DNA of 64,000 bases from Natronomonas salinimetallica (lineage in GTDB: Archaea > Halobacteriota > Halobacteria > Halobacteriales > Haloarculaceae), in contig NZ_JACDNQ010000005.1 in NCBI RefSeq assembly GCF_013839515.1, positions 1 through 64,000 of the forward strand. Reading direction: 5' to 3'. Positions 1 through 64,000 of this stretch are shown in pieces. Under the pieces are notes generated by a model. The model was given only the letters and a program-made list of their open reading frames with translations, ran no database searches and was not told the origin of the DNA. The position numbers were made by a program, and so were the translations under genes. Position 1 is the stretch's first letter. Every line of letters begins with the position of its first letter.

Positions 1-386
1 AGAAGTTCACGAAGAGACTTGGATTTGCTAAATCTTGGATCGACAAATTCCTGGGTCCCTATTTGCAAAAATTATCTTGACCATTACGCTCTGCCAAGGC
101 CTTGAAAGGCTTCGCCTTTCAGTGGCTTTGATGTGGGACTCGCCGTCAGTTATCGCCGGGGAGGTAGGTTTTTTCTCGCCCGTACCGAACGACCTTCAGG
201 GTCGGCGTCCTCACCATTCGGGGGCTGGGCTACTGCGGCCCGTGATACCGCCGACGTGTGCGGCGGTATCACCGGCCTTTGATACGACGGCCCCCCGAAA
301 AAAGTGTATCGGGTAGCGAGTCAGATAGCAAAAGGCTCGTTGCCTGTTACCCACCATGTCGGCTTCCTCTCCGGCCTACTCACTTC

Positions 387-410
387 GGGCTTCCGACCGG
401 TCGGAAGCCC
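387..410. repeat. Perfect 24-bp palindrome
   Basis: The half-site GGGCTTCCGACC is followed directly by its exact reverse complement. It lies about 200 bases upstream of coaBC among other hairpins. It could be a cruciform, a dimeric protein site or a remnant of an insertion sequence end. Confidence 0.85.
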
Positions 411-576
411 TCGCTCTCTCCTCACGGACCGCAGGTCCGTTCGGACGGTCAGAGGGATCACTGATCCCTCACGACTTGCGGCCGGAGGCTTCGCCTCGAA
501 AGATGCTGAACCAGACCGGAGATCGGAAGGATCCTCCCGCCATCGACGGGGGCGATCGCAGCCGCGAGTCAGGTTA

Positions 577-586
577 GTTTTTAACC
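577..586 (+). promoter_or_regulatory. TATA box of coaBC
   Basis: GTTTTTAACC is centred about 27 bases before the coaBC start codon at 608, the spacing expected for a leaderless haloarchaeal transcript. Confidence 0.65.
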
Positions 587-607
587 GGGCGCGACGAACC
601 ACCGCCG

Positions 608-1762
608 ATGCTTGCGGGCACAAACGTCGCCCTGGGTGTGTCGGGGTCCATCGCGGCGGTCAAGACGGTCGAGTTGGCCCACGAACTCAGACGCCACGGC
701 GCGGAAGTCCGGGCCGTGATGACCGACGCGGCGCGGGGGATCGTCCACCCGTGGTCTCTGGAGTTCGCGACCGAGAACCCGGTCGTCACCGAAATCACCG
801 GATCGGTCGAACACGTCGAGTTGTGCGGCTACGACGGCTGGGCCGACGTACTGTTGCTCGCGCCCTCGACCGCGAACACGATCGGGAAGATCGCCAGCGC
901 AGTCGACGACACGCCGGTAACGACGACGGCGACGACGGCGCTCGGTGCCGACGTGCCGACCGTCCTCGCGCCGGCGATGCACGAGCCGATGTACGATCAC
1001 CCCGGCGTCCTCGAAGCCATCGGACGGCTCGAATCGTGGGGCGTCGAGTTCGTCGACCCGCGCCTCGAGGAGGGCAAAGCCAAGATCGCGAGCGAAGAGG
1101 CAATCGTCCTCGACGTCGCGCGAGCGGCGGGTGAGCGCCCTCTCGCCGGAGCCCACGTCGTCGTTACGAGCGGCCGGACGAGCGAGTCGATCGATCCCGT
1201 CCGGGTGGTGACGAACCGCGCCTCGGGGCGAACCGGACGCGCCGTCGCAAAGGCCTGCTACGTCCGGGGTGCGGACGTGACGCTCGTCCACGACGGCCCC
1301 GAGGTGCCGTACGCCGATGCCCTCACCGTCGAGAGCGCGGCGGAGATGCTCGATGCCGTCCGGTCCGTGGCGGACGACGCCGACGCGCTCGTCTCGGCGG
1401 CCGCCATCAGTGATTACACCGTCGAGACCGCCCCCGAAAAGATCCGATCGGGCCAGGAGATGACGCTCGAACTCGAACCGGCACCGAAACTCATCGATTC
1501 GGTCCGCGAGGCCCACCCCGAGTTGCCGATCGTCGGCTTCAAAGTGGAGACGGAGGGCGGTGACGACCACATGATCGAACAGGCGCGCGAGACACTCGAA
1601 CGCGCCGACCTCGCCTTCGTCGTCGCCAACGACGCCGGCGTCATGGGCTCGGAGACGACGCGCGTGCTGTTCGTCTTCGAGGACAGGGTGGCCGTCCACG
1701 AGGGGGACAAACGCGCCGTCGGCGGTCGGATCGCCGACGCGCTCGCGGAGACGGTTCGGTGA
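608..1762 (+). CDS. coaBC: Phosphopantothenoylcysteine decarboxylase / phosphopantothenate-cysteine ligase (CoaBC)
   Basis: Bifunctional coenzyme A biosynthesis enzyme (384 aa). It joins cysteine to 4'-phosphopantothenate and then decarboxylates the product. The N-terminal ~175 residues are the FMN-binding CoaC domain: GVSGSIAA (10-17), His69, LAPSTANTIGK (84-94) and PAMHEPM (122-128). The C-terminal half is the CoaB ligase domain, opening with VVVTSGRTSE near 185 and containing the VANDAG motif near 335. Length is normal for the fusion. The ATG at 608 fits the TATA box at 577 and suggests a leaderless mRNA. The gene stands alone and converges on the next gene. Its stop codon lies in a 26-bp tandem duplication. 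Confidence 0.96.
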   Translation: MLAGTNVALGVSGSIAAVKTVELAHELRRHGAEVRAVMTDAARGIVHPWSLEFATENPVVTEITGSVEHVELCGYDGWADVLLLAPSTANTIGKIASAVDDTPVTTTATTALGADVPTVLAPAMHEPMYDHPGVLEAIGRLESWGVEFVDPRLEEGKAKIASEEAIVLDVARAAGERPLAGAHVVVTSGRTSESIDPVRVVTNRASGRTGRAVAKACYVRGADVTLVHDGPEVPYADALTVESAAEMLDAVRSVADDADALVSAAAISDYTVETAPEKIRSGQEMTLELEPAPKLIDSVREAHPELPIVGFKVETEGGDDHMIEQARETLERADLAFVVANDAGVMGSETTRVLFVFEDRVAVHEGDKRAVGGRIADALAETVR

Positions 1763-1809
1763 ACACGTCCGACCGTCTCATCCTTCGGTGAACACGTCCG
1801 ACCGTCTCA
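1755..1809. repeat. 26-bp direct repeat over the coaBC stop codon
   Basis: The unit TTCGGTGAACACGTCCGACC plus GTCTCA occurs at 1755-1780 and again, identical, at 1784-1809, with only TCC between (period 29). The first copy contains the coaBC stop codon. The second reaches the end of the convergent gene. It looks like a recent tandem duplication. Confidence 0.95.
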
Positions 1810-2259
1810 CTCGCCGTCGAGCACCGACCGCTCCGAGTACGTCGTCCCGCAGGAACAGGCCGCATAGCCGTGCCGCACGTCGCCCTCCGCGTAAAGTCCA
1901 CCGACGGCCTCGTTTTGCTCTTCGACGAACGCGAAGACGAAGGTGGCGTCGTGTTCGTCCGAACCGTCCGAATCGGGGCAGGTACCGCCGGTACAGTCGT
2001 CGTCGATCGCGCCGTCGGTGTCCATCGCCGCCCCGGCGAAATCCATCGCGTCGAGGCCGGTTGCGCGCTCGAACGCCGCCCGTCCCTGCTCGCCGGACAA
2101 CACTAACACGACGCCGTCGTCGACGCGGACCCCGATATCGGCCAACGCCCCGATCGATCCGACGCCTTCCTCGTGGAGATAGATCAGAACGTCTTCGGGG
2201 CGTTCGCCAGCGAGAAACGCCTCGTAGCGGCTCTCGGCCGGGGGGTCGGTCGCACTCAT
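1807..2259 (-). CDS. Haloarchaeal conserved protein (DUF5807-like)
   Basis: Acidic 150-aa protein of unknown function. It has no signal peptide or membrane segment. The N-terminal half (FLAGERPEDVLIYLHEEG, then RVDDGVVLVLSGEQGRAAFE) resembles, from memory, a small family found only in haloarchaea (DUF5807). That assignment needs a profile search. The C-terminal half carries four cysteines (CTGGTC and ACSC) that could bind a metal, although the first pair lies in an acidic linker and may not be conserved. It converges with coaBC and is followed on the same strand by no close neighbour. Start codon: ATG at 2259. Confidence 0.6.
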   Translation of the reverse strand: MSATDPPAESRYEAFLAGERPEDVLIYLHEEGVGSIGALADIGVRVDDGVVLVLSGEQGRAAFERATGLDAMDFAGAAMDTDGAIDDDCTGGTCPDSDGSDEHDATFVFAFVEEQNEAVGGLYAEGDVRHGYAACSCGTTYSERSVLDGE

Positions 2260-2355
2260 CGAGACCCCCCGATGGATCCGGATCGGGCGGTCGGCCGGGG
2301 TCGGAGCTCGGAGGCGGCGCTGTGGGAACGCGTACCGATCATAGAAGCGAGCGGC

Positions 2356-2754
2356 TTACTCGTCCTCGCCGTCGGCCTCGTCGCCGAGCAGCTCCTCGAC
2401 GGAGTCATCCCCGCGGGTGACGATCTTCGCGTTGATCTGTCGGGTCTCCTCGGAGACCTCCGCGCCGCGGACGGTGATCCGGCTTCTCTCCCCGTCGACG
2501 GTCGGCTCGAAGCCGACGCCGCCGGTCGAGAGGATGGCGGTCGTCTCGGAGCCGGAGACGTCGCCGTGCATGGGCCGCCCCGCGCGGTCGGAGCCGCCGG
2601 TGATCTCGACCTCGTAGCCCGAGAGGCCGACGGCGTCGCCGTCGACCGCCTCGCCGATCGAGCGGCCGATGAATCGGTTCGCGTCCTGTCCGTCCACCTC
2701 GAACGAGTAGGTGGCCCCGTCGTCGTCGCCGACGATGACCTGAAAGTCTGCCAT
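2356..2754 (-). CDS. rps6e: 30S ribosomal protein S6e
   Basis: Archaeal/eukaryotic-type small-subunit protein, about 132 aa. It begins [13 protein letters not shown] and contains the family core [20 protein letters not shown] and the [15 protein letters not shown] segment that marks S6e. I chose ATG 2754 rather than the upstream ATG at 2781 because the nine extra residues are not part of the family and the domain starts at MADFQ. The C-terminus is a short acidic tail, as usual in haloarchaea. It is transcribed divergently from radB, with about 260 bases between the starts. Confidence 0.95.
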
Positions 2755-2983
2755 ACCCGGTGAAACTGGACCCGACGGCAAAAGGGTATTGAAACCGCCC
2801 CGCCCCTATCGGCGGGCCGGACGCGCCGCTTTGACTCCGGTTCGAGGCCGTATCGGGGCGAAACCGGCGACGAGGTCCGATCCGCCCCGACGGTGATCGA
2901 CGGAGCCGTCGCACCTCGCCGGCAGCGTACCGGCCGTCGGTGAGGACGGGCGACCGTACCCGACTGCGGAGTGGGTGCGTGAG

Positions 2984-2991
2984 TTTTTAAA
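2984..2991 (+). promoter_or_regulatory. TATA box of radB, fixes the start codon
   Basis: TTTTTAAA lies 23-30 bases before the GTG at 3014. It would sit inside the coding region if the ATG at 2975 were used, so the GTG is the more likely start. Confidence 0.7.
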
Positions 2992-3013
2992 CGAACGCGC
3001 CGAACGTCGCGGT

Positions 3014-3718
3014 GTGAACGAGCCGATTCCGACGGGGTGTGCCTCGGTCAACGCGCTGCTCGGCGGCGGCCTCGAACGCGGGGTCGTCACGCAGTTGTAC
3101 GGCGCGCCGGCGTCGGGGAAGACGAACATCGCGCTGTCGTCCGCGATCCGGACCGCCGCCTCGGGAGCGACCGCGCTGTACATCGACACCGAGGGAATCT
3201 CGCTGGACCGGTTCGAGGCGCTCGCGCGCGCTTCGGCCGACGACGGCGACGTCGAGGCGATCACGAGTCGGGTGATCATCTCCGATGCGGTCGACTTCGA
3301 GGAACAGCGGGAGGCGGTTCGGGACGCCGGCGACCTCGCCGAACGGGTCGATCTGATCGTCCTCGACAGCGCAACGGGGTTCTATCGGCTCGAACGCGAC
3401 AGCGACGACGGCGGGGAGACGCTGCGGGCAGTCGCCGAACAGATCACGCATCTGCTCGCCTTGGCCCGACGACACGACATCGCGGTTCTCATCACGAACC
3501 AGGTGTACGCCGATCCGGAGAGCGACTCGGGGCGTCCCCGGCCGCTCGGCGGCCACACGCTGACGCACTGGTCCGGCGTCGTCGTCCGCCTCGAACGGTT
3601 CCGCGGGGGGAACCGACGTGCCACGCTCGAGAAACACCGCTCGAAAGCCGCCGGCGAGACCGCGCGGTTTCGGATCGTCGAGGACGGACTCGAGGCGATC
3701 GAAGGGACGGACGCATGA
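3014..3718 (+). CDS. radB: DNA repair and recombination protein RadB
   Basis: RecA-family ATPase paralogue of RadA, about 234 aa from the GTG at 3014. It opens with the RadB signature EPIPTGCASVNALLGGG, then Walker A GAPASGKT (30-37) and a Walker B-like LIVLDSATG segment. It lacks the N-terminal helix-hairpin-helix domain of RadA, as expected for RadB, which assists RadA in homologous recombination. A TATA box at 2984 supports the GTG start and a leaderless transcript. The upstream in-frame ATG at 2975 overlaps the promoter. The stop codon is only four bases from the convergent RNase H gene, so their 3' ends nearly touch. Confidence 0.93.
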   Translation: MNEPIPTGCASVNALLGGGLERGVVTQLYGAPASGKTNIALSSAIRTAASGATALYIDTEGISLDRFEALARASADDGDVEAITSRVIISDAVDFEEQREAVRDAGDLAERVDLIVLDSATGFYRLERDSDDGGETLRAVAEQITHLLALARRHDIAVLITNQVYADPESDSGRPRPLGGHTLTHWSGVVVRLERFRGGNRRATLEKHRSKAAGETARFRIVEDGLEAIEGTDA

Positions 3719-3722
3719 GTGG

Positions 3723-4391
3723 TCAGTCCGACGCCGGTTCGCCGCCGCCGACGCCGTCCGGTCGGTTCCGGTCGGCCCGCGAGGGCGGCGGATAGCTCCC
3801 CTCGGCGGGCGATCGAACTCGTCCGTCCGAACGGGGGAGCACGCAGCGATCCGCCTCCCGGTTGACGTGTTCGTACTGGTCGGGCGCGTTTGCGAGCGCG
3901 TGGGCGGGGTTTTCGCCGCTGTCGATCCGCGCCGCCCGGAGTTCGTCGAACCCGGCGATACGGGCCCGGATTCCCCGCCAGTGGTGTGCCGTCCGGCCGG
4001 GGATACTGACGGGGTGCGGTGGCCTCGCGTCGGGGCCGCGGCCGGCGAGGATAGCCCGGTTGACGTTCGCCGCGAGGTCGTCGTGGTCGACGAGGATGCC
4101 CACGCGGGCCGTCCGCGGCGCGCGGGCGGCAAGGACGTCCAATCCGAGGTGGAGTGCCCGGTACTCCGCGACGTTGTTGTTCGGAACGGCGTCGGGAAGG
4201 GACAGGCGCGCGACGCGCTCGCCGTCGCGGGTCTCGATGACGACGCCCAACCCGCCGTCGCTGTCGGCGCGATAGGATCCGTCGGTCGCGACATAAAAGT
4301 CCCGACAGTGGGTATGCGGTGGGTGTGCGATGTGTGGCGTGGGCGATTCGTCGAACAGGTTCCGCAGTACCGGCCGGCGGTAGGCGGCCAT
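3723..4391 (-). CDS. rnhA: RNase HI-type ribonuclease H
   Basis: Ribonuclease H fold protein (222 aa) of the type characterised in Halobacterium, predicted to cleave RNA in RNA:DNA hybrids. Catalytic carboxylates are visible: Asp37 in TDGS, Glu76 in NNNVAEYRAL and Asp102 in VDHDDL. About 30 residues precede the fold and include a His-rich stretch (HIAHPPHTH) that could bind metal. The C-terminal 60 residues are Arg/Asp/Pro-rich and probably flexible. A good TATA box on the minus strand (4413-4421) is about 26 bases before the ATG. The gene is convergent with radB, with a four-base gap. Confidence 0.85.
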   Translation of the reverse strand: MAAYRRPVLRNLFDESPTPHIAHPPHTHCRDFYVATDGSYRADSDGGLGVVIETRDGERVARLSLPDAVPNNNVAEYRALHLGLDVLAARAPRTARVGILVDHDDLAANVNRAILAGRGPDARPPHPVSIPGRTAHHWRGIRARIAGFDELRAARIDSGENPAHALANAPDQYEHVNREADRCVLPRSDGRVRSPAEGSYPPPSRADRNRPDGVGGGEPASD

Positions 4392-4412
4392 ATCAACAGT
4401 TGGTCGTCATCG

Positions 4413-4421
4413 TTATATAAA
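4413..4421 (-). promoter_or_regulatory. TATA box of the RNase H gene
   Basis: Reads TTTATATAA on the minus strand, centred about 26 bases before the ATG at 4391. Leaderless-type spacing. Confidence 0.75.
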
Positions 4422-4539
4422 TCTACGGCCGCCCCGGCCGGCAACGGGCATCGAGACTGTACGATGGGTATCGATACCAGTATCGTTGTGCCGACGCACA
4501 AACACCTAAGGCTTCTGCGGCCCTATATCCGGCTGGTTA

Positions 4540-5496
4540 ATGGTCGACTCGACTCAGCTTGCCGAAAGCAAATCAATACACCGAGAGACCGGGAAGACCT
4601 TCTATTACGCGACGCGGTTGCTCCCGGAGCGCGTCCGGCACCCGACGTACGTCCTGTACGCGTTCTTTCGGGTCGCGGACGAAGTGGTCGACGATCCCGG
4701 CGAGTTGAGCCCGAAAGAGCAACACGCTCGGCTACTGGAGATCCGTGATGCGGCGCTCGGCCGCGAGCCGACTGACGATCCCGTACTGGCGGCGTTTTCG
4801 GAGGTCAGACGGGAACACGGGATTCCCGACCGGGAAGTCGAGCGGTTCATCGATGCGATGCGGACCGACGTCGAGACGTCGCGGTACGGGACCTACGAGG
4901 AACTCGAATCGTACATGCGCGGATCCGCGGCGGCCGTCGGCGTCATGATGACGATCATCATGAAAACCGATGAGGACGACTCGGCGCTCCCGAAGGCGTG
5001 TCGGCTCGGTGAGGCCTTCCAGTTGAGCAACTTCCTCCGCGACGTCGGTGAGGATATCGCCGACCGCGACCGCATCTACGTCCCGGAATCGACTCTCGAC
5101 GCCTGCGACGCCGACCCGGCCGACATCGAACGGCGACGGTTCACCGACGAACTCGCCGCCGCGATCGAACGCGAGATGAAACGCGCCGAACGGCTCTACC
5201 GGGAGGGCGTCTCCGGTATCAAGTACCTCCCGATGGACTGTCAGTTGCCGGTGCTCACCGCGGCGGTGCTCTATGCCGACCACCACCGGCTCATCCGCGA
5301 GTGCGGCTACGATACGGTCACGCAAACGCCGTCGCTCGGCACGGTCCGTAAACTCGCGCTCGTCGCGAAGACGCGGTGGTACTGGGCGTGGAACAAAGAC
5401 CCGGAGGCGGTCTTCGCGAGGGTCAGCGACATCCCGATGGTCGAAGACGACCCGACGCCGAAGACCCGGCCCGACGATTCGGTCCCGGTCGGCTGA
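4540..5496 (+). CDS. crtB: Phytoene synthase
   Basis: Condenses two geranylgeranyl diphosphates head-to-head to phytoene, the first committed carotenoid step (318 aa). Both Asp-rich substrate-Mg sites are present: DEVVDD (47-52) and DVGED (170-174), along with the SNFLRD and AAAVGVMM segments of the squalene/phytoene synthase family. Length is normal. It converges with the crtD-lyeJ-cruF operon, so all four carotenoid genes sit in one 4-kb locus. No strong TATA box is visible at the expected distance. CCTATATC at 4522-4529 is too close to the ATG, and CACCTAAGG near 4503 is a weak candidate. Confidence 0.95.
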   Translation: MVDSTQLAESKSIHRETGKTFYYATRLLPERVRHPTYVLYAFFRVADEVVDDPGELSPKEQHARLLEIRDAALGREPTDDPVLAAFSEVRREHGIPDREVERFIDAMRTDVETSRYGTYEELESYMRGSAAAVGVMMTIIMKTDEDDSALPKACRLGEAFQLSNFLRDVGEDIADRDRIYVPESTLDACDADPADIERRRFTDELAAAIEREMKRAERLYREGVSGIKYLPMDCQLPVLTAAVLYADHHRLIRECGYDTVTQTPSLGTVRKLALVAKTRWYWAWNKDPEAVFARVSDIPMVEDDPTPKTRPDDSVPVG

Positions 5497-5511
5497 TCGC
5501 GGGCCGGGCGC

Positions 5512-6339
5512 TCACCGCTCGGGAAAGTCGAACCGGTCCGTCCGCCAGAGGCCGTACCCGAATCCCGCCGCGAGCAACGCCGGGATCCAGTTGCCGAAGT
5601 ACGCGTTGACGACGCCCCACAGCACGACGAAACTGACGAGGTCGTCGAGCATGAACCGACAGCGTTCGAGCCGCGAGAGGACCCCGTCCCGGTCGAACGA
5701 GCGATCGAGCAGGGCGACCGCGACCGTCGCCGACAGCACCCATCCGGCGTAGTTCATCCACGGCACCCCATAATAGAGCCCGCCGCCATCGTAGGCCCAA
5801 AAGCCGATCGAGACGGCCGCCGGATCGAGCGCGAGGTCCATCCCGATGACCGCGAGGATGACGACCGGGAGGCGGACGGCGCGACGCCGGGCCCGCCGGC
5901 CCAACAGCAACAGACACAACAGGTACGCGTTCAGAACCAACGGGAGGAAAAAAAGCGGCAGGGCGGCCGGGATCTGTCCGTTGATCATCGGGCCGAGGTC
6001 GACGCCGTACTCGAAGTGGCCGTACGGGTAGCCGGTAAGGACCCCGACGAACTCGACGGCGTAGGTGTAGCCACAGAGAACCAAAAGACCTGTCGCGGCC
6101 CGCCGCGTGAGAAGCGGCGCGACGCCGGCGACGAGCGGCAGCCGCATCACCGCGACGCCGAAGAGCAGAAAGTAGGGATTGAAGTTCAACGGTCCGGGCA
6201 ACAGCGCCTCGGCGGAGGCCAACAGCGTGATCGCGCCGACCGCCGGAAACACCACAGCGATCGTAAAACGGTTCTCCTCCACGACGTCGTCCAGTCGGCG
6301 TTCGAGGCGGGCACGGGCCGGCACTTCGACGCTAGCCAT
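5512..6339 (-). CDS. cruF: Bisanhydrobacterioruberin hydratase CruF
   Basis: Integral membrane carotenoid hydratase (275 aa) that adds water to the terminal double bonds in the last step to the C50 pigment bacterioruberin. Seven or eight hydrophobic segments are visible. The family-typical GYPYGHFEYG (about 103-112) and DLALDPAAVSIGFW (about 170-183) motifs with conserved acidic and His residues are present. It is the last gene of the operon, starting inside the end of lyeJ (8-base overlap), the same crtD-lyeJ-cruF order known from Haloarcula japonica. The 3' end is 15 bases from the convergent crtB stop codon. Confidence 0.92.
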   Translation of the reverse strand: MASVEVPARARLERRLDDVVEENRFTIAVVFPAVGAITLLASAEALLPGPLNFNPYFLLFGVAVMRLPLVAGVAPLLTRRAATGLLVLCGYTYAVEFVGVLTGYPYGHFEYGVDLGPMINGQIPAALPLFFLPLVLNAYLLCLLLLGRRARRRAVRLPVVILAVIGMDLALDPAAVSIGFWAYDGGGLYYGVPWMNYAGWVLSATVAVALLDRSFDRDGVLSRLERCRFMLDDLVSFVVLWGVVNAYFGNWIPALLAAGFGYGLWRTDRFDFPER

Positions 6340-7204
6340 ACAGCATCACCCACAGCGCGGCGAGCGTCAGAACCGCCCCGGAAGCCGTGTTGAGTACGGG
6401 AAACCACCAGTAGGCCCGATCGACGGCCACGGGCGAGACGGCGACGAGCGCGACGAAAACGGGGTAGACGCCGAGAACCGCGGCAAACCCCGGGTGGACG
6501 ACGCCGAATACCCCGGCCGCGGCGAGCCAACACAGCCCACAGTAGATGTACGTCCGGGATTCGCCGAGAGCGGTCGCCGTCGTCTCGATACCCGCTGCCC
6601 GATCCGGACCGATGTCGGGGATCGCCGAGAACGTGTGCATTCCCATCGTCCACAGCCACCCGCCGACGACCGCGGCGGCCGGCGGTGCCGCGTCGGCGAC
6701 CGCCGCATACGCGACGACGCCGGGAAGAATATAGAGCCCGTTCGAGACTGAATCGAGAAATGGCGTCGTCTTGAATCGGAAGGGGGGAGCGCTGTACTCT
6801 ACGGAGAGGAGGAGAAACGCGCCCATAGCGACACCGCCGGCCGGGGGGACGAACGGGACGAACGCCACCCCGAGCAGCCCCGTGAGCACGACGAGTCCGG
6901 GGACGAACCAGCCGCCCCGATACCGGGTCTCTCGACCCTCCTTTTTCGGGTTCTCGACGTCGACGTCGGCATCGAAGACGTCGTTAATGCCGTAGAGAAA
7001 CACGTTCGCGGGGAGAACGAAGTACGCGAACAGCGCAACCGCGACGGGCGCGAACAGTTCCTCGGGGGTCCGAGCGGCGTACGCGACGCCGACCACGACC
7101 GGGCCGGCCAGATAGAGCCAAAACCGGGGTCTGGAGAGCCGAAGCAGATAGCCCGCGGTCGTCGTCTCGCTCGGCAAGAGGCGATCGAGGGCGGGTTGGC
7201 TCAT
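6332..7204 (-). CDS. lyeJ: Lycopene elongase/hydratase (UbiA-family prenyltransferase)
   Basis: UbiA-superfamily membrane prenyltransferase (290 aa) that adds C5 units to lycopene and hydrates it, giving the C50 backbone. The first prenyl-diphosphate motif NDVFDADVD lies at 74-82, and a second DIGPDRAAGIET motif near 195. About eight transmembrane helices are visible. It overlaps crtD by four bases and cruF by eight, so the three are translated from one mRNA. Assignment to LyeJ rather than another UbiA enzyme rests mainly on this operon context. Confidence 0.92.
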   Translation of the reverse strand: MSQPALDRLLPSETTTAGYLLRLSRPRFWLYLAGPVVVGVAYAARTPEELFAPVAVALFAYFVLPANVFLYGINDVFDADVDVENPKKEGRETRYRGGWFVPGLVVLTGLLGVAFVPFVPPAGGVAMGAFLLLSVEYSAPPFRFKTTPFLDSVSNGLYILPGVVAYAAVADAAPPAAAVVGGWLWTMGMHTFSAIPDIGPDRAAGIETTATALGESRTYIYCGLCWLAAAGVFGVVHPGFAAVLGVYPVFVALVAVSPVAVDRAYWWFPVLNTASGAVLTLAALWVMLYG

Positions 7205-8679
7205 GCGGTGTCGTCGATGAGTGCGTTAGCGGTATGCTCGCCGCTTATCAGACACATCGGGACGCCGATCCCGGGGGTGGTATAGGAGCCGGTGTAGTAG
7301 AGGCCGGGGCTGGCGTCCGAGCGGCGCGACGGCCGAAACAGCGCGGTCTGTCGGAGGGTGTGAGCGAGCCCGAGCGCGGTTCCCTGCATGCTGTTGTAGC
7401 GGTCCGCGAACTCCGAGACGGAGAACTGCTCCTCGAAGACGATCCGGTCACGCAACTCGACGCCGGTGTGTTCGGCGACGTCGTCGAGGACGAGATCGCG
7501 ATACCACGTCCGGACCTCCTCGGTGTCCTCGAGTCCGGGGGCAATGGGAACGAGCGCAAAGAGGTTCGAGTGTCCCTCGGGGGCGACGCTGTCGTCGGTC
7601 TTCGAGGGAACACAGAGGTAGTAGGCGGGATCCTCGGGCCACGTCGGATCGTCGAAGATCTGCTCGAAGTGTTCGTCCCAGTCGGTCGGCAACACGAGCG
7701 TGTGGTGTTCCAGTGGCTCGACGTCGCCCTCGACGCCGAGATACAGGAGGAATGCCGACGGGGAGTAGGTTCGCGACTCCCAGTAGTCGTCGTCGTACTG
7801 CCGTTCGTGGTCGGGGAGGAGCTCTCGCTCCGTGTGGGCGTAGTCGGCGTTGCTGACGACGTAGTCCGCTTCGAACGCGCCGGCGTCGGATTCGACGGTG
7901 AATCCCCCCCGACGGTTGAGGATCTCCGTCACCTCGGCATCGGTGACGTAGTTGACGCCCATGTCCTCGCCCAACTCGACGCAGGCATCGACGACCGACT
8001 GGAGCCCGTTTTCGGGATAGTAGACGCCGAGGTTGAAATCGACGTGGCCCATCATGTTGTAGATCGCGGGCGTGTTGTTCGGTGCGCCGCCGAGGAAGAC
8101 GAGGGTATACTGCATGATCTGGCGGAGCTTCGGGTGATCGAAGTAGTCCGCGACGTAGTCGTCCATCGTCCCGAGCAACTGGAGGCCGATCGGCGCCGCA
8201 CGCATCACGTCGAGATCGATCCAATCGCGGACGCGGGGGCGGTCCGTGTAGATGAACTGCTCCATCGCGACCCCGTAGTGCTCCTCGGAGGTATCGAGAT
8301 ACCCGTCCAAAGCGTCGCCAGCCCCGGGTTCGTAGGACTCAAACAGGTCGTACATCTCTTCGCGATCGGAGGTGACGTCGACGGTGTCGCCGTCCTTGAA
8401 GAAGATCCGGTAGTGCGGGTCGAGCCGCTCGAGTTCGTAGAAATCGCTCGGCTCGTGGCCGAAGTGGCCGAAGAAGCGCTCGAAGACGTCGGGCATCAGA
8501 TACCACGAGGGACCCATGTCGAATTTGAATCCGTCGGCTTTCAGCACCGAGGCGCGTCCCCCGAGGCAGTCGTTCTTTTCGAGGACCGTGACGTCGAAGC
8601 CGGCGTCGGCGAGATAACACGCCGAGGAGAGCCCGCCGAAGCCGGAGCCGACGACCGCGACTGCGGGTGGTTGAGACAT
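7201..8679 (-). CDS. crtD: Carotenoid 3,4-desaturase CrtD (phytoene-desaturase family)
   Basis: FAD-dependent carotenoid oxidoreductase, about 492 aa. The N-terminus has the dinucleotide fold VVGSGFGGLSSACYLADAG followed by VLEKNDCLGGRAS. The C-terminus has the YYTGSYTTPGIGVPMCL motif of the CrtI/CrtD family. The start is set at ATG 8679 (MSQPPAVAVVG). A longer open frame runs upstream to 9186 but has no homology-like features and would read through the promoter. TATA-like TTTAAT at 8705-8711 gives leaderless spacing. As first gene of the crtD-lyeJ-cruF operon it should introduce the 3,4 double bonds. A CrtI role (phytoene to lycopene) cannot be excluded from sequence alone. Confidence 0.88.
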   Translation of the reverse strand: MSQPPAVAVVGSGFGGLSSACYLADAGFDVTVLEKNDCLGGRASVLKADGFKFDMGPSWYLMPDVFERFFGHFGHEPSDFYELERLDPHYRIFFKDGDTVDVTSDREEMYDLFESYEPGAGDALDGYLDTSEEHYGVAMEQFIYTDRPRVRDWIDLDVMRAAPIGLQLLGTMDDYVADYFDHPKLRQIMQYTLVFLGGAPNNTPAIYNMMGHVDFNLGVYYPENGLQSVVDACVELGEDMGVNYVTDAEVTEILNRRGGFTVESDAGAFEADYVVSNADYAHTERELLPDHERQYDDDYWESRTYSPSAFLLYLGVEGDVEPLEHHTLVLPTDWDEHFEQIFDDPTWPEDPAYYLCVPSKTDDSVAPEGHSNLFALVPIAPGLEDTEEVRTWYRDLVLDDVAEHTGVELRDRIVFEEQFSVSEFADRYNSMQGTALGLAHTLRQTALFRPSRRSDASPGLYYTGSYTTPGIGVPMCLISGEHTANALIDDTA

Positions 8680-8703
8680 ACGGGACGGTACGGCGGGCGC
8701 ACA

Positions 8704-8711
8704 CATTAAAT
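8704..8711 (-). promoter_or_regulatory. TATA box of the crtD-lyeJ-cruF operon
   Basis: Reads ATTTAATG on the minus strand, about 29 bases before the ATG at 8679. It supports the short start of crtD. Confidence 0.6.
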
Positions 8712-8799
8712 CGCGTGTGGTGGAGAATACCACTGGAAACGGGCGGCCCGATGATCCGATGGGGGAAACGACCTTGCCGACACCGGACGAAGCGGCCGT

Positions 8800-9495
8800 A
8801 TGGAGACGGCAGTCATCACGGGCGGTTCGCGCGGGATCGGCCGAGCGGTCGCGGCGGCGTTCGTCGAACACGGCACCCACGTCGTCGTCTGCGGCAGGGA
8901 CGGCGATGAACTCGACCGGGTCGCCGCCGCCGTCGATCCCGCCGGGGAGGCGGTGACCGCGATACGGGCGGACGTCCGCGATGAGTTCGACGTCGAACGG
9001 CTCATGGAATCCGCCGCACGGGCGGGCGAGGCCGGGGGCATCGACTGCGTCGTCGCGAACGCCGGGGTCTATCACGGCTCGCCGGGCGGGACGCCGATAG
9101 AGGAGGCGTCGTACTCGGCGTTCGACGACACGCTCCGGACCAACGTTCGCGGGGCGTTCGCCACCGTCCGCGAGGCGATCCCGCATCTGACGCCCGACGC
9201 TCGGGTGCTCGTCCCCTCCGGTCGGATCGCCCGCGAGGCGATGGCCGGCTACGGCGTCTACGCGGTCTCGAAGGCGGCCACGGAGGCTCTCGTCCGCCAG
9301 TTCGCCGCGGAGATGACGTGGCCGATCGCGATCGTCGATCCGGGACAGGTCGAGACCGAACTGACCGGCTACGCGAAGGGGCGCGATCCCGACGACGTCG
9401 CACCGATGTTCCGGTGGGCGGCGACCGAGGCGGATCCGGAGACGCTCGACGGAAACGTCGTCGGGTTCCGGGAGTGGAAGAACGCGACGCGGTGA
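8800..9495 (+). CDS. SDR-family NAD(P)-dependent oxidoreductase
   Basis: Classical short-chain dehydrogenase/reductase (231 aa), cytoplasmic. Cofactor motif TGGSRGIG (7-14), NAG (87-89), catalytic Ser140, Tyr154 and Lys158 (YAVSK) are all in place, so it should be active. The substrate is not predictable. The residue pattern CGRDGDELDR after the second strand hints at NADP preference (Arg after the Gly), which is inference. It starts about 120 bases upstream of, and divergent from, crtD, so it could share control with the carotenoid operon. A T-rich tract after the stop is a likely terminator. Confidence 0.9.
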   Translation: METAVITGGSRGIGRAVAAAFVEHGTHVVVCGRDGDELDRVAAAVDPAGEAVTAIRADVRDEFDVERLMESAARAGEAGGIDCVVANAGVYHGSPGGTPIEEASYSAFDDTLRTNVRGAFATVREAIPHLTPDARVLVPSGRIAREAMAGYGVYAVSKAATEALVRQFAAEMTWPIAIVDPGQVETELTGYAKGRDPDDVAPMFRWAATEADPETLDGNVVGFREWKNATR

Positions 9496-9518
9496 CTACC
9501 TGTCACTATCTATATGTG

Positions 9519-9542
9519 TATGCGTTTTTATTGTTTATTTAT
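9519..9542 (+). terminator. T-rich terminator of the SDR gene
   Basis: GTTTTTATTGTTTATTTATT shortly after the SDR stop codon. Poly-U tracts of this kind are typical archaeal transcription terminators. Confidence 0.5.
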
Positions 9543-9556
9543 TCGATCCGCACTGT

Positions 9557-9631
9557 CTATAGTAGAGATCGGAAGACGAGACACATTCGACCGCACGACG
9601 GCAGTGCGGTCGATGGGTACATAGTATTGTC
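9557..9631. repeat. 86-bp palindromic element family, diverged copy A
   Basis: It matches the copies at 45786-45871, 52983-53067 and 54186-54271 over its left three quarters, then diverges. The central 25-bp palindrome (9588-9612) has arms CGACCGCAC / GTGCGGTCG. Both the fourth base and its partner differ from the other copies, so base pairing is kept. Confidence 0.8.
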
Positions 9632-9641
9632 TTGCCCTTGC

Positions 9642-10403
9642 TCACACGCCGAGGTAGGTCTGGCGCAGTTCGTCGTCCTGGCGGAGTTCCTCGGTCGTCA
9701 CCTCGCCGACGATGTGACCTTCATCCATCACGTAGTGTCTGTCGGCCACCTCCATCGCCATCGCGGCGTTCTGTTCGACGAAGAGGACGGTGATCCCGTC
9801 CTCCTCGTTGATCGTCTCGATGATCTCCTCGACGCGCTCGACGATGAAGGGCGCAAGCCCCTCTGAGGGCTCGTCCAACAACATCAGGTCCGGATTCGCA
9901 GCCAACCCTCGGGCGATCGCGAGCATCTGTTGCTCGCCACCGCTCATGGCGCTGGCGTTCTTCGGCCGCATCTTTTCGAGTTCCGGGAACTGTTCCAGTA
10001 CCTCCTCGAGGTCCCGCGGATCGGGAGCGTGGTTGATCGCGACTCGGATGTTCTCCTCTACGGAAAGCTGCGGGAAGCAACGCCGGTCTTCGGGGACGAA
10101 GCTGATTCCCATATTGGAGATCTCGTAGGGGGGCTTACCCACCAGTTCCTCACCGCGGAACGTGATCGATCCGCCTAGGACGTTCGGGACGTCTGCCCCG
10201 ACGATCGACCGCATCGTCGTCGACTTGCCGGCCCCGTTCCGTCCGAGCAGCGACACGCGTTCACCGGGATAGACGTCGAGGTCGAGGCCGAACAGCACCT
10301 TGCCGGTCTCGTATCCGGATTCCAGCCCGCGGACTTTCAACAGCGGGTCACTCTCATCAGCCGGAACGTCAGTGTCGGTCGTTCGCGTAGTATCGGAGCT
10401 CAT
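9642..10403 (-). CDS. livF: Branched-chain amino acid-type ABC transporter ATPase LivF
   Basis: Second ATPase of a LivFGMHK-type importer (253 aa). Walker A GRNGAGKSTT (about 54-63), ABC signature SGGEQQ and Walker B LMLLDEPSEGL are intact. LivF subunits have the typical ENIRVA segment after the Q-loop (SFVPEDRRCFP). It is the last gene of the operon; its ATG overlaps the livG stop by four bases. The ~30 N-terminal residues (STTRTTDTDVPADESD) are a haloarchaeal acidic extension. The substrate could be branched-chain amino acids or a related small compound. Confidence 0.92.
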   Translation of the reverse strand: MSSDTTRTTDTDVPADESDPLLKVRGLESGYETGKVLFGLDLDVYPGERVSLLGRNGAGKSTTMRSIVGADVPNVLGGSITFRGEELVGKPPYEISNMGISFVPEDRRCFPQLSVEENIRVAINHAPDPRDLEEVLEQFPELEKMRPKNASAMSGGEQQMLAIARGLAANPDLMLLDEPSEGLAPFIVERVEEIIETINEEDGITVLFVEQNAAMAMEVADRHYVMDEGHIVGEVTTEELRQDDELRQTYLGV

Positions 10404-11197
10404 ATTTCCTCTTTGACGCCACCGAGGTAGGCGTCCTGAACGTCCTGGTCGTTCTGGATCTCCTCGGGGGAACCGGTCGCGAGGATCGATCCTCGGTTGA
10501 GAACCGTGATCCGGTCACTGATCGAAAGGACGACGTCCATGTCGTGTTCGATCAGGACGACGGTCAAGTCGTACTCCTGTTTGATCTCTTCGATTAGGTC
10601 GGCGGTTTCGGCCGTCTCGGCGGGGCTCATCCCGCTCGTCGGTTCGTCGAGCAACAGCACCTCGGGATCGGTCGCCAGCGCCATCGCCATTCCGAGACGA
10701 CGCTGGTCCCCGTGCGAGAGGTTCTTCGCTACCGTGTCTCTGATCGGACCGAGACCGACCAGCTCGATGAACTCGTCCGCTGTCGTGACTCCGAGGTCGC
10801 GTCCGTTGCCCCAAAGGTCGAGCGAGAACGACCCGGCCTGCGCGGTCTGGACGACCACCCGGACGTTTTCGAGGACCGTTTCGTCCTCGAACATCTGGTT
10901 CGACTGGAACGAGCGGGCGATTCCCTCGTGCGGTCGCGCCTCCTCCGGGAGTGCCGTAAGGTCTTTGCCGTCGAGGGTTACCCGTCCCTCCGTCGCGTCG
11001 AGGGCACCGGTGATCATGTTGAAAAGCGTCGTTTTCCCGGCCCCGTTCGGGCCGATAATGGCGCGCAGTTCGCCGTCGTTGACTCTGAGATTCACGTCGT
11101 CGTTGGCGACGAGTTCGCCGAACCGCTTCGTCAGGTCGTGCGTTTCCAACACCGGCTTCGATGTGGTGGACGCATCGGCGGCGTGCTCGGAGCTCAT
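10400..11197 (-). CDS. livG: Branched-chain amino acid-type ABC transporter ATPase LivG
   Basis: First ATPase subunit of the importer, about 265 aa. Walker A GPNGAGKTTL, signature LSHGDQRR (a His replaces one Gly of the usual LSGGQ, common in LivG) and Walker B VLLLDEPTSGM are present, plus the long LivG-specific insert between them. The start is placed at ATG 11197, which has a strong ribosome-binding site GGAGGT six bases upstream and overlaps the livM stop (ATGA). A longer frame to 11797 is the shadow of livM. Confidence 0.92.
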   Translation of the reverse strand: MSSEHAADASTTSKPVLETHDLTKRFGELVANDDVNLRVNDGELRAIIGPNGAGKTTLFNMITGALDATEGRVTLDGKDLTALPEEARPHEGIARSFQSNQMFEDETVLENVRVVVQTAQAGSFSLDLWGNGRDLGVTTADEFIELVGLGPIRDTVAKNLSHGDQRRLGMAMALATDPEVLLLDEPTSGMSPAETAETADLIEEIKQEYDLTVVLIEHDMDVVLSISDRITVLNRGSILATGSPEEIQNDQDVQDAYLGGVKEEI

Positions 11198-12303
11198 CGT
11201 CGTACCTCCTTGATGCGGGCCGCAAGTATCGCCCAGAACCGTCGGGCGAAGCCCCAGACACCTTCGCGGGGCGATCGGATGATGATGAGCACGAACAGCA
11301 GTCCGAGGAAGAACTTCCAGAAGACGAGCACGTCCCCGACGGGGACCTCCGTCCCCGACAGCGGCAACTGCAGGACTTCGATGCCCGTCAGGTAATCCTC
11401 TGCGAACAACCAGACGAACGCGCCGGCGATCGCGCCGGCGAAGTAGTTCATTCCGCCGAGGACGGACATGAGCACCGCGTCCCCACTGGTGGTCCAGTGG
11501 AACGTTTCGAGGACGGCCCCCGAGTCGTTGATTTCGAGAAGCACGCCCGCGAGAGCAGCGAACATCGCGCTCATGGTGAACGAGACGTTCTTGTATCGCG
11601 AGGTGTTGACGCCCATCGCCCGCGCGAGGGCCTCGTTCTCGCGGATCGCGATGAGCGTTCGACCGAACGGCGACCGAATTATCTGCCAGAGGATGACCAT
11701 CCCGGCCAAGAAGACCGCCGCGACGAAGAAGTACCAGTCGTTGAGCATCTCCGGCATGAACGAGACGGTCTTCGCCCCCCGGTAGCTCTCGATCCATACC
11801 GGGACGGCGTTCTGTGAGATACCGTCGGATCCTTCTGTCAGCCCGTAGGGGTTGTAGTTCACGATGAAGTGTAGCGCCTGTCCGAAGGCGATTGTCAACA
11901 TCGCGAAATATATCTCACCCTTGTCGATTATGAGTCGGCCGATGCCGTAGGCCAAAAGCCCCGCGAGGATGATCCCGATGATCGCCGAGAAGACGAACCC
12001 GGCCTGGAACTTCGAGATGCCGATCGCGACGGCATACATTCCGATGCCGAAAAACATCGCGTGCCCGAACGAGAGCACGCCAGTAAAACCAAGCAACAGG
12101 TTGAATCCCGCGACGAACAGCATGAAGATCAGCATGGTCGTCGCGATCTGCCCGTAGCCCGAGACCCACTCGTGCGCCATGAACGGGCGCAGTACGATGA
12201 CGAACAGTACCAGCGCGATCGGGATCTTATACTCCGAGAGCGTCTCCCAACCGGTGGGGGACGATACCGCCGAAGCTTTCGTGGAGTCGGTTTGTTCGCT
12301 CAT
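11194..12303 (-). CDS. livM: Branched-chain amino acid-type ABC transporter permease LivM
   Basis: Membrane permease (369 aa) with about ten hydrophobic helices in the BPD_transp_2 fold. The coupling segment RENEALARAMGVNTSRYK, which contacts the ATPases, is clear at about 239-256. The N-terminal ~25 residues are hydrophilic and cytoplasmic. It overlaps livH and livG by four bases each, so subunit ratios are likely set by translational coupling. Confidence 0.93.
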   Translation of the reverse strand: MSEQTDSTKASAVSSPTGWETLSEYKIPIALVLFVIVLRPFMAHEWVSGYGQIATTMLIFMLFVAGFNLLLGFTGVLSFGHAMFFGIGMYAVAIGISKFQAGFVFSAIIGIILAGLLAYGIGRLIIDKGEIYFAMLTIAFGQALHFIVNYNPYGLTEGSDGISQNAVPVWIESYRGAKTVSFMPEMLNDWYFFVAAVFLAGMVILWQIIRSPFGRTLIAIRENEALARAMGVNTSRYKNVSFTMSAMFAALAGVLLEINDSGAVLETFHWTTSGDAVLMSVLGGMNYFAGAIAGAFVWLFAEDYLTGIEVLQLPLSGTEVPVGDVLVFWKFFLGLLFVLIIIRSPREGVWGFARRFWAILAARIKEVRR

Positions 12304-13346
12304 TCGAGAAAGCCCTCCGTTCCGAAGAAGCCACGCGGTCTGACCATCAGGATGACAATCATAACGAGGTACGGAACGAGCCCGCCGATACCCCGTATCG
12401 CGAGAAACTCGAGTCCGGTCAGGTCGGCCATCGCTCGGATCATAAGCGGGAAGAGAAACACGGCTTCACCGATGAGTAGTCCGGCGACGACGCTTCCGAA
12501 CAGGCTCCCGACCCCACCGACGACGACGACGATGAACGTCAGGATGATGAACGACGCGCCGAGGTCCGGTTGCATCCCGACCTCCGCCCCACGGAGGACG
12601 CCCCCGAGTCCCGCGATGGTCGCTCCGAGGAAGAACATCGCCGTGAACCGAAGCGGAATGTTGATGCCGAGGAACTCGGACATCTCCGGGTCCTGGACGC
12701 CGGACCGAACCGACAGTCCGAACGTCGTTCGGGTGACGATGAGGTACGTCGCGACCACCGCGATCACCGAGACGGCGACGGCGAACAGCCTGAACTTTCC
12801 CACGCTCGTCACGCCGAGGCTCAGCGGCCCGTCGAGGAGAGCCGGAGTGTCGAACCGAAGCGGCGTGGAGCCCCAGATGGCCCGGACGGCCTCCTGAAAC
12901 ATCAGCGTCATGCCGAACGTCGCGAGCAATCCGACGATGGGTTCTTGGCCGTATACCCGCCGGAGGACGAGGACCTCCATCAGTATACCGACGACCCCCA
13001 CGGCGAGCGGGGCGACGACGAGGGCGACCCAAAAGGAGAGCCCGAGCACTGCGACGACGTGGTAAGCGATGTACGCCCCGGCCATGAACAGCGCGCCGTG
13101 AGCGAAGTTGACCACATTCATGAGACCGAGGATGAGCGCCAGCCCCAGTGCGATCAATACCAGGATCATTCCGTAGACGAACCCGCCGATCAGGTTGTCG
13201 ATGACGAGACCCGGTCGGTCGACCGCGGCGTAGCCGAGCGAAATGACGCCGAGTACGACGGCGGCGCCCCAGACAGCCAACGAGAGCGAGGACTGCTCGC
13301 TCAGGGTGGCCGCGATCCGTTCTTGAAACGTAATACCTTCGTTCAT
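12300..13346 (-). CDS. livH: Branched-chain amino acid-type ABC transporter permease LivH
   Basis: Partner permease (348 aa) with about eight to nine transmembrane helices. The family hallmark ALGLALILGLMNVVNFAHGA lies at about 67-86. The ATPase-contacting segment (SVRSGVQDPEMSEFLGIN) is near 214. The usual coupling consensus has RA..D, and here V-Q-D is kept. It follows the binding-protein gene by about 50 bases, a gap that contains a TATA-like ATATAAA (13361-13367, complement) only ~18 bases from the ATG, so an extra internal start is possible but unproven. Confidence 0.93.
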   Translation of the reverse strand: MNEGITFQERIAATLSEQSSLSLAVWGAAVVLGVISLGYAAVDRPGLVIDNLIGGFVYGMILVLIALGLALILGLMNVVNFAHGALFMAGAYIAYHVVAVLGLSFWVALVVAPLAVGVVGILMEVLVLRRVYGQEPIVGLLATFGMTLMFQEAVRAIWGSTPLRFDTPALLDGPLSLGVTSVGKFRLFAVAVSVIAVVATYLIVTRTTFGLSVRSGVQDPEMSEFLGINIPLRFTAMFFLGATIAGLGGVLRGAEVGMQPDLGASFIILTFIVVVVGGVGSLFGSVVAGLLIGEAVFLFPLMIRAMADLTGLEFLAIRGIGGLVPYLVMIVILMVRPRGFFGTEGFLE

Positions 13347-13396
13347 GTCTTAATGGTTGTATATAAACACATTCCGTAGTGGACGAATGCCGGGGA

Positions 13397-14707
13397 TTAC
13401 AGGCTGCAGCCCGTGTCGGCGACCGATCGCGCGACGTCGTCACCGGCCGACGTGCTCGTGTGTTTGAACCACGACTTGTACGGGTCGTCCTGCATCTCAT
13501 CTTGCGGGAGGGCTTCGACGGTGTCGACCGGCTGGATGAGCTGGTGGTCGCCCTCACGCCAGTAGACGTCGCCGTCCTTGATCGGGGCCTCGAGCTCGTG
13601 ACCTTCGAGCGCGGCGGAGATCTCCGCGCCCTCGGTGGAGCCGGCGCGTTCCGCCGCGAGTACGAGCTGTTCCATGGACGTGTAGCCCATGTAGTGTCGC
13701 GAGAATGGCGAGGCATCGAACTCGTCGGCGATTCGCTGTTTGAACGCCTCACCCTTTTCAGTGGAGGGGGACGACGCGGCCCACGGGGCCGCCCAGACGC
13801 CGACGTTGGAGGTCGCTTCCTTGCCGACGCCCCAGAAAACGCTCTCTTCGAACAGCGGGCCGGCCATCTTCATATCGATGCCCGCGTCGTTGAACTGCTC
13901 CGTAACGATACGCTGGTCGGTCCCGGCGATCACTACTGCCAGGCCCTCTGCGCCGGAGTTCGCGGCTTCGTTGAGATACTGCGTGTAGTCCTGTGACGGG
14001 AACGGCGTTCCGATCTCGCCGGTGATCTCCCCGCCCTGGGCCTTGACGGACTTCTTGATCGCGTCCCGTCCGGTCTGGCCCCAGGTGTAGTCGGCGTACA
14101 TGACGTACCAGGAGTCGGCGTAATCAGCCATCTGGCTACCGAGCGCGTTCGCCAGCATCGAGTTCGAACACGTCGGTCGGAACATGTTGGCCGCGCACTT
14201 GCCGCCGGTCGTCTGGTCGGAGTGAGACCCGGCTGCCATGTATGCGACACCGTTGTCGGAGGCCCAGTTCCCCATCTTGATCGCGACCGAGGAAGAGACG
14301 CCGCCCAGAACCGCGTCGACCTCCTCCTCGTTGACGAGGCGCTTCATCCGTTCGAGACCCGTGTTGGGGTCGGTCTCCGTGTCGGCCGTGACGATCTCGA
14401 CGTCGACGCCGTGTTCGTCCGCGAGGTCCTTCTGTGCGAGCTTTGCGCCCTGAAGCTCGCCCTCCCCGAGGAACGAGTAGGAACCGCTCCGTGCGGTGAT
14501 GACGCCGATCTTGTAGGAGCTTCCGCCACCGGCCTCACCGGTCGTGGTTCCTCCGCTCGTGTCGTCGCCGCCGGAGCCCTCAGTGTCGTCACCCTCACCA
14601 TTGCCGAGACAACCACTCAGGCCCGTCAATGCCGCAGCGCCCGCGCCGGCTATGTACGTTCGACGTCCGATCCGTGCCTGTTTTCGACTGCCACTTCGCT
14701 CTGGCAT
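13397..14707 (-). CDS. ABC transporter substrate-binding lipoprotein (LivK-like, Peripla_BP_6)
   Basis: Extracytoplasmic receptor for the LivHMGF importer (436 aa). Residues 15-16 form a Tat twin-arginine motif (RRTYIAG), followed by a hydrophobic stretch and lipobox LSGC (about 30-33), so it should be exported folded and lipid-anchored. A Gly/Thr/Asp-rich linker leads into a type-1 periplasmic-binding fold (KIGVITARSGSYSFLGEGE). The substrate is not clear. Homologues bind branched-chain amino acids, urea or short amides. The protein ends in a Cys (GCSL). First gene of the operon; TATA at 14733-14739 gives a leaderless transcript. Confidence 0.9.
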   Translation of the reverse strand: MPERSGSRKQARIGRRTYIAGAGAAALTGLSGCLGNGEGDDTEGSGGDDTSGGTTTGEAGGGSSYKIGVITARSGSYSFLGEGELQGAKLAQKDLADEHGVDVEIVTADTETDPNTGLERMKRLVNEEEVDAVLGGVSSSVAIKMGNWASDNGVAYMAAGSHSDQTTGGKCAANMFRPTCSNSMLANALGSQMADYADSWYVMYADYTWGQTGRDAIKKSVKAQGGEITGEIGTPFPSQDYTQYLNEAANSGAEGLAVVIAGTDQRIVTEQFNDAGIDMKMAGPLFEESVFWGVGKEATSNVGVWAAPWAASSPSTEKGEAFKQRIADEFDASPFSRHYMGYTSMEQLVLAAERAGSTEGAEISAALEGHELEAPIKDGDVYWREGDHQLIQPVDTVEALPQDEMQDDPYKSWFKHTSTSAGDDVARSVADTGCSL

Positions 14708-14731
14708 GGAACAACGGTGTTTCTGGAATTA

Positions 14732-14740
14732 CTTATATCT
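14732..14740 (-). promoter_or_regulatory. TATA box of the liv operon
   Basis: Reads AGATATAAG on the minus strand, about 28 bases before the ATG at 14707, with GGTTAACC just upstream in the BRE position. Confidence 0.75.
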
Positions 14741-15047
14741 ATGGTTAACCTTCACAAACATTTTGCAACGGCGATATATGTAGAACGGGAGAATCCGCGA
14801 AACCAGCGAAAACCCGGCTTTGTCGGCTCGAAGCGAGGAGTTCTGAATCACGTTTCGTGGCGATTCTGTCCCCGCGTGAACATCCATCACGTCAGCGGGT
14901 ATCCAACACACGACTGAACCGCTATCTCATTCGAATGAACCTCCCTTCGAGAGGGGTTCACTCGTGTGAACTCCCCGATAGCTCCCTTTTTCACTCCGGG
15001 ACTGGACGGACGGCAATGCTTATGTCGGCCCCCGGTGTACGTTATAT
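14741..15047. other. Intergenic control region with TGAAC half-sites
   Basis: No gene seen. Between the divergent liv promoter and the winged-helix gene, the half-site TGAAC or its complement occurs at 14915, 14936, 14956 and 14967. Two pairs form overlapping inverted repeats (14936-14960 and 14956-14971). They are good candidates for an operator of the regulator encoded next door. Confidence 0.55.
14936..14971. promoter_or_regulatory. Overlapping inverted repeats, candidate operator
   Basis: TGAACCTCCC (14936-14945) pairs with GAGGGGTTCA (14951-14960). GTTCAC (14956-14961) pairs with GTGAAC (14966-14971). The shared half-site and two-fold symmetry suggest a dimeric regulator. Its identity is not known. 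Confidence 0.5.
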
Positions 15048-15608
15048 ATGGCGCAGCGGCGCGAGCAGGGTACAGACGACCCACGTCCGGGGCGGGTTCC
15101 ACTCGAATCCGTACTTGCGGTATTCGACGAGCGCGACGACCTGGCACGCCCGCTGACGGCGACCGACGTCATGGAATCGCTGGACTGCTCGCGCCGCACG
15201 GCTCACAACAAGCTCAACGAACTGGTCGAGGAGGACGTCCTCAAAACCCGCAAAGTCGGTTCCCGGAGTCGGGTCTGGTGGATCCCGATCACGGACGATA
15301 CCGCTGCCGGCGGTTCGCCGGGCGACGCCGACGCGATACCAGAGACGGCCGTCGGGGAAATCGACCTCCCCGGGACGGGCAAAACGCTGGAAGCGAGAAA
15401 GGACGCCCTCGTCGCGTCGTACGAGTACTTAAAGGAGTACCCCGAGGCAAAGAAGTCGGACTTCCTTCAGGACGTGTTTCCGGAGCATCCGGCCGAATAC
15501 GAGACTGCGGAGGGGTGGTGGAACGCGATCCAGCCGGCCTTGGCCAAGCTCCCCGGTGTCGACCCACCCGCAGAGCGCGAACACGTGTGGCATTTCCTGG
15601 GAGGATAA
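15048..15608 (+). CDS. Winged-helix transcriptional regulator
   Basis: 186-aa predicted DNA-binding protein. Residues about 18-75 form a winged helix: PLTATDVMESLDCSRRTAHN is the helix-turn-helix, followed by VLKTRKVGSRSRVWW as the wing. This N-terminal arrangement is common in haloarchaeal regulators. The C-terminal part contains a DAL.ASYEYLKEYPEAKKSDF segment that looks helical. No family function is known to me. It sits 63 bases before the Nramp-type transporter on the same strand and next to the TGAAC inverted repeats, so it probably controls the transporter operon, itself or liv. A TATA-like TTATATA abuts the ATG, so start or promoter is uncertain. Confidence 0.7.
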   Translation: MAQRREQGTDDPRPGRVPLESVLAVFDERDDLARPLTATDVMESLDCSRRTAHNKLNELVEEDVLKTRKVGSRSRVWWIPITDDTAAGGSPGDADAIPETAVGEIDLPGTGKTLEARKDALVASYEYLKEYPEAKKSDFLQDVFPEHPAEYETAEGWWNAIQPALAKLPGVDPPAEREHVWHFLGG

Positions 15609-15671
15609 ACGCTTTTGCTTCGGACGGATGGATCTACCAGCACGTGATCACGCCGCCTACACCGCCTCGGG

Positions 15672-17447
15672 GTGAACGAGTCCGTGGCTAACGGAGGGCC
15701 AGACGTCCGAACGCCTGAAGAAGAGCCGGCGGTCCCGGACGAGGACGTGTACGCGTCGGCGGAGGAAAGTCTCGAATACCGTGGCAGCTCCTTCATGCCG
15801 ACGGCCTACGACAACCTCGATATCGCGCCGGACTCGGAGTACTACCCCGACCGCGGCGGTGAGGAGGGGGGCTACCGACTGCTCGACCTGCCCAGAGCGC
15901 CGAAGCTCTCCCAGATCGTCGGACCGAGCGCCATCATGCTCGGCGCATCGCTCGGGAGCGGGGAGACGCTGTTTTGGCCGGTCCTGGTCGCCCAGCACGG
16001 GTGGGCGCTCTATTGGGCGTTCTTTTTCGGGGTTCTCACGCAGTTTTTTATCAACACGGAGATACAGCGCTGGACGCTCGCGACGGGCGAGTCCGTGTTT
16101 CGCGCCTTCGAACGGATCCATCGATTCTGGCCGGCTTTCTTTCTCCTGTTGGGGTTCGTCAGCCTCGGCTGGCCGGGGTGGGCCGCCAGCGCCGCAAAGG
16201 TCGCCGCTATCGGATTCGAGGCGGAGGAACTGACCATCACCCTCCCGTTCGTGGAACTGGTCACCTGGCGGCTGTTCGGGATCCTGTTGATGGTGTTGGT
16301 CTGGGCGACGTATCACCTGGGCCCGGTGATGTACAACGTCGTCGAGCGAATCCAGATAATCCTCGTCTCGGTCGGTGGTCTGTTGGCCGTCGCCCTGTTC
16401 GTGGCAGTGGGCTCCGCCCAGGAACTGACGAACGTCCCCGCCGGTATCGTCAGTATCGGGACCATCCCGCCGGGGAGTGACATCGCCGTGTTCCTCGGCG
16501 GGCTCGCGTACGCTGGCGCTGGGGGGTATCTAAACCTCGCACAGAGCCTCTGGGTCCGAGAGAAGGGCTACGGAATGGGGCGGTATCAGGGGCGTATCAA
16601 GAACCCGGTCATCGGTGACGAACCGGAGCCGCTCCACCGGGACGGCTTTACCTTCCGCCCGACGAAAAAGAACCTGTTGCGCTGGCGTGGCTGGTGGCGA
16701 CTCGCACAGCTCGAACACTTCTTGACCTTCGTGGTCGGCCTCCTCGTGGTCGCGACGTTGATGATGGCAATCGCCGCCCAGTACGCGTACGGAACGGCGG
16801 ACGACGGGGTCGTCATGTGGGCCAGCGTCATCGTCCCGCAGGTCGGTCCGCTCGGGGGAGTTCTCATCTTCGCGACGCTGTTTTTCGCGCTGTTGACCAC
16901 CGAGTACGCCATCGTCGAATCGTTCGTCCGCAACAGCGCGGACATCGTCTACGAACTGCATGGCCGTGACGCCGGGTGGAGTCTCCCCCGCATCTTCTGG
17001 ATCCTGTTGACGGTGTTCATCCTCTGGGGAATAGCGATCCTTTCGTATCCGATCGAGATCGATCAGCCGTTCGGCCTCCTCGTGATCGCGGCGGCGATGT
17101 CCGGCGTGATGATGTGGCCGTACACGGCGCTCCTGTTGGTCCTCAACACGGCCCGATTGCCGGAACACACCCAGCCGGGCTGGTTCCGTGTGATGACCTT
17201 GTGGTGGGCGTCGGCCTTCTTCGGCTACTTTAGCGTCCTTCTCATCGGCCGCTGGCTGTCGGGGATCGCCGGATTCGAACCGTTCGCGACGGCCGCGAAC
17301 GTGTTGGACAGCGGCACCGGCGGCTATCTCCTCTTCGGCGCGTTCGCCGTCGTCGAACTACTGGTCATCGCCGTCTCCGTCCACGAGAAACGTCGCAAGA
17401 ACGACACCGTCGAAGGGGCCGAGGAGTCGGCCTGGTACCTCCGATGA
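15672..17447 (+). CDS. Nramp-superfamily membrane transporter
   Basis: Large polytopic membrane protein (591 aa, GTG start) with about eleven helices after an 85-residue acidic cytoplasmic N-terminus. The first helix reads IVGPSAIMLGASLGSGETLF, the pattern of Nramp-related carriers. However, the canonical metal-binding DPGN of true Mn/Fe Nramp proteins is not present, so the substrate may not be a divalent metal. A long soluble loop (about 290-330) separates the halves. It is followed within two bases by a small membrane protein and then a third gene, forming an operon. The substrate is unknown and transport is inferred from the fold. Confidence 0.75.
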   Translation: MNESVANGGPDVRTPEEEPAVPDEDVYASAEESLEYRGSSFMPTAYDNLDIAPDSEYYPDRGGEEGGYRLLDLPRAPKLSQIVGPSAIMLGASLGSGETLFWPVLVAQHGWALYWAFFFGVLTQFFINTEIQRWTLATGESVFRAFERIHRFWPAFFLLLGFVSLGWPGWAASAAKVAAIGFEAEELTITLPFVELVTWRLFGILLMVLVWATYHLGPVMYNVVERIQIILVSVGGLLAVALFVAVGSAQELTNVPAGIVSIGTIPPGSDIAVFLGGLAYAGAGGYLNLAQSLWVREKGYGMGRYQGRIKNPVIGDEPEPLHRDGFTFRPTKKNLLRWRGWWRLAQLEHFLTFVVGLLVVATLMMAIAAQYAYGTADDGVVMWASVIVPQVGPLGGVLIFATLFFALLTTEYAIVESFVRNSADIVYELHGRDAGWSLPRIFWILLTVFILWGIAILSYPIEIDQPFGLLVIAAAMSGVMMWPYTALLLVLNTARLPEHTQPGWFRVMTLWWASAFFGYFSVLLIGRWLSGIAGFEPFATAANVLDSGTGGYLLFGAFAVVELLVIAVSVHEKRRKNDTVEGAEESAWYLR

Positions 17448-17448
17448 G

Positions 17449-17796
17449 ATGAGCGCGATCCTCTCGTTTGCGACACTCGTCAGGCTGCGCTGGGGGATAT
17501 ACTGTGGGGGCCTCACACTGATCCTCGGCATGCGGTCTCTCGCGGCACCGTCGACGTCCCGCAGATTCTTCTCGAGCCTCCTGCTCGGGGTGATGGTGCT
17601 CACGTACGCCGGAGAGCTTTGGGTCGAGGCGGACGAACGTCCGGCCCGGCCCGTGATGTTGATCGCCGGTATCGCCGGCGTTGTCGTCGGCATCTGGCTC
17701 GCACTGGGTGGGTCACTGCCGGGGCTGTTGTTCACCGGTGGCGGCCTCCTGTTTCTCAACCGATCGATGACCGGACGGGGTGAGACATCGTCGTGA
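17449..17796 (+). CDS. Small membrane protein in the Nramp operon
   Basis: Unrecognised 115-aa protein with three or four hydrophobic segments (about 8-28, 42-55, 67-88 and 90-103). Its ATG is two bases after the transporter stop, and it overlaps the next gene by four bases, so it is cotranscribed and probably translationally coupled. It could be an accessory subunit. No motif supports a specific role. Confidence 0.7.
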   Translation: MSAILSFATLVRLRWGIYCGGLTLILGMRSLAAPSTSRRFFSSLLLGVMVLTYAGELWVEADERPARPVMLIAGIAGVVVGIWLALGGSLPGLLFTGGGLLFLNRSMTGRGETSS

Positions 17797-18284
17797 ACGA
17801 CCTCCGGCCAGTGACCGTCCACGTCCACGTACATCGGGTCATGGGCGGTGCGTTTCCGTTGCGCGTTGCGGATCTGTTGTTTACCGACGAAACCCTGCTC
17901 GTCCCGGAGTACCGGTACCTGACGCCGCTTTTCGGTATCGCCCGCAGCGGGAGCCAGTCCGTAGCGGACGCGGCGGTCGAGCGGTTTCGTGCCGAGGGCG
18001 TCGCCGGCCTCCTGGAGTTGGCGAACCGAACCCACCGGATCGAGTACGACGACGTCGAGAGGGTACACCTGTATGGCGGCCGTTCTTTCGGCCGGCCGAA
18101 GCTCGCCGTCGACGTCGCTTCCGGTCCGCCCTACGCCTATCGGATCCACGCTCCAGTCGAGATCCCCCGGCTCCGGGGGGCGCTGACGGGGCTCGGAGCG
18201 CGTCGCGGCTTCGAGGTAACGTACCACTCGACGCTCGGGTTCAGCCCCCTGAAAAGTGTCCGTCGATTCCTGGCCGACCGGTAG
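17793..18284 (+). CDS. Conserved hypothetical protein in the Nramp operon
   Basis: Unrecognised 163-aa soluble protein using a GTG start that overlaps the previous stop by four bases. It contains an alternating beta-rich pattern (TVHVHVHRVMGG, LLVPEYRYLTPLFG, YDDVERVHLYGG) that may be a PH-like or GRAM-like fold, which is inference only. The N-terminal HVHVHR could bind metal. It is the last gene of the operon and is followed by a 230-base gap with a tandem repeat. Confidence 0.65.
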   Translation: MNDLRPVTVHVHVHRVMGGAFPLRVADLLFTDETLLVPEYRYLTPLFGIARSGSQSVADAAVERFRAEGVAGLLELANRTHRIEYDDVERVHLYGGRSFGRPKLAVDVASGPPYAYRIHAPVEIPRLRGALTGLGARRGFEVTYHSTLGFSPLKSVRRFLADR

Positions 18285-18350
18285 GCGCGGAGACGACCCT
18301 TCCCCGTCGTCGCCCCCGCCCGCGCGCCTCGCCGGCCCCGACGCGATCCC

Positions 18351-18390
18351 GACGCGAGTCAGCGACACCCGACGCGAGTCAGCGACACCC
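18351..18390. repeat. Perfect 20-bp tandem duplication
   Basis: GACGCGAGTCAGCGACACCC occurs twice back to back (18351-18370 and 18371-18390), in the gap before tRNA-Ser. Confidence 0.97.
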
Positions 18391-18517
18391 TACGGGAGCG
18401 GCTGACACGGCGGTCGAGCTTCCGTGCAGTTTAAGTACCGGGGTCGGGTATCGACGGTTGCAATAGATGCAGGGGTAGCGACCCCGAGTCCGGAAGGGCG
18501 ACGATACACGCACGCGA

Positions 18518-18601
18518 GTCGTGGTAGCCAAGCATGGCCCAAGGCGCAGGGTTGCTAACTCTGTGGCGCAAGCCTCCGGGGTTCAAATCCCCGCCACGAC
18601 G
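18518..18601 (+). tRNA. tRNA-Ser (anticodon GCU)
   Basis: Class II tRNA of 84 bases. Acceptor arms GTCGTGG / CCACGAC pair fully, with discriminator G. The D-loop region is TAGCCAAGCATGGC, the anticodon loop TTGCTAA carries GCT, a long variable arm follows, and the T-arm is CGGGGTTCAAATCCCCG. No CCA is encoded. It lies 15 bases before the S13 start codon, so the ribosomal operon mRNA is probably released by tRNA 3' processing. A TATA-like AGTTTAAGTA lies about 85 bases upstream. Confidence 0.97.
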
Positions 18602-18616
18602 CTAACCCAACCACAC

Positions 18617-19129
18617 ATGAGCACGGAAGAACCAGACGCGGACGAGGATGGCGAAGACATCCAGTACTTCGTCCGCATCGGACAGACCGACCTCGACGGA
18701 ACGAAAAGCGTCGAGCGGGCGTTGACCGACATGAACGGCGTCGGTCGTCGCGTCGCTCGCATTATCGCCGACAAAGCCGACGTCGACCGCCGGGACGTTC
18801 TCGGCGCGCTCGACCAAGAGCGGATCGACGACGTCGTCGAACTCGTCGAGGGGTACGCCGACGAAGTCCCCGATTGGCTCACCAACCACCAGCGGGACTT
18901 CTTTACCGGTGAGACGACCCACGAGGTCGGCAACGACCTCCAGATGAGCCGCAGACAGGATATCAACCGGATGAAGATGGTCGATACCTACCGGGGCGTC
19001 CGTCACAAGCGCGGACAGAAGGTCCGCGGCCAGCGGACGAAATCCACCGGCCGAACCGAGGGAACGATCGGCGTCAACATCGAAGCGATCAAAGAAGAAC
19101 AAGCCGAGGAGGCGGCTGAGGGCGAATAA
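18617..19129 (+). CDS. rps13: 30S ribosomal protein S13
   Basis: Small-subunit head protein (170 aa). It has an acidic N-terminal extension ([13 protein letters not shown]), then the S13 core: [29 protein letters not shown] and the basic C-terminal [18 protein letters not shown] that contacts rRNA/tRNA. ATG 18617 is chosen because a longer frame would run through the tRNA. It opens the classic archaeal S13-S4-S11-RpoD block. Confidence 0.97.
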
Positions 19130-19653
19130 TGGCACTCGGAAACAACACGAAATTCTACGAGACGCCGAATCATCCCTTCCAGGGCGAGCGAATCGCCGCC
19201 GAGGGTGATACGGTCTCACGATACGGTCTCTCGAACAAGGAGGAACTGTGGCGGGCCCAATCCGAACTGCGCGATTACCGCCGCGAGGCCCGACGCCTCA
19301 TCGGCGATGCCCAGGGGGACACCGAGGTGGCCGCCGAGGCCGGCAGCGAGTTCCTCGCGAGGCTCAAACGGATCGGCGTCCTCGACGAGGGCGACAGCCT
19401 CGACGACGTCCTCTCGCTCGACGAGACGGACATCCTCGAGCGTCGCCTCCAGACGGTCGCCTACCGAAAGGGGCTCGGCAACACGCCGAAACAGGCCCGG
19501 CAGTTCATCGTCCACGGACACGTGACCGTCGACGGGGCCCGGATCGGTGCCCCCTCCTACAAGGTCGACGTCTCCGAGGAGGACTTCCTCGAATTCGACG
19601 AGACGAGCCCGCTCGCGGACGACCTCCATCCCGAACGCGCGGAGGGACAATAA
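19129..19653 (+). CDS. rps4: 30S ribosomal protein S4
   Basis: 174 aa, archaeal-type S4. The S4 RNA-binding domain is at about 105-165 ([20 protein letters not shown], then [15 protein letters not shown]). The start codon shares one base with the S13 stop. S4 nucleates assembly of the 30S body. Confidence 0.97.
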
Positions 19654-19655
19654 CG

Positions 19656-20039
19656 ATGGCAGACGACAACACCTGGGGCATCGCGCACGTGTATGCCTCC
19701 TTCAACAACACGATCATTACGGTAACGGACCTGACCGGTGCCGAGACGGTTGTCAAATCGTCCGGCGGAACGGTCGTGAAACAGAACCGCGACGAGGCCT
19801 CGCCCTACGCGGCCATGCAGATGGCCGAGGTCGTCGCCGAGGACGTCCAGGAGGCCGGCATCGACGGCGTCCACGTCCGCGTTCGCGGTCCCGGCGGCAA
19901 CCAACAGAACAACCCCGGTCCGGGCGCGCAGGCGACGATCCGTGCGCTCGCCCGCGCCGGGCTCGAAATCGGCCGCATCGAGGACGTAACACCCACCCCG
20001 CACGACGGTACTCGCGCCCCGAAGAACGCCGGATTCTAA
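19656..20039 (+). CDS. rps11: 30S ribosomal protein S11
   Basis: 127 aa. Typical S11 motifs [30 protein letters not shown] and the C-terminal [18 protein letters not shown], lacking the eukaryotic tail. The ATG at 19656 is two bases after the S4 stop. A longer frame beginning at 19248 is an out-of-frame read through S4. Confidence 0.97.
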
Positions 20040-20040
20040 C

Positions 20041-20820
20041 ATGTCCGACCAGTACGACGTAACGTTCATCGAGCAGGACGAACGAAGCGCGAAGTTCCTC
20101 GTCCGGGGGATCACGCCCGCGTTCGCGAACGGGATCCGACGGGCGATGATCGCGGACGTTCCGACGCTTTCGGTCGATACCGTCCGCGTCATCGAGAACT
20201 CGTCAGTGATGTTCGACGAGCAGATCGCGCTCCGGCTCGGTCTGATACCGCTGACGACGCCGGACGACTACCGGCCCGAGGAGACGGTCACACTGGCGAT
20301 CGACGTCGAAGGCCCGGCGACGGCGTACTCGGGCGATCTGGTCTCCAGCGACGCGAAGGTACAGCCGGCCGAGGAGCACGTCCCGATCATCGATCTCAAG
20401 GAGGGCCAGCGGCTCGAACTCGAAGCCGACGCGGAACTCGGCTACGGGAAAGACCACGCCAAACACCAAGGCGGGGTCGCCGTCGGATACAGACACCTCC
20501 AGCGGGTCGAACTCGGTGACGAGCGAGGCGAGTTCGCCGAGGACGACCCGGAGATCATCCGCGGCGTCATCGAGGACGCGGGGGCGTCGGAGACGTCCCG
20601 GGCGGCCGGCGACGGCGGCGAACTCGTCGAGACGGCGTCGTTCGACAACGATCTCGGCAACCGATACCCCGACCGGAACGTCTCGGTCGAGGACGTCCCG
20701 AACGCGTTCGTCTTCGACGTCGAGACGGACGGCTCGATGTCCGTCGACGATCTCGTATTGAGCGCGGTCGAGTCGCTTCGAACGCGGGCGGACGAACTCG
20801 AAGACGCGGTCCAACTCTAA
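20041..20820 (+). CDS. rpoD: DNA-directed RNA polymerase subunit D (Rpo3)
   Basis: Alpha-like assembly subunit of archaeal RNA polymerase (259 aa). [20 protein letters not shown] and the dimerisation region are conserved. The domain that in other archaea binds an Fe-S cluster lacks cysteines here (region about 165-210 is Asp/Glu-rich), the haloarchaeal cluster-free form. The start is one base after the S11 stop. A tRNA-Leu gene follows. Confidence 0.96.
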
Positions 20821-20944
20821 CCCATGTCTCCCCACGCCCCCACCACGACGGTCAGTCCGGTCCCGAACGGCGGCCTAGCCGCGCGTTCGGTGCCCACACG
20901 GACCGAAAGGGGCTTTAGTGGGGATACGGAACACACCACTGCGA

Positions 20945-21029
20945 GCAGGGATAGCCAAGTCAGGCCAACGGCGCAGCGTTCAGGGCGCTGTCCTGTAGAG
21001 GTCCGCAGGTTCAAATCCTGCTCCCTGCA
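20945..21029 (+). tRNA. tRNA-Leu (anticodon CAG)
   Basis: Class II tRNA of 85 bases. Acceptor GCAGGGA / TCCCTGC with discriminator A, anticodon stem CAGCG-CGCTG enclosing loop TTCAGGG (anticodon CAG), a long variable arm and T-arm GCAGGTTCAAATCCTGC. It lies between rpoD and rpl18e, 24 bases before the latter, so it is embedded in the operon. Confidence 0.97.
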
Positions 21030-21052
21030 TCCACTTCTCAGGAGTAATAACG

Positions 21053-21406
21053 ATGAGTAGCAAGACGAACCCGAGGCTGTCAAGTCTCATCGCCGACCTG
21101 AAGTCGACCGCCCGCAACGGCGGTGGCGAGGTCTGGAGCGATGTGGCCGAGCGCCTCGAAAAGCCCCGGTGCACGCACGCGGAAGTCAATCTGGGCCGCA
21201 TCGAGCGGTACGCACAGGAAGACGAGACCGTTATCGTGCCCGGCAAGGTGCTCGGGTCCGGTGCCCTCCGAAAGGGGGTCACAGTCGCAGCCGTCGACTT
21301 CTCGTCGACGGCCCAGACGAAGATCGACCAGGTCGGCGAAGCGATCGAACTCGAACAGGCAATAGAAAACAACCCCGACGGCTCCGACGTACGGGTGATC
21401 CGATGA
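21053..21406 (+). CDS. rpl18e: 50S ribosomal protein L18e
   Basis: 117 aa, homologous to the bacterial L15 C-terminal fold. The core [15 protein letters not shown], the segment [15 protein letters not shown] and [19 protein letters not shown] are characteristic. It begins the L18e-L13-S9-RpoN-RpoK-Eno-S2 segment and overlaps rpl13 by four bases. Confidence 0.96.
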
Positions 21407-21852
21407 ACTACGCAGAATTCGACGCGGACGTCGTCGTCGACGCCCGAAACTGTATTCTCGGCCGTGTCGCATCGCAGATCGCCGAGCTCGCCCTCGACGG
21501 CGAGCGGGTCGCGGTCGTCAACGCCGAAGACGCCGTCATCACCGGCGGCGAAGAGGACATCATGTCCGTGTACCGAAAACGCAACGAGGTCGGATCCAAT
21601 CGGGGACCGCATTACCCGACCCGTCCGGACCGACTGTTCAAGCGATCGGTCCGCGGCATGCTGCCGTACAAGACCACGCGGGGGCGCGAAGCCTTCGAGA
21701 ACGTTCGGATCTATCTCGGCAACCCCTACGAAGACGACGATAGTGTCGAGTCGGACGTGCTCGAGGGGACGTCCCTCGATCGGCTCTCGAACATCAAATT
21801 CGTCTCGCTCGGATCGATCAGCGAGAACTTGGGTGCTAACGTCACATGGTAA
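21403..21852 (+). CDS. rpl13: 50S ribosomal protein L13
   Basis: 149 aa. [19 protein letters not shown] and the [16 protein letters not shown] motif define L13. ATG 21403 overlaps the L18e stop. The longer frame beginning at 21169 is out-of-frame read-through of L18e. Confidence 0.96.
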
Positions 21853-22244
21853 CGAACACATCAGGAAAAAAGAAGACGGCTGTCGCCCGCGCGACGGTAT
21901 CCGAGGGGATCGGCCGGGTTCGGATCAACTCCGAGCCGGTCGAACTCACCGAACCCGAGCAGGCGCGGCTGAAGATGCTCGAACCGTTCCGTATCGCCGA
22001 AGACGACCTGCGTGGTAGCGTCGACATCGACGTCACCGTCTCCGGCGGCGGTTTCGCCGGTCAGGCCGACGCTATCCGAACCGCGATCGCCCGCGGCCTC
22101 GTCGAACACACCAACGACGCCGAACTCCGGGACGCGTTCATGTCCTTCGATCGCTCGTTGCTCGTCAACGACGTTCGGCAGTCCGAACCCAAAAAGTGGG
22201 GCGGCCCCGGCGCACGGGCCCGCTACCAGAAATCCTACCGCTGA
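21846..22244 (+). CDS. rps9: 30S ribosomal protein S9
   Basis: 132 aa. [12 protein letters not shown] at the N-terminus and the C-terminal tail [14 protein letters not shown], which reaches into the P site, are diagnostic. It overlaps rpl13 by seven bases. Confidence 0.97.
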
Positions 22245-22256
22245 GGTGATGAGGAC

Positions 22257-22451
22257 ATGATGGTACCGGTACGGTGTTTCACGTGTGGTAGCGTCGTCGG
22301 CGAACACTGGGAGGAATTCAAACAACGCGCCCGGGAGGGCGATGAGGACCCGGCCGAAGTGCTCGACGAACTCGGCGTCGAACGGGCGTGCTGTCGACGA
22401 ATGCTCGTCTCACACAAGGACCTCGTCGATATCGTCTCACCATACCAATGA
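22257..22451 (+). CDS. rpoN: DNA-directed RNA polymerase subunit N (Rpo10)
   Basis: 64-aa zinc-binding subunit at the base of RNA polymerase. It has the CxxC motif (Cys7, Cys10) and the adjacent pair CC (45-46) of the zinc site, followed by [12 protein letters not shown]. Two consecutive ATGs begin the frame; the second (22260) may be used. It overlaps rpoK by four bases. Confidence 0.96.
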
Positions 22452-22621
22452 GGGGAACGAACCGATACGAGAAGGCACGTATCCTCGGGGCCCGTGCCCT
22501 GCAGGTGTCATACGGCGCGCCGGTACTCATCGATACCGACCAGACCGAACCGATCCTCGTCGCCGCGGAGGAGTACGACGCGGACGCGCTCCCGTTCACG
22601 GTTCGGCGGGGGAGACAATGA
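22448..22621 (+). CDS. rpoK: DNA-directed RNA polymerase subunit K (Rpo6)
   Basis: 57 aa, Rpb6/omega-like. [20 protein letters not shown] is the conserved core that clamps the largest subunit. It overlaps rpoN and eno by four bases each. The upstream extension from 22388 is not part of the family. Confidence 0.95.
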
Positions 22622-23814
22622 CGCTCATCACGGAGATCCGGCTCCGCCGGATCCTCGATAGCCGTGGCAACCCGACCGTCGAAGCGGAGCTCAGAACGGA
22701 AAGCGGCGGGTTCGGTCGCGGGGCAGCGCCCTCCGGTGCGTCGACCGGCGAGTACGAGGCGGTCGAACGTCCCGCCTCCGAATCGATCGCGACAGCGCGC
22801 GAGATCGCGGTGCCACGCATCGAGGGACAGATCTACGCCGGCGACCAGCGCGGCGTCGACAGCGCACTCCGTGCGGCTGACGGGACCGAGGACTTCTCGG
22901 AGATCGGCGCAAACAGCGCCGTCGCGATCTCGATGGCGGCGGCGAAGGCCGCAGCCGACGTCCTCGGCGCACCGTTGTATCAGCATCTCGGCGGCGCGTT
23001 CCGCGGCCGGGACGTCCCGACCCCGCTCGGGAACGTCATCGGCGGCGGCGAACACGCGGCCGATGCGACCCACATCCAGGAGTTCCTCGCGGCACCCGTC
23101 GGGGCCCCGTCGGTGGCCGACGCGGTCTTTGCGAACGCGGCGGTCCACGGCGAGGTCGGCGACATCCTCGCGGAACGGGGTATCCCGGCCGCGAAGGGCG
23201 ACGAGGGCGCGTGGGCACCGTCGGTAGACGACGAAACGGCCTTCGAGATCGTCGACGCGGCCGTCGAATCGGTCGCCGACGACGTCGGCTTCGAGATCGG
23301 GTTCGGCCTCGACGTGGCGGGCGCGGAACTCTACGAGGACGGCGTCTACCACTACGGTGACGAGTCTCGGACCCCGGACGAGCAGATCGATTACATCGCC
23401 GGCCTGATCGACGAGTACGATCTGGTCTACGTCGAAGATCCCCTCGACGAGGACGACTACGAGGGCTTCGCCGAGTTGACCGAACGGGCCGGGAGCCGGA
23501 CGCTCGTCTGTGGCGACGACCTGTTCGTGACCAACACGGACCGCTTGGAGCGCGGTATCGAGATGGACGCGGCCAACAGCATCCTGATCAAACCGAACCA
23601 GATCGGGACGCTCTCGGACACCTTCGATGCGATCGAGTTGGCCCTCCGAAACGGGTACGATCCGGTCGTCTCACATCGAAGCGGCGAGACCGAGGATACG
23701 ACCATCGCACACCTCGCTGTCGCGACCGACGCCCCATTCATCAAGACGGGAGCCGTCGGCGGCGAGCGAACCGCAAAGCTGAACGAACTCATTAGAATCG
23801 AGGCAAACGCATGA
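22618..23814 (+). CDS. eno: Enolase (2-phosphoglycerate dehydratase)
   Basis: Glycolytic enzyme converting 2-phosphoglycerate to phosphoenolpyruvate (398 aa). Visible features: [28 protein letters not shown] (loop 1), the metal ligands in [19 protein letters not shown] and GDDLFVTN, catalytic Lys in [14 protein letters not shown], and [11 protein letters not shown]. Slightly shorter than bacterial enolases (~430). It overlaps rpoK and rps2 by four bases; enolase in the ribosomal operon is typical of archaea. Confidence 0.97.
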
Positions 23815-24629
23815 GCGACAACGAAGAGGGAGTCGAAGCCACCGAACTCGACGAGGAACTCGACGAGCTCGAAGACGAGCTCGAGGGTGAAATCGACGAC
23901 GAGGCCGGCTCTACGACGGACGAACCGCCCGCCGCCGCCGCCGACGAGGCGGACGAGCCGGCCGAAACCGACGATACCGACGACGATTCCGCCGGGACGG
24001 ACACCGACGACGAGCCGGCGCTCGACGAGGACGTCATGCCGGACGACGAGGCCGACCTCCTCATCCCGGTCGAGGACTACCTCGCGGCTGGTGTCCACAT
24101 CGGGACCCAACAGAAGACGAAGTCGATGAACCGGTTCATCCACCGGGTCCGAACCGACGGGCTGTACGTGCTCGACGTCTCCCAGACCGACACACGTATC
24201 CGGACGGCCGCGTCGTTCCTCGCGAACTACAACCCCGAACAGATCCTGATCGCGTCCTCGCGACAGTACGGTCGGTTCCCGGCCGAGAAGTTCGCCGACG
24301 CGGTCGGCGCACGGGCCCGTACGGGCCGGTTCATTCCCGGCACGTTGACCAACCCGGATTACGACGGCTACATCGAACCCGACGTCGTCGTCGTCACCGA
24401 CCCGATCGGCGACTCCCAGGCGGTCAAGGAGGCGATCACGGTCGGTATTCCAGTTATCGCGATGTGTGACTCGAACAACACGACGTCGAACGTCGACCTC
24501 GTGGTGCCGACGAACAACAAAGGCCGGAAAGCCCTCAGCGTGGTCTACTGGCTGCTCGCCAACGAGACGCTCGATCGCCGCGGCGCGGAGCCGGCGTACG
24601 CGCTCGAGGACTTCGAGACGGAACCGTAG
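23811..24629 (+). CDS. rps2: 30S ribosomal protein S2
   Basis: 272 aa. The first ~78 residues are an extremely acidic, low-complexity haloarchaeal extension (runs of Asp/Glu with Ala/Thr). The S2 core then starts at [20 protein letters not shown], with [14 protein letters not shown] and [11 protein letters not shown] following. It closes the operon. The extension is about twice that of many archaeal S2 proteins and is encoded by GAC/GAG-rich repeats. Confidence 0.96.
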
Positions 24630-24696
24630 CGGGAGTCTCTTTTCGGAGCGAAGCGGTATCCGGCGCGTTTTCGAGCCGAGACCGCGGCGTCCGGTA

Positions 24697-25290
24697 TCAA
24701 ATCCGCTGTTCTCCCGAACCGAGCGCCAGCTCCGAGAGCTCCTCGTAGGCCAGTTCGTCCGGGGACTCGGCGGCCCACCGAAGCGTCGCGGTCGTCGTCC
24801 CGCCGGACGTCGCGGCTCCGTCGGCGACCGATCCCCGGAAGGCGACATACGGGTTCGGTATCGGCCGCCGTTCGGTCCAGTCGTCGAGATACACGACCTG
24901 GATCTGTGCGAGGCCATCGATGCTCGCCTCGGCGTCGGTCACCTCACGGAGGCCACGTTTTGCACACGCGGGGTAGGACTCACCCGGCAGCCGGCCGGCG
25001 CCGGGTTCGATCCAGCCGTCGACGTTCTCATACCGGGCCAACAGGACCCTTTGATCCCGGAGGATCCTGATTCCGGCCCCGCCGACGACGCCGAACGATT
25101 CGAACGAATCGACGAGCGCGTCGTACTCGCCCGGATCGCACTCGACGCGACGGCTGACGAGGTCGACCTCGCCGTACTCCGCGGTGAAATCGGAGACGAG
25201 CGCGTTGACGTGACGGCGCAGTTCTATCGACACGGCGCGATGTATGCGCGCCAGCGGCTTGTGCGTTGCTGTCGTGAGAAACTCCAACAT
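24697..25290 (-). CDS. Nudix-fold hydrolase, divergent Nudix box
   Basis: About 197 aa from ATG 25290. The central part has the Nudix pattern GAGRLPGESYPACAKRGLRE, but the catalytic REUxEExG is altered to REVTDAEA, so the two metal-binding acidic residues are incomplete. It may be inactive, or it may use other ligands. The N-terminal ~80 residues form a helical domain with VDLVSRRVECDPGEYDALVD. A longer frame to 25632 runs antisense through the NosL gene and is not used. The divergent promoter region holds CATATAACG at 25330-25338 (minus strand). Substrate unknown. Confidence 0.7.
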   Translation of the reverse strand: MLEFLTTATHKPLARIHRAVSIELRRHVNALVSDFTAEYGEVDLVSRRVECDPGEYDALVDSFESFGVVGGAGIRILRDQRVLLARYENVDGWIEPGAGRLPGESYPACAKRGLREVTDAEASIDGLAQIQVVYLDDWTERRPIPNPYVAFRGSVADGAATSGGTTTATLRWAAESPDELAYEELSELALGSGEQRI

Positions 25291-25384
25291 GAAACGGAGT
25301 ACCGTGTAGAACGTGATGACGGCACGTGGTTCGTTATATGAACACACCATATATCCTAATGTGATCCCGGCCGTTTTTTCGCGC

Positions 25385-26512
25385 ATGCGTAAGCGAGACC
25401 TCTCAGTGTCGACGCGTCGAGACGTGCTTTCCGTGACTGGTGCCGGACTCCTCGCAGGACTTGCGGGCTGTACCGGAAACGGCGACGGCACCGAAGACGG
25501 GACGGACGGGGAAGGAACCGAAACCCCAGCGGGGGACGGAGAGGGAACCGAAACCCCCGCAGATGACGCCGAAGCGAGCCTCGGCGATCCGGTCGAGTTC
25601 CCCGAGGACGCCGAGTGTCCCGTCTGTAACATGATGCCGGCGGAGCATCCGGAATGGAACGCCCAACTCGCCCACGAGAACGAGGACCGGGCGTTCTTCT
25701 GTTCGTCCGGCTGTCTGGCCGCCTACGTGGCCTACACCGATCGATTCGGCGGGCCGGACTCCCCGCTCCACACCGCCTGGGTGACCGGCTTCGAGACCGG
25801 CGATCTTCTCCGTACGTCGGACGCGTACTTCGTCCGCGTGGCCGATCCCGATCACGTCGACGATATCATGATGCGGAACCCGACGCCGTTCGCGGGTCGG
25901 TCCGGCGCCGAGGCGTTCGTCGAGGAGTTCGACGCGTATGGCGACGAGGACATCATCACCTTCGACGAGTTCGACGAAGACCTCGCGACGTTCTACCGGG
26001 AGGACCTCATCGAAGGCAGCGCCGACGACGCCGAAGCGAGCCTCGGCGATCCGGTCGAGTTCCCCGAGGACGCCGAGTGTCCCGTCTGCAACATGATGCC
26101 GGCGGAGTACCCGGCGTGGAACGCCCAACTCGCCCACGAGAACGGGGACCGGGCGTTCTTCGATACGTCCGGCTGTCTGGCCGCGTACGTGGCCTACACC
26201 GACCGGTTCGGCGGGCCGGATTCGACGCTCCAGACCGCCTGGGTGACCGGATTCGAGACCGGCGAGTTGCTCCCCGCCTCGGACGCGTACTTCGTCCGCG
26301 TGACCGATCCCGACCACGTCGACGACGTCATGATGCGGAACCCGACGCCGTTCGCGGACCGATCCGATGCCGAGGCGTTCGTCGAGGAGTTCGACGTGTA
26401 CGGCGACGAGGACATCATCACATTCGACGAGTTCGACGAAGACCTCGCGACGTTCTACCGGGAGGACTACGTCGAGGGTGACGGCGGAATGGACGACATG
26501 GATATGGAGTGA
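25385..26512 (+). CDS. Tat lipoprotein with two tandem NosL-type domains
   Basis: 375-aa secreted lipoprotein. Residues about 10-30 carry a Tat motif (TRRDVLS) and lipobox LAGC, then a Glu/Thr/Gly-rich linker. Two near-identical NosL-like copper-chaperone domains follow, each opening LGDPVEFPEDAECPVCNMMP, with the CxxCNMM metal site. The copies are offset by exactly 462 bases (154 residues). In copy 1 the loop reads FFCSSGC; in copy 2 it is FFDTSGC, so one cysteine is lost. The start is ATG 25385. An upstream frame to 25313 overlaps the promoter. Cu(I) delivery to a nitrous oxide reductase or another cuproenzyme is the family role. No such enzyme is nearby. Confidence 0.85.
   Translation: MRKRDLSVSTRRDVLSVTGAGLLAGLAGCTGNGDGTEDGTDGEGTETPAGDGEGTETPADDAEASLGDPVEFPEDAECPVCNMMPAEHPEWNAQLAHENEDRAFFCSSGCLAAYVAYTDRFGGPDSPLHTAWVTGFETGDLLRTSDAYFVRVADPDHVDDIMMRNPTPFAGRSGAEAFVEEFDAYGDEDIITFDEFDEDLATFYREDLIEGSADDAEASLGDPVEFPEDAECPVCNMMPAEYPAWNAQLAHENGDRAFFDTSGCLAAYVAYTDRFGGPDSTLQTAWVTGFETGELLPASDAYFVRVTDPDHVDDVMMRNPTPFADRSDAEAFVEEFDVYGDEDIITFDEFDEDLATFYREDYVEGDGGMDDMDME
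25569..26480 (+). repeat. Intragenic 462-bp tandem duplication (NosL domain)
   Basis: The segment beginning CCGAAGCGAGCCTCGGCGAT at 25569 recurs at 26031. The opening ~60 bases are almost identical and the whole unit is highly similar at DNA level, so the domain duplication is recent. Confidence 0.9.
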
Positions 26513-26542
26513 ACGGCGACACGGACATGGAGTGAACGGCGA
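26504..26542. repeat. 16-bp direct repeat over the NosL stop codon
   Basis: ATGGAGTGAACGGCGA occurs at 26504-26519 (containing the stop) and 26527-26542, period 23. Confidence 0.95.
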
Positions 26543-26576
26543 TCGAACGGCCGATCCCGGGCGCGTTCGGATATCC

Positions 26577-26583
26577 TTTTTAT
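26577..26583 (+). promoter_or_regulatory. TATA box of the mevalonate kinase gene
   Basis: CCTTTTTATCC is centred about 26 bases before the ATG at 26606. Confidence 0.65.
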
Positions 26584-26605
26584 CCGCCCCCCACGATCCA
26601 CCGGT

Positions 26606-27592
26606 ATGACCACATCGAGCGCACCGGGGAAGGTGTATCTCTTCGGCGAGCATGCCGTCGTCTATGGCGAACCCGCCGTTCCGTGTGCCATCGAGCGACG
26701 GGCACGAGTAACCGCCGAACGACGCGATGACGAACGGGTCCGCGTGCAGGCAAACGACCTCACGCTCGATGGATTTGCCGTCACGTGGGGCGGTGAGACA
26801 GGCACGCGGCCGGACGTCGACGTGCCGAGGCCGCTCGTGGAGGCGGCAACGGGCTACATCGACGGGGCGATCGAGCAGGCCCTCGATGCGGCCGGGGAAC
26901 CGGCGGCCGGCTTCGACGTGACGGTCGAAAGCGACATTCCGCTCGGGGCGGGCCTCGGCTCCTCGGCGGCCGTCGTCGTCGCGGGGATCGACGCGGCGAC
27001 GCGCGAACTCGGCGTCGAACTGTCCTCCGAGTCCCTCGCCGACCGGGCGTATCAGGTGGAGCACGACGTCCAGGACGGTCAAGCCTCGCGGGCGGACACG
27101 TTCTGTTCGGCGATGGGTGGGGCGGTCCGCGTCCGAGGCGACGACTGCCGGCGGATCGAGGACGTCCCGACGCTGCCGTTCGTCGTGGGCTACGACGGCA
27201 ACACCGGGGATACCGGGGAACTCGTCGCCGGCGTTAGAAAGCTCAAAGACACCTACGGGTTCGCCGCCGACACCATCGGATCGATCGGCGATCTGGTCCG
27301 GACGGGCGAACTAGCCCTGCGCGATGGAGACATAGAGGAGCTCGGCCGGCTGATGGACTTCAACCACGGTCTCCTGTCGGCGGTCGGCGTCTCCTCACGC
27401 TCGCTCGATACGATGGTGTGGGCGGCCCGCGAAGCCGGCGCGCTCGGCGCGAAGCTCACCGGTGCCGGCGGCGGTGGCTGTATCGTCGCGCTCGACCGGA
27501 CCGAACAGACCCACACGGCCCTGGAGTACACGCCGGGATGTGAGGACGCCTTTCGGGCGGAACTCGACGGTGAAGGGGTCCGACCCGAGTGA
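26606..27592 (+). CDS. mvk: Mevalonate kinase
   Basis: GHMP kinase (328 aa) phosphorylating mevalonate, an early step to isoprenoids. Signatures: APGKVYLFGEHAVVYGEPA at the N-terminus, the ATP loop PLGAGLGSSAAVVV (about 112-125) and GAKLTGAGGGGC near the C-terminus. Length is normal. It is followed directly by isopentenyl phosphate kinase, with overlapping stop and start, so the two steps of the archaeal mevalonate route are cotranscribed. Confidence 0.96.
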   Translation: MTTSSAPGKVYLFGEHAVVYGEPAVPCAIERRARVTAERRDDERVRVQANDLTLDGFAVTWGGETGTRPDVDVPRPLVEAATGYIDGAIEQALDAAGEPAAGFDVTVESDIPLGAGLGSSAAVVVAGIDAATRELGVELSSESLADRAYQVEHDVQDGQASRADTFCSAMGGAVRVRGDDCRRIEDVPTLPFVVGYDGNTGDTGELVAGVRKLKDTYGFAADTIGSIGDLVRTGELALRDGDIEELGRLMDFNHGLLSAVGVSSRSLDTMVWAAREAGALGAKLTGAGGGGCIVALDRTEQTHTALEYTPGCEDAFRAELDGEGVRPE

Positions 27593-28341
27593 TGACGGCG
27601 AACCGAGCGACGACGACGGTACTGAAACTCGGCGGGAGCGTCGTCACGGAGAAAGACCGCCCGGAAACGGTCGACCCGGCATCGCTCCGTCGGGCGGCCG
27701 AGTCGGTCGCGACGATCACCGGTCGGCTCGTCGTCGTCCACGGCGGCGGGAGCTTCGGCCACCACCACGCGGCCGAACACGGCGTCTCGAACACCGAGGG
27801 GACGAACGAGGACGCCGCGATCCGTTCGATCCACGGCGCGATGAAACGGCTCAACGGGGCGGTGGTCGATAGCTTGGCCGAAGCGGGCGTCCCGGCCGTT
27901 CCCGTCCACCCGTTTTCGGCGGCAGTACGGACCGCGGAGGGGACCCTGCGGCTGGGGACGGATCCGGTCGCGGCGATGCTCGATGCGGGGTTCGTTCCGG
28001 TGTTACACGGCGATACGGTGATACACGACGGCACTGGAGCCACGATCGTCTCGGGCGACGAACTCGTCGTCGCGTTGGCGGGCGCACTCGGTGCCGACCG
28101 CGTCGGTGTCTGCTCGTCCGTCCCCGGTGTGTACGACGCCGAGGGGGACGTCATCGGCCGGATCGAATCGTTCGAGGACGTCGTCGACGCGGTCGGGGCG
28201 AGCGATACGACGGACGTCACCGGCGGGATGGCCGGAAAGGTTCGCGAACTGCTGTCGCTCGACGCGCCGGCGTACGTCTTCGATATCGACGGGCTGGATG
28301 CGTTCGCCGCCGGCGGCACGCCGGGGACCGAGATCGAGTAA
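27592..28341 (+). CDS. ipk: Isopentenyl phosphate kinase
   Basis: Amino-acid-kinase-fold enzyme (249 aa) making isopentenyl diphosphate from isopentenyl phosphate, as in the archaeal alternative mevalonate pathway. VLKLGGSVVTEK starts the fold. The VVHGGGSFGHHHA motif holds the diagnostic active-site histidine. DVTGGMAGKV lies near the C-terminus. ATG 27592 shares a base with the mvk stop; an in-frame GTG at 27589 is also possible. Confidence 0.95.
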   Translation: MTANRATTTVLKLGGSVVTEKDRPETVDPASLRRAAESVATITGRLVVVHGGGSFGHHHAAEHGVSNTEGTNEDAAIRSIHGAMKRLNGAVVDSLAEAGVPAVPVHPFSAAVRTAEGTLRLGTDPVAAMLDAGFVPVLHGDTVIHDGTGATIVSGDELVVALAGALGADRVGVCSSVPGVYDAEGDVIGRIESFEDVVDAVGASDTTDVTGGMAGKVRELLSLDAPAYVFDIDGLDAFAAGGTPGTEIE

Positions 28342-28365
28342 CGCTCTCGTGACGCTCAACCCACT

Positions 28366-28378
28366 ATTTTTTAACCCC
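28366..28378 (+). terminator. T-rich terminator after ipk
   Basis: ATTTTTTAA about 25 bases after the ipk stop, in a 270-base gap before RNase J. Probable transcription end. Confidence 0.5.
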
Positions 28379-28558
28379 CGAGAACGAAGCCTCCTGTAAC
28401 CGAGCGACGGTCGCCCCGGACTCGGACGGGCGGCCGGCAGTTGCGGGCGGGAGACGGCTGTTCGAGGCCATGCGATCGGATGCGACCGATCGAACGCCTC
28501 GTCGGTTCCGACCGCCGGCGCACCGATCCGTCGGTGTCGCGTCCGTCATAGACGGCCG

Positions 28559-28610
28559 TGTATATGGCCGGTCGCCCAGCCCTCCGGCCGGCGAGCGTCC
28601 TCTCGGAGGT
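28559..28610 (+). promoter_or_regulatory. Promoter and strong Shine-Dalgarno of the RNase J gene
   Basis: TGTATATGG at 28559-28567 is a TATA candidate. GGAGGT at 28605-28610 lies five bases before the ATG at 28616. Unlike most genes here, this mRNA appears to have a leader and a classical ribosome-binding site. Confidence 0.6.
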
Positions 28611-28615
28611 AAACT

Positions 28616-29956
28616 ATGGAAGTCGAAATCGCAACCATTGGCGGCTACGAGGAAGTCGGACGACAGATGACGGCCGTTCGGGCCGGAGAAGACGTCGTTA
28701 TTTTCGACATGGGACTGAACCTCTCGAAGGTTCTCATCCACGACAACGTCGAAACCGAACGAATGCACAGTCTCGATCTTATCGACATGGGCGCGATCCC
28801 GGACGACCGCGTCATGTCCGATATCGAGGGCGACGTACAGGCCATCGTGCCGACGCACGGTCACCTCGATCACATCGGGGCGATCTCCAAACTGGCACAC
28901 AGATACGACGCACCGATCGTGGCGACGCCGTTCACGCTCGAACTCGTCAAACAGGAGATCCAAAGCGAGGAGAAATTCGGCGTCCAAAACGACTTGATCG
29001 AGATGGATCCCGGAGAGACGATGGCCATCGGCGAGGACTGCGAACTCGAGTTCGTCAACGTGACGCACTCGGTCATCGACGCGATCAACCCCGTCCTCCA
29101 CACCCCCGAAGGTGCCGTCGTCTACGGTCTCGACAAACGTGTCGACCACAACCCGGTCATCGGCGACCCGATCGACATGGAACGGTTCCGCGAGATCGGC
29201 CGCGAGGGCGTACTCTGTTACATCGAGGACTGTACGAACGCCGGCAAAAAGGGCAAGACCCCCTCCGAGTCGGTCGCGCGAGAACAGCTAAAGGACGTGT
29301 TGTACTCCCTGGAGGACTACGACGGCGGGATCGTCGCCACCACGTTCTCGAGTCACATCGCCCGCGTCAAATCACTCGTCGAGTTCGCCGAGGACATCGG
29401 ACGCCAGCCCGTCCTTTTGGGCCGCTCGATGGAAAAATACTCCGGGACCGCAGAGCGTCTCGACTTCATCGACTTCCCCGGCGATCTGGGGATGTACGGC
29501 CACCGGAAATCCGTCGACCGGACGTTCAAACGGATCATGAACGAAGGAAAAGAAAAATACCTGCCGGTCGTCACCGGCCACCAGGGCGAGCCCCGTGCGA
29601 TGTTGACCCGGATGGCCCGCGGCGAGACGCCGTACGAACTCGATGACGGCGACAAGGTCGTCTTTTCGGCCCGCGTGATCCCCGAGCCGACGAACGAGGG
29701 CCAGCGCTATCAGGCTGAAAAGCTCCTCGGGATGCAGGGCGCTCGCATCTATGACGATATCCACGTCTCCGGGCACCTCCGTACCGAGGGCCACTACCAG
29801 ATGCTCGACGCCCTCCAACCCGAGAACCTCATCCCGGCACACCAAGACATGAAGGGCTTCTCACCGTACGTCGACTTGGCCCGAGGCCAGGGCTACAACG
29901 TCGGAGAGGACCTCCACATCACGCAGAACGGGAACACCATCCAGCTCACGGAATGA
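28616..29956 (+). CDS. rnj: Ribonuclease J
   Basis: Metallo-beta-lactamase/beta-CASP ribonuclease (446 aa), a 5'-3' exonuclease of euryarchaea. The zinc motif THGHLDH is at 80-86. Further ligands are in NVTHSVIDA and [11 protein letters not shown], and beta-CASP motifs in [17 protein letters not shown] and [10 protein letters not shown]; the final HVSGHL and PAH motifs are present. It overlaps the following prenyl synthase by four bases, an arrangement known in haloarchaea. Confidence 0.95.
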
Positions 29957-30978
29957 CGACCTCAGAACGCGTGGAATCGGCTATCGCCGACCGGAGAGCC
30001 ATCGTCAACGACGCGATCACCGAGCAGCTGCCGATACAGCGCCCAGAACGGCTTTATTCGGCGTCTCGGTATCTGCTCGATGCGGGCGGCAAGCGTCTCC
30101 GGCCGACGATCTTCCTCTTGATCGCGGAATCGATCTCGGAGACGGCGTCCCCCGCGGACGACTATCGGGCGTTTCCGACGTTGAACGGGGAACGAATAGA
30201 CGTACTTTCGGCGGCCGTCTCGATCGAGGTCATTCAGTCGTTCACTTTGATTCACGACGACATCATGGACGACGACAACCTCCGTCGCGGCGTGCCGGCC
30301 GTCCACCGGGAGTACGACCTCGAAACCGCGATCTTGGCCGGGGACACGCTCTATTCGAAGGCGTTCGAATACATGCTCGATACCGGCGCGCCAGCCGATA
30401 AGAGCGTTCAGGCACTAGAGGAGCTGGCGACCACCTGTACTGAGATCTGTGAGGGACAGGCGCTGGACGTCGATTTCGAGTGCCGAACGGACGTGACGAC
30501 CGAGGAGTACCTCGAAATGATTGAATATAAAACCGCAGTCCTGTACGCGGCCGCGGCGGCGACGCCGGCTATTCTGCTCGGGAGCGACGAGGAGACGGTC
30601 GATGCCCTCCACGGGTATGGCCTCGATATCGGGCGTGCCTTCCAGATACAGGACGACCTCCTGGATCTGACGACACCGAGCGAGGAACTCGGAAAGCGGC
30701 GCGGGTCCGACCTGATCGAGGGGAAACGGACCGTGATCACGCTCCACGCCCGGAACCAGGGCCTCGACGTCGAGGACCTCGTTCCCGAGAACCCGAGCGA
30801 CGCCGAGATCGAAGCGGCGCTCGAACAGCTTCGGGCCACCGGGAGCATCGACTTCGCCAGGGAGTTGGCCGAGGAACTCGTCGAGAGCGGAAAACGACGA
30901 CTCGACGTGTTACCCGAAAACGAACCCCACGACCTGCTCGAAGAGATCGCACACTATCTGGTCGAGCGGGCCTATTGA
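29953..30978 (+). CDS. idsA: Polyprenyl (geranylgeranyl/farnesylgeranyl) diphosphate synthase
   Basis: Trans-isoprenyl diphosphate synthase (341 aa), supplying C20 (or C25) precursors for membrane lipids and carotenoids. First Asp-rich motif DDIMD (102-106) with [12 protein letters not shown] upstream; second motif QIQDDLLD near 232; DLIEGKRT after it. The residues just before the first motif (FTLIH) lack bulky aromatics at the chain-stop position five before DDxxD except Phe, so product length is uncertain. It is translationally coupled to RNase J and followed by a strong hairpin. Confidence 0.94.
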
Positions 30979-30987
30979 CCGCGGATC

Positions 30988-31004
30988 GCCGGCCGATGGC
31001 CGGC
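30988..31004 (+). terminator. Strong GC hairpin after the prenyl synthase
   Basis: GCCGGCC, loop GAT, GGCCGGC: a perfect 7-bp stem nine bases after the stop codon. It could terminate the operon or protect its 3' end. Confidence 0.5.
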
Positions 31005-31011
31005 CCCACTG

Positions 31012-31188
31012 TTTATATACGATACCGGGGACAGACCCCCACGTGGGCTAATACGAAGCCGACAGCAGGGGTCAGCGGTCGCGTGGGTCACCGCTGTCGG
31101 GTCGTCAGCCGGATCCGCCTGTTTGCCCTTTCCGGTAGCGACGGACGAATCCGCGAGGTTTTGGTAGTCCCCCCAGTAGTCGTGGCCG
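31012..31188 (+). other. Structured leader or small RNA candidate upstream of gltX
   Basis: TTTATATA at 31012-31019 is a clear TATA box, about 170 bases before the gltX ATG, implying a transcribed leader of ~145 bases. Inside it, CCGACA (31059-31064) pairs with TGTCGG (31095-31100), and the nested GCGGT pairs with ACCGC, making a two-part hairpin with a 10-base bulge. It could be a regulatory leader or a separate small RNA. I could not match it to a known RNA family. Confidence 0.4.
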
Positions 31189-32904
31189 ATGGAACAAGAC
31201 CTTCGCGAACGCATCGAGCGCGAGGCCGAGACGGCCGCGTTGTTCAACGCGCTCAAACACGACAGCGACGCACAGGTCGGCGCGATCATGGGGCCGATAA
31301 TGGGCGAAAACCCCGAATTCAGGCCATATGGGGATGAGATTCCGGGGATTATCGCTCCCGTCATTGACAGCGTAAACGAACGCTCCGCCGCGGAGAAACG
31401 CGAGCGGCTCGAACGTCTAGCCCCGATGCGGCTCGAGGAGTTAGATGCCGAGGACGAAGAAGACGACCAGCCGCTTCCGGACCTCCCCAACGTCGACGCC
31501 TACGAGGACGTTCGAATGCGATTAGCCCCGAACCCGAACGGTCCCTGGCACCTCGGGAGCGCCCGGATGCCCGCGGTCATCGGTACGTACAAACAGATGT
31601 ACGACGGCTGGATGCTGTGTCGGTTCGACGACACCGATCCGGAGACGAAACGTCCGGATCCCAACGCGTACGGCGAGATCTTGTCGTCGATCGGATATCT
31701 CGGGTTCGATCCCGACGAGGTGGTCAAGGCCTCCGATCGTGTCGAGACGTACTACGAACACGCCCGAACGCTCATAGACGAGGGCGGTGCCTACACCTGC
31801 AGCTGCGATGCGGCCTCGTTTTCGGCACTGAAAAACGACGGACGGCCGTGTCCACACCGTGAGAAGGACGCTGAGACGACGCGTTCGGAGTTCAAGGCGA
31901 TGATAGACGGCGAGTACGCCGCCGGCGAGATGGTGCTCCGCGTCCGGACCGACATCGAGCACAAAAACCCCGCACTGCGCGATTGGGTCGCGTTCCGCAT
32001 GGTGGATACACCGCATCCACGCAGCGAGGCCGAGGAGTACCGTTGCTGGCCGATGTTGGATTTCCAGTCCGGCATCGACGACCACGAATTCGAGATCACC
32101 CACATCGTCCGCGGGATCGACCTCCAGGATTCCGCCAAGCGACAGGGATTCGTCTACGACTACTTCGGCTGGGAGTACCCCGAGGTACTCCACTGGGGCC
32201 ACGTCCAGATCGATGCCTACGACGTCGAACTGTCGACGTCGACGATCAAGGAACTCATAGCGAATGGCGAACTCGACGGCTGGGACGACCCGCGTGCACC
32301 GACGGTCGCGAGCCTCCAGCGTCGGGGGATCCGTGGCGAAGCCATCGTCAACGCGATGGTCGGGCTCGGAACGTCGACGTCGAACGTCGATCTCGCGATG
32401 TCGTCGGTCTACGCGGAGAACCGCGAGTTGATCGACGACGAAGCCGACCGGCTGTTTTTCGTCCGTGACGGGGTCGAAAAGACGCTCGACGGCGGTCCCG
32501 ACAGCGCAGCGCCGCCGGTCCACCCGGACCACGAAGCGCGGGGCGTCCGTGAGATCCCCGTCGGTGACGGCGTACTCGTCGAACCCGATGACGTGCCGCC
32601 CGAGGGACAGCGGGTCTGGCTGAAGGGGTACGGGCCGGTCCGTTATACCGACGGTGTATTCGAGTTCACCGGCGATGGAATCGACGTCGTCCGCGAGGAG
32701 GACGTGGACGTCGTCCACTGGGTCCCCGCCGAGGAGAACGTCCCGCTCAGACTCCGAACGATGGACGGCGACGAGAGCGGCCACGTCGAGCCCGGTATCG
32801 GCGGATACGGCTCCGACGACGTCGTCCAGTTCGAGCGGATCGGCTTCGCTCGGATCGACCGACACGAGGACGAGGAGACGGTCGCATACTTCGCTCACCC
32901 CTGA
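31189..32904 (+). CDS. gltX: Glutamyl-tRNA synthetase (archaeal GlnRS-like type)
   Basis: Class I aminoacyl-tRNA synthetase (571 aa). As in most archaea it is likely to charge tRNA-Glu and also tRNA-Gln, with later amidation. An N-terminal ~105-residue helical domain precedes the HIGH-like motif PNPNGPWHLGS (115-124). The KMSKS-equivalent is in ELSTSTIKEL. The GlnRS-type beta-barrel anticodon domain forms the C-terminus. A TATA box about 170 bases upstream implies a long structured leader. Confidence 0.96.
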   Translation: MEQDLRERIEREAETAALFNALKHDSDAQVGAIMGPIMGENPEFRPYGDEIPGIIAPVIDSVNERSAAEKRERLERLAPMRLEELDAEDEEDDQPLPDLPNVDAYEDVRMRLAPNPNGPWHLGSARMPAVIGTYKQMYDGWMLCRFDDTDPETKRPDPNAYGEILSSIGYLGFDPDEVVKASDRVETYYEHARTLIDEGGAYTCSCDAASFSALKNDGRPCPHREKDAETTRSEFKAMIDGEYAAGEMVLRVRTDIEHKNPALRDWVAFRMVDTPHPRSEAEEYRCWPMLDFQSGIDDHEFEITHIVRGIDLQDSAKRQGFVYDYFGWEYPEVLHWGHVQIDAYDVELSTSTIKELIANGELDGWDDPRAPTVASLQRRGIRGEAIVNAMVGLGTSTSNVDLAMSSVYAENRELIDDEADRLFFVRDGVEKTLDGGPDSAAPPVHPDHEARGVREIPVGDGVLVEPDDVPPEGQRVWLKGYGPVRYTDGVFEFTGDGIDVVREEDVDVVHWVPAEENVPLRLRTMDGDESGHVEPGIGGYGSDDVVQFERIGFARIDRHEDEETVAYFAHP

Positions 32905-33006
32905 TATGCGGTAGTTGCCAGCGGGGCAAATCCGGAAGTCAGTATACCGATGGAGCGGTCACCGCCGGAACGGTGCGGACGGTGACCGTTCCCGGACCCC
33001 AACAGT

Positions 33007-33046
33007 CCGTATGAGCGAACGGCGAGCCCGTATGAGCGAACGGCGA
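33007..33046. repeat. 19-bp tandem repeat upstream of ferredoxin
   Basis: CCGTATGAGCGAACGGCGA occurs at 33007-33025 and 33028-33046 (period 21). It ends just before the TATA-like GTTTAAC at 33049-33055. An inverted repeat CGGTCACCG / CGGTGACCG lies at 32956-32988. These may be control elements or simple duplications. Confidence 0.9.
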
Positions 33047-33083
33047 ACGTTTAACGCCTCGGCCCACATCCGGATACGTATCA

Positions 33084-33413
33084 ATGGCCATCGATCCGAA
33101 CTTCGAGGAGAACCGTGAACTGGAGGGTCGAGAGCACGGTGTCGACGTCTGGGGGCCGACGGAGCCTCCGGAGCAACTCGGTATCCGTGGCGTCCACGTC
33201 GCCGTCGATTTCGATATCTGTCTGTCCGACGGGGCGTGTCTCGAGGACTGTCCCGTCGACGTCTTCGAATGGGTCGACACCCCCGGCCACCCCGAGAGCG
33301 AAATCAAGGCCAACCCGACCCACGAAGAGCAGTGTATCGACTGTATGCTCTGTGTGGACGTCTGTCCGGTCGATGCGATCGACGTCGATCCGGGGCGTAC
33401 CGATCGCTTCTGA
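33084..33413 (+). CDS. Seven-iron (3Fe-4S/4Fe-4S) ferredoxin
   Basis: 109-aa electron carrier. An N-terminal ~40-residue extension precedes the cluster domain. Cys46, Cys52 and Cys56-Pro (the C-x5-C-x3-CP pattern of a 3Fe-4S site) and Cys84, Cys87, Cys90 and Cys94-Pro for the 4Fe-4S site are present. It resembles the zinc-containing archaeal ferredoxins, but the zinc-binding histidines cannot be assigned with confidence (His18, His38 and His69 are candidates). TATA-like GTTTAAC about 32 bases upstream. Its stop codon touches the terminal-inverted-repeat element at 33413. Confidence 0.9.
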   Translation: MAIDPNFEENRELEGREHGVDVWGPTEPPEQLGIRGVHVAVDFDICLSDGACLEDCPVDVFEWVDTPGHPESEIKANPTHEEQCIDCMLCVDVCPVDAIDVDPGRTDRF

Positions 33414-33521
33414 TACTGTCGGACGTAATTTCGTGAATACCTGAATCGTTTAGATAGACGAAACCGTACTGTAACACGACGCTCAGAGATTTTCGATTCA
33501 AGTAGTTACGTCCGACAGTAT
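33413..33521. mobile_element. 109-bp element with perfect 16-bp terminal inverted repeats (MITE-like)
   Basis: ATACTGTCGGACGTAA (33413-33428) is the exact reverse complement of TTACGTCCGACAGTAT (33506-33521). The interior is AT-richer than its surroundings and encodes nothing. This is the structure of a non-autonomous miniature insertion element. No clear target duplication flanks it. Confidence 0.7.
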
Positions 33522-33602
33522 GAGCGCCCCAGCGGGTTGTGACTACCACGAACGGCCACCCTCGGAGCCAAATCACGGACGACGGTGGAGCCGGAAGGAC
33601 GG

Positions 33603-35864
33603 TCATCCGTCACGGAACCGGTCCGTCTCCTCGCGTGCGAGCTCGGAGCCATACCGATCGACCAGTGGTCCGTAGACGTCACCGAGCGCGCGCTTGCACT
33701 CCCGCTCGGAGTCGTAGCCGAGCGCGTCGGCGGCCGCCGCCCAGGGGGTCTCCTGTAGGACCTTCCGCACGAGGAGGCGCTCGTGGTCCGGATCGGAGAC
33801 CGCGCCGTCGACGAGTGCCCGGAACGCGAGCAGCCGGAACGGGCCGGGTGCGGTGTCGTACCGTCCGGGGCCGTCGGCGGCGCTCGCGACGATACGCCAC
33901 TCGAAGTCGCTCAACTCGGGCGGTGTTCCGCCGTCGATGGATGCGAGCGCCCCACGGACGACGTCGGGGTCCAACGATCGGAGAGCGCCCGAGAGGACGT
34001 CCGGGAGCCGTCGCCGGAACCACTCTACGTGTCTGTCCGCGAGTTCGCGTCCGGCCTCGGAGACGGGTCGCAACATCACCGCCGACCGTTCGCCGCTCGC
34101 CTCGTTTCGCGTCCCCGAGAGGTGGACCGTCCGGTAGCCGTTAGCCGTCCAAAACGAGAGCAGCTGTGGCGTTACACCGTAGCTTACGCCCAGATAATCG
34201 ACGTCACCGAACCGGTCGTCGCCGGAATCCGGGCTGCTGTATTCGGCTTCGACGTCGGCGAGAAGCCGTGATCCGAACCCCCCTGATCGAGCGTCGCGGT
34301 GGGTCGCGATGCGTACCACGCGGAGGCCGGTAGGGATTCCGGCCTCGGGATCCCGGAGCTGGCTCGTCAACAGGTCCGGAATCAGGTTGCCGCGGATGCG
34401 GTCCCCCTCGTAGGCGAGGCGTCGCGTCCCCTCGTCGAGGCCGCCCTCGGCGGCCAACATCGCGACCGAGACCGGGTACCCGTCGACGGTGAGCGCACGC
34501 AGTGCGACGTTCGGTGCGTCCAGTAGTCGGGCGAGGTCGTCGGGCTGGGTCCGGTAGTGTGCCGAAACGAGTAGCCCGAACACCTCCCGGAGCAACGCCT
34601 CGTTGTCGGCGAGGTCGTCCCGGTCGAGCCGCTCGTAGGTCGCCTCCGTCGAGGACGTCCCCTCGAGGAGTTGCCCGGGCGGTGGGGTCGCATCCAACAA
34701 CAGCGCGTTGAACAGCCACACCTCGATCGGGTCCGCCGCGGCATAGCGGATCGGCTCCGAGAGTACCCGTTCGGTGACGTCGCGGGCCGCTTCGAGGGCG
34801 TCCCGAAACCGGACGTCGAATCCCCGTCCGGCACCCTCGTATCCACGGACCGTCGTCGACAGACAGGTCGCCGGGGCCACCGACAGAAGCTCCTCGAGCC
34901 GTCGGACTGGGAGCGCTGCGGCCTCGTCGACGAACAGTACGTCGGCCGACGATTCGACCGCCTCGGCCGGCGACTCGAACCGTATCTCGGCGTCGAAAGC
35001 CCGGAGAAACGGCGTTTCGCGGCCGTCACGACCGTCCTCGGATAACACGCCGAGCGTCTCGAGCAGCTCGGCCGCGCGCTCGAAGAGTTCCGCCGCGTTC
35101 CGATAGCTCGGAGCCGTGACGACCACGGTCGAGCCGTCGGCGGCGAGGGCGGCGGCGGCGAGTCCCGCGGCACTCGATTTCCCGCGGCCGCGGTCGGCTT
35201 CGAGAACGACCGCCGTTCCGGGCTCGTATAGCCGTTCGCAGTCGGAGACCGCGGCGCGCTGGTCGGCGCTCAGACACGCCTCGTAGACTGCCTCGGGGAA
35301 CACGTGGGCGGTCTCAAAAGAGCCCCGACCCGGTGGGCGGCAGGGTGGCGGGTCGGTACGCCCGTGTTTCGTTCGCCTCCCGGCATCGACGTCGACGATC
35401 GCGATCCCCCGATGCGTACGGAGGGTTTCGAGGAACCGGCGTTTGAACCGCGTGCGGACGTCGCTGATCGACCACGGCGGTGCCGCGAGCGACTTCTCGA
35501 ACCGTCCACCGGCCCGGAGCCACTCGGAGGGCCGAGGGAGTAATACGACGAGAAGGCCGCCACCGTCGACGGCACCGGTCGCCCGCCCGACCGTGTTCGG
35601 CCGGCAGGTGTCGTGACAGTCGAGAACGATACAGTCGTACGTGGTCCCGAGCAACGTCCCCGTTCGCTCGGTCTCGACGTATTCGCCGACGACGGGGTGT
35701 GCCGAGATGCTCGCGACACGCCGATCGGAGCCGAACGCGTCGACGGCGGTCTCGGCCCCATCGTAACAGAGAGCCCGATCACCGTGTAACACCAACAGCC
35801 GACGCTCGTTCGCGGCGGCCGCCTCGGCTCGGAGTTCTCGGGCCGTCTCCCGAACCGTATCCAT
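33603..35864 (-). CDS. tmcA: tRNA(Met) cytidine acetyltransferase TmcA
   Basis: ATP-dependent RNA acetyltransferase (753 aa) forming N4-acetylcytidine. Domains in order: N-terminal DUF1726-like region (about 1-190), RecA-like helicase with Walker A EADRGRGKSSAAG (about 222) and VLFVDEAAALP, GNAT acetyltransferase (RVVRIATHRDARSGGFGSRLL, about 520-540) and a C-terminal tRNA-binding helical domain. In archaea it acetylates tRNA and in some species many rRNA sites. Single gene, divergent from the small zinc-finger gene. Confidence 0.94.
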   Translation of the reverse strand: MDTVRETARELRAEAAAANERRLLVLHGDRALCYDGAETAVDAFGSDRRVASISAHPVVGEYVETERTGTLLGTTYDCIVLDCHDTCRPNTVGRATGAVDGGGLLVVLLPRPSEWLRAGGRFEKSLAAPPWSISDVRTRFKRRFLETLRTHRGIAIVDVDAGRRTKHGRTDPPPCRPPGRGSFETAHVFPEAVYEACLSADQRAAVSDCERLYEPGTAVVLEADRGRGKSSAAGLAAAALAADGSTVVVTAPSYRNAAELFERAAELLETLGVLSEDGRDGRETPFLRAFDAEIRFESPAEAVESSADVLFVDEAAALPVRRLEELLSVAPATCLSTTVRGYEGAGRGFDVRFRDALEAARDVTERVLSEPIRYAAADPIEVWLFNALLLDATPPPGQLLEGTSSTEATYERLDRDDLADNEALLREVFGLLVSAHYRTQPDDLARLLDAPNVALRALTVDGYPVSVAMLAAEGGLDEGTRRLAYEGDRIRGNLIPDLLTSQLRDPEAGIPTGLRVVRIATHRDARSGGFGSRLLADVEAEYSSPDSGDDRFGDVDYLGVSYGVTPQLLSFWTANGYRTVHLSGTRNEASGERSAVMLRPVSEAGRELADRHVEWFRRRLPDVLSGALRSLDPDVVRGALASIDGGTPPELSDFEWRIVASAADGPGRYDTAPGPFRLLAFRALVDGAVSDPDHERLLVRKVLQETPWAAAADALGYDSERECKRALGDVYGPLVDRYGSELAREETDRFRDG

Positions 35865-36035
35865 GCTCGGCGTACGCCACGAAACCGGAAATCACCACCG
35901 GTCATGTGCTGTCGGACGGCGTCGATACCGTCGGCCTGGAGCGGCTTTCTGTCGGTCGGGGTGGTGTCGTTGAGGGCTGGGGGCGGCCAGCGCCGACACC
36001 GTTCGAGAGGCCGACACTGGCGGTGTCTTGATAAG

Positions 36036-36045
36036 GGTTAAATGG
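36036..36045 (+). promoter_or_regulatory. TATA box of the zinc-finger/ef1B operon
   Basis: GGTTAAATGG is centred about 27 bases before the ATG at 36067. Confidence 0.6.
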
Positions 36046-36066
36046 CACGCCGACGGACACGAACGT

Positions 36067-36249
36067 ATGAGTAGCAAAAGCGAGGAACGCAGGGAACACA
36101 CCTGTATTTCCTGCGGGATCAACATCTCCGGGACGGACGCGGCGAAGTTCGACTGCCCGGAGTGTGGAACGCTGATCTATCGCTGTGCGAAGTGCCGCAA
36201 ACAGAGCAACCTCTATGAGTGCCCCGAGTGTGGGTTCACGGGTCCATAA
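36067..36249 (+). CDS. Small zinc-finger protein (HVO_2753-like)
   Basis: 60-aa micro-protein with four C(P)xCG-type motifs: CISCG, CPECG, CAKC and CPECG, eight cysteines in all, enough for two zinc sites. It corresponds to Haloferax volcanii HVO_2753, whose deletion was reported to affect swarming and biofilm formation. It directly precedes the elongation factor 1-beta gene, the same adjacency as in Haloferax. Start ATG 36067 follows the TATA box. The 13-residue upstream extension is not used. Confidence 0.9.
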
Positions 36250-36251
36250 CA

Positions 36252-36518
36252 ATGGGAAAAGTCGCAGCCAAAATGAAGGTCATGCCGCAGAGCCCAGAGA
36301 TCGATCTCGACGACCTCCAGGAGCGACTCGAAAACGCCCTTCCGGAGGGCGCGAAGATCAGCCGTGTCGACCGCGAGGACGTCGCGTTCGGGCTGATCGC
36401 GCTGTTCCCGACCGTCATCATCCCCGACGAAGCGGGCGGCACCGAGACCATCGAGGACGCCTTCTCCGGCGTCGACGGCGTCGAGAGCGTCGGCGTCGAC
36501 GAAGTCGGCCGCATCTAA
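36252..36518 (+). CDS. ef1B: Translation elongation factor 1-beta
   Basis: Nucleotide-exchange factor for EF-1alpha (88 aa). Typical archaeal size: [20 protein letters not shown] at the start, [16 protein letters not shown] in the middle, and a ferredoxin-like fold. The ATG is two bases after the zinc-finger stop, so both are coexpressed. Confidence 0.95.
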
Positions 36519-36656
36519 TCCTGCCGGCCGTCCGTCGCGAACGTATTTCGTACCCCGGAGTCGTGAATAGCCCGCACTGGGGACAGCCAGCAGTACAACG
36601 AAGGCGTCGCCGGAACGCACGTTTTATGTGTCGGACCTGTTTACACCGGTATAAGA

Positions 36657-36950
36657 ATGCCCAGTTCAAACGGTCCACGGGAAGGAACCCGCAACAAGCT
36701 CAAGAACGACGCCCGCGATCGCGGGGCATCGCCGCCCCAGCGCTCGGTCGAGCAGTTCGACGAAGGCGAAAAAGTACACCTCAAACTGGATCCCTCCGTT
36801 CCGAAGGGACAGTTCCACCCCCGATTCAACGGCCGGACCGGGACGGTCGTCGGCGAGCAGGGCCGCGCGTTCAAAGTGGAGATCAACGACGGTAGCGTCA
36901 CGAAGACGCTCATCTCCGCCCCCGCCCACCTTCGACGACAGCAGGCATGA
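36657..36950 (+). CDS. rpl21e: 50S ribosomal protein L21e
   Basis: 97 aa, SH3-like barrel. [18 protein letters not shown] and [18 protein letters not shown] are family motifs. TATA-like TTTTATG about 32 bases upstream. Overlaps rpoF by four bases, the conserved archaeal L21e-RpoF pair. Confidence 0.96.
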
Positions 36951-37303
36951 CGATATTCAAAAAGGTCACCGACGAGGCGTACCTCACGACCCCCGAAGCC
37001 AAAGAGTTACTCGCCGACGTCGAATCCGAACGCGCGCTCGACGAGGACCGGGAGATGCGATACGAACTCGCCCGGGCCATAGAGCACGTCAACCGATTTT
37101 CGACGCTCGAAGCCGACGAGGCCCGCCAGCTGGTCGAAGAGCTCCTCGAACTGGAAAAAGTCGACGAGTCGACCGCGTACAAGATCGCCGACCTGTTGCC
37201 CGAGGACCGCGACGAACTCCGGACCGTCTTCGCACAGGGTCGCTATAGCCTCTCGGGCGAGGAACTCGACGACGTGTTGGACGTCGTCGTGAAGTACGCT
37301 TGA
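36947..37303 (+). CDS. rpoF: DNA-directed RNA polymerase subunit F (Rpo4)
   Basis: 118-aa stalk subunit with an HRDC-like fold that pairs with subunit E. Begins [20 protein letters not shown]; the rest is helical and acidic, ending with [17 protein letters not shown]. Coupled to rpl21e. Confidence 0.93.
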
Positions 37304-37313
37304 TCTGCCCGTG

Positions 37314-37323
37314 ATTTAAATAT
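37314..37323 (+). promoter_or_regulatory. TATA box of the DUF655 gene
   Basis: ATTTAAATAT is centred about 27 bases before the ATG at 37345. Confidence 0.65.
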
Positions 37324-37344
37324 CGTCTCCCCGTACGCGGTAGT

Positions 37345-37920
37345 ATGAGTGATGACGGGGACGACGCCGGATCGCGAACTGCGGTCGTGGTAGACTTTCT
37401 TCCGAGGGGGCGGCCGAACGACGACCGGCCCCAATACGAGCGTTCACCGGTCGCGTTCGCCGTCGGCGAGACGGATTTCCGGCTCGTCGAAGCGGCTTTG
37501 ACCGACGATGCCGGCGTCAACATCGGCGACCGGATACGGATCGAGCCCCTCGGCGAAAACGTCAAACAGCTCCGGACGATCCCCTACGAGGACCTCTCGA
37601 GCACCGGCGAGTCCGAACTGGAGTACGCGATCGACGAGATACTCGACGCGAACGAGGACCGGTTCGTCGAGTTTTACAACGATGCCCAGCCGATCACGAC
37701 CCGGCTACACGTGTTGAACCTGCTACCGGGGATCGGCAAGAAACTCCGGAACAACGTCCTCGATGCTCGAAAACAGAAACCCTTCGAGAGCTACGAGGAC
37801 ATCGAAGAACGGGTCTCGGGACTGTACGATCCGAAAGGAGTCCTCGCCGAGCGGATCACCGAAGAACTGCGCGAGGAGGATCTCAAATACCGGCTCTTCG
37901 CCCGCCGCGAGGACGAGTAG
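37345..37920 (+). CDS. DUF655 family nucleic-acid-binding protein
   Basis: 191 aa. An N-terminal OB-like beta domain (AVVVDFLPRG, then VGETDFRLVEAAL) is followed by a helix-hairpin-helix region (LHVLNLLPGIGKKLRNNVLD, about 121-140). DUF655 proteins are archaeal and often encoded directly before ksgA, as here, which suggests a role in rRNA maturation. That role is inference. Its stop codon is the first base of a 16-bp tandem repeat array. Confidence 0.88.
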   Translation: MSDDGDDAGSRTAVVVDFLPRGRPNDDRPQYERSPVAFAVGETDFRLVEAALTDDAGVNIGDRIRIEPLGENVKQLRTIPYEDLSSTGESELEYAIDEILDANEDRFVEFYNDAQPITTRLHVLNLLPGIGKKLRNNVLDARKQKPFESYEDIEERVSGLYDPKGVLAERITEELREEDLKYRLFARREDE

Positions 37921-37997
37921 CCGTACGTCCCGTCAGCCGTACGTCCTGTCAGCTGTGCATACAGTCAGCCGTACGTCCTGTCGGCCGTACGTCCACG
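37920..37997. repeat. Tandem array of five 16-bp units
   Basis: Unit GCCGTACGTCCTGTCA repeats at 37920, 37936, 37952 (degenerate), 37968 and 37984 (partial). The first base is the last base of the DUF655 stop codon. Identical length units with no unique spacers, so it is not a CRISPR. Confidence 0.93.
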
Positions 37998-38104
37998 AGC
38001 GTCTCACCGCGATCGACCGCCGGAGACCGACGGCGACAGTCCATATCAGCCATCGTCGGCCAAAAGCGCGAAGGATATACGCAACCGGAGGTTACCGAAC
38101 GGAT

Positions 38105-38932
38105 ATGCGCGACCCTGATGCGCTCATCGCCCGCGCCGGCCTGCGGGGCGACCCGGAGCGCGACCAACACTTTCTGGTCGACGACCGGGTACTCGATCGG
38201 CTTCCGGGGCGCCTCCCCGACGGCACCGACACGAGCCACGTCCTGGAGATCGGCGGCGGGACCGGCGGCCTCACGGCCCGGTTGCTTCCGGTCGCGGATC
38301 GCGTGACCGTCGTCGAACGCGATCCGGCGTTGGCGTCGTTTCTGCGCGAGGAGTTCGCCGACGCGGTCGCCGAGGATCGGTTGCGTGTCCTGGAGGGTGA
38401 CGCACTCGATGTCGACTTGCCGCCCTTTAGCGCGTCGGTGTCGAATCTCCCGTACGGCGTCTCCTCGGAGATCGCGTTCCGGCTGCTTCCGGAGGGCCGA
38501 CCGCTCGTGTTGATGTTTCAAAAGGAGTTCGCCGAGCGGATGGCTGCGGAACCGAACACCGAGGCGTACGGCCGGCTGTCGGTCACCGCCGGCCACTACG
38601 CCGACGTCGAGGTTGTCGAGACGGTACCGAAAGAGGCGTTTTCGCCGCCGCCCGCCGTCGAGAGTGCAGTCGTTCGGATCACTCCCCGTGAGCCGGACTA
38701 CGAGGTACCCGACGGCGAGTCGTTCATGGCGCTCGTACGCGGGGTGTTCACCCAGCGTCGAAAGACGATGCGCAACGCGATCCGGAACACCACCCACATC
38801 TCCGGGATCGACGACCCGGAGGCGCTGATCGAGGCGGCCGGGGAGGATCTGATGGGAAAACGAGCCGGCAAACTCCCCCCGAGCGAGTTCGCACGGCTTG
38901 CCCGGCTGGCGGCGATGGCCGAGAGCGGGTGA
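38105..38932 (+). CDS. ksgA: 16S rRNA dimethyladenosine transferase (KsgA/Dim1)
   Basis: 275 aa. Dimethylates two adjacent adenosines near the 3' end of 16S rRNA. QHFLVDDRVLDRL, SAM motif I LEIGGGTGGLTARLL, VVERD and catalytic SNLPYGVSS are all present; RRKTMRNAIRN lies in the C-terminal helical domain. ATG 38105 chosen; the longer frame reads through the repeat array. Confidence 0.95.
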   Translation: MRDPDALIARAGLRGDPERDQHFLVDDRVLDRLPGRLPDGTDTSHVLEIGGGTGGLTARLLPVADRVTVVERDPALASFLREEFADAVAEDRLRVLEGDALDVDLPPFSASVSNLPYGVSSEIAFRLLPEGRPLVLMFQKEFAERMAAEPNTEAYGRLSVTAGHYADVEVVETVPKEAFSPPPAVESAVVRITPREPDYEVPDGESFMALVRGVFTQRRKTMRNAIRNTTHISGIDDPEALIEAAGEDLMGKRAGKLPPSEFARLARLAAMAESG

Positions 38933-39020
38933 TCGCGAGGATGTCGGTTTCGCCCCGACCGCCGTGGTATCGGCGTGGCATCCACGATACCGACCCGCCC
39001 GCGAACGGGGGCGCGGTCGA

Positions 39021-39596
39021 ATGAAACTCGCCGAACGGCGCGGGATGGCGACCGTCTACGAACCCGCCGAGGACTCCCGGCTCCTCGCGACGGTGGCGCT
39101 CGATCGAATCGGCGGCGGACGGGTACTGGAGGTCGGCGTCGGTTCGGGCTACGTCGCGAGCCGTATCGACGCCGAGACGTCCGCCACGGTCGTCGGCTGC
39201 GATATCAACCCGGAGGCGTGCCGGAGGGCGCGATCGGAGGGGATCGAAACCGTCCGCTCGAACCTGACACGTCCGTTCGCCGCGGATAGCTTCGATACCG
39301 TGGTATTCAATCCGCCATACCTCCCGACGCCGCCCGACGAGGAGTGGGACGACCCCCTCGAACACGCGCTCTCCGGCGGCGAGGACGGCAGGCGGGTCGT
39401 TCGGCCGTTTCTCGCGGACCTCGGTCGCGTCCTCCGTCCCGATGGACGAGCGTATCTCCTCGTCTCCTCTCTGACCGACATCGACGCGGTCGTCGAACTC
39501 GCCGAGGGCACCGGACTTCGAACGGCTGAAGCCGGCGATGCGTCGTTCCCGTTCGAACGTCTCGTCGTCCTCGAAATTACCCACATGAATAGCTGA
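39021..39596 (+). CDS. HemK-like N5-glutamine/class I methyltransferase
   Basis: 191 aa Rossmann methyltransferase. SAM motif VLEVGVGSGYVASRI, acidic VVGCDINPEAC and catalytic NPPYLPTPPDEEWDD. The NPPY signature and size match archaeal Mtq2/HemK-type enzymes that methylate release factor aRF1 on glutamine. That substrate is inference. About 90 bases after ksgA on the same strand, probably one operon. ATG 39021 is chosen (MKLAERRGM). Confidence 0.85.
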   Translation: MKLAERRGMATVYEPAEDSRLLATVALDRIGGGRVLEVGVGSGYVASRIDAETSATVVGCDINPEACRRARSEGIETVRSNLTRPFAADSFDTVVFNPPYLPTPPDEEWDDPLEHALSGGEDGRRVVRPFLADLGRVLRPDGRAYLLVSSLTDIDAVVELAEGTGLRTAEAGDASFPFERLVVLEITHMNS

Positions 39597-39603
39597 GTAG
39601 GAA

Positions 39604-39611
39604 ATATTAAA
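39604..39611 (+). promoter_or_regulatory. TATA box of the MetE-like pair
   Basis: ATATTAAA is centred about 30 bases before the ATG at 39637. Confidence 0.65.
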
Positions 39612-39636
39612 CGCCATCATCTCGTAGCCACGAGCA

Positions 39637-40617
39637 ATGACGGACGTGATCGCGACGACACCCGGACTGTATCCGCTGCCCGACTGGGCGAAAGAGGAGC
39701 TCTCCGATCTCAAGGGACATCAAAAGGACGATCTGATCGCCGGTGACGAATCGGAGGCGATCGTCGAGGCGTACGACCGTGCCCGCGCGGAGGTCACCGA
39801 CCGACAGCGCGAGGCTGGCCTCGACCGGATCGTCGAGGGCCAACTCCGGTGGGACGACATGCTCGCACACCCTCTCTGTGTCCACGACAACGTCGAGACG
39901 CGAGGGATCGTTCGCTATTACGACAACAACAACTTCTATCGGGAGCCGGTCGTCCGCGGTGACCTGACCGCCGACGGCGACGTGGCCGCCGAACTCGACG
40001 CCGCCCCGGACGTGAGCCAGGCCGTCCTCCCCGGCCCGTACTCGCTGTCGGAACTTGCGACCGACGAGCACTACGGCGACGATGCGGCGTTTCTCGACGC
40101 TGTCGCCGACTTTCTGGCCGCCGAGGCAGCCGAGTTCCCGCCTGTCGAGACGCTGTTTCTGCTCGAGCCGTCGCTCGTCACTGACGCTCCCGAGGACGGC
40201 GAGGACGAACGAGCCAGCGAGGCGATAGACACCGTTGCCGCCGCCGTCGACGCCGACGTCGTCGTCCACACCTACTGGGGTTCGATCCCAGAAAAGCCCT
40301 ACGCGCACCTGATGGACGCGGAGATCGACGCGATCGGGTTCGACTTCGTTACCGATCACGAGGGCAGCGTCTACAACATCCAGGAGTACGGCACGAAGGA
40401 CGACGTCGCTCTCGGCGTCGTCGACGGGCAGAACACGCTCGTCGAAGAACCCGAGGCGATCGCCGAACGGATCGAGTGGATCGGAGACCAGGTGCCGAAC
40501 GAGGCGTTCGAGCGCATCTACGCGACCTCGAACACCGAACTGTTCTACCTGCCCACGAACAAAGCCGAGGCGAAACTGGATGCGCTCGCCGCCGCCCCCG
40601 CGGAGGTGTCCCGATGA
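39637..40617 (+). CDS. MetE-like protein lacking the zinc site
   Basis: 326-aa TIM-barrel protein related to cobalamin-independent methionine synthase. Recognisable elements are LPGPYSLSELA, FLLEPSL and GFDFVTDHEGS. The position of the zinc-binding HxC reads HTY, and no cysteine corresponds to the final zinc ligand, so it probably cannot activate homocysteine itself. It overlaps the zinc-containing MetE gene by four bases; the pair may form a hetero-oligomer, or this subunit may bind the methyl donor. The paired layout is known in haloarchaea; the division of labour is not. Confidence 0.8.
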   Translation: MTDVIATTPGLYPLPDWAKEELSDLKGHQKDDLIAGDESEAIVEAYDRARAEVTDRQREAGLDRIVEGQLRWDDMLAHPLCVHDNVETRGIVRYYDNNNFYREPVVRGDLTADGDVAAELDAAPDVSQAVLPGPYSLSELATDEHYGDDAAFLDAVADFLAAEAAEFPPVETLFLLEPSLVTDAPEDGEDERASEAIDTVAAAVDADVVVHTYWGSIPEKPYAHLMDAEIDAIGFDFVTDHEGSVYNIQEYGTKDDVALGVVDGQNTLVEEPEAIAERIEWIGDQVPNEAFERIYATSNTELFYLPTNKAEAKLDALAAAPAEVSR

Positions 40618-41666
40618 GCCCCGATCCAGCCGGTACCCGCGAGCAGTTCCGCCCCGACGACCACCCGACCGAGCACTTCCTCTTGACGACCGTCGTCGGC
40701 TCCTACCCCAAACCCACGTGGCTCAACCGCGCGAAGGATCTCGCCGAAGACGACGCCCGCGCGTTCGACGACGACGACCTGGCGGAGGCGATGGACGACG
40801 CCGCCCGTCTCATCACCGAAGAACACGTCCGCGCCGGCCTCGATGCCGTTGCAGACGGCGAGATGCGCCGAAACGAGATGGTCGAATACTTCGCCGACCG
40901 CATCGAGGGCTACGAGTTCAACGGTCCCGTCAAGGTCTGGGGACACAACTACTTCGACAAGCCGTCGGTCGCCGACGAGGTCGCCTACACCGAGCCGTGG
41001 CTCGTCGACGAGTTCGAGTTCACGGCCGGCGTCGCGGACCGCCCCGTGAAGGTTCCGATCACCGGCCCTTACACCCTCGCCTCGTGGTCGTTCAACGAGG
41101 CCTACGACAGCGAGGCCGAACTCGCCTACGAGCTCGCCGACCTGGTCAACGAGGAGATAGAGGCCCTCGTCGCCGCCGGTGCGCGCTACATCCAGATAGA
41201 CGAACCGGCGCTTGCGACCACGCCCGACGACCACGCCATCGTCGGCGAGTGTCTCGAGCACATCGCCGACGGCGTCCCCGATGACGTCCGACTCGGTCTC
41301 CACGTCTGTTATGGCGACTACTCGCGGATCTACCCCGAGATCCTCGAGATGCCGGTCGAGGAGTACGACCTCGAACTCGCCAACGGCGACTACGAACAGC
41401 TCGACGTCTTCACGGAACCGGCGTTCGAAAAGGACCTCGCGTTGGGCGTCGTCGACGTCCACACGACGGAGGTCGAGACCGTCGAGGAAATCAAAGAGAA
41501 CATCCTGAAGGGCTTCGAGGTCGTCCCGCCGGAGCGACTCACCGTCTCTCCGGACTGCGGCGTGAAACTGCTGCCCCGCGAGGTCGCCTACCAGAAGATG
41601 GAGAACATGGTGACCGCGGCCCGCGAGGTCGAATCGGAACTCGACGCCGGCGAGATCGACCTGTAG
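40614..41666 (+). CDS. metE: Methionine synthase, MetE catalytic-core type
   Basis: 350 aa, corresponding to the C-terminal catalytic half of bacterial MetE. TTVVGSYPKP, the zinc ligands His230 and Cys232 (HVCYGDYS), Cys315 in SPDCGVKLLP, and QIDEPAL are present. It should transfer a methyl group to homocysteine; in archaea the donor may be a corrinoid protein or a pterin. Coupled to the zinc-less paralogue upstream. ATG 40614; the longer frame is a shadow. Confidence 0.9.
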   Translation: MSPDPAGTREQFRPDDHPTEHFLLTTVVGSYPKPTWLNRAKDLAEDDARAFDDDDLAEAMDDAARLITEEHVRAGLDAVADGEMRRNEMVEYFADRIEGYEFNGPVKVWGHNYFDKPSVADEVAYTEPWLVDEFEFTAGVADRPVKVPITGPYTLASWSFNEAYDSEAELAYELADLVNEEIEALVAAGARYIQIDEPALATTPDDHAIVGECLEHIADGVPDDVRLGLHVCYGDYSRIYPEILEMPVEEYDLELANGDYEQLDVFTEPAFEKDLALGVVDVHTTEVETVEEIKENILKGFEVVPPERLTVSPDCGVKLLPREVAYQKMENMVTAAREVESELDAGEIDL

Positions 41667-41709
41667 TCGCATCGCCGCTTCGTCCGCCCGGGCCAGGGTG
41701 ACCGCTCGA

Positions 41710-42192
41710 CTACCGCTCCCGGCGCATCCGCGCTCTCTCGTGCCCGCTGACGACCAGTGCCGCACCGATGATGACGAGGTTCTTGATGATGTATTGGCCC
41801 TCGACCGTCAGCCCGTAGGGAAACGCGGTGAACACGACCGCCGGTAACAGAACGACTGGGAGAAACGTCCCCGGCATCTGGAGGGCGAGCAACAGGATGC
41901 CGGCCCTGATGAAGCGTCTGACGAACAGACAGAGACCGATCGTGACCTCCCAGATCCCGAGCAGCGGGACGAATATCTCGGCCGGAACGAAATACACCGT
42001 CGCGGCGACGAGATCGCCGGCGGGACTGACGCCGACAATTTTGAGTGCGCCGAACCAGACGAACACGGTCCCGAGCGCGTACCGAAGGACGGGCGGTCCG
42101 TACTCGTTCATCGCGGCCGTTATCCGTCCGTCGAGTTCGTCGACAGTCAGACCGTCCGTGAACGGGATCGTACGGGAGTCGAGCGTCGACAT
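41710..42192 (-). CDS. DoxX-family membrane protein
   Basis: 160 aa with four hydrophobic helices after a ~35-residue cytoplasmic start. The first helix RYALGTVFVWFGALKIVG and VEGQYIIKNLVIIGA near the end match the DoxX/DoxD-like fold. Members include thiosulfate:quinone oxidoreductase subunits and many proteins of unknown role; nothing here points to sulfur chemistry. A 6-bp inverted repeat ACTATG/CATAGT (42199-42221) sits between its start and its TATA-like site, suggesting a repressor site. Confidence 0.8.
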   Translation of the reverse strand: MSTLDSRTIPFTDGLTVDELDGRITAAMNEYGPPVLRYALGTVFVWFGALKIVGVSPAGDLVAATVYFVPAEIFVPLLGIWEVTIGLCLFVRRFIRAGILLLALQMPGTFLPVVLLPAVVFTAFPYGLTVEGQYIIKNLVIIGAALVVSGHERARMRRER

Positions 42193-42198
42193 ACTGAC

Positions 42199-42227
42199 AC
42201 TATGTGATTGAGGGACATAGTATTATG
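42199..42227 (-). promoter_or_regulatory. Promoter and inverted repeat of the DoxX gene
   Basis: ACTATG (42199-42204) and CATAGT (42216-42221) form an inverted repeat overlapping the transcription start region; the TATA-like CATAATA lies at 42221-42227 on the minus strand. Confidence 0.4.
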
Positions 42228-42337
42228 CCGCGAAACGAGTCGCTGTGAGCGCACGCCGGGCTCGGGGAGCATTCACATAGAGTCAGCGGGCTGATGGGGA
42301 AGACGAACGGATCGGCGGTAGAGTAGCCTGCGGGACG

Positions 42338-42799
42338 CTACTCGTACAGCCAGGCTTCGTCGATCCGATCGTAGTCGAGCAGTTCCTCGTCGTCGAAGAA
42401 CAGCCCGATCTCGCGCCCGGCGGAGCCCTCCTCGGTATCCGAACCGTGGATGACGTTCCGGCCGAGATCGAGGCCGAAGTCGCCCCGGATCGTGCCCGGA
42501 GCGGAGTCGGCCGGATCGGTTTCGCCCATCATCGTCCGGACCTGGGCGACCGCCTCTTGGCCCTCCCAGACCATCGCAAAGACCGGGCCGGAGGTGATGA
42601 AGTCGGCGAGCTCGTCGAAGAACGGCTTGTCGACGTGCTCGGCGTAGTGTTCGCGCGCGAGCGCGTCGTCGATTTGCATGAACTTCCCGGCGACGAGTTT
42701 CAGACCACGGTCCTCGAACCGCGAGACGATGTCGCCGATGAGGCCGCGCTGGACCCCGTCGGGTTTGACCATGACGAAGGTTCGCTCGGCGTCGGCCAT
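42338..42799 (-). CDS. ndk: Nucleoside diphosphate kinase
   Basis: 153 aa. Balances nucleotide triphosphates. [20 protein letters not shown] at the start and [20 protein letters not shown] with the active-site His. Adjacent to L24e with no gap, the standard archaeal L7Ae-S28e-L24e-Ndk order. Confidence 0.97.
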
Positions 42800-43210
42800 T
42801 CAGGCTTCGACCTCCTCTTCGTCTTCCGTATCGTCGTCCTCGTCCGCATCGTCGGCCTCCTCGGACTCGCCGACGTCGTCCCCGCCGTCTTCGGTTTCGT
42901 CATCTTCGGCTTCCGTTCCGGCCTCGTCGTCCTCGACGTCGGCTTCCGTTCCGGCCTCGTCGTCCTCGACGTCGGCTTCCGTTCCGGCCTCGTCGTCCTC
43001 GACGTCGGCTTCGGCCTCGTCGCTCTCGGCGGTGTCGTCGCGTTCGTCGCCGACCCACTCGAGATCGCGGGCCTCCCGACCCATCAGGTAATTTTTCTCG
43101 CACTTCGCGTCGGCGAACCAAAGCACCGTGCCGTCGTTTTTGACGTACATCGTCCCGGTGCCGGGTTCGATCTCCTGGCCGCTGTAGTCGCAGGTGCGTT
43201 CTTGAACCAT
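42800..43210 (-). CDS. rpl24e: 50S ribosomal protein L24e with a repeat-expanded acidic tail
   Basis: 136 aa; the L24e core is only the first ~60 residues (TCDYSGQEIEPGTGTMYVKN, then LWFADAKCEKNYLMGRE). Two of the four zinc cysteines of typical L24e are replaced (CDYS instead of CxxC; FADAKC instead of FCxxKC). The second half is an acidic tail containing three exact copies of an 11-residue unit ADVEDDEAGTE. Ribosomal L24e in other species lacks such a tail. Shares one base with S28e. Confidence 0.92.
   Translation of the reverse strand: MVQERTCDYSGQEIEPGTGTMYVKNDGTVLWFADAKCEKNYLMGREARDLEWVGDERDDTAESDEAEADVEDDEAGTEADVEDDEAGTEADVEDDEAGTEAEDDETEDGGDDVGESEEADDADEDDDTEDEEEVEA
42908..43006 (-). 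repeat. Three exact 33-bp tandem repeats in the L24e tail
   Basis: Copies at 42908-42940, 42941-42973 and 42974-43006 are identical at DNA level, so the expansion is recent. Unit starts GGCTTCCGTTCCGGCCTCGT on the plus strand and keeps the reading frame. Confidence 0.98.
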
Positions 43211-43434
43211 TATTGTCCTCCGATCGAGTCGGCCTCACGGGCCGTCTCGCGAAGCTGTAACACGTCGCCGACACGGACCGGTCCGAGGACGTTCCGGGCG
43301 ATGATACGCCCTTGGTTTTCGCCCTCCTTGATCCGGCACTTGACCTGCATGGCTTCACCGTGCATGCCGGTCTTGCCGACGACCTCGATCACTTCGGCGG
43401 GGGTCGCGCCGTCCCCTTCGTTTTCAGCACTCAT
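43210..43434 (-). CDS. rps28e: 30S ribosomal protein S28e
   Basis: 74 aa, OB fold. [20 protein letters not shown] and [19 protein letters not shown] are diagnostic; C-terminal READSIGGQ. Shares one base with L24e. Confidence 0.97.
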
Positions 43435-43444
43435 ACACTCTCAC

Positions 43445-43807
43445 CTACTGGAGTTCCTCGACCTTCTCGGCGATGGACTCGACGTCGTCGCCCGCCTCGC
43501 CGGCGTCGACGACGGCGGCGGCAGCGCTGCCGACCTGTAGTCCAGCGGCGTGGCCGATGTCGTCTTGGGTGCCGACGAAGACGTACGGGACGTCCTTTTC
43601 TGCGGCGATCTCGGGAAGGTGCATGACGACCTCCTCGGGACTGACGTCCTCGGCGATGAAGACGAGCTCGGCGTTGCCGCGCTCGACGGCCTTCGTCGTT
43701 TCGTTGGTTCCTTTCTTTACTGAGCCGGTGTCCCGGGCGACCTCGAGCGCCTCGATGGCGTCGTCTTCGAGGTCTGCGGGAACGTCGAAATCTACGTATA
43801 CTGACAT
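43445..43807 (-). CDS. rpl7ae: 50S ribosomal protein L7Ae / K-turn-binding protein
   Basis: 120 aa. Binds kink-turns in rRNA, C/D and H/ACA sRNPs and RNase [20 protein letters not shown] and [13 protein letters not shown] are the RNA-binding motifs. A ribosome-binding site GGAGGAG precedes the ATG, and the TATA-like CTTTTATG near 43980 implies a leader of about 150 bases, long for this genome; L7Ae genes elsewhere autoregulate through such leaders. First gene of the operon. Confidence 0.96.
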
Positions 43808-44205
43808 TTTTGACTCCTCCTACGCGCGGGCTCGCGCTCCCCCGCCGTCGAACGCGACCGTTCGGCCGAACCGGTCGGCGAACGTCGGTTCTTCACACCG
43901 GATCGGGTGCGTGTTGAGTCCTGTCCGGCTAGGAGCATCACAACCCCGCGTAGGCTGTACACCACCGTACTGCACCACCGCATAAAAGCGCTTATGAACG
44001 GGTCCGGGCGTGCGAACCGGCCGCAGGCTCTCTGGATCCTCCCAGATGGGATGGGCCGCGACCGGCGATGCCACATTGTCTCCCCGGAGCGCCGGACGGA
44101 TCGAGCGTGGGGGATTACACAAAGGAAAAAACAATTTTTTGATTAGTAATGCAAACTTTTCGTAGTGGAAGGATTTAAGTTGGTGGCCGACGGATATGGA
44201 TACGT
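43808..44205. other. Divergent promoter region between rpl7ae and dpsA
   Basis: No gene seen. On the minus strand it holds the ~150-base rpl7ae leader (TATA near 43980-43988, ribosome-binding site just before 43807). On the plus strand it holds an AT-rich tract (44115-44165) and the dpsA TATA box ATTTAAG at 44173-44179. Confidence 0.6.
44173..44179 (+). promoter_or_regulatory. TATA box of dpsA
   Basis: ATTTAAG is centred about 30 bases before the ATG at 44206. The A/T-rich 50 bases upstream may hold regulator sites. Confidence 0.65.
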
Positions 44206-44751
44206 ATGAGCGCCCAAGAGACCGTTCGCCGTCAGGCCGGAAGCGTCGAGGAGACCGCACTCAAGATCGATCCCGAAAAGGCAAAACAGATCGTCGACGC
44301 ATTGAATGCCGACCTCGCGGCGACGTACGTTCTGTACCACCAGGTCAAAAAGCATCACTGGAACGTCGAGGGCGCAGAGTTCCTCGACGTACACGAGTAC
44401 CTCGGAGAGATCACCGAGGACCTAGAGGACGGCGCAGACGAGCTCGCCGAGCGCGCCCAGGCGATCGGCGGCGTCCCCCTCTCGGGCGGCGCGGCGTACG
44501 AGGCACACGCCCCGATCGAACCCGAGGGTGAGGACGTCTACGGGATCCGAACCTCACTCGAAAACGACATGGAGGCCTTCGGCGTCATCATCGAGTCGAT
44601 CCGCGACCACATCGAGCTCACAAACGAGCTCGGTGACTACGCGACGGAGGAGCTCCTCCGTGACACCCTCGAGACCGTCGAAGAACACGCCCACCATCTC
44701 GAACACTACCTCGAAGACGATTCGTTGGTGCTCGAGTCGGCGACGAACTGA
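44206..44751 (+). CDS. dpsA: Ferritin-like DNA-protection protein DpsA
   Basis: 181 aa, dodecameric iron storage/oxidation protein. The ferroxidase site pattern HHWNVEGAEFLDVHEYLGE (about 50-68) contains the conserved His, Asp and Glu; helices 3-4 follow with EEHAHHLEHYLED. It stores iron and limits peroxide damage, as in Halobacterium DpsA. Preceded by its own promoter, divergent from rpl7ae. Confidence 0.94.
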   Translation: MSAQETVRRQAGSVEETALKIDPEKAKQIVDALNADLAATYVLYHQVKKHHWNVEGAEFLDVHEYLGEITEDLEDGADELAERAQAIGGVPLSGGAAYEAHAPIEPEGEDVYGIRTSLENDMEAFGVIIESIRDHIELTNELGDYATEELLRDTLETVEEHAHHLEHYLEDDSLVLESATN

Positions 44752-44924
44752 AGCGGGAACGGACCGTCGCCGCTACCGCCGTACGTCGACGATACAGTCG
44801 GTCGCGATCCATCCGTCGCTGTTGTCCGGTTCGGTAAAGACCGACCGATTCGGTGACGTCGCGTGTACTCGGAGCCCGACTGGTTCGTCCGCGTCGGAAG
44901 AGACTGGCATTGGCCGGATTTCGG

Positions 44925-44960
44925 GGCCGACCGGTCTAAAATGTTTTGGTCGGCCTAAAA
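44925..44960. promoter_or_regulatory. Iron-box-like palindrome upstream of 45006
   Basis: GGCCGACC (44925-44932) and GGTCGGCC (44948-44955) are inverted repeats. TTTTGGTCGGCCTAAAA (44944-44960) resembles DtxR/IdeR-type sites and the site at 45895. It lies just upstream of a TATA-like CTGTTTTTG (44975-44983). Confidence 0.45.
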
Positions 44961-45005
44961 ATCGTCGTGCCGTACTGTTTTTGCCGTGGCTCCCCCAGAG
45001 GACGT

Positions 45006-45713
45006 ATGAAGGACCGCGACCGCGAGTTGGCCGAGGCGACGGCCGAACTTTCCGAGACGCTCGAGGAACTCCGCGGGGAGCTCGAAGGCCCGCCGGAAGG
45101 GCCATTGGGCCTTCCGCGGCCGCCGAAGCCGTCGGAGCTCCTCCGGTTCACCGAACGGTACACCATCCCGGCGACCGTTGCGCTACTGGAGGCGGCGATC
45201 CGGTCGCTGGAGCTTTTGGGGGCGGCACTTCGCGTCGCCGACAGCCGTCCGGTCGGGGCGGTAGAGGACGTGCGAAGCCAGATGCCCGCGGACGGGCGCG
45301 ATCGGCTCGCGGCGACGAGTCGCGAGACGCTCCGCCGACTCGACGACGCCCTCGCCGAGCTCCAGTCGGCCGCCCGTGGGGATCCGTCCGATCCCGACCT
45401 TCGGGGCCTCTTCGAGGAGGCCCGTGCCCTCAGAGCCGAGGTCGACGACCGGTTGGCGGAGGCGATCGAGGAGCCAACGCCCCGCTCGGAACGAGGCCGG
45501 GCCGATCGGGGGGTCGACGCCGGACGGGACGGCCCCGACCCCGACGCGGCCGGCATCGACGTCGACGAGGAACTGGCCTCGATCAAGCGAACCGCCGATC
45601 AGGATCCCGACGGCGAGGACGATTCCGCGGCCGACGCGGACACGGGCGGGGATCCCCCGGCGTCCCCCTCCTCCACCTCGCCCTCGTCCGGCGACCCCGA
45701 TGAAGGGACGTAG
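45006..45713 (+). CDS. Haloarchaeal conserved protein with coiled coil (DUF7547-like)
   Basis: 235 aa, unknown function. N-terminal ~30 residues (DRELAEATAELSETLEELRG) form a coiled coil, followed by PPRPPKPSELLRFTERYTIP and a helix with a hydrophobic ATVALLEAAIRSLELLGAAL stretch that could associate with the membrane. The last ~75 residues are disordered, acidic and Ser/Pro-rich. I recall such proteins as a family restricted to haloarchaea. ATG 45006 fits a TATA-like site 27 bases upstream. An iron-box-like palindrome lies further up. Confidence 0.7.
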   Translation: MKDRDRELAEATAELSETLEELRGELEGPPEGPLGLPRPPKPSELLRFTERYTIPATVALLEAAIRSLELLGAALRVADSRPVGAVEDVRSQMPADGRDRLAATSRETLRRLDDALAELQSAARGDPSDPDLRGLFEEARALRAEVDDRLAEAIEEPTPRSERGRADRGVDAGRDGPDPDAAGIDVDEELASIKRTADQDPDGEDDSAADADTGGDPPASPSSTSPSSGDPDEGT

Positions 45714-45785
45714 CCGACAGAACGTCGCTGTGCCGTCCGGTGGTCGCGACTGACTGGGGGTGATCGCTCGGTCGCCCCCGGACGG

Positions 45786-45871
45786 CTATAGTAGAGCTCG
45801 GAAGACAAGACACACTCGATTGCACGGCGGCCGTGCGATCGATGTGTACATAGTTGCGATGTCTGCTATAG
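45786..45871. repeat. 86-bp palindromic element, copy B
   Basis: Bounded by CTATAG at both ends. Central palindrome 45817-45841 with arms CGATTGCAC / GTGCGATCG; the T at position five turns a C-G pair into a G-U-type pair. Same family as 54186-54271 in inverted orientation. Confidence 0.9.
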
Positions 45872-45894
45872 ATACGCTGGGATCGAACGGAAGG

Positions 45895-45913
45895 GTTTTT
45901 GGCCTGCCTAAAC
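45895..45913 (+). promoter_or_regulatory. Iron-box-like palindrome over the promoter of the ABC ATPase
   Basis: GTTTTTGGCCTGCCTAAAC is an imperfect palindrome matching the DtxR/IdeR-type pattern TTnGGnnnnCCTAA. It overlaps the likely TATA position for a transcript starting at the 45927 ATG, so it would act as a repressor site. Confidence 0.5.
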
Positions 45914-45926
45914 AAAGTGGCGAACA

Positions 45927-45980
45927 ATGATCCCAGACGTGCCCGGTCGGACGCCCGGAGGTGACCCCTGTGTCCAGTGA
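45927..45980 (+). CDS. Leaderless upstream ORF overlapping the ABC ATPase start
   Basis: A 17-residue frame (MIPDVPGRTPGGDPCVQ) beginning about 30 bases after the TATA/iron box and ending 11 bases inside the ATPase gene. Its translation could open the GTG start of the ATPase (translational coupling). It may be a regulatory leader peptide or a chance frame. Confidence 0.4.
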   Translation: MIPDVPGRTPGGDPCVQ

Positions 45981-47121
45981 CGTTCGGGGACACGAGGCCA
46001 GCCGGACGGTTTCACCCGCGTCCCGGCCGGTGTTGGAACTCGACGGCATCGAGAAGTCCTACGACGGAACGCCGGTCATCCGAGACCTCTCTTTGACCGT
46101 CCGCGACGGGGAGTTGCTCACGCTCCTCGGGCCGTCGGGCTGTGGAAAGACGACGACGCTCCGACTGATTGCCGGGCTCGAACGTCCCGATGACGGCGTC
46201 GTTCGACTCGAGGAGACACCCGTTAGCGGACGCGGTTTCGTTCCCGCCGAGCGTCGCGACGTCGGCGTCGTCTTCCAGGAGTTCGCGCTGTTTCCTCACC
46301 TCTCCGCGCGCGAGAACATCGCGTTCGGGATCGAGGAGTGGCCCGAAGCGGAGCGCAACGCGCGCATCGACGAGCTCCTCGATCTCGTGGGGCTCTCGGA
46401 CCACGGCGAAAAATCTCCCGAGGAGCTCTCGGGGGGCCAACAACAGCGCGTCGCCCTCGCGCGGTCGTTGGCCCCGGAGCCGCGATTGCTGCTGTTGGAC
46501 GAACCCTTCTCGAGTCTCGACGTGGATCTCCGGGTCGAGATGCGCGAGGAGGTCCGGGAGATCCTCAAAGAGGCGGGCGTCACCGCCGTGTCGGTTACCC
46601 ACGATCAAGAGGAAGCGATGTCGATCTCCGATCGGGTCGCGGTGATGAGCGAGGGACGTATCGAGCAGATCGGGACGCCCGAAGAGGTGTTCCAACAGCC
46701 CGAATCGCGGTTCGTCGCCGGGTTCCTCGGCCACGCGTCGTTCGTCGCCGGACACGTAAAGGACGACTGCGTCCAGACCGGGATCGGCTGTGTACCCCTC
46801 GATCGGATCCACGGACTCACCGACGCCTACCACGGATCGCAGATCGATCTGATGGTCCGCCCGGACGACGTCTGTGCCCGGCGCGCCGCTCCCGCGGAGG
46901 CCAACGGCGAGGTCATCCACCGCCGGTATCTGGGCCCGACCGTGCTCTATCGCGTCGAGATCGATTCCGGCGACGTCGTCGGCTGTATGCACAACCACGC
47001 GGACAAGGTCTCACTCGACGACCCCGTCTTCGCGAGTCTCGACGCCGATCACGAACTCGCGTGGTTCCCCCGCGGCGAGCGGAAAATGACCGACGGCGGC
47101 GCGGACCCGGACGGCGGGTAA
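45970..47121 (+). CDS. ABC transporter ATPase, iron(III)/polyamine type (FbpC/PotA-like)
   Basis: About 383 aa from GTG 45970, which has GGAGGTGA five bases upstream; the GTG at 45961 overlaps that site. ATPase domain: Walker A GPSGCGKTTT, FQEFALFPHLSARENIAFG, signature LSGGQQQR, Walker B LLLLDEPFSSLD. C-terminal TOBE domain from about 240 (HASFVAGHVKDD, then VRPDDVCAR). No permease or binding protein is adjacent. The iron-box-like promoter suggests ferric iron as substrate. The C-terminus is acidic. Confidence 0.85.
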   Translation: MSSDVRGHEASRTVSPASRPVLELDGIEKSYDGTPVIRDLSLTVRDGELLTLLGPSGCGKTTTLRLIAGLERPDDGVVRLEETPVSGRGFVPAERRDVGVVFQEFALFPHLSARENIAFGIEEWPEAERNARIDELLDLVGLSDHGEKSPEELSGGQQQRVALARSLAPEPRLLLLDEPFSSLDVDLRVEMREEVREILKEAGVTAVSVTHDQEEAMSISDRVAVMSEGRIEQIGTPEEVFQQPESRFVAGFLGHASFVAGHVKDDCVQTGIGCVPLDRIHGLTDAYHGSQIDLMVRPDDVCARRAAPAEANGEVIHRRYLGPTVLYRVEIDSGDVVGCMHNHADKVSLDDPVFASLDADHELAWFPRGERKMTDGGADPDGG

Positions 47122-47140
47122 CCGTCCTCGGCCGTCTTTC

Positions 47141-47206
47141 GACACGGTCCGGTTCCGGGTTTGACACGGTCCGGTTCCGGGTTTGACACGGTCCGACTTC
47201 GGGTCC
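47141..47206. repeat. 22-bp tandem repeat, three copies
   Basis: GACACGGTCCGGTTCCGGGTTT at 47141-47162 and 47163-47184, and a diverged third copy at 47185-47206, in the gap after the ABC ATPase. Confidence 0.95.
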
Positions 47207-47286
47207 ATACACCGAAAGCGCCACACGGTTCTTTGAGTCGTCCCTTCCCGCCGAGAAGCTTTCAGAGATTTGATTGTTTTCCTGAA

Positions 47287-47294
47287 CATATATG
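47287..47294 (+). promoter_or_regulatory. TATA box of the formate-dehydrogenase-like gene
   Basis: CATATATG about 35 bases before the ATG at 47325, implying a leader of a few bases. Confidence 0.6.
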
Positions 47295-47324
47295 AGCACA
47301 CACAGGGTACGACAGTAATACACA

Positions 47325-49502
47325 ATGTCCAGTGAGACCGAAAGGACGGTCAAGACGATCTGTCCGTACTGCGGGGTCGGCTGTGGAATCCGGGTTCGAC
47401 AGGGCGAAGACCCCGGTGACGTCCAGTATATGCCCTGGAGCGATGCCCCGGTCAACGAGGGGTCGATCTGTATCAAAGGGGGGGCAGCGACGGAGGTCGT
47501 CGATCACGAGGACCGACTGACCGAACCGCTGATCAAAGAGGACAGCGAAAAACAAAGCTCCTCCGGCAGCCGGACGCACTCCGGCGACGGCGAGTTTCGT
47601 GAGGCAACGTGGGAGGAGGCGTACGATCGGATCGTCTCCGAAATGCGTCGGATCCGTGAGGAGTACCACCCCGATGCGATGGGCTTTTTCGGCTCCTCGA
47701 AGACGATGAACGAGGAGAACTACCTGTTGCAGAAACTCGCCCGTCGCTACGGAACGAACAACGTCGACAACTGCACGCGGATGTGTCACGCCTCGACGGT
47801 GTGGGCGTTGCGGACGAGCCTCGGTGCGGGCGCGATGACCAACAGCATGGTCGACCTAGAGGAGGCGGCCGACGTCCTCTGGATTCAGGGCGCAAACCCG
47901 GGCGAACAGCACCCGATCGCGAACAGCCAGTACTTCCGGCAGGCGGTACTCGAAGGTGCCACGGTCATCCAGGTCGATCCTCATATGAACAAGACGACGC
48001 GGTCGTTCGACATCGACGGGACCGAACGCCACATGCACCTCCAACTCGAACCCGGGACGGATATCCCGCTTTTGAACGTCGTTCTCAAGACGCTCTTGGA
48101 GAGACACGAAGCGGACCCCGACACCGGGTGGCTCGACGAGGCGTTCATCGAGGACCGAACCGAGGGGTTCGACCACCTGAAAGAGACGCTCGCGGACTTC
48201 GACAAGGCCGCCGCCGCCGAGGAGTGCGGTGTCCCCCTCGAGGACATCGAACGCGCCGCCGAAACGTACGCGATGGCGAACAACGCCGCCATCTTCACGG
48301 GGATGGGGATGAGCCAGCACGCCTGCGGTGTCGACAACGTTCAAAACGAGATCAACCTCGCGTTGATCACGGGAAATGTCGGCCGGCCGGGTACGGGCGT
48401 GAACCCGCTTCGGGGCCAAAACAACGTCCAGGGAACCTGTGACGTCGGTGCGATGCCGAACGTCCTGCCCGGATACCAACTCGTCGACGACGACGAGGCG
48501 AGGGAGTCCGTCGAGGACGTCTGGGGCTTTTCGATCCCCGACGAACCCGGCCTCACGAACGTCGAGATCTCACACGCCGCCGGCGACTCGATCCAGGGGC
48601 TCTACATCATGGGTGAAAACCCCGTCATGTCCGAACCGGACGGTAACCGCGTCGAGGAGCGACTCGGGGAACTCGAGTTCGTCGTCGCACAGGACATCTT
48701 CATGACCGAGACGGCCGCGCTCGCGGACGTCGTCCTCCCGGCGACGACGTGGGCCGAACGCGGCGGAACGGTCACGAACACCGACCGGAGGGTACAGCGG
48801 ATGCGCGGCGTCCGGAAGGTCCACGAGAACACGAAACACGACCTCGAGATCCTCATGGAGGTCGGAAGCCGGCTGTTCGGCGAAGCGGCGTTCCGTTTCG
48901 AGGACGAGGAGGCCGTCTTCGAGGAGCTCCGACAGGTCTGTCCGAGCTATCACGGGATGACCTACGACGCGCTCGGTGAGGAGGGCATCCACTGGCCCTG
49001 TTATGAGGAGGGCCAGGAGGGCGATGATTTCCTCTATGAGGACTCCTTCGACACCGAAAACGGCCTCGGGCGGATCGAGGGCGTTACCCACCAGCCGCCG
49101 AAGGAACCCCCCGACGAGGAGTACCCGCTGATCCTCACGACGGCCCGCCTCGAGGAGCACTACAACACCGGAACGATGAGCCGTCGATCGCCGACGCTCT
49201 CGCGACAACGCCCCGAGAACTTCGTCGACATCCACCCCAAGGACGCCGATCGGTACGGAATCGAGGACGGGGACGACGTACGAGTAAGGTCCCGGCGTGG
49301 CGAGATAACGCTCAGCGCACGGGTAACGGAGGACATCAAAGAGGGTGTCGTCTGGACGACGCCACACTTCGCCGACGCGTCGGCGAACCGACTGACGAAC
49401 GACGTGTTGGACGCGCGCGCGAAAATTCCGGAATACAAAGCCGCCGCGGTCGACGTCGAGGTCGACATCGAATCGGCCGACTCCACGCCAGCCGAGCGAT
49501 AA
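47325..49502 (+). CDS. Molybdopterin oxidoreductase, formate dehydrogenase alpha type
   Basis: 725-aa molybdenum/tungsten bis-MGD enzyme. N-terminal 4Fe-4S motif CPYCGVGCGIRV with a later ICIKG cysteine; NCTRMCHAST carries the cysteine expected to bind the metal (selenocysteine in some formate dehydrogenases). No Tat signal, so cytoplasmic. Close relatives are FdhF/FdhA and assimilatory nitrate reductases; GMGMSQHACGVDNVQNEINL and PGTGVNPLRGQNNVQG favour formate dehydrogenase. No beta or accessory subunit lies beside it, so its electron partner (NAD, ferredoxin or the next operon) is unknown. Confidence 0.88.
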   Translation: MSSETERTVKTICPYCGVGCGIRVRQGEDPGDVQYMPWSDAPVNEGSICIKGGAATEVVDHEDRLTEPLIKEDSEKQSSSGSRTHSGDGEFREATWEEAYDRIVSEMRRIREEYHPDAMGFFGSSKTMNEENYLLQKLARRYGTNNVDNCTRMCHASTVWALRTSLGAGAMTNSMVDLEEAADVLWIQGANPGEQHPIANSQYFRQAVLEGATVIQVDPHMNKTTRSFDIDGTERHMHLQLEPGTDIPLLNVVLKTLLERHEADPDTGWLDEAFIEDRTEGFDHLKETLADFDKAAAAEECGVPLEDIERAAETYAMANNAAIFTGMGMSQHACGVDNVQNEINLALITGNVGRPGTGVNPLRGQNNVQGTCDVGAMPNVLPGYQLVDDDEARESVEDVWGFSIPDEPGLTNVEISHAAGDSIQGLYIMGENPVMSEPDGNRVEERLGELEFVVAQDIFMTETAALADVVLPATTWAERGGTVTNTDRRVQRMRGVRKVHENTKHDLEILMEVGSRLFGEAAFRFEDEEAVFEELRQVCPSYHGMTYDALGEEGIHWPCYEEGQEGDDFLYEDSFDTENGLGRIEGVTHQPPKEPPDEEYPLILTTARLEEHYNTGTMSRRSPTLSRQRPENFVDIHPKDADRYGIEDGDDVRVRSRRGEITLSARVTEDIKEGVVWTTPHFADASANRLTNDVLDARAKIPEYKAAAVDVEVDIESADSTPAER

Positions 49503-49616
49503 TCCGCCCGTCAGCGAGTTCGGCCGCCGTATGCATTCGATGCGTGTACGACGATTCGATGGTTGGACGCGAACACATTATACGGGGGAACCGCTCCGTC
49601 GACATACGAACTGACC

Positions 49617-50000
49617 ATGCGCATCCCGATTCCAAACAACCGACTCGTCGCGTTCACGCTCGCCGGGGGGCTCTTGACGGTGCTCGTCGCTACCGGTCTC
49701 GCGTTCCCCGGTCTCGCCCCCGGATTGGCGGACTCGACCGGCGAAGCGACCGAAGCCGGTGTCGATGTCACACAACAGATACCCGACGGCGCTCCCGAAC
49801 CGAACCAGGAGTTTGCCCCCGCCGTTCAGACACAGTCGGGGTACGACGAACACGAGGAGGACGAATACGAGGAGGACGAATACGAGGAGGACGAATACGA
49901 GGACGACGAATACGAGGACGACGAACACGAGGAGGACGAATACGAGGAGGACGAACACGAGGAGGACGAACACGGGGACGACGAACACGAGGAGGACTGA
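49617..50000 (+). CDS. Secreted/membrane-anchored protein with acidic pentapeptide repeats
   Basis: 127-aa unrecognised protein. Residues about 10-32 are a hydrophobic signal or anchor (VAFTLAGGLLTVLVATGLAF). The final 51 residues are ten tandem pentapeptides of the type DE(Y/H)(E/G)(E/D) plus a last Asp, encoded by 15-bp DNA repeats (49845-49997). Alternating Tyr/His with dense carboxylates could bind metal ions or partner proteins. First gene of a four-gene operon with ApbE eight bases downstream; TATA-like ATTATACG at 49577-49584. Start ATG 49617 is preferred over 49563. Confidence 0.75.
   Translation: MRIPIPNNRLVAFTLAGGLLTVLVATGLAFPGLAPGLADSTGEATEAGVDVTQQIPDGAPEPNQEFAPAVQTQSGYDEHEEDEYEEDEYEEDEYEDDEYEDDEHEEDEYEEDEHEEDEHGDDEHEED
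49845..49997 (+). repeat. Ten 15-bp tandem repeats encoding acidic pentapeptides
   Basis: The unit GACGAAxACGAGGAG (x = T for Tyr, C for His) repeats in frame with small variations. The phase is strictly 15 bases, so the repeat number can change without frameshift. Confidence 0.95.
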
Positions 50001-50008
50001 ACGCCGAC

Positions 50009-50875
50009 ATGGCGACACGTAACTCGGCATACGAACGGCTCGGCGACACGCGCCGTACGTTTCGGTGCTGCGATACGACGTTTCGAGCCCACGTAATAGG
50101 CATCCGGGCGGACCATGCCGCTCTCGCCGCCCAGCACACCGCCGAGAGGCTCGAGTCGACGCTCGACGCTTTCGACGCCGAGAGCGCGGTGCGTCGACTC
50201 GACGAGACGGGTCACGTCAGGAACGAACACGTCGCCCGCCTCGTCCGCCGGGGGATCGAATATTTCGATCGAACCGATCACGTGTTCGATATTCATCAAG
50301 GCCGCGTAGAACGCGGTCTAAAGCGGTATTTGCGTGGCGATACCGAATCGCTCCCGGAGGGGTTCGATACCGGGTCCGTGGCTGTCGATGGCTCCCACGT
50401 CGAGACGGACGTCAGACTCGATCTCAACGGCCTCGCGAAGGGGTATATCGTCGATCGGGCAGCGGATGCCCTCGAGGGTCTCGGCCGACGCGGGTTCCTC
50501 AGCGGCGGCGGTGACATGTCACCGCCAACCGGGCCGATAGCTATCGAAAGCCCTTACGGCGACGAGGCACCGATAAAAACGCTCGATACGGACTGGTCCG
50601 TCGCCACGTCCGGCAGCTACCGCCGTGACCGCGACGGAGTAGACCATATATACGATCCGACGGCCGGACGGATCGGCGCGCACCACGAGTCCGTGACCGT
50701 CGTTGCACGCCGAGACTGCATGGAGGCCGACGCGCTCGCGACGACGCTCGCGGCCCTTCCGCTCTCGGATGCACGGTCTCTCGCCGAGGACTGGGACGGG
50801 CTCGAGGCGCTCGTCGTACACGAGGGGGTATTCCATCGAACGTCGGGATTCAACGATCATGTCTTTGACAAATAA
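50009..50875 (+). CDS. apbE: FAD:protein FMN transferase (ApbE family)
   Basis: 288 aa. Attaches FMN covalently to a threonine of target proteins. Family motifs: LDAFDAESAVRRLD, DLNGLAKGYIVDRAADALE, LSGGGDM, VATSGSYRR and the metal-binding HIYDPTAGR. No signal peptide is visible, unlike most bacterial ApbE proteins, so it may act inside or be exported unusually. Upstream frame to 49544 is the other-frame read of the repeats. It overlaps the next gene by 17 bases. No protein in this window has the standard target motif (a Thr in DgxTgAT-like), so its substrate is elsewhere or atypical. Confidence 0.88.
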   Translation: MATRNSAYERLGDTRRTFRCCDTTFRAHVIGIRADHAALAAQHTAERLESTLDAFDAESAVRRLDETGHVRNEHVARLVRRGIEYFDRTDHVFDIHQGRVERGLKRYLRGDTESLPEGFDTGSVAVDGSHVETDVRLDLNGLAKGYIVDRAADALEGLGRRGFLSGGGDMSPPTGPIAIESPYGDEAPIKTLDTDWSVATSGSYRRDRDGVDHIYDPTAGRIGAHHESVTVVARRDCMEADALATTLAALPLSDARSLAEDWDGLEALVVHEGVFHRTSGFNDHVFDK

Positions 50876-51146
50876 ACAACGCATTACGGTGATCGCGATC
50901 GTCGTGTTGGTGGCGACCGCTCCCCTACTGTGGCAACTCGGGACCGTGCGTACGGCCCAGGCGACCGAACGAAAGCAAGTCGACCTCGCCGACCGGACGG
51001 TCAGCGCGCGACAGGCGCCGAGTGATTACGATGGGGATGGGATCGTCGACAGCAACGACCGGTGTCCGACCCGTCCGGAGACGGAGAACGGGTTCCAGGA
51101 CTCGGACGGCTGTCCGGACGTCGTCGAGACGACGGGGGCCTCCTGA
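50859..51146 (+). CDS. Membrane-anchored protein with a thrombospondin type 3 calcium-binding motif
   Basis: 95 aa. N-terminal anchor (VIAIVVLVATAPLLWQLG, about 10-27), then an external segment ending in DYDGDGIVDSNDRCP and QDSDGCPD, a single type-3 thrombospondin repeat that binds calcium and has two cysteines able to form a disulfide. It lies between apbE and the heme-type membrane protein and overlaps both, so it is an integral part of the operon. Function unknown. Confidence 0.75.
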   Translation: MSLTNKQRITVIAIVVLVATAPLLWQLGTVRTAQATERKQVDLADRTVSARQAPSDYDGDGIVDSNDRCPTRPETENGFQDSDGCPDVVETTGAS

Positions 51147-51691
51147 TGTCCGAACTCGTGTGGCTCCTCGATCGGGGGGCCGCTCTCGTCGCGTATCCCG
51201 CGCTGTATCTGGCCGTGCTCACCGGCATCCTGTACAACGCCGAGTCCTTCGGCGTGCTACACGACGCAGCACGGCGCGTTCACATCGAACTCTCGGTCTT
51301 CGGGATGCTCGTTACGCTGCTTCATGCGACATTGGGGGTACTCGATACCTGGTTCGTCCTCACCGGATCGAACTCGGCACTGACGTACTCGAGGCCGTAC
51401 TTCCTCGGCGGCGTCGCGGTCGGCGTCGGCGCGCTGATCTTGCTCGTCGTCGCCGTCCTCGGATTCGTCGACGCGAGACGGTTCTCTCGGCCGTGGGGGC
51501 CACGGGTCGTTCACTCGTTCGCCTACGGCGGCTTCGCCTTCGGCACGCTCCACGCCGCCGCGATCGGTACCGACGTGATGGGACTTATCCGTCCCGTGTT
51601 GATCCCGTCGTTGATGTTTCTCGTGTACGTGCTTTTGTTACGCGTCGTGGATCTCCGTCGTATCGTACCGGCCACGTCCACCGATCAGTAG
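51146..51691 (+). CDS. Ferric reductase-like transmembrane (di-heme b type) protein
   Basis: 181 aa with five or six transmembrane helices. Histidines 46 and 60 (i, i+14) lie in one helix and 123 and 136 (i, i+13) in another. This is the spacing of the two b-heme ligand pairs in NOX/ferric reductase proteins, so it probably carries two stacked hemes and moves electrons across the membrane. It lacks the soluble FAD/NADPH module of ferric reductases. Last gene of the operon; it shares seven bases with the end of the opposing regulator. Confidence 0.75.
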   Translation: MSELVWLLDRGAALVAYPALYLAVLTGILYNAESFGVLHDAARRVHIELSVFGMLVTLLHATLGVLDTWFVLTGSNSALTYSRPYFLGGVAVGVGALILLVVAVLGFVDARRFSRPWGPRVVHSFAYGGFAFGTLHAAAIGTDVMGLIRPVLIPSLMFLVYVLLLRVVDLRRIVPATSTDQ

Positions 51692-52206
51692 CTATCCCAG
51701 AGACCGAGGAGACGATCGACGACACGATCGGTAAACGACTGGCGGTGGACCGTGTATAGATACCTGACACGGTCGGGATCACAGACCCGGTATACGACGC
51801 TCCGTCCGTCCCGGCGCTTTTTTACGAGATCGGCCTCGGAGAGCTTCGAGAGGTGCCACGAGACCGTCGAGTTCGCCTTCTGCAGTCGGTCGCTCAACTC
51901 GCTCGTCGAGAGCGGCCCGTCCGCGAGCAGGTGCCCGAGTATCCGACGGCTGTACTCGCGACGAAGCGCGTTCATGACGGTTTGATCCGCCGCGTCGAAG
52001 TCCGCGGCCGGATAGTACCGCGTGTACTGTCCGTCGTCCGATGTCTCGATGAGCCCCTCGTCGGCGAGCCACCGGAGCTGGTACTGGAGTGTTCCCTGTG
52101 CATATTCGAGGTCTTCGAGCAAAGCCCGAAAGTGTATGCCGGGGGCGTCGGCTATTCGCTGGTAGATCGCCCGCCGTGAATCCAACTCGAAATGTGGCTC
52201 GGACAT
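51685..52206 (-). CDS. Double winged-helix transcriptional regulator
   Basis: 173 aa with two winged-helix domains: residues about 8-70 (ALLEDLEYAQGTLQYQLRWL recognition part) and about 85-150 (SELSDRLQKANSTVSWHLSK). This haloarchaeal architecture occurs in many regulators. Encoded three bases after a small membrane protein and converging on the ApbE/heme operon, which it might control. No ligand domain is visible. Confidence 0.82.
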   Translation of the reverse strand: MSEPHFELDSRRAIYQRIADAPGIHFRALLEDLEYAQGTLQYQLRWLADEGLIETSDDGQYTRYYPAADFDAADQTVMNALRREYSRRILGHLLADGPLSTSELSDRLQKANSTVSWHLSKLSEADLVKKRRDGRSVVYRVCDPDRVRYLYTVHRQSFTDRVVDRLLGLWDSY

Positions 52207-52209
52207 CGC

Positions 52210-52497
52210 TCAGTCCCGTGTCAATGCGACGAAGAAGGTCAAAAGCCCACCCAGGATGAGCAGAGCGCTCGCGTGTTCGAGTAGCTCGACCGTCCCCGCG
52301 CCGAGGTACGGAAGCAGGGGGTACTCGAGGAAGACGACGAATCCGTACACCGCGAACATCACGTACCCGGCCGCGACGATCCGCATCCGGGGGTCCCGTT
52401 CTCGCCGCCATGCGACGTAACTGAGCACACAAAGCGTCCCGGCGACGAAGAAGATTCCGAGGCTGACGTACTGCTCGAGGAGTCCCGGAAGCGTCAT
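52210..52497 (-). CDS. Small three-helix membrane protein
   Basis: 95 aa from ATG 52497, with three hydrophobic helices (about 8-28, 38-58 and 72-90). Not recognised. It precedes the double winged-helix gene by three bases, so it may be a membrane sensor or partner for that regulator, a pairing common in haloarchaea. The longer frame to 52704 would start in the inverted repeat at 52649. No good TATA box lies within 40 bases; the AT-rich 52655-52690 stretch is the likely promoter, implying a leader of ~150 bases. Confidence 0.6.
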   Translation of the reverse strand: MTLPGLLEQYVSLGIFFVAGTLCVLSYVAWRRERDPRMRIVAAGYVMFAVYGFVVFLEYPLLPYLGAGTVELLEHASALLILGGLLTFFVALTRD

Positions 52498-52648
52498 GGC
52501 TGAAGGGAGGGGTCGAGCGTCGTCGACAGGTAACCAGTATCCGTCATGATAGAGACCAGACGCTACACCTCGAAAACGGTTGTCGTCCGATCGTCGAATC
52601 GACGCTCCCGTGTTTTGCCCCGGAGTGACCCCGCCGTAGTCCCAACGC

Positions 52649-52689
52649 AGCCCGCAATTTTGATATAGCAGTATATGATTTATGTATTC
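52649..52689 (-). repeat. Inverted partner Y of the repeat at 55995
   Basis: On the minus strand it reads GAATACATAAATCATATACT, then GCTATATCAAAATTGCGGGCT. It matches 55995-56033 at 29 of the first 33 positions. Both copies lie before outward-facing genes. Confidence 0.8.
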
Positions 52690-52982
52690 TCCATCGTACA
52701 TCACCTATTCCGCGTCGTCCCCCGACTCTGGACGGCACCCCCGAGCCCCGTTTCCGTACTGTGCGGGTCCGTCTCGATACGTACAGTCGGATTGGTGTCG
52801 GCACTCGGCCAAACAGGCATGTCCCTCCCTCTGGTTCTTTCCGCCGGGAATACGGGCGCGTATTGGATTATCGGATTTCACGGGCTGCGGCCAGCTTTGG
52901 GTTCAAGCGCTGTCTCTACCCACAAGTCGAGTCGCCGAGATCGATGAACCAGACTGATACTGTTTGCGATAACCATTTCAAG

Positions 52983-53067
52983 CTATAGTAAACATCGCAA
53001 CTATGTACACATCGATCGCACGGCCGCCGTGCGATCGAGTGTGTCTTGTCTTCCGAGCTCAACTATA
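52983..53067. repeat. 86-bp palindromic element, copy C
   Basis: CTATAGTAAACATCGCAACT start; perfect central palindrome 53013-53037 (arms CGATCGCACGGC / GCCGTGCGATCG). Nearly identical to copy D at 54186; the last base of the terminal CTATAG is altered. Confidence 0.92.
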
Positions 53068-53091
53068 TTCGCGCGACGGTGACGCGATAGC

Positions 53092-53779
53092 GGTCGCGTT
53101 AACTTTGGCGTGAGTTGTGGTGGACGGCGAGGGCTTGGGGCCACGATTCTGCTGTCTGTGGCTTGACATGGTTGAAACTCGTTGCGACCGAAGATGTTCG
53201 TTGTTCTATTTCTCAAAAGACACGTTCGATGGCATTCCGATTCCCGTGTGAAATCATCTGGAATCGATACCCACCTCCTTGTAACACGTTCACTAAGTAA
53301 TCAGCATCATCAACGAGAAATTCGACGCCATTAAGCCGGTACCGGCGATGTAACTCGGTTAGAAATCATCGCGTTGTCTGTTTCGTCGTCGGAAACAGCC
53401 TGAGCTGCGAGATTTCGTTCGTTTCGGAATCGACAGCACCGTACAGCCAGTAGTCGCCGCCGTTGACGCGGATCACTTTCTCGTCGACGGCGAGGTAATC
53501 CGCAGTCACCGTCGAAAGTGGCTGTAGATCGGCCTTCTGCACCCAGTTATGAACAGCGACGTGACTGCGGTCGGCTCCCAACGCATCGAGAAACTGACTG
53601 GCATCCCGCGGTGACATACCTGCAAGATGACACCGGATGCCCACTCGAATCGCCCATTCGGGAGTCCGCTTGCGCTCCACAAATGACAAGTCGATCCACT
53701 CGATACATCCGCTGAGGCGGTCGGATTCTGTCATAGACACTCAGAACTCGCCCGCCTCATCCTCTAAGTTAACGCGACC
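53092..53779 (-). mobile_element. IS6-family insertion sequence
   Basis: About 688 bp bounded by 14-bp inverted repeats GGTCGCGTTAACTT (53092-53105) and its complement at 53766-53779. It contains one transposase frame. Size and ends match haloarchaeal IS6-type elements. No 8-bp target duplication is visible, suggesting an old insertion or rearrangement. Confidence 0.85.
53099..53740 (-). pseudogene. IS6-type transposase with two in-frame TGA codons
   Basis: Full-length DDE transposase frame (213 codons) from MSMTESDRLSGCIEWIDLSF. Asp in LAVDEKVIR, Asp in EFLVDDADYL and Glu in the REIEQRTSS-like part form the DDE triad, so all catalytic residues remain. The frame is interrupted by TGA at 53366-53368 and again about 50 codons later (after AIERVF). 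Both are explained by single C-to-T or G-to-A changes (Trp/Arg codons). No frameshift. Inactive unless suppressed. Confidence 0.9.
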
Positions 53780-53984
53780 CCCGAATCGCCCCACACCTTG
53801 ATGGTCCGATTACAGGTCGGGGTCGACAGCGCCTGAAATATTCGTTTGGGACCGGTGAACGTATCGGTAAGAGACAGGTTCAAGGGGTGGGCTATCATAC
53901 GATAGAGGGAGAATCAGGCTGTGGACGGAGCGATTCCCGCCAGTCCGACGGTGGCGGTCTGCCCGCCCCGAGCAACGAAGCATT

Positions 53985-54180
53985 GACATCCTCCTCCGCC
54001 TTCAGGCGGAGGAATCCCGAGTCAAGCGAATCGAAGATTCGCGTACGTCGCAAATCTCCGATTTGCTCAGCGTTGGGCGTTTCAGGTTCAACAATCCCAC
54101 CAAACACCCAACCAGTCCGAGTCTGGGAGGGTGTTCACGGGCTATAGCGGGTGGGACTGCTGGCGGTGCCAAGCCGCCGG
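53985..54180. mobile_element. Probable IS200/IS605-type element end
   Basis: GACATCCTCCTCCGCCTTCA begins a hairpin (CCTCCGCC / GGCGGAGG, 53993-54012) of the kind found at the right ends of haloarchaeal TnpB elements. Two more tri-loop hairpins follow (54026-54042 and 54050-54066). No TnpB or TnpA coding sequence remains. Confidence 0.5.
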
Positions 54181-54185
54181 TACTC

Positions 54186-54271
54186 CTATAGTAAACATCG
54201 CAACTATGTACACATCGATCGCACGGCCGCCGTGCGATCGAGTGTGTCTTGTCTTCCGAGCTCAACTATAG
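54186..54271. repeat. 86-bp palindromic element, copy D
   Basis: Complete copy bounded by CTATAG on both ends with the 25-bp perfect central palindrome at 54216-54240. Best reference copy of the family. Confidence 0.93.
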
Positions 54272-54416
54272 CGTTGCCGAATTGATGAGTCCGAGATCGG
54301 TCACAAGTATACCGGTCAAACCCCAAGGGTCAGCGTCGAAAAGCATCACTGCACGACCTCAATATACGTACTCGTAGACCACTGTTCTACGAAAGCATGG
54401 ACGAAGACTCTGTTTT

Positions 54417-54510
54417 GTATTTGTATGAGTACAGCTTTAACGAGTAAGTTAATGTGGAAATACAAATAGAATGCTGATCCCCCGCGTACGGTAGCATCGT
54501 AAATACAAAT
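54417..54510. promoter_or_regulatory. Three AAATACAAAT-type sites upstream of the regulator
   Basis: GTATTTGTAT at 54417-54426 (opposite strand) and AAATACAAAT at 54458-54467 and 54501-54510, the last two 43 bases apart. They precede the DUF5805-like gene and may be its operators. Confidence 0.45.
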
Positions 54511-54571
54511 AAGGGCCTTTATTTGGGTGTCTGACATAAATTCAAGTACCGCGCGGACGACGCGTACGTAT

Positions 54572-54985
54572 ATGAGCGACGAGGCCGAACGTGTCGCAGT
54601 ACAGACCTACGTCCCGGCGTATCAAAAGGATCTCTGGGCGGACGATGCCGATCGGATGGGTGTTTCCCGGAGCGAATTCGTTCGGATGATGGTGCAGGCT
54701 GGACGAAGCGAGTTCGAACTGCCCCCATCGCACGAATCGAACGGGCGTTCCGCGGATGTGAACCGGCCACCGCCGGCGCGGGACGGGGAAGGCGTGTTCC
54801 GAAAACGCGTCCTGGAAATACTGTCCCCCGAGACCCCCAGAGACTGGGACGAACTCGTTGCTGCACTGACCGAAGAGCTAGAAGCGGAACTAGACCAGAC
54901 CCTAGAGGAACTCCAACAGGACAACGTAGTCAGATACAGCGGTCGCCACGGCGGATATCTCATCTGCGAGGAGCATGACGGATAG
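54572..54985 (+). CDS. Small regulator-like protein encoded with the integrase (DUF5805-like)
   Basis: 137 aa from ATG 54572. The N-terminal ~45 residues (VAVQTYVPAYQKDLWADDAD, then MGVSRSEFVRMMVQAGR) look like a ribbon-helix-helix DNA-binding domain and resemble a haloarchaeal family I know as DUF5805. The C-terminal half is a winged-helix-like segment (FRKRVLEILSPETPRDWDEL, then VVRYSGRHGGYLI). It overlaps the integrase gene by 11 bases, so they are coexpressed; probably an excision or expression control protein. The 15-residue extension from 54527 is not needed. Confidence 0.75.
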   Translation: MSDEAERVAVQTYVPAYQKDLWADDADRMGVSRSEFVRMMVQAGRSEFELPPSHESNGRSADVNRPPPARDGEGVFRKRVLEILSPETPRDWDELVAALTEELEAELDQTLEELQQDNVVRYSGRHGGYLICEEHDG

Positions 54986-55982
54986 ATCGATCGATCCGAT
55001 CGGGTACTTCCTCGAAGACATGGAACAACACGGCCGTTCACAACGAACTATCGACGCCTACGGGCGTGTCCTCAAGGAATTCGAACGATACGTGGACGCG
55101 GCGTTCGATACGACCCCCGCTGGAGCATCGTATCGCGATTGTACTGCCTGGATCAATACGATCCGACAGGAAAACGCCGAAAGTACCGTCGCATCGTACG
55201 CTTCGTACCTGAATCGGTTTTACGTGTACATGACGCAGGTGGGCGTACTCGACGAGAACCCCATGGCCCTCGTCATAGAGGAGATGGACGAAACGATCGA
55301 CGCGAACCCGACCAGGCGTGACGTTTCGGTGCCCGCCATGCGGGAGTTCGTGGGGCTGATCGAACACCCCCTTCATAAGGCCGTAGTCGTCACGTTATTA
55401 AAAACGGGGATACGGGCGGGGGAACTCGCCAATCTCGACGTACGTGACCTCTCGATTGGGGTCCTCGACCACGATCCGAGGCCACAACTGGAGCAGAAGG
55501 GAAATTCGCTGTTCGTCTCCCCCGATCGATCACACGGCGAACGTTCCGAAGGCGAACGACGGAACGCCTCGAACAAGCGAAAACGCCAGACGGTCATTCC
55601 GATCGACGGGGAGTTACGGAACGTTCTTCTCCGGTGGCTTGCGGTTCGTCCTGACACGGACTCGCCTGCCAAGCCCCTCTTCACCCACACGTCGAAAAAA
55701 TGGGGGAAGCGGATCTCCCCCGATGCGGTCCATCACATCGTCGAAACGTACGCGAGAGAAAACGGCTGGTACCGCACGGGGGGAAGCGCCGAGGAAAACG
55801 TCACACCTCATTACTTCCGGCACTTCTTTACGACACACCTGAGAGACCGGACGGGGGATCGCGGCATCGTCAAGTATCTCCGTGGGGACGTCGCGACGGA
55901 CGTTATCGATACGTACACGCACAACTGGGGCGATCGAGTCCGGACGGTGTACGAGGCGAACATCTACCGGGTGGTGGATTGA
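54975..55982 (+). CDS. Tyrosine recombinase / integrase (XerC/D-like)
   Basis: 335 aa. N-terminal SAM-like core-binding domain (RSQRTIDAYGRVLKEFERYV), then the catalytic domain with Arg in KTGIRAGELANLD, the HxxR box as PHYFRHFFTTH, His in DTYTHNWGDRV and nucleophile Tyr in VRTVYEANIY. All catalytic residues are present, so it should be active. It is the only complete recombinase in the mobile zone and directly precedes topoisomerase VI. Whether it belongs to an integrated element or is a fixed chromosomal gene is open. Confidence 0.9.
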   Translation: MTDRSIDPIGYFLEDMEQHGRSQRTIDAYGRVLKEFERYVDAAFDTTPAGASYRDCTAWINTIRQENAESTVASYASYLNRFYVYMTQVGVLDENPMALVIEEMDETIDANPTRRDVSVPAMREFVGLIEHPLHKAVVVTLLKTGIRAGELANLDVRDLSIGVLDHDPRPQLEQKGNSLFVSPDRSHGERSEGERRNASNKRKRQTVIPIDGELRNVLLRWLAVRPDTDSPAKPLFTHTSKKWGKRISPDAVHHIVETYARENGWYRTGGSAEENVTPHYFRHFFTTHLRDRTGDRGIVKYLRGDVATDVIDTYTHNWGDRVRTVYEANIYRVVD

Positions 55983-55994
55983 TCCGTTCGCCCT

Positions 55995-56033
55995 CGAATA
56001 TATAAATCATATGCTGCTATACGAAATACGGGC
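55995..56033 (+). repeat. Repeat X (partner Y at 52649), upstream of top6B
   Basis: GAATATATAAATCATATGCT, then GCTATACGAAATACGGGCT. Starts 12 bases after the integrase stop. AT-rich and TATA-like, so it may be a promoter or an att-type site. Confidence 0.8.
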
Positions 56034-56155
56034 TCGGACGGTAGGGATCCAGGGGACGGGACTTCGGTCACGCTCCGGTGACGACCCCGAGTCGGGCGGA
56101 TACTGATTCGGGAGGCCGTTTCACTTTCACCGTGGTCCCGACGGGGTTTTACGTT

Positions 56156-56175
56156 CCGGGGAGTTTAGCTCCCGG
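56156..56175 (+). promoter_or_regulatory. Hairpin just before the top6B start
   Basis: CCGGGGAG pairs with CTCCCGG (one bulged G) three bases before the ATG at 56179. TATA-like GTTTTACG lies at 56146-56153. It could modulate translation initiation. Confidence 0.45.
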
Positions 56176-56178
56176 TAG

Positions 56179-59100
56179 ATGACTTCGTATCAGTCGGAAC
56201 TCGGCGAGGGCGGCGGCGCAGTCGCCGAGGAGCTCGCCGAGAACCAACGCGCTATCTCCATCGCCGAGTTCTTCGAGAAGAACAAACAGATGCTCGGCTT
56301 CGACAGCGACGCGAAAGCGCTCGTTACCGCCGTCAAAGAGGCGACGGATAACGCATTGGATGCGACCGAAGAAGCCGGCATTCTTCCCGACGTCTACGTC
56401 GAAATCGAGGAGGTCGGCGGCTACTACCGGCTCGTCGTCGAGGACAACGGCCCCGGGATCACGAAAGAACAGGTTCCGAAGGTGTTCGGTAAACTGCTGT
56501 ATGGGTCCCGATTTCACGCTCGCAAGCAGTCGCTGACACCGAACCAGCGGCTGCTCGTCCGACGTGATGGCGAGGTCGAGACGGTGCCGATCGGCGTGTT
56601 GTGTGATGCGTATCTCCCGTCCGACGAAGCCGACGCGACGGAACCGCTCCCGGGCGGCATCGAGGTCCCGTCGTTCGACAGGGAGACACACGAGATGACG
56701 TGGCAGGAGGCGACACACGCGATTCGCCACCGGACACGGGAACGAACGTACCGGATCACCACGGAGCGGGGGCGGACTGTCGAAGTGACCGGAAATCATA
56801 GCCTCTTCGGCGTGACACGGGAGGGTGACACGAAAGAGATCGACGCCGGGGATCTCACTCCGGGAGATACCGTTCTCGCGCCCCGAACGCTTCCGTCCTC
56901 CGAGAAGCCGATAACACGGATCAACCTTCTCGAACACGTCCCGACCCACGAACTCGAAGAACGACGGCTCCGGGTATACGGGTTCGACGAACGGACGCTC
57001 TCGGAGATCCGGTCCGGCGAGACGATCCGGAAGATGCCCTCCGAGGCGGAATCCGGGGAAAGGTATTATTACCGATACAACGGCGTCGATGTTCCCCGAG
57101 ACAGTTTCGAAGCCGACTACGTCGAAGAGGGGTATCTCCCCGCGGAAACGGTGATCGAACTCGGCTGGGAGGAGAAGGCCACGGGATGTTACTTCGGGAC
57201 GTCCCGAACAGGAGACGAGGGGACGGACGTCCCGGTCACGGCTCCGATCGACGAGTCGTTTCTCGACCTACTCGCACACTACCTTTCGGAAGGACGCGCC
57301 GGTACGGGACGGGCCGGACGGACGTCCGGCCCGCCTGAATCCGAGCCGACCGACTCGGCCGAAGTGGCCGTCTCGGCGGCCGATGGCTCTTCGGCATCAT
57401 GCGAGCGGGACCGTGACGCGACCCGGCGAAAGATGCTCGGTTCCCCGCTGGCGCTGTTCTTGCAGTCGACGTGTGGTGATACGGCCGAGGACAGACGCCT
57501 CCCGGCGTTCGTCTTCCGGATGTCGTCCGCCCACCAGCGGCGGCTTCTCGGGGCGTTGTACCGAGGTGATGGGTCGGAGGGGGGCGAACGCGCATACACG
57601 ACGGAGAGCGAGACCCTCGCCCGGCAGCTGTCCGTCCTGTGGAACATGCAGGGCGTGCTCGCGCGTACGGCGTCTCGAACGTCGGACGGGGACGCCGACG
57701 GGCCGAGCGAGCGATATCTCACGGCGGTGGACGGCGGGGACGGCGGGGACGCGGAAATCGACGGTTCGCTCGACCCGGACGGTGCCCGATCACGGCCATA
57801 CGAACAGGTGCCAACCGCGCTCCTCGATGACGTCCGGGTGGCCGATACGCCCTACGAGACGGTTCCCGACACCGTTCCCGGTCTGTTGATGGGTGCGGGG
57901 CTCGGCTCCAGCCGCGAGCACGCGGCGACGTATCGAGCGCTCATCGAGCAGGCCCTTTCGGGGGAACGCGTAGGGAAGCCTCGGTATGCCCGCAGGCTCG
58001 AAGCGGACGGGTTGCTCGACGGGGATCACCGTCCGACCGATCGGCTGGAAACCCTCTGGAGGACGGTTCGGAACCTCCAGGGCCTCACGGACACGGACAT
58101 GTGCCTGCTATCGGTTCGGGACGTCGAAGAAACCGAGCCGCCGGAGCACGTCTACGACATCTCCGTCCCGGGCGCACGCGGAGACGACGAGAACTTCGTC
58201 GTTGTGAACGACGGCGCGATGAGTGTCAAAAACAGCCGTGGGCAGCAGGGGATCGGCATTTCAGCCGCCGTACTGTACGCACAGCTCACGTCCGGAAAGC
58301 CGGCGAAGATCACCTCGAAGACCGAAAACGGCGACGGCGCGCGTTATTTCGAGCTCACGATCGATACGGATACGAACGAGCCGGAGATCGACGTCGAATC
58401 CGCGACGACGTGGGAGCGCCCCCACGGCACCCGCATCGAACTGGAGATGGAGGGGAACATGCGGGCGCGAAAACAGCTCCACAGCTATATCAAATACACG
58501 GCGGTCGTCAACCCCCACGCCAGGATCGAGTTCCACGAGCCCGACGAGTCGTTCAAATCCGAGCGAGCGACGGACGAGTTGCCGCCCGAGACGGAGGAGA
58601 TCAGACCCCACCCCCACGGCGTCGAACTCGGGACACTATTGAAGATGCTCGACTCGACGGAGTCGTACTCGCTGTCGGGGTTCCTCCAGGGGGCGTTCAC
58701 TCGCGTGGGCGCGAAGACCACGAAGAGCGTCATCGACAACTTCCGTGACAGACACTTCGGTCGGGGCGTCGCCTGGCTGCCGCCGGAAGAGGACGCCGAT
58801 GCCGGCCTCGAGTCGGCGATAGAGGCCGCCGTCGCGAACAAGACGGCGGCCGCGACGACCGCGTTCGCGGAACGGCTCGCCGACGACATCGCAGACCGGG
58901 ATCGGATCGCCTACGGCGAACTCGTGGCACTCGTCGACGAACGCGCCGACGACGTCGGAGACGAGTTCGGAGAGACGTTCGGCTCGACCGTCCAGGAGAA
59001 CGCCGTCGACGCCGCGTGGGGCGAAATAACGGCCGATCGGTCGACGGACTGTTACGTGCTCGTCGACGAAGCGACAACGAGCCGAAAGGACGATGCCGCC

Positions 59101-60273
59101 ATCGAGGGGCTCGCCGGCCGGCTGGCGGACAAATTCGACGACCAGGACGACGCACGCAACCGGATCACGCGGGACGGGCTCCGGGTGTTCGTCGATCGGG
59201 CCGCCGATGCGACCGAGGAGTACGACGACGCGACGTTCGGGGAGACGGCCCGCGAGAACGTCGTCGACGCGGTCTGGTCGCGGTCGGTGACCGTCGCCGA
59301 GGAGCCACCGGGAGTCGGAGCCGTCGCCGAGGACCGCGATACCGCCGCCCGCCTGCTGGAAGCGATGCGCGAGACCGACATCCTCGCGCCGCCGACGGAC
59401 TGTCTCGCGCCGATCTCCGAGGCGCTCGTCCTCGCCGGCTTACAAAAGGAGTACGACGCCGAGTTCTATACGTCAGTGACGCGGGACGCGGCGGTCCACG
59501 GCGGCGACCCCTTCGTCGTGGAAGTCGGCATCGCCTACGGCGGCGACATCGGGGCGGAGGGAAGCGCCGAGGTGCTCCGGTTCGCGAACCGCGTCCCCCT
59601 CGTCTACCAGCGCGGTGCGTGTGCGACCGTCGACGTCTTGAAAAACGTCAACTGGCGCAACTACGGCCTCGATCAGCCGGGCGGCAGCGGAATGCCGAGC
59701 GGGGCGGCGGTTATCATGGTCCACGTCGCCTCGACGAGCGTTCCCTTCACGAGCGAGTCGAAAGACGCCGTTGCGAACATCCCCGAGATCGAGGACGAAC
59801 TCAGACTCGCCCTCCAGGAGGCCGGCCGTAACCTCAAATCACACGTCAAAAAGCAGCGCTCGCTACGGAAACGGCGACGGAAACAGGACGTCATCGCGGA
59901 CATCCTCCCCGAGATGGCCGAAAAGCTCTCGGAGGTGACCGGCCGCGACTCCCTCGACGTCGACGACTCGCTGGCCCGGATTATGAACAACGTCCTCGTC
60001 GAGCGGACGATAGAGGACTCCACGGTCCGGCTGTCGGTTCACAACCACGGCGGGACGAACGTCGACCCCGACATAACGGAGATCGTCACGGCGGACCCCG
60101 GCGACCCCGACGGCGCGACGGTCGTCGAGATGGACGGCGAGTGGTTCCTGAAGTGGTCCCCGACGGTCGAAAGCGGTACGAGCGCCACGCTCGAATACGA
60201 CGTCGACGAGGAGGCGACCTTCGACGTCTCCGTCGACGGCATCGAGGCCGAAAAACTCACCATCAACGCCTAA
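56179..60273 (+). CDS. top6B: DNA topoisomerase VI subunit B, interrupted by an intein
   Basis: 1364-residue precursor; the 796-residue mature ATPase subunit forms after splicing. GHKL ATPase motifs: N-box Glu54-Asn58 in [15 protein letters not shown] (89-93), and after the intein [10 protein letters not shown] (686 onward). H2TH and transducer domains follow. Like other haloarchaeal subunits it has an acidic helical insertion (about residues 873-1060) between transducer parts. The subunit pair relaxes and decatenates DNA with ATP. Intein at residues 118-685. TATA-like site 29 bases upstream; subunit A follows after one base. Confidence 0.96.
56530..58233 (+). other. Intein of topoisomerase VI subunit B (568 aa, LAGLIDADG type)
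   Basis: Starts at Ser118 of the precursor (block [11 protein letters not shown]) and ends at Asn685 before extein Ser686. Block [10 protein letters not shown] at 203-211 (TxxH present). LAGLIDADG-like endonuclease motifs [10 protein letters not shown] and [12 protein letters not shown] (Asp464) are visible, with Gly/Ser/Asp-rich linkers between. Block F reads [18 protein letters not shown]. Block G is unusual: the penultimate residue is Lys (SVKN), not His. Removing the insert joins HARKQ to SRGQQGIG, restoring a normal GHKL motif, which fixes the boundaries. Confidence 0.9.
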
Positions 60274-60274
60274 C

Positions 60275-61387
60275 ATGAGCAGCGAATCAGACTCCGATCC
60301 CGACATGAACGACGCCCTCGCACGCGAGCGGCTCATCGATCTCGCGGGCGAGTTCTACGACCAGTTCGCCGACGGGAGCGTCCCCGAGATGGAGATCCCG
60401 ACCCGGACGAAGAACAACATCGTCTTCGACGACGAAAAGGACGTCTGGGTGTACGGCGATCGCACGTCAACCCGGTCGGCCAACAGCGTCCGGGGTGCAC
60501 AGAAGCTCCTGAAGGCGATCTACACGATCGAGTTCCTCGCCGACCAACTCGAACAGGACCGCTCCTCGACGCTGCGGGAACTGTATTACCTCTCGGAGTC
60601 GTGGGACGAAGAACGCGCGCAGTTCTCCGGACAGGACGAATCGAACCAGCTCGTCGAGGATCTAGAGATCGTCAGCGACGTCACCCGCGAGGACTTCCAC
60701 ATGCGGCCCGAGGAGTCTGGTGCGACGATCATGGGGCCGCTGTATCTCCGCGAGCAGACCCGCCGGGGCGAACGGAAGATACACTGTCAAAAGGACGTCG
60801 GCGAGGGCGGCTACCAGATCCCGAACAACCCCGATACGATCGAGTTTCTCGATCACGACGCTGATTTCGTCCTCTGTGTCGAAACCGGCGGAATGCGCGA
60901 TCGGCTCGTCGAAAACGGGTTCGACGAGGAGTACAACGTCATCGTCGTCCACTTAAAGGGCCAGCCCGCCCGGGCGACCCGTCGCATCACGAAGCGGCTC
61001 AACGGCGAACTCGGCCTCCCGACCGTCGTCTTCTGTGACGGCGACCCGTGGTCGTATCGGATCTACGCCTCCGTCGCCTACGGGTCGATCAAATCCGCGC
61101 ATCTCTCGGAGTACCTGGCGACGCCCGACGCGGCGTACGTCGGCATCCAGCCCGTGGACATCGTCGAGTACGACCTGCCGACCGATCCGCTCGGCGACTC
61201 GGATATCAACGCCCTGGAGAGCGAACTCGAGGACCCACGGTTCCAGGACGACTACTGGACCGAACAGATCGAACTCCAACTCGACATCGGGACAAAGGCC
61301 GAACAGCAGGCGCTGGCCTCCCGAGGGCTGGATTTCGTCACCGAAACGTACCTCCCGGAGCGGCTTGGCGAGATGGGCGTTCTCTGA
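60275..61387 (+). CDS. top6A: DNA topoisomerase VI subunit A
   Basis: 370 aa, Spo11-like DNA-cleaving subunit. The catalytic Tyr is Tyr104 or Tyr105 in [10 protein letters not shown] of the CAP domain; the Toprim domain has Glu in LCVETGG and the DxD in [12 protein letters not shown]. It starts one base after the subunit B stop, so both are made in equal amounts. Confidence 0.97.
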
Positions 61388-61394
61388 TCGCGTG

Positions 61395-62186
61395 CTATCT
61401 TCCGTCGAGCCCGAGCGCGTCCGGGACGTCCGCGAGCGAGTCGACGACGTGATCCGGTTCGACGTCGCTCGCTGCGACGTCCTCGTCGGTCGCGACGCCC
61501 GTCCGGACCAACACGGTCGTCATTCCCGCCCGGTCGCCGAGTTCGACGTCAGTGTTCAGTCGGTCGCCGACGACGAAACAGCGCTCGGCCGGACACCCGA
61601 GCGCATCGAGGGCGGCCCGCCGCGCCTCCGCCGAGGGCTTGCCCAGCGTCTTTCGGGGATCGCGGCCGGCCACGCCGCTGACGGCGTTGACGATCGCGCC
61701 GGATCCGGGAACCATGCCCTCGGCGGCGGGGATCAGGCGATCGGGGTCGGTCCCGTAGAACGTCGCCCCGGCCTCGATCGCTCGGTACCCGGCCAGCATG
61801 TCGCCGTACTCGAACTCGCGCGTCCAGGAGGCGACGAGGACGTCCGCCTCGGATGGCTCGCCGACGAGGTCGACGTCCGCGGCCTCGAACTGTGATTTCA
61901 GGCCGGCGTCGCCGATCACGTAGACGGTGTCGTCGGCGTGTTCGGCCCCGAGATACCGCGTCGTGACCGTTCCGGCGGAGAGGACCTCCTCGGGGTCGGC
62001 GTCGATCCCGAACCCGCGCAGGCGTTCGACGTACGCCGCGCGGGACTTCGTCGGGTTGTTCGAAAAAAACAGCGGCCCGATCCCAGCGGCCCGAATCCGT
62101 TCGACCGCCTCGACCGATCCGGGGAGCAACCGCTCGCCCCGGTAGACGGTTCCGTCGAGGTCCAACACCGCGCCCTCGTAGTTCAT
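61395..62186 (-). CDS. HAD-superfamily phosphatase (NagD-like, class IIA)
   Basis: 263 aa. DLDGTVYRG (nucleophile and acid Asp near 9-11), FSNNPTKSR motif II, Lys in TLGKPSAEA, and VVGDRLNTDVELGDRAGM motif IV. The IIA cap domain is in the middle. Possible substrates are sugar or nucleotide phosphates, phosphoglycolate or 4-nitrophenyl phosphate. Convergent with top6A (8 bases apart). TATA-like GTATAAG at 62210-62216 on the minus strand. Confidence 0.9.
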   Translation of the reverse strand: MNYEGAVLDLDGTVYRGERLLPGSVEAVERIRAAGIGPLFFSNNPTKSRAAYVERLRGFGIDADPEEVLSAGTVTTRYLGAEHADDTVYVIGDAGLKSQFEAADVDLVGEPSEADVLVASWTREFEYGDMLAGYRAIEAGATFYGTDPDRLIPAAEGMVPGSGAIVNAVSGVAGRDPRKTLGKPSAEARRAALDALGCPAERCFVVGDRLNTDVELGDRAGMTTVLVRTGVATDEDVAASDVEPDHVVDSLADVPDALGLDGR

Positions 62187-62417
62187 GTCCGACGTAGGCG
62201 TCGAGGGTTCTTATACTGACGGACAAAAAAATGTACACACGACGCACGAGGATCCCGCCGTTCGCTCCGTCGAACGGCGGATCACTCGTGAGTCGGTTTC
62301 ATTTGATTTCGTCCACCAGTATTAAGCGTCCGTCCGGTCGGTGGCCCACGGCTCGCCATCGGGGTCGCCGACCGACGTCCCGGTCGGAAGCGTCGGACGC
62401 GGCTCGTATGCGGGTGC
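62187..62417. other. Intergenic region with a strong hairpin
   Basis: No gene seen. CCGCCGTTCG (62255-62264) pairs with CGAACGGCGG (62271-62280), a 10-bp stem with a six-base loop. It lies between the HAD gene start and the PH-domain gene end, so it could end the latter's transcript. Confidence 0.55.
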
Positions 62418-63947
62418 TTACGCCCCCCGTCGATCACGGCGGTCCGTGGCCGGATCCGGGAGGTCGGGGAGGTCGGCCTCGATCGAACGAAGCCGCTCGC
62501 GGTGTCGTTTCGTCCGACGGCGCTGGACCGCCTGCTGAAGCCGGTCGGCGACCGTCTCGCGGAGTTCGGCGGCCCGCGCTTCGTCCACATCGAGCGCCCG
62601 TGGCTGTCTGCTCGTCAGCCCACTCGATCCGGCGGTATCGACGATGAGCGAGGCGAGTCGCCGCCGCCGCTGGAAGACCGTCTGTACGTCCATTACGGTC
62701 TGGACCCGGTAGTACGGTATGACCGTCGTCGTCCGGGTCCAAAAGCCCTGCCGGAGCACGACGTACTCCGATTGGACGTCGTAGCCGAGGTTTAGCCACT
62801 TGAGATGAGCCCCAACGGCAGCGACCGGCAACAACACGAGCGTCACGTACCACGCGAACGTGAGCCCGGAGTAGCGGTCGGCGGCGAAGGCGGCGGCGAT
62901 GGCGACCGCCGCGACGATGCTGTAGCGGACGACGTATCGCTCTCTGGCACGTCTCGGCGGCCGATCGAAGTCGATGTCGTCGAATCCCTCGATCGACCGC
63001 GCCAGATCGACGACGCGGTGTTTGTCGGCCAGCGGAACCGCGGACTGCGATCCGGCGTCGTTCGGCGCGTAGCCGGCCGTCTCGACCGCCAGCGAGGCGT
63101 ATCCGAGCCGACGGGCGATAACGTTCTCCGAGATGGTCAGCGTCTGTACCTTCTCCAGGGGGATGGTTCCGCTGAAGCGCTGGAGTAGGCCGCGCTCATA
63201 GAGGAGTTCGTCGTTCTGTCTGGCGAGACGGAACCCATAATAACTGGTCAACGCGAGCGCACCGCTTATCAACGCCGCGACCGCGACGACGGCGACGGCC
63301 GCAAGCGGTGCCGTCACGGCGAGTCCCACGAGCGGATCCGCGAACCGCTCGCGGAGCGACGGCGCGACGACGGGCAATACGACGGTGACGATCGACAACA
63401 ACCGGAGGTCGATTCCGACGATCCCCAAAAGGACGAGCTCCTTTCGCGTCACCGCGAACAGCTCCCGCTCGGGGTCGGCATCGACCGACCCCGAGCGGGT
63501 CGAGTTCCCGCTCTGACGACCGCGTTTCAGCCGGCCGATCTCCGATTGGAGCCGTTTTGCCTCCTCGAAGCTCACGTATCGCAGCGAGGCTTCCGTCGAG
63601 GATCCGCCCGCGGTTTCGAGGTTGATCTGGGCGATCCCGAGCGCGCGCTGGACGACGTTCCGGCTGATGTCGACGTTCTGGACCCGGCCGACCGGGATCT
63701 CCCGGTTGCGCCGGGAGACGACGCCCGAGGCGATATCGAGCGTGTCACCCGAGAGTTCGTACTCGAAGCGCTGATAGTAGACGAGCTGGTATGCGAGCGC
63801 GACCACGAACCATCCGACGACGGCCAGGCCGATCCCGGAGGCTCCGCCGATCGCCGGCGATCCGACGAGGGCGAAGACGAGAAGCCACGCGAGCCTGACG
63901 ACGGACTCGCCGGCGCGAAACGGGATCGACAGCGGATCGAGCTTCAT
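62418..63947 (-). CDS. PH-domain (bPH2/YdbT-like) membrane protein
   Basis: 509 aa. Several hydrophobic helix pairs separated by three bacterial-PH (DUF304) domains: the first near 60-135 (RFEYELSGDTLDIASGVVSR), a second near 230-310 (YGFRLARQNDELLYERGLLQ), a third near 400-440 (DVQSEYVVLRQGFWTRTTTV). Same architecture as YdbT, whose function is unsettled. It overlaps the end of a gene upstream by one base, as with the YdbS-YdbT pair. The C-terminus is Arg-rich and charged. Confidence 0.88.
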   Translation of the reverse strand: MKLDPLSIPFRAGESVVRLAWLLVFALVGSPAIGGASGIGLAVVGWFVVALAYQLVYYQRFEYELSGDTLDIASGVVSRRNREIPVGRVQNVDISRNVVQRALGIAQINLETAGGSSTEASLRYVSFEEAKRLQSEIGRLKRGRQSGNSTRSGSVDADPERELFAVTRKELVLLGIVGIDLRLLSIVTVVLPVVAPSLRERFADPLVGLAVTAPLAAVAVVAVAALISGALALTSYYGFRLARQNDELLYERGLLQRFSGTIPLEKVQTLTISENVIARRLGYASLAVETAGYAPNDAGSQSAVPLADKHRVVDLARSIEGFDDIDFDRPPRRARERYVVRYSIVAAVAIAAAFAADRYSGLTFAWYVTLVLLPVAAVGAHLKWLNLGYDVQSEYVVLRQGFWTRTTTVIPYYRVQTVMDVQTVFQRRRRLASLIVDTAGSSGLTSRQPRALDVDEARAAELRETVADRLQQAVQRRRTKRHRERLRSIEADLPDLPDPATDRRDRRGA

Positions 63948-64000
63948 CAGACTGCGTCTTCACCCTCCGCGGCGATCGCGAGGTGTTTCAGCCGGGCCTG
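63947..64000 (-). CDS. C-terminal end of an upstream gene (probably YdbS-like), partial
   Basis: Seventeen residues (QARLKHLAIAAEGEDAV) and a stop that shares one base with the ATG of the PH-domain gene. Continues beyond the window. YdbS-type PH proteins commonly precede YdbT, so this is the likely identity, from context only. Confidence 0.45.
   Translation of the reverse strand, partial: QARLKHLAIAAEGEDAV

Follow-up and report, generated by a model that had tools for sequence, protein, structure and literature searches.

The window, by which we mean the whole stretch of 64,000 nucleotides that was analysed, belongs to the draft genome (G000) of a Natronomonas sp. with 2.78 Mb in 30 contigs and a completeness of 99.96% (the own genome in the following). 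It holds four copies of a short palindromic repeat, which is in all likelihood a miniature mobile element (MITE), and further features close to them:

54187..54270 (+): putative MITE copy of 84 bp including the flanking TA, built as TA + TAGT...ACTA + TA; target C-TA-G
52984..53067 (+): putative MITE copy with the same 84-bp sequence as at 54187; target C-TA-T
45787..45870 (−): putative MITE copy, 95% identical, with two co-directional genes around it
9558..9625 (−): diverged, partial putative MITE copy in which arm 1 lacks its outer 16 bp
54216..54240 (no strand): central 25-bp palindrome CGATCGCACGGCCGCCGTGCGATCG
53366..53740 (−): partial IS6-family transposase fragment (NF033587, E 9.6e-23), outside the repeat
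53992..54188 (−): sub-threshold sot0042 RNA match (24.1 bits compared to a gathering score of 88), outside the repeat

An earlier, sequence-only reading of this DNA had described four copies, at 9557, 45786, 52983 and 54186, that share a 25-bp central palindrome, and all of these are present. The copies at 52983 and 54186 proved to be near-identical, the one at 45786 is inverted, and the one at 9557 has diverged. The GATCGCAC/GTGCGATC core of the palindrome is nearly invariant across haloarchaeal relatives. The 52983 copy shares 85 of 86 bases with the 86-mer at 54186-54271 and sits inside another repeat, the empty version of which reads TTTCAAGCTATTCGCGCG in locus L034. The diverged copy at 9558..9625 lies about 17 bp downstream of a predicted minus-strand gene ending at 9642. 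The mobile neighbours named in that reading were also recovered: the copies at 52983 and 54186 enclose the IS6-family fragment, and the match to the haloarchaeal sot RNA, previously described as an IS605-like end, directly adjoins the latter copy. Additionally, a XerA/XerC-like tyrosine recombinase, scoring below the model cut-offs, was observed at 54975-55982 (+) near this cluster, which is possibly a mobile island.

A BLAST search of the own genome with the 86-mer, as had been suggested, revealed 41 near-full-length places with 89-100% identity as well as partial ones. The end motif matched 115 times in a pattern count, compared to 0 matches for the reversed control. The repeat is real and far beyond chance. 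Besides the four window copies, the genome holds at least about 50 others; 54 copies were used for the analysis of pairing. Exact-pattern scans of genome and viral contigs gave zero matches.

Alignment of the copies with their flanks showed a common unit TATAGT...ACTATA of 84 bp in nearly all intact copies. These boundaries are constant, whereas the flanks of many copies are unrelated to each other. The base outside the unit is C in 39 of 51 left flanks and G in 39 of 53 right flanks, and the C-TA-G context occurs in 17 of 38 intact copies, although CTAG makes up just 1–2% of TA contexts. Since the outer base follows a target preference, the outer C and G belong to the target, and CTATAG is not the element's own end. 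The earlier description of an 86-bp unit with CTATAG ends has to be revised accordingly to 84 bp with the ends TATAG...CTATA. Its statement that all four copies end in CTATAG does not hold either, as the 9557 copy is without its second end and the 52983 copy ends in CTATAT. A CTAG preference has been published for IS630 (Tenzen and Ohtsubo 1991, as given in the reference list of PMC2170065), and the preference of the element is IS630-like in this respect.

The 52983 copy can be compared with a paralogous empty site. At the filled site the sequence is TTTCAAGC-TA[TAGT...ACTA]TA-TTCGCGCG, while L034 shows TTTCAAGC-TA-TTCGCGCG, with the longer right flank TTCGCGCGACGG in both cases. This one clean empty site is consistent with an insertion under duplication of TA, and the flank statistics agree with it. 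For orthologous sites the genome G003, which we take to be N. moolapensis, was used with all of its sequence but the last 0.5 Mb. The own insertion at C27:35519 is absent from the orthologous locus there, and homology resumes at the right edge of the element. It is the only locus with a clean absence, seen at the right edge, in N. moolapensis, where the flanks are about 85% identical and intergenic stretches are mostly too diverged. Two further observations concern the surroundings of insertions. L034, L086 and positions 52972-53085 of the window share another repeat, TTTCAAGCTATTCGCGCGACGGTGACGCGATAGCTTCACG. An 84-bp element borders this repeat in L034 and L086 and interrupts it at 52983, which makes it a possible insertion hot spot. 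Furthermore, two identical copies form a head-to-tail tandem with an 80-bp period at own C23:234703-234867 (L034:2205-2368); no extra TA lies between them, and the pair may have arisen by tandem duplication or from a circle-like product.

The element is short, contains no open reading frame or transposase gene and carries terminal inverted repeats. The absence of an open reading frame together with the inverted ends points to a miniature element of the IS630/Tc1-mariner type. A candidate for the partner transposase with such ends, which the sequence-only reading had proposed to look for, was found in the form of a haloarchaeal IS630 clade outside the own genome. No DDE_3 transposase was found in the 30-contig, 99.96% complete draft itself, so that mobilisation there either lies in the past or was performed by another enzyme. 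N. moolapensis and N. aquatica F2-12 (G008, a genus-mate of the own genome according to GTDB) contain many DDE_3 transposases, and the element is also present in both. Their IS630 transposases (PF13358, NF033545) are bordered by TATAGTAaCCGTTAGAA... and TATAGTAGACATTAGAA..., and the same ends occur at most of 80 other haloarchaeal loci. One N. moolapensis IS630 at C1:1115901-1116962, with a transposase belonging to NF033545/PF13358 by profile, starts with TATAGTAGTCGGTAGAAC and ends with TATAGTAGACACTAGAAG; it is made up of two ORFs that probably depend on frameshifting. Among the 80 haloarchaeal relatives, in which both ends are mostly recognisable, the consensus is TATAGTAACCGTTAGAACTTT... 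for the left and TATAGTAGACATTAGAAATAATTGCTCA for the right end.

The ends of the element resemble these transposon ends. For comparison, the arms were scored against the IS ends leaving out the first six bases, with the 138 TATAGT sites of N. moolapensis as background. The arms of several subfamilies score above nearly all of the background sites, and the best-scoring background sites are IS630-clade ends themselves. The weak case is arm 2 of the own genome against the left-end model, where 19 of the 138 background sites equal or exceed its score. The orientation is the same in 24 of 24 diverse elements, which share ancestry: arm 1 resembles the left IS end and arm 2 the right one. An IS with ends identical to the own subfamily was not found, the best consensus match being 22–23 of 30 bases. 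A decayed IS630 in genome G013 ends in TATAGTAACCATCAGAAGTAATTACCC, which is near to the N. moolapensis element end TATAGTAACCATCGCAAGTGATTACAC. As a separate observation, which concerns L223, L222 and many of the loci L232-L311, the IS630 transposase is divided between two overlapping frames. In the two translated copies, L223 and L222, the split lies close to lysine-rich A runs, suggesting programmed frameshifting.

To describe the distribution, a covariance model was built from 48 elements and applied to 394 Halobacteria genomes of 86 genera with a threshold of E<=1e-4. Matches occurred in 169 genomes and 45 genera. Among the matches listed, the best ones (E to 1e-19) span all 84 positions; since ranking by score favours full-length copies, this constancy of length is suggestive. 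Twenty loci found by the model end in TATA and are mostly flanked by C...G. Both the element and the IS clade are present in 60 genomes, a significant association (odds ratio 3.0, Fisher p=6e-6, uncorrected for phylogeny), whereas 109 of the 169 element-bearing genomes, the own genome included, are without the IS clade at the threshold used.

Taken together, we regard the 84-bp repeat with high confidence as a non-autonomous MITE of the IS630 type (Tc1/mariner superfamily), presumably mobilised by the haloarchaeal IS630 clade. In this reading, the two 30-bp arms are the counterparts of the clade's left and right ends. An IS630 transposase provided in trans would bind both ends and excise an 80-bp core, which would then insert at TA, preferring CTAG, with the TA being duplicated. 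The copies of the own genome are probably immobile now, as they are found there with no detectable transposase, while close relatives keep both. The similarity of the arms may be explained by the need of the transposase for two compatible ends and by template switching, which homogenises imperfect palindromes.

In principle, the arms could also be complementary through selection on a hairpin, either in RNA (a terminator or processing site) or as a single-stranded DNA structure, as the sequence-only reading had proposed from base changes that seemed to preserve pairing. We consider this explanation unlikely, although several observations speak for it. Among the 24 diverse elements, 32 cells with two-sided changes were counted compared to 10.0 +/- 2.3 in shuffles, numbers that are inflated by relatedness. 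Pairs 13/72 and 29/55 switch cleanly between CG and UA, and pairs 12/73 and 30/54 nearly so. Between subfamilies, 21 coordinated two-sided cells were found versus 5.2 after shuffling, and in the own genome paired sites diverge less (4.0%) than unpaired sites (10.6%). Within the own genome, however, 1431 of 1497 pair cells in the 54 copies are paired while 1427 are expected from independent columns, so that the supposed preservation of pairing shows no excess among these copies. Pair-breaking changes also occur in the arms: of 105 one-sided changes, 41 disrupt pairing, close to the pattern named beforehand as counter-evidence. Two-sided changes are limited to eight cells.

The two exchanges on which the proposal had been built were followed across the copies. 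The change from T4-A22 to C4-G22 is real and corresponds to pair 33/51, but this pair shows no linkage across the genome (TA 27, TG 20, CG 5, CA 2; Fisher p=0.23). The change of C5-G21 to U-G in copy B amounts to a C-A mismatch on the opposite strand. Overall, one-sided transition states would form U-G at 10 pairs if the read strand is considered and at 17 pairs for the opposite strand. Neither transcript is favoured, and this absence of a strand preference speaks against selection on a hairpin.

Homogenisation of the arms offers another origin for coordinated changes. In L017 of the own genome and in L314, L316 and L319 of other genomes, whole tracts of one arm bear the sequence of the other, in both directions and including positions 8, 10 or 15, which are ordinarily unpaired. 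Template switching during replication is known to homogenise arms and can mimic compensatory evolution without selection (PMC8794818, PMC8604942). We infer that it is the cause of the homogenisation observed here. The sequence-only reading was right in seeing a dispersed palindromic family with arms that remain complementary while they diverge, but among the copies of the own genome pairing shows no excess. Selection on a hairpin is partly supported in the same sense: coordinated changes occur only between subfamilies, where other explanations are sufficient. Arm-to-arm copying and two transposase-compatible ends suffice, so that selection on a hairpin of RNA or single-stranded DNA need not be invoked.

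Genes were called with a simple codon-based method, and almost every copy fell into an intergenic region. Among the 44 classifiable intergenic copies of the own genome, 22 lie between convergent genes, where about 21% are expected, and 2 between divergent genes, where about 32% are expected. This distribution would suit a transcribed hairpin, and a terminator role for copies between convergent genes is possible. Purging of insertions from promoters, however, suffices to account for the gene context, and N. moolapensis shows no bias with 4 convergent versus 4 divergent cases. An Rfam search of window positions 52500-54600, likewise in disfavour of an RNA element, gave no qualifying match; the lone sub-threshold one begins at the edge of the element and is not the element itself.

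Two other classes of small repeats were considered. In Haloquadratum, small mobile repeats (SMRs) were defined by terminal repeats unrelated to any transposon and by the lack of a target duplication. Similar size (80–110 bp), prominent terminal repeats and nested insertions with other mobile elements (L072, L075, L076) are reminiscent of them, but the ends match the IS630 clade and the empty site fits TA duplication, both contradicting the definition, which makes this assignment highly improbable; it fails on the relation of the terminal repeats to the IS630 clade. It is hardly credible that the element is a PATE or resembles REP, with an IS200/IS605 (Y1) transposase mobilising it through a hairpin in single-stranded DNA: the palindrome is strong and an IS605-like end adjoins the 54186 copy, but such adjacency concerns one of about 54 copies. 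PATEs are without terminal inverted repeats or duplication (PMC3119063), whereas the element has terminal inverted repeats and TA/CTAG targeting, and the reading as PATE or IS200/IS605 derivative fails on these repeats.

For the MITE, the 84 bp of which equal about eight helical turns, a further function may be considered. The length, the asymmetry of the arms and the near-invariant central GATCGCAC...GTGCGATC palindrome might have been kept across 45 genera for a purpose beyond transposase recognition, either as a minimal DNA substrate of fixed geometry that is mobilised unusually efficiently by IS630 transposases or, where genes converge, as a host 3'-end, terminator or protein-binding site. 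We regard this as a tentative and rather improbable extension.

Several related arrangements were noticed. In four own loci arm 1 is expanded into 5–7 tandem units of about 17–18 bp, CTATAGTAGACATCGCAA or CTATGTACACATCGCAA:

C26:149876-149961: expanded arm 1 (L007)
C25:184781-184852: expanded arm 1 (L032)
C10:41334-41420: expanded arm 1 (L029)
C23:159053-159178: expanded arm 1 (L074)

Each unit has the transposon-end motif, and no arrays of arm 2 were seen. Another MITE family, TACTGACGGACAAAA...CACCAGTA with a length of about 108 bp, occurs at window positions 62214-62321 and in L012, L020, L024, L028, L072, L075, L076 and L082. Its members frequently lie inside the 84-bp element or directly next to it. 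The flanks suggest TNA duplications (TTA, TGA, TAA), and the ends are similar to those of two other N. moolapensis IS630 groups, TACTGACGGCTAAA... and TACTGAGGGCTAAA.... In Natronomonas aquatica (L044:1577-1688) an abutting second palindrome, TACAGTAGTCGGTAGAAG...CTACTGACTACTATA, has an end closely matching the N. moolapensis IS630 end and apparently represents a further MITE subfamily that belongs to this IS clade.

A palindrome resembling a conserved RNA element is thus explicable as a MITE, with arms matched via transposition and DNA replication. Many haloarchaeal repeats are united in a single family for which a transposase clade can be proposed, and the element would mark past IS630 activity where the enzyme was lost. 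The family is also a natural test set for template-switch homogenisation of arms in archaea. We found no description of it in the papers searched; ISfinder and subscription journals were outside the scope of this search and no priority is claimed.

The transposase-free repeats of Haloquadratum walsbyi (SMR, MITE and PATE) are likewise haloarchaeal with sizes of about 80–110 bp and larger, but SMRs have no related transposon and no duplication and PATEs no terminal inverted repeats; the main text of that report mentions no MITE of the IS630 type (PMC3119063). The Correia/NEMIS elements of Neisseria (about 107 bp) have TA termini, inverted repeats of about 24 bp and stem-loop transcripts (PMC2229807), for which, in the case of Correia, processing by RNase III was proposed; they are likened to the present family by their architecture. 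Comparable systems are the 89-bp MITE related to ISMma9 (IS630) of Methanosarcina mazei and RUP with IS630-Spn1. The former is archaeal, IS630-derived and nearly of the same size, known in five copies from one methanogen and likened here by its description (table in PMC3852290). RUP of Streptococcus pneumoniae (107 bp) is also a small intergenic MITE inserting at TA, with ends resembling an IS630-family IS and often nested with other IS, as here (PMC2229807). It differs in host domain and sequence, and the haloarchaeal arms reach almost to the centre. RUP was described from one species, whereas the haloarchaeal family occurs in 45 of 86 sampled genera.
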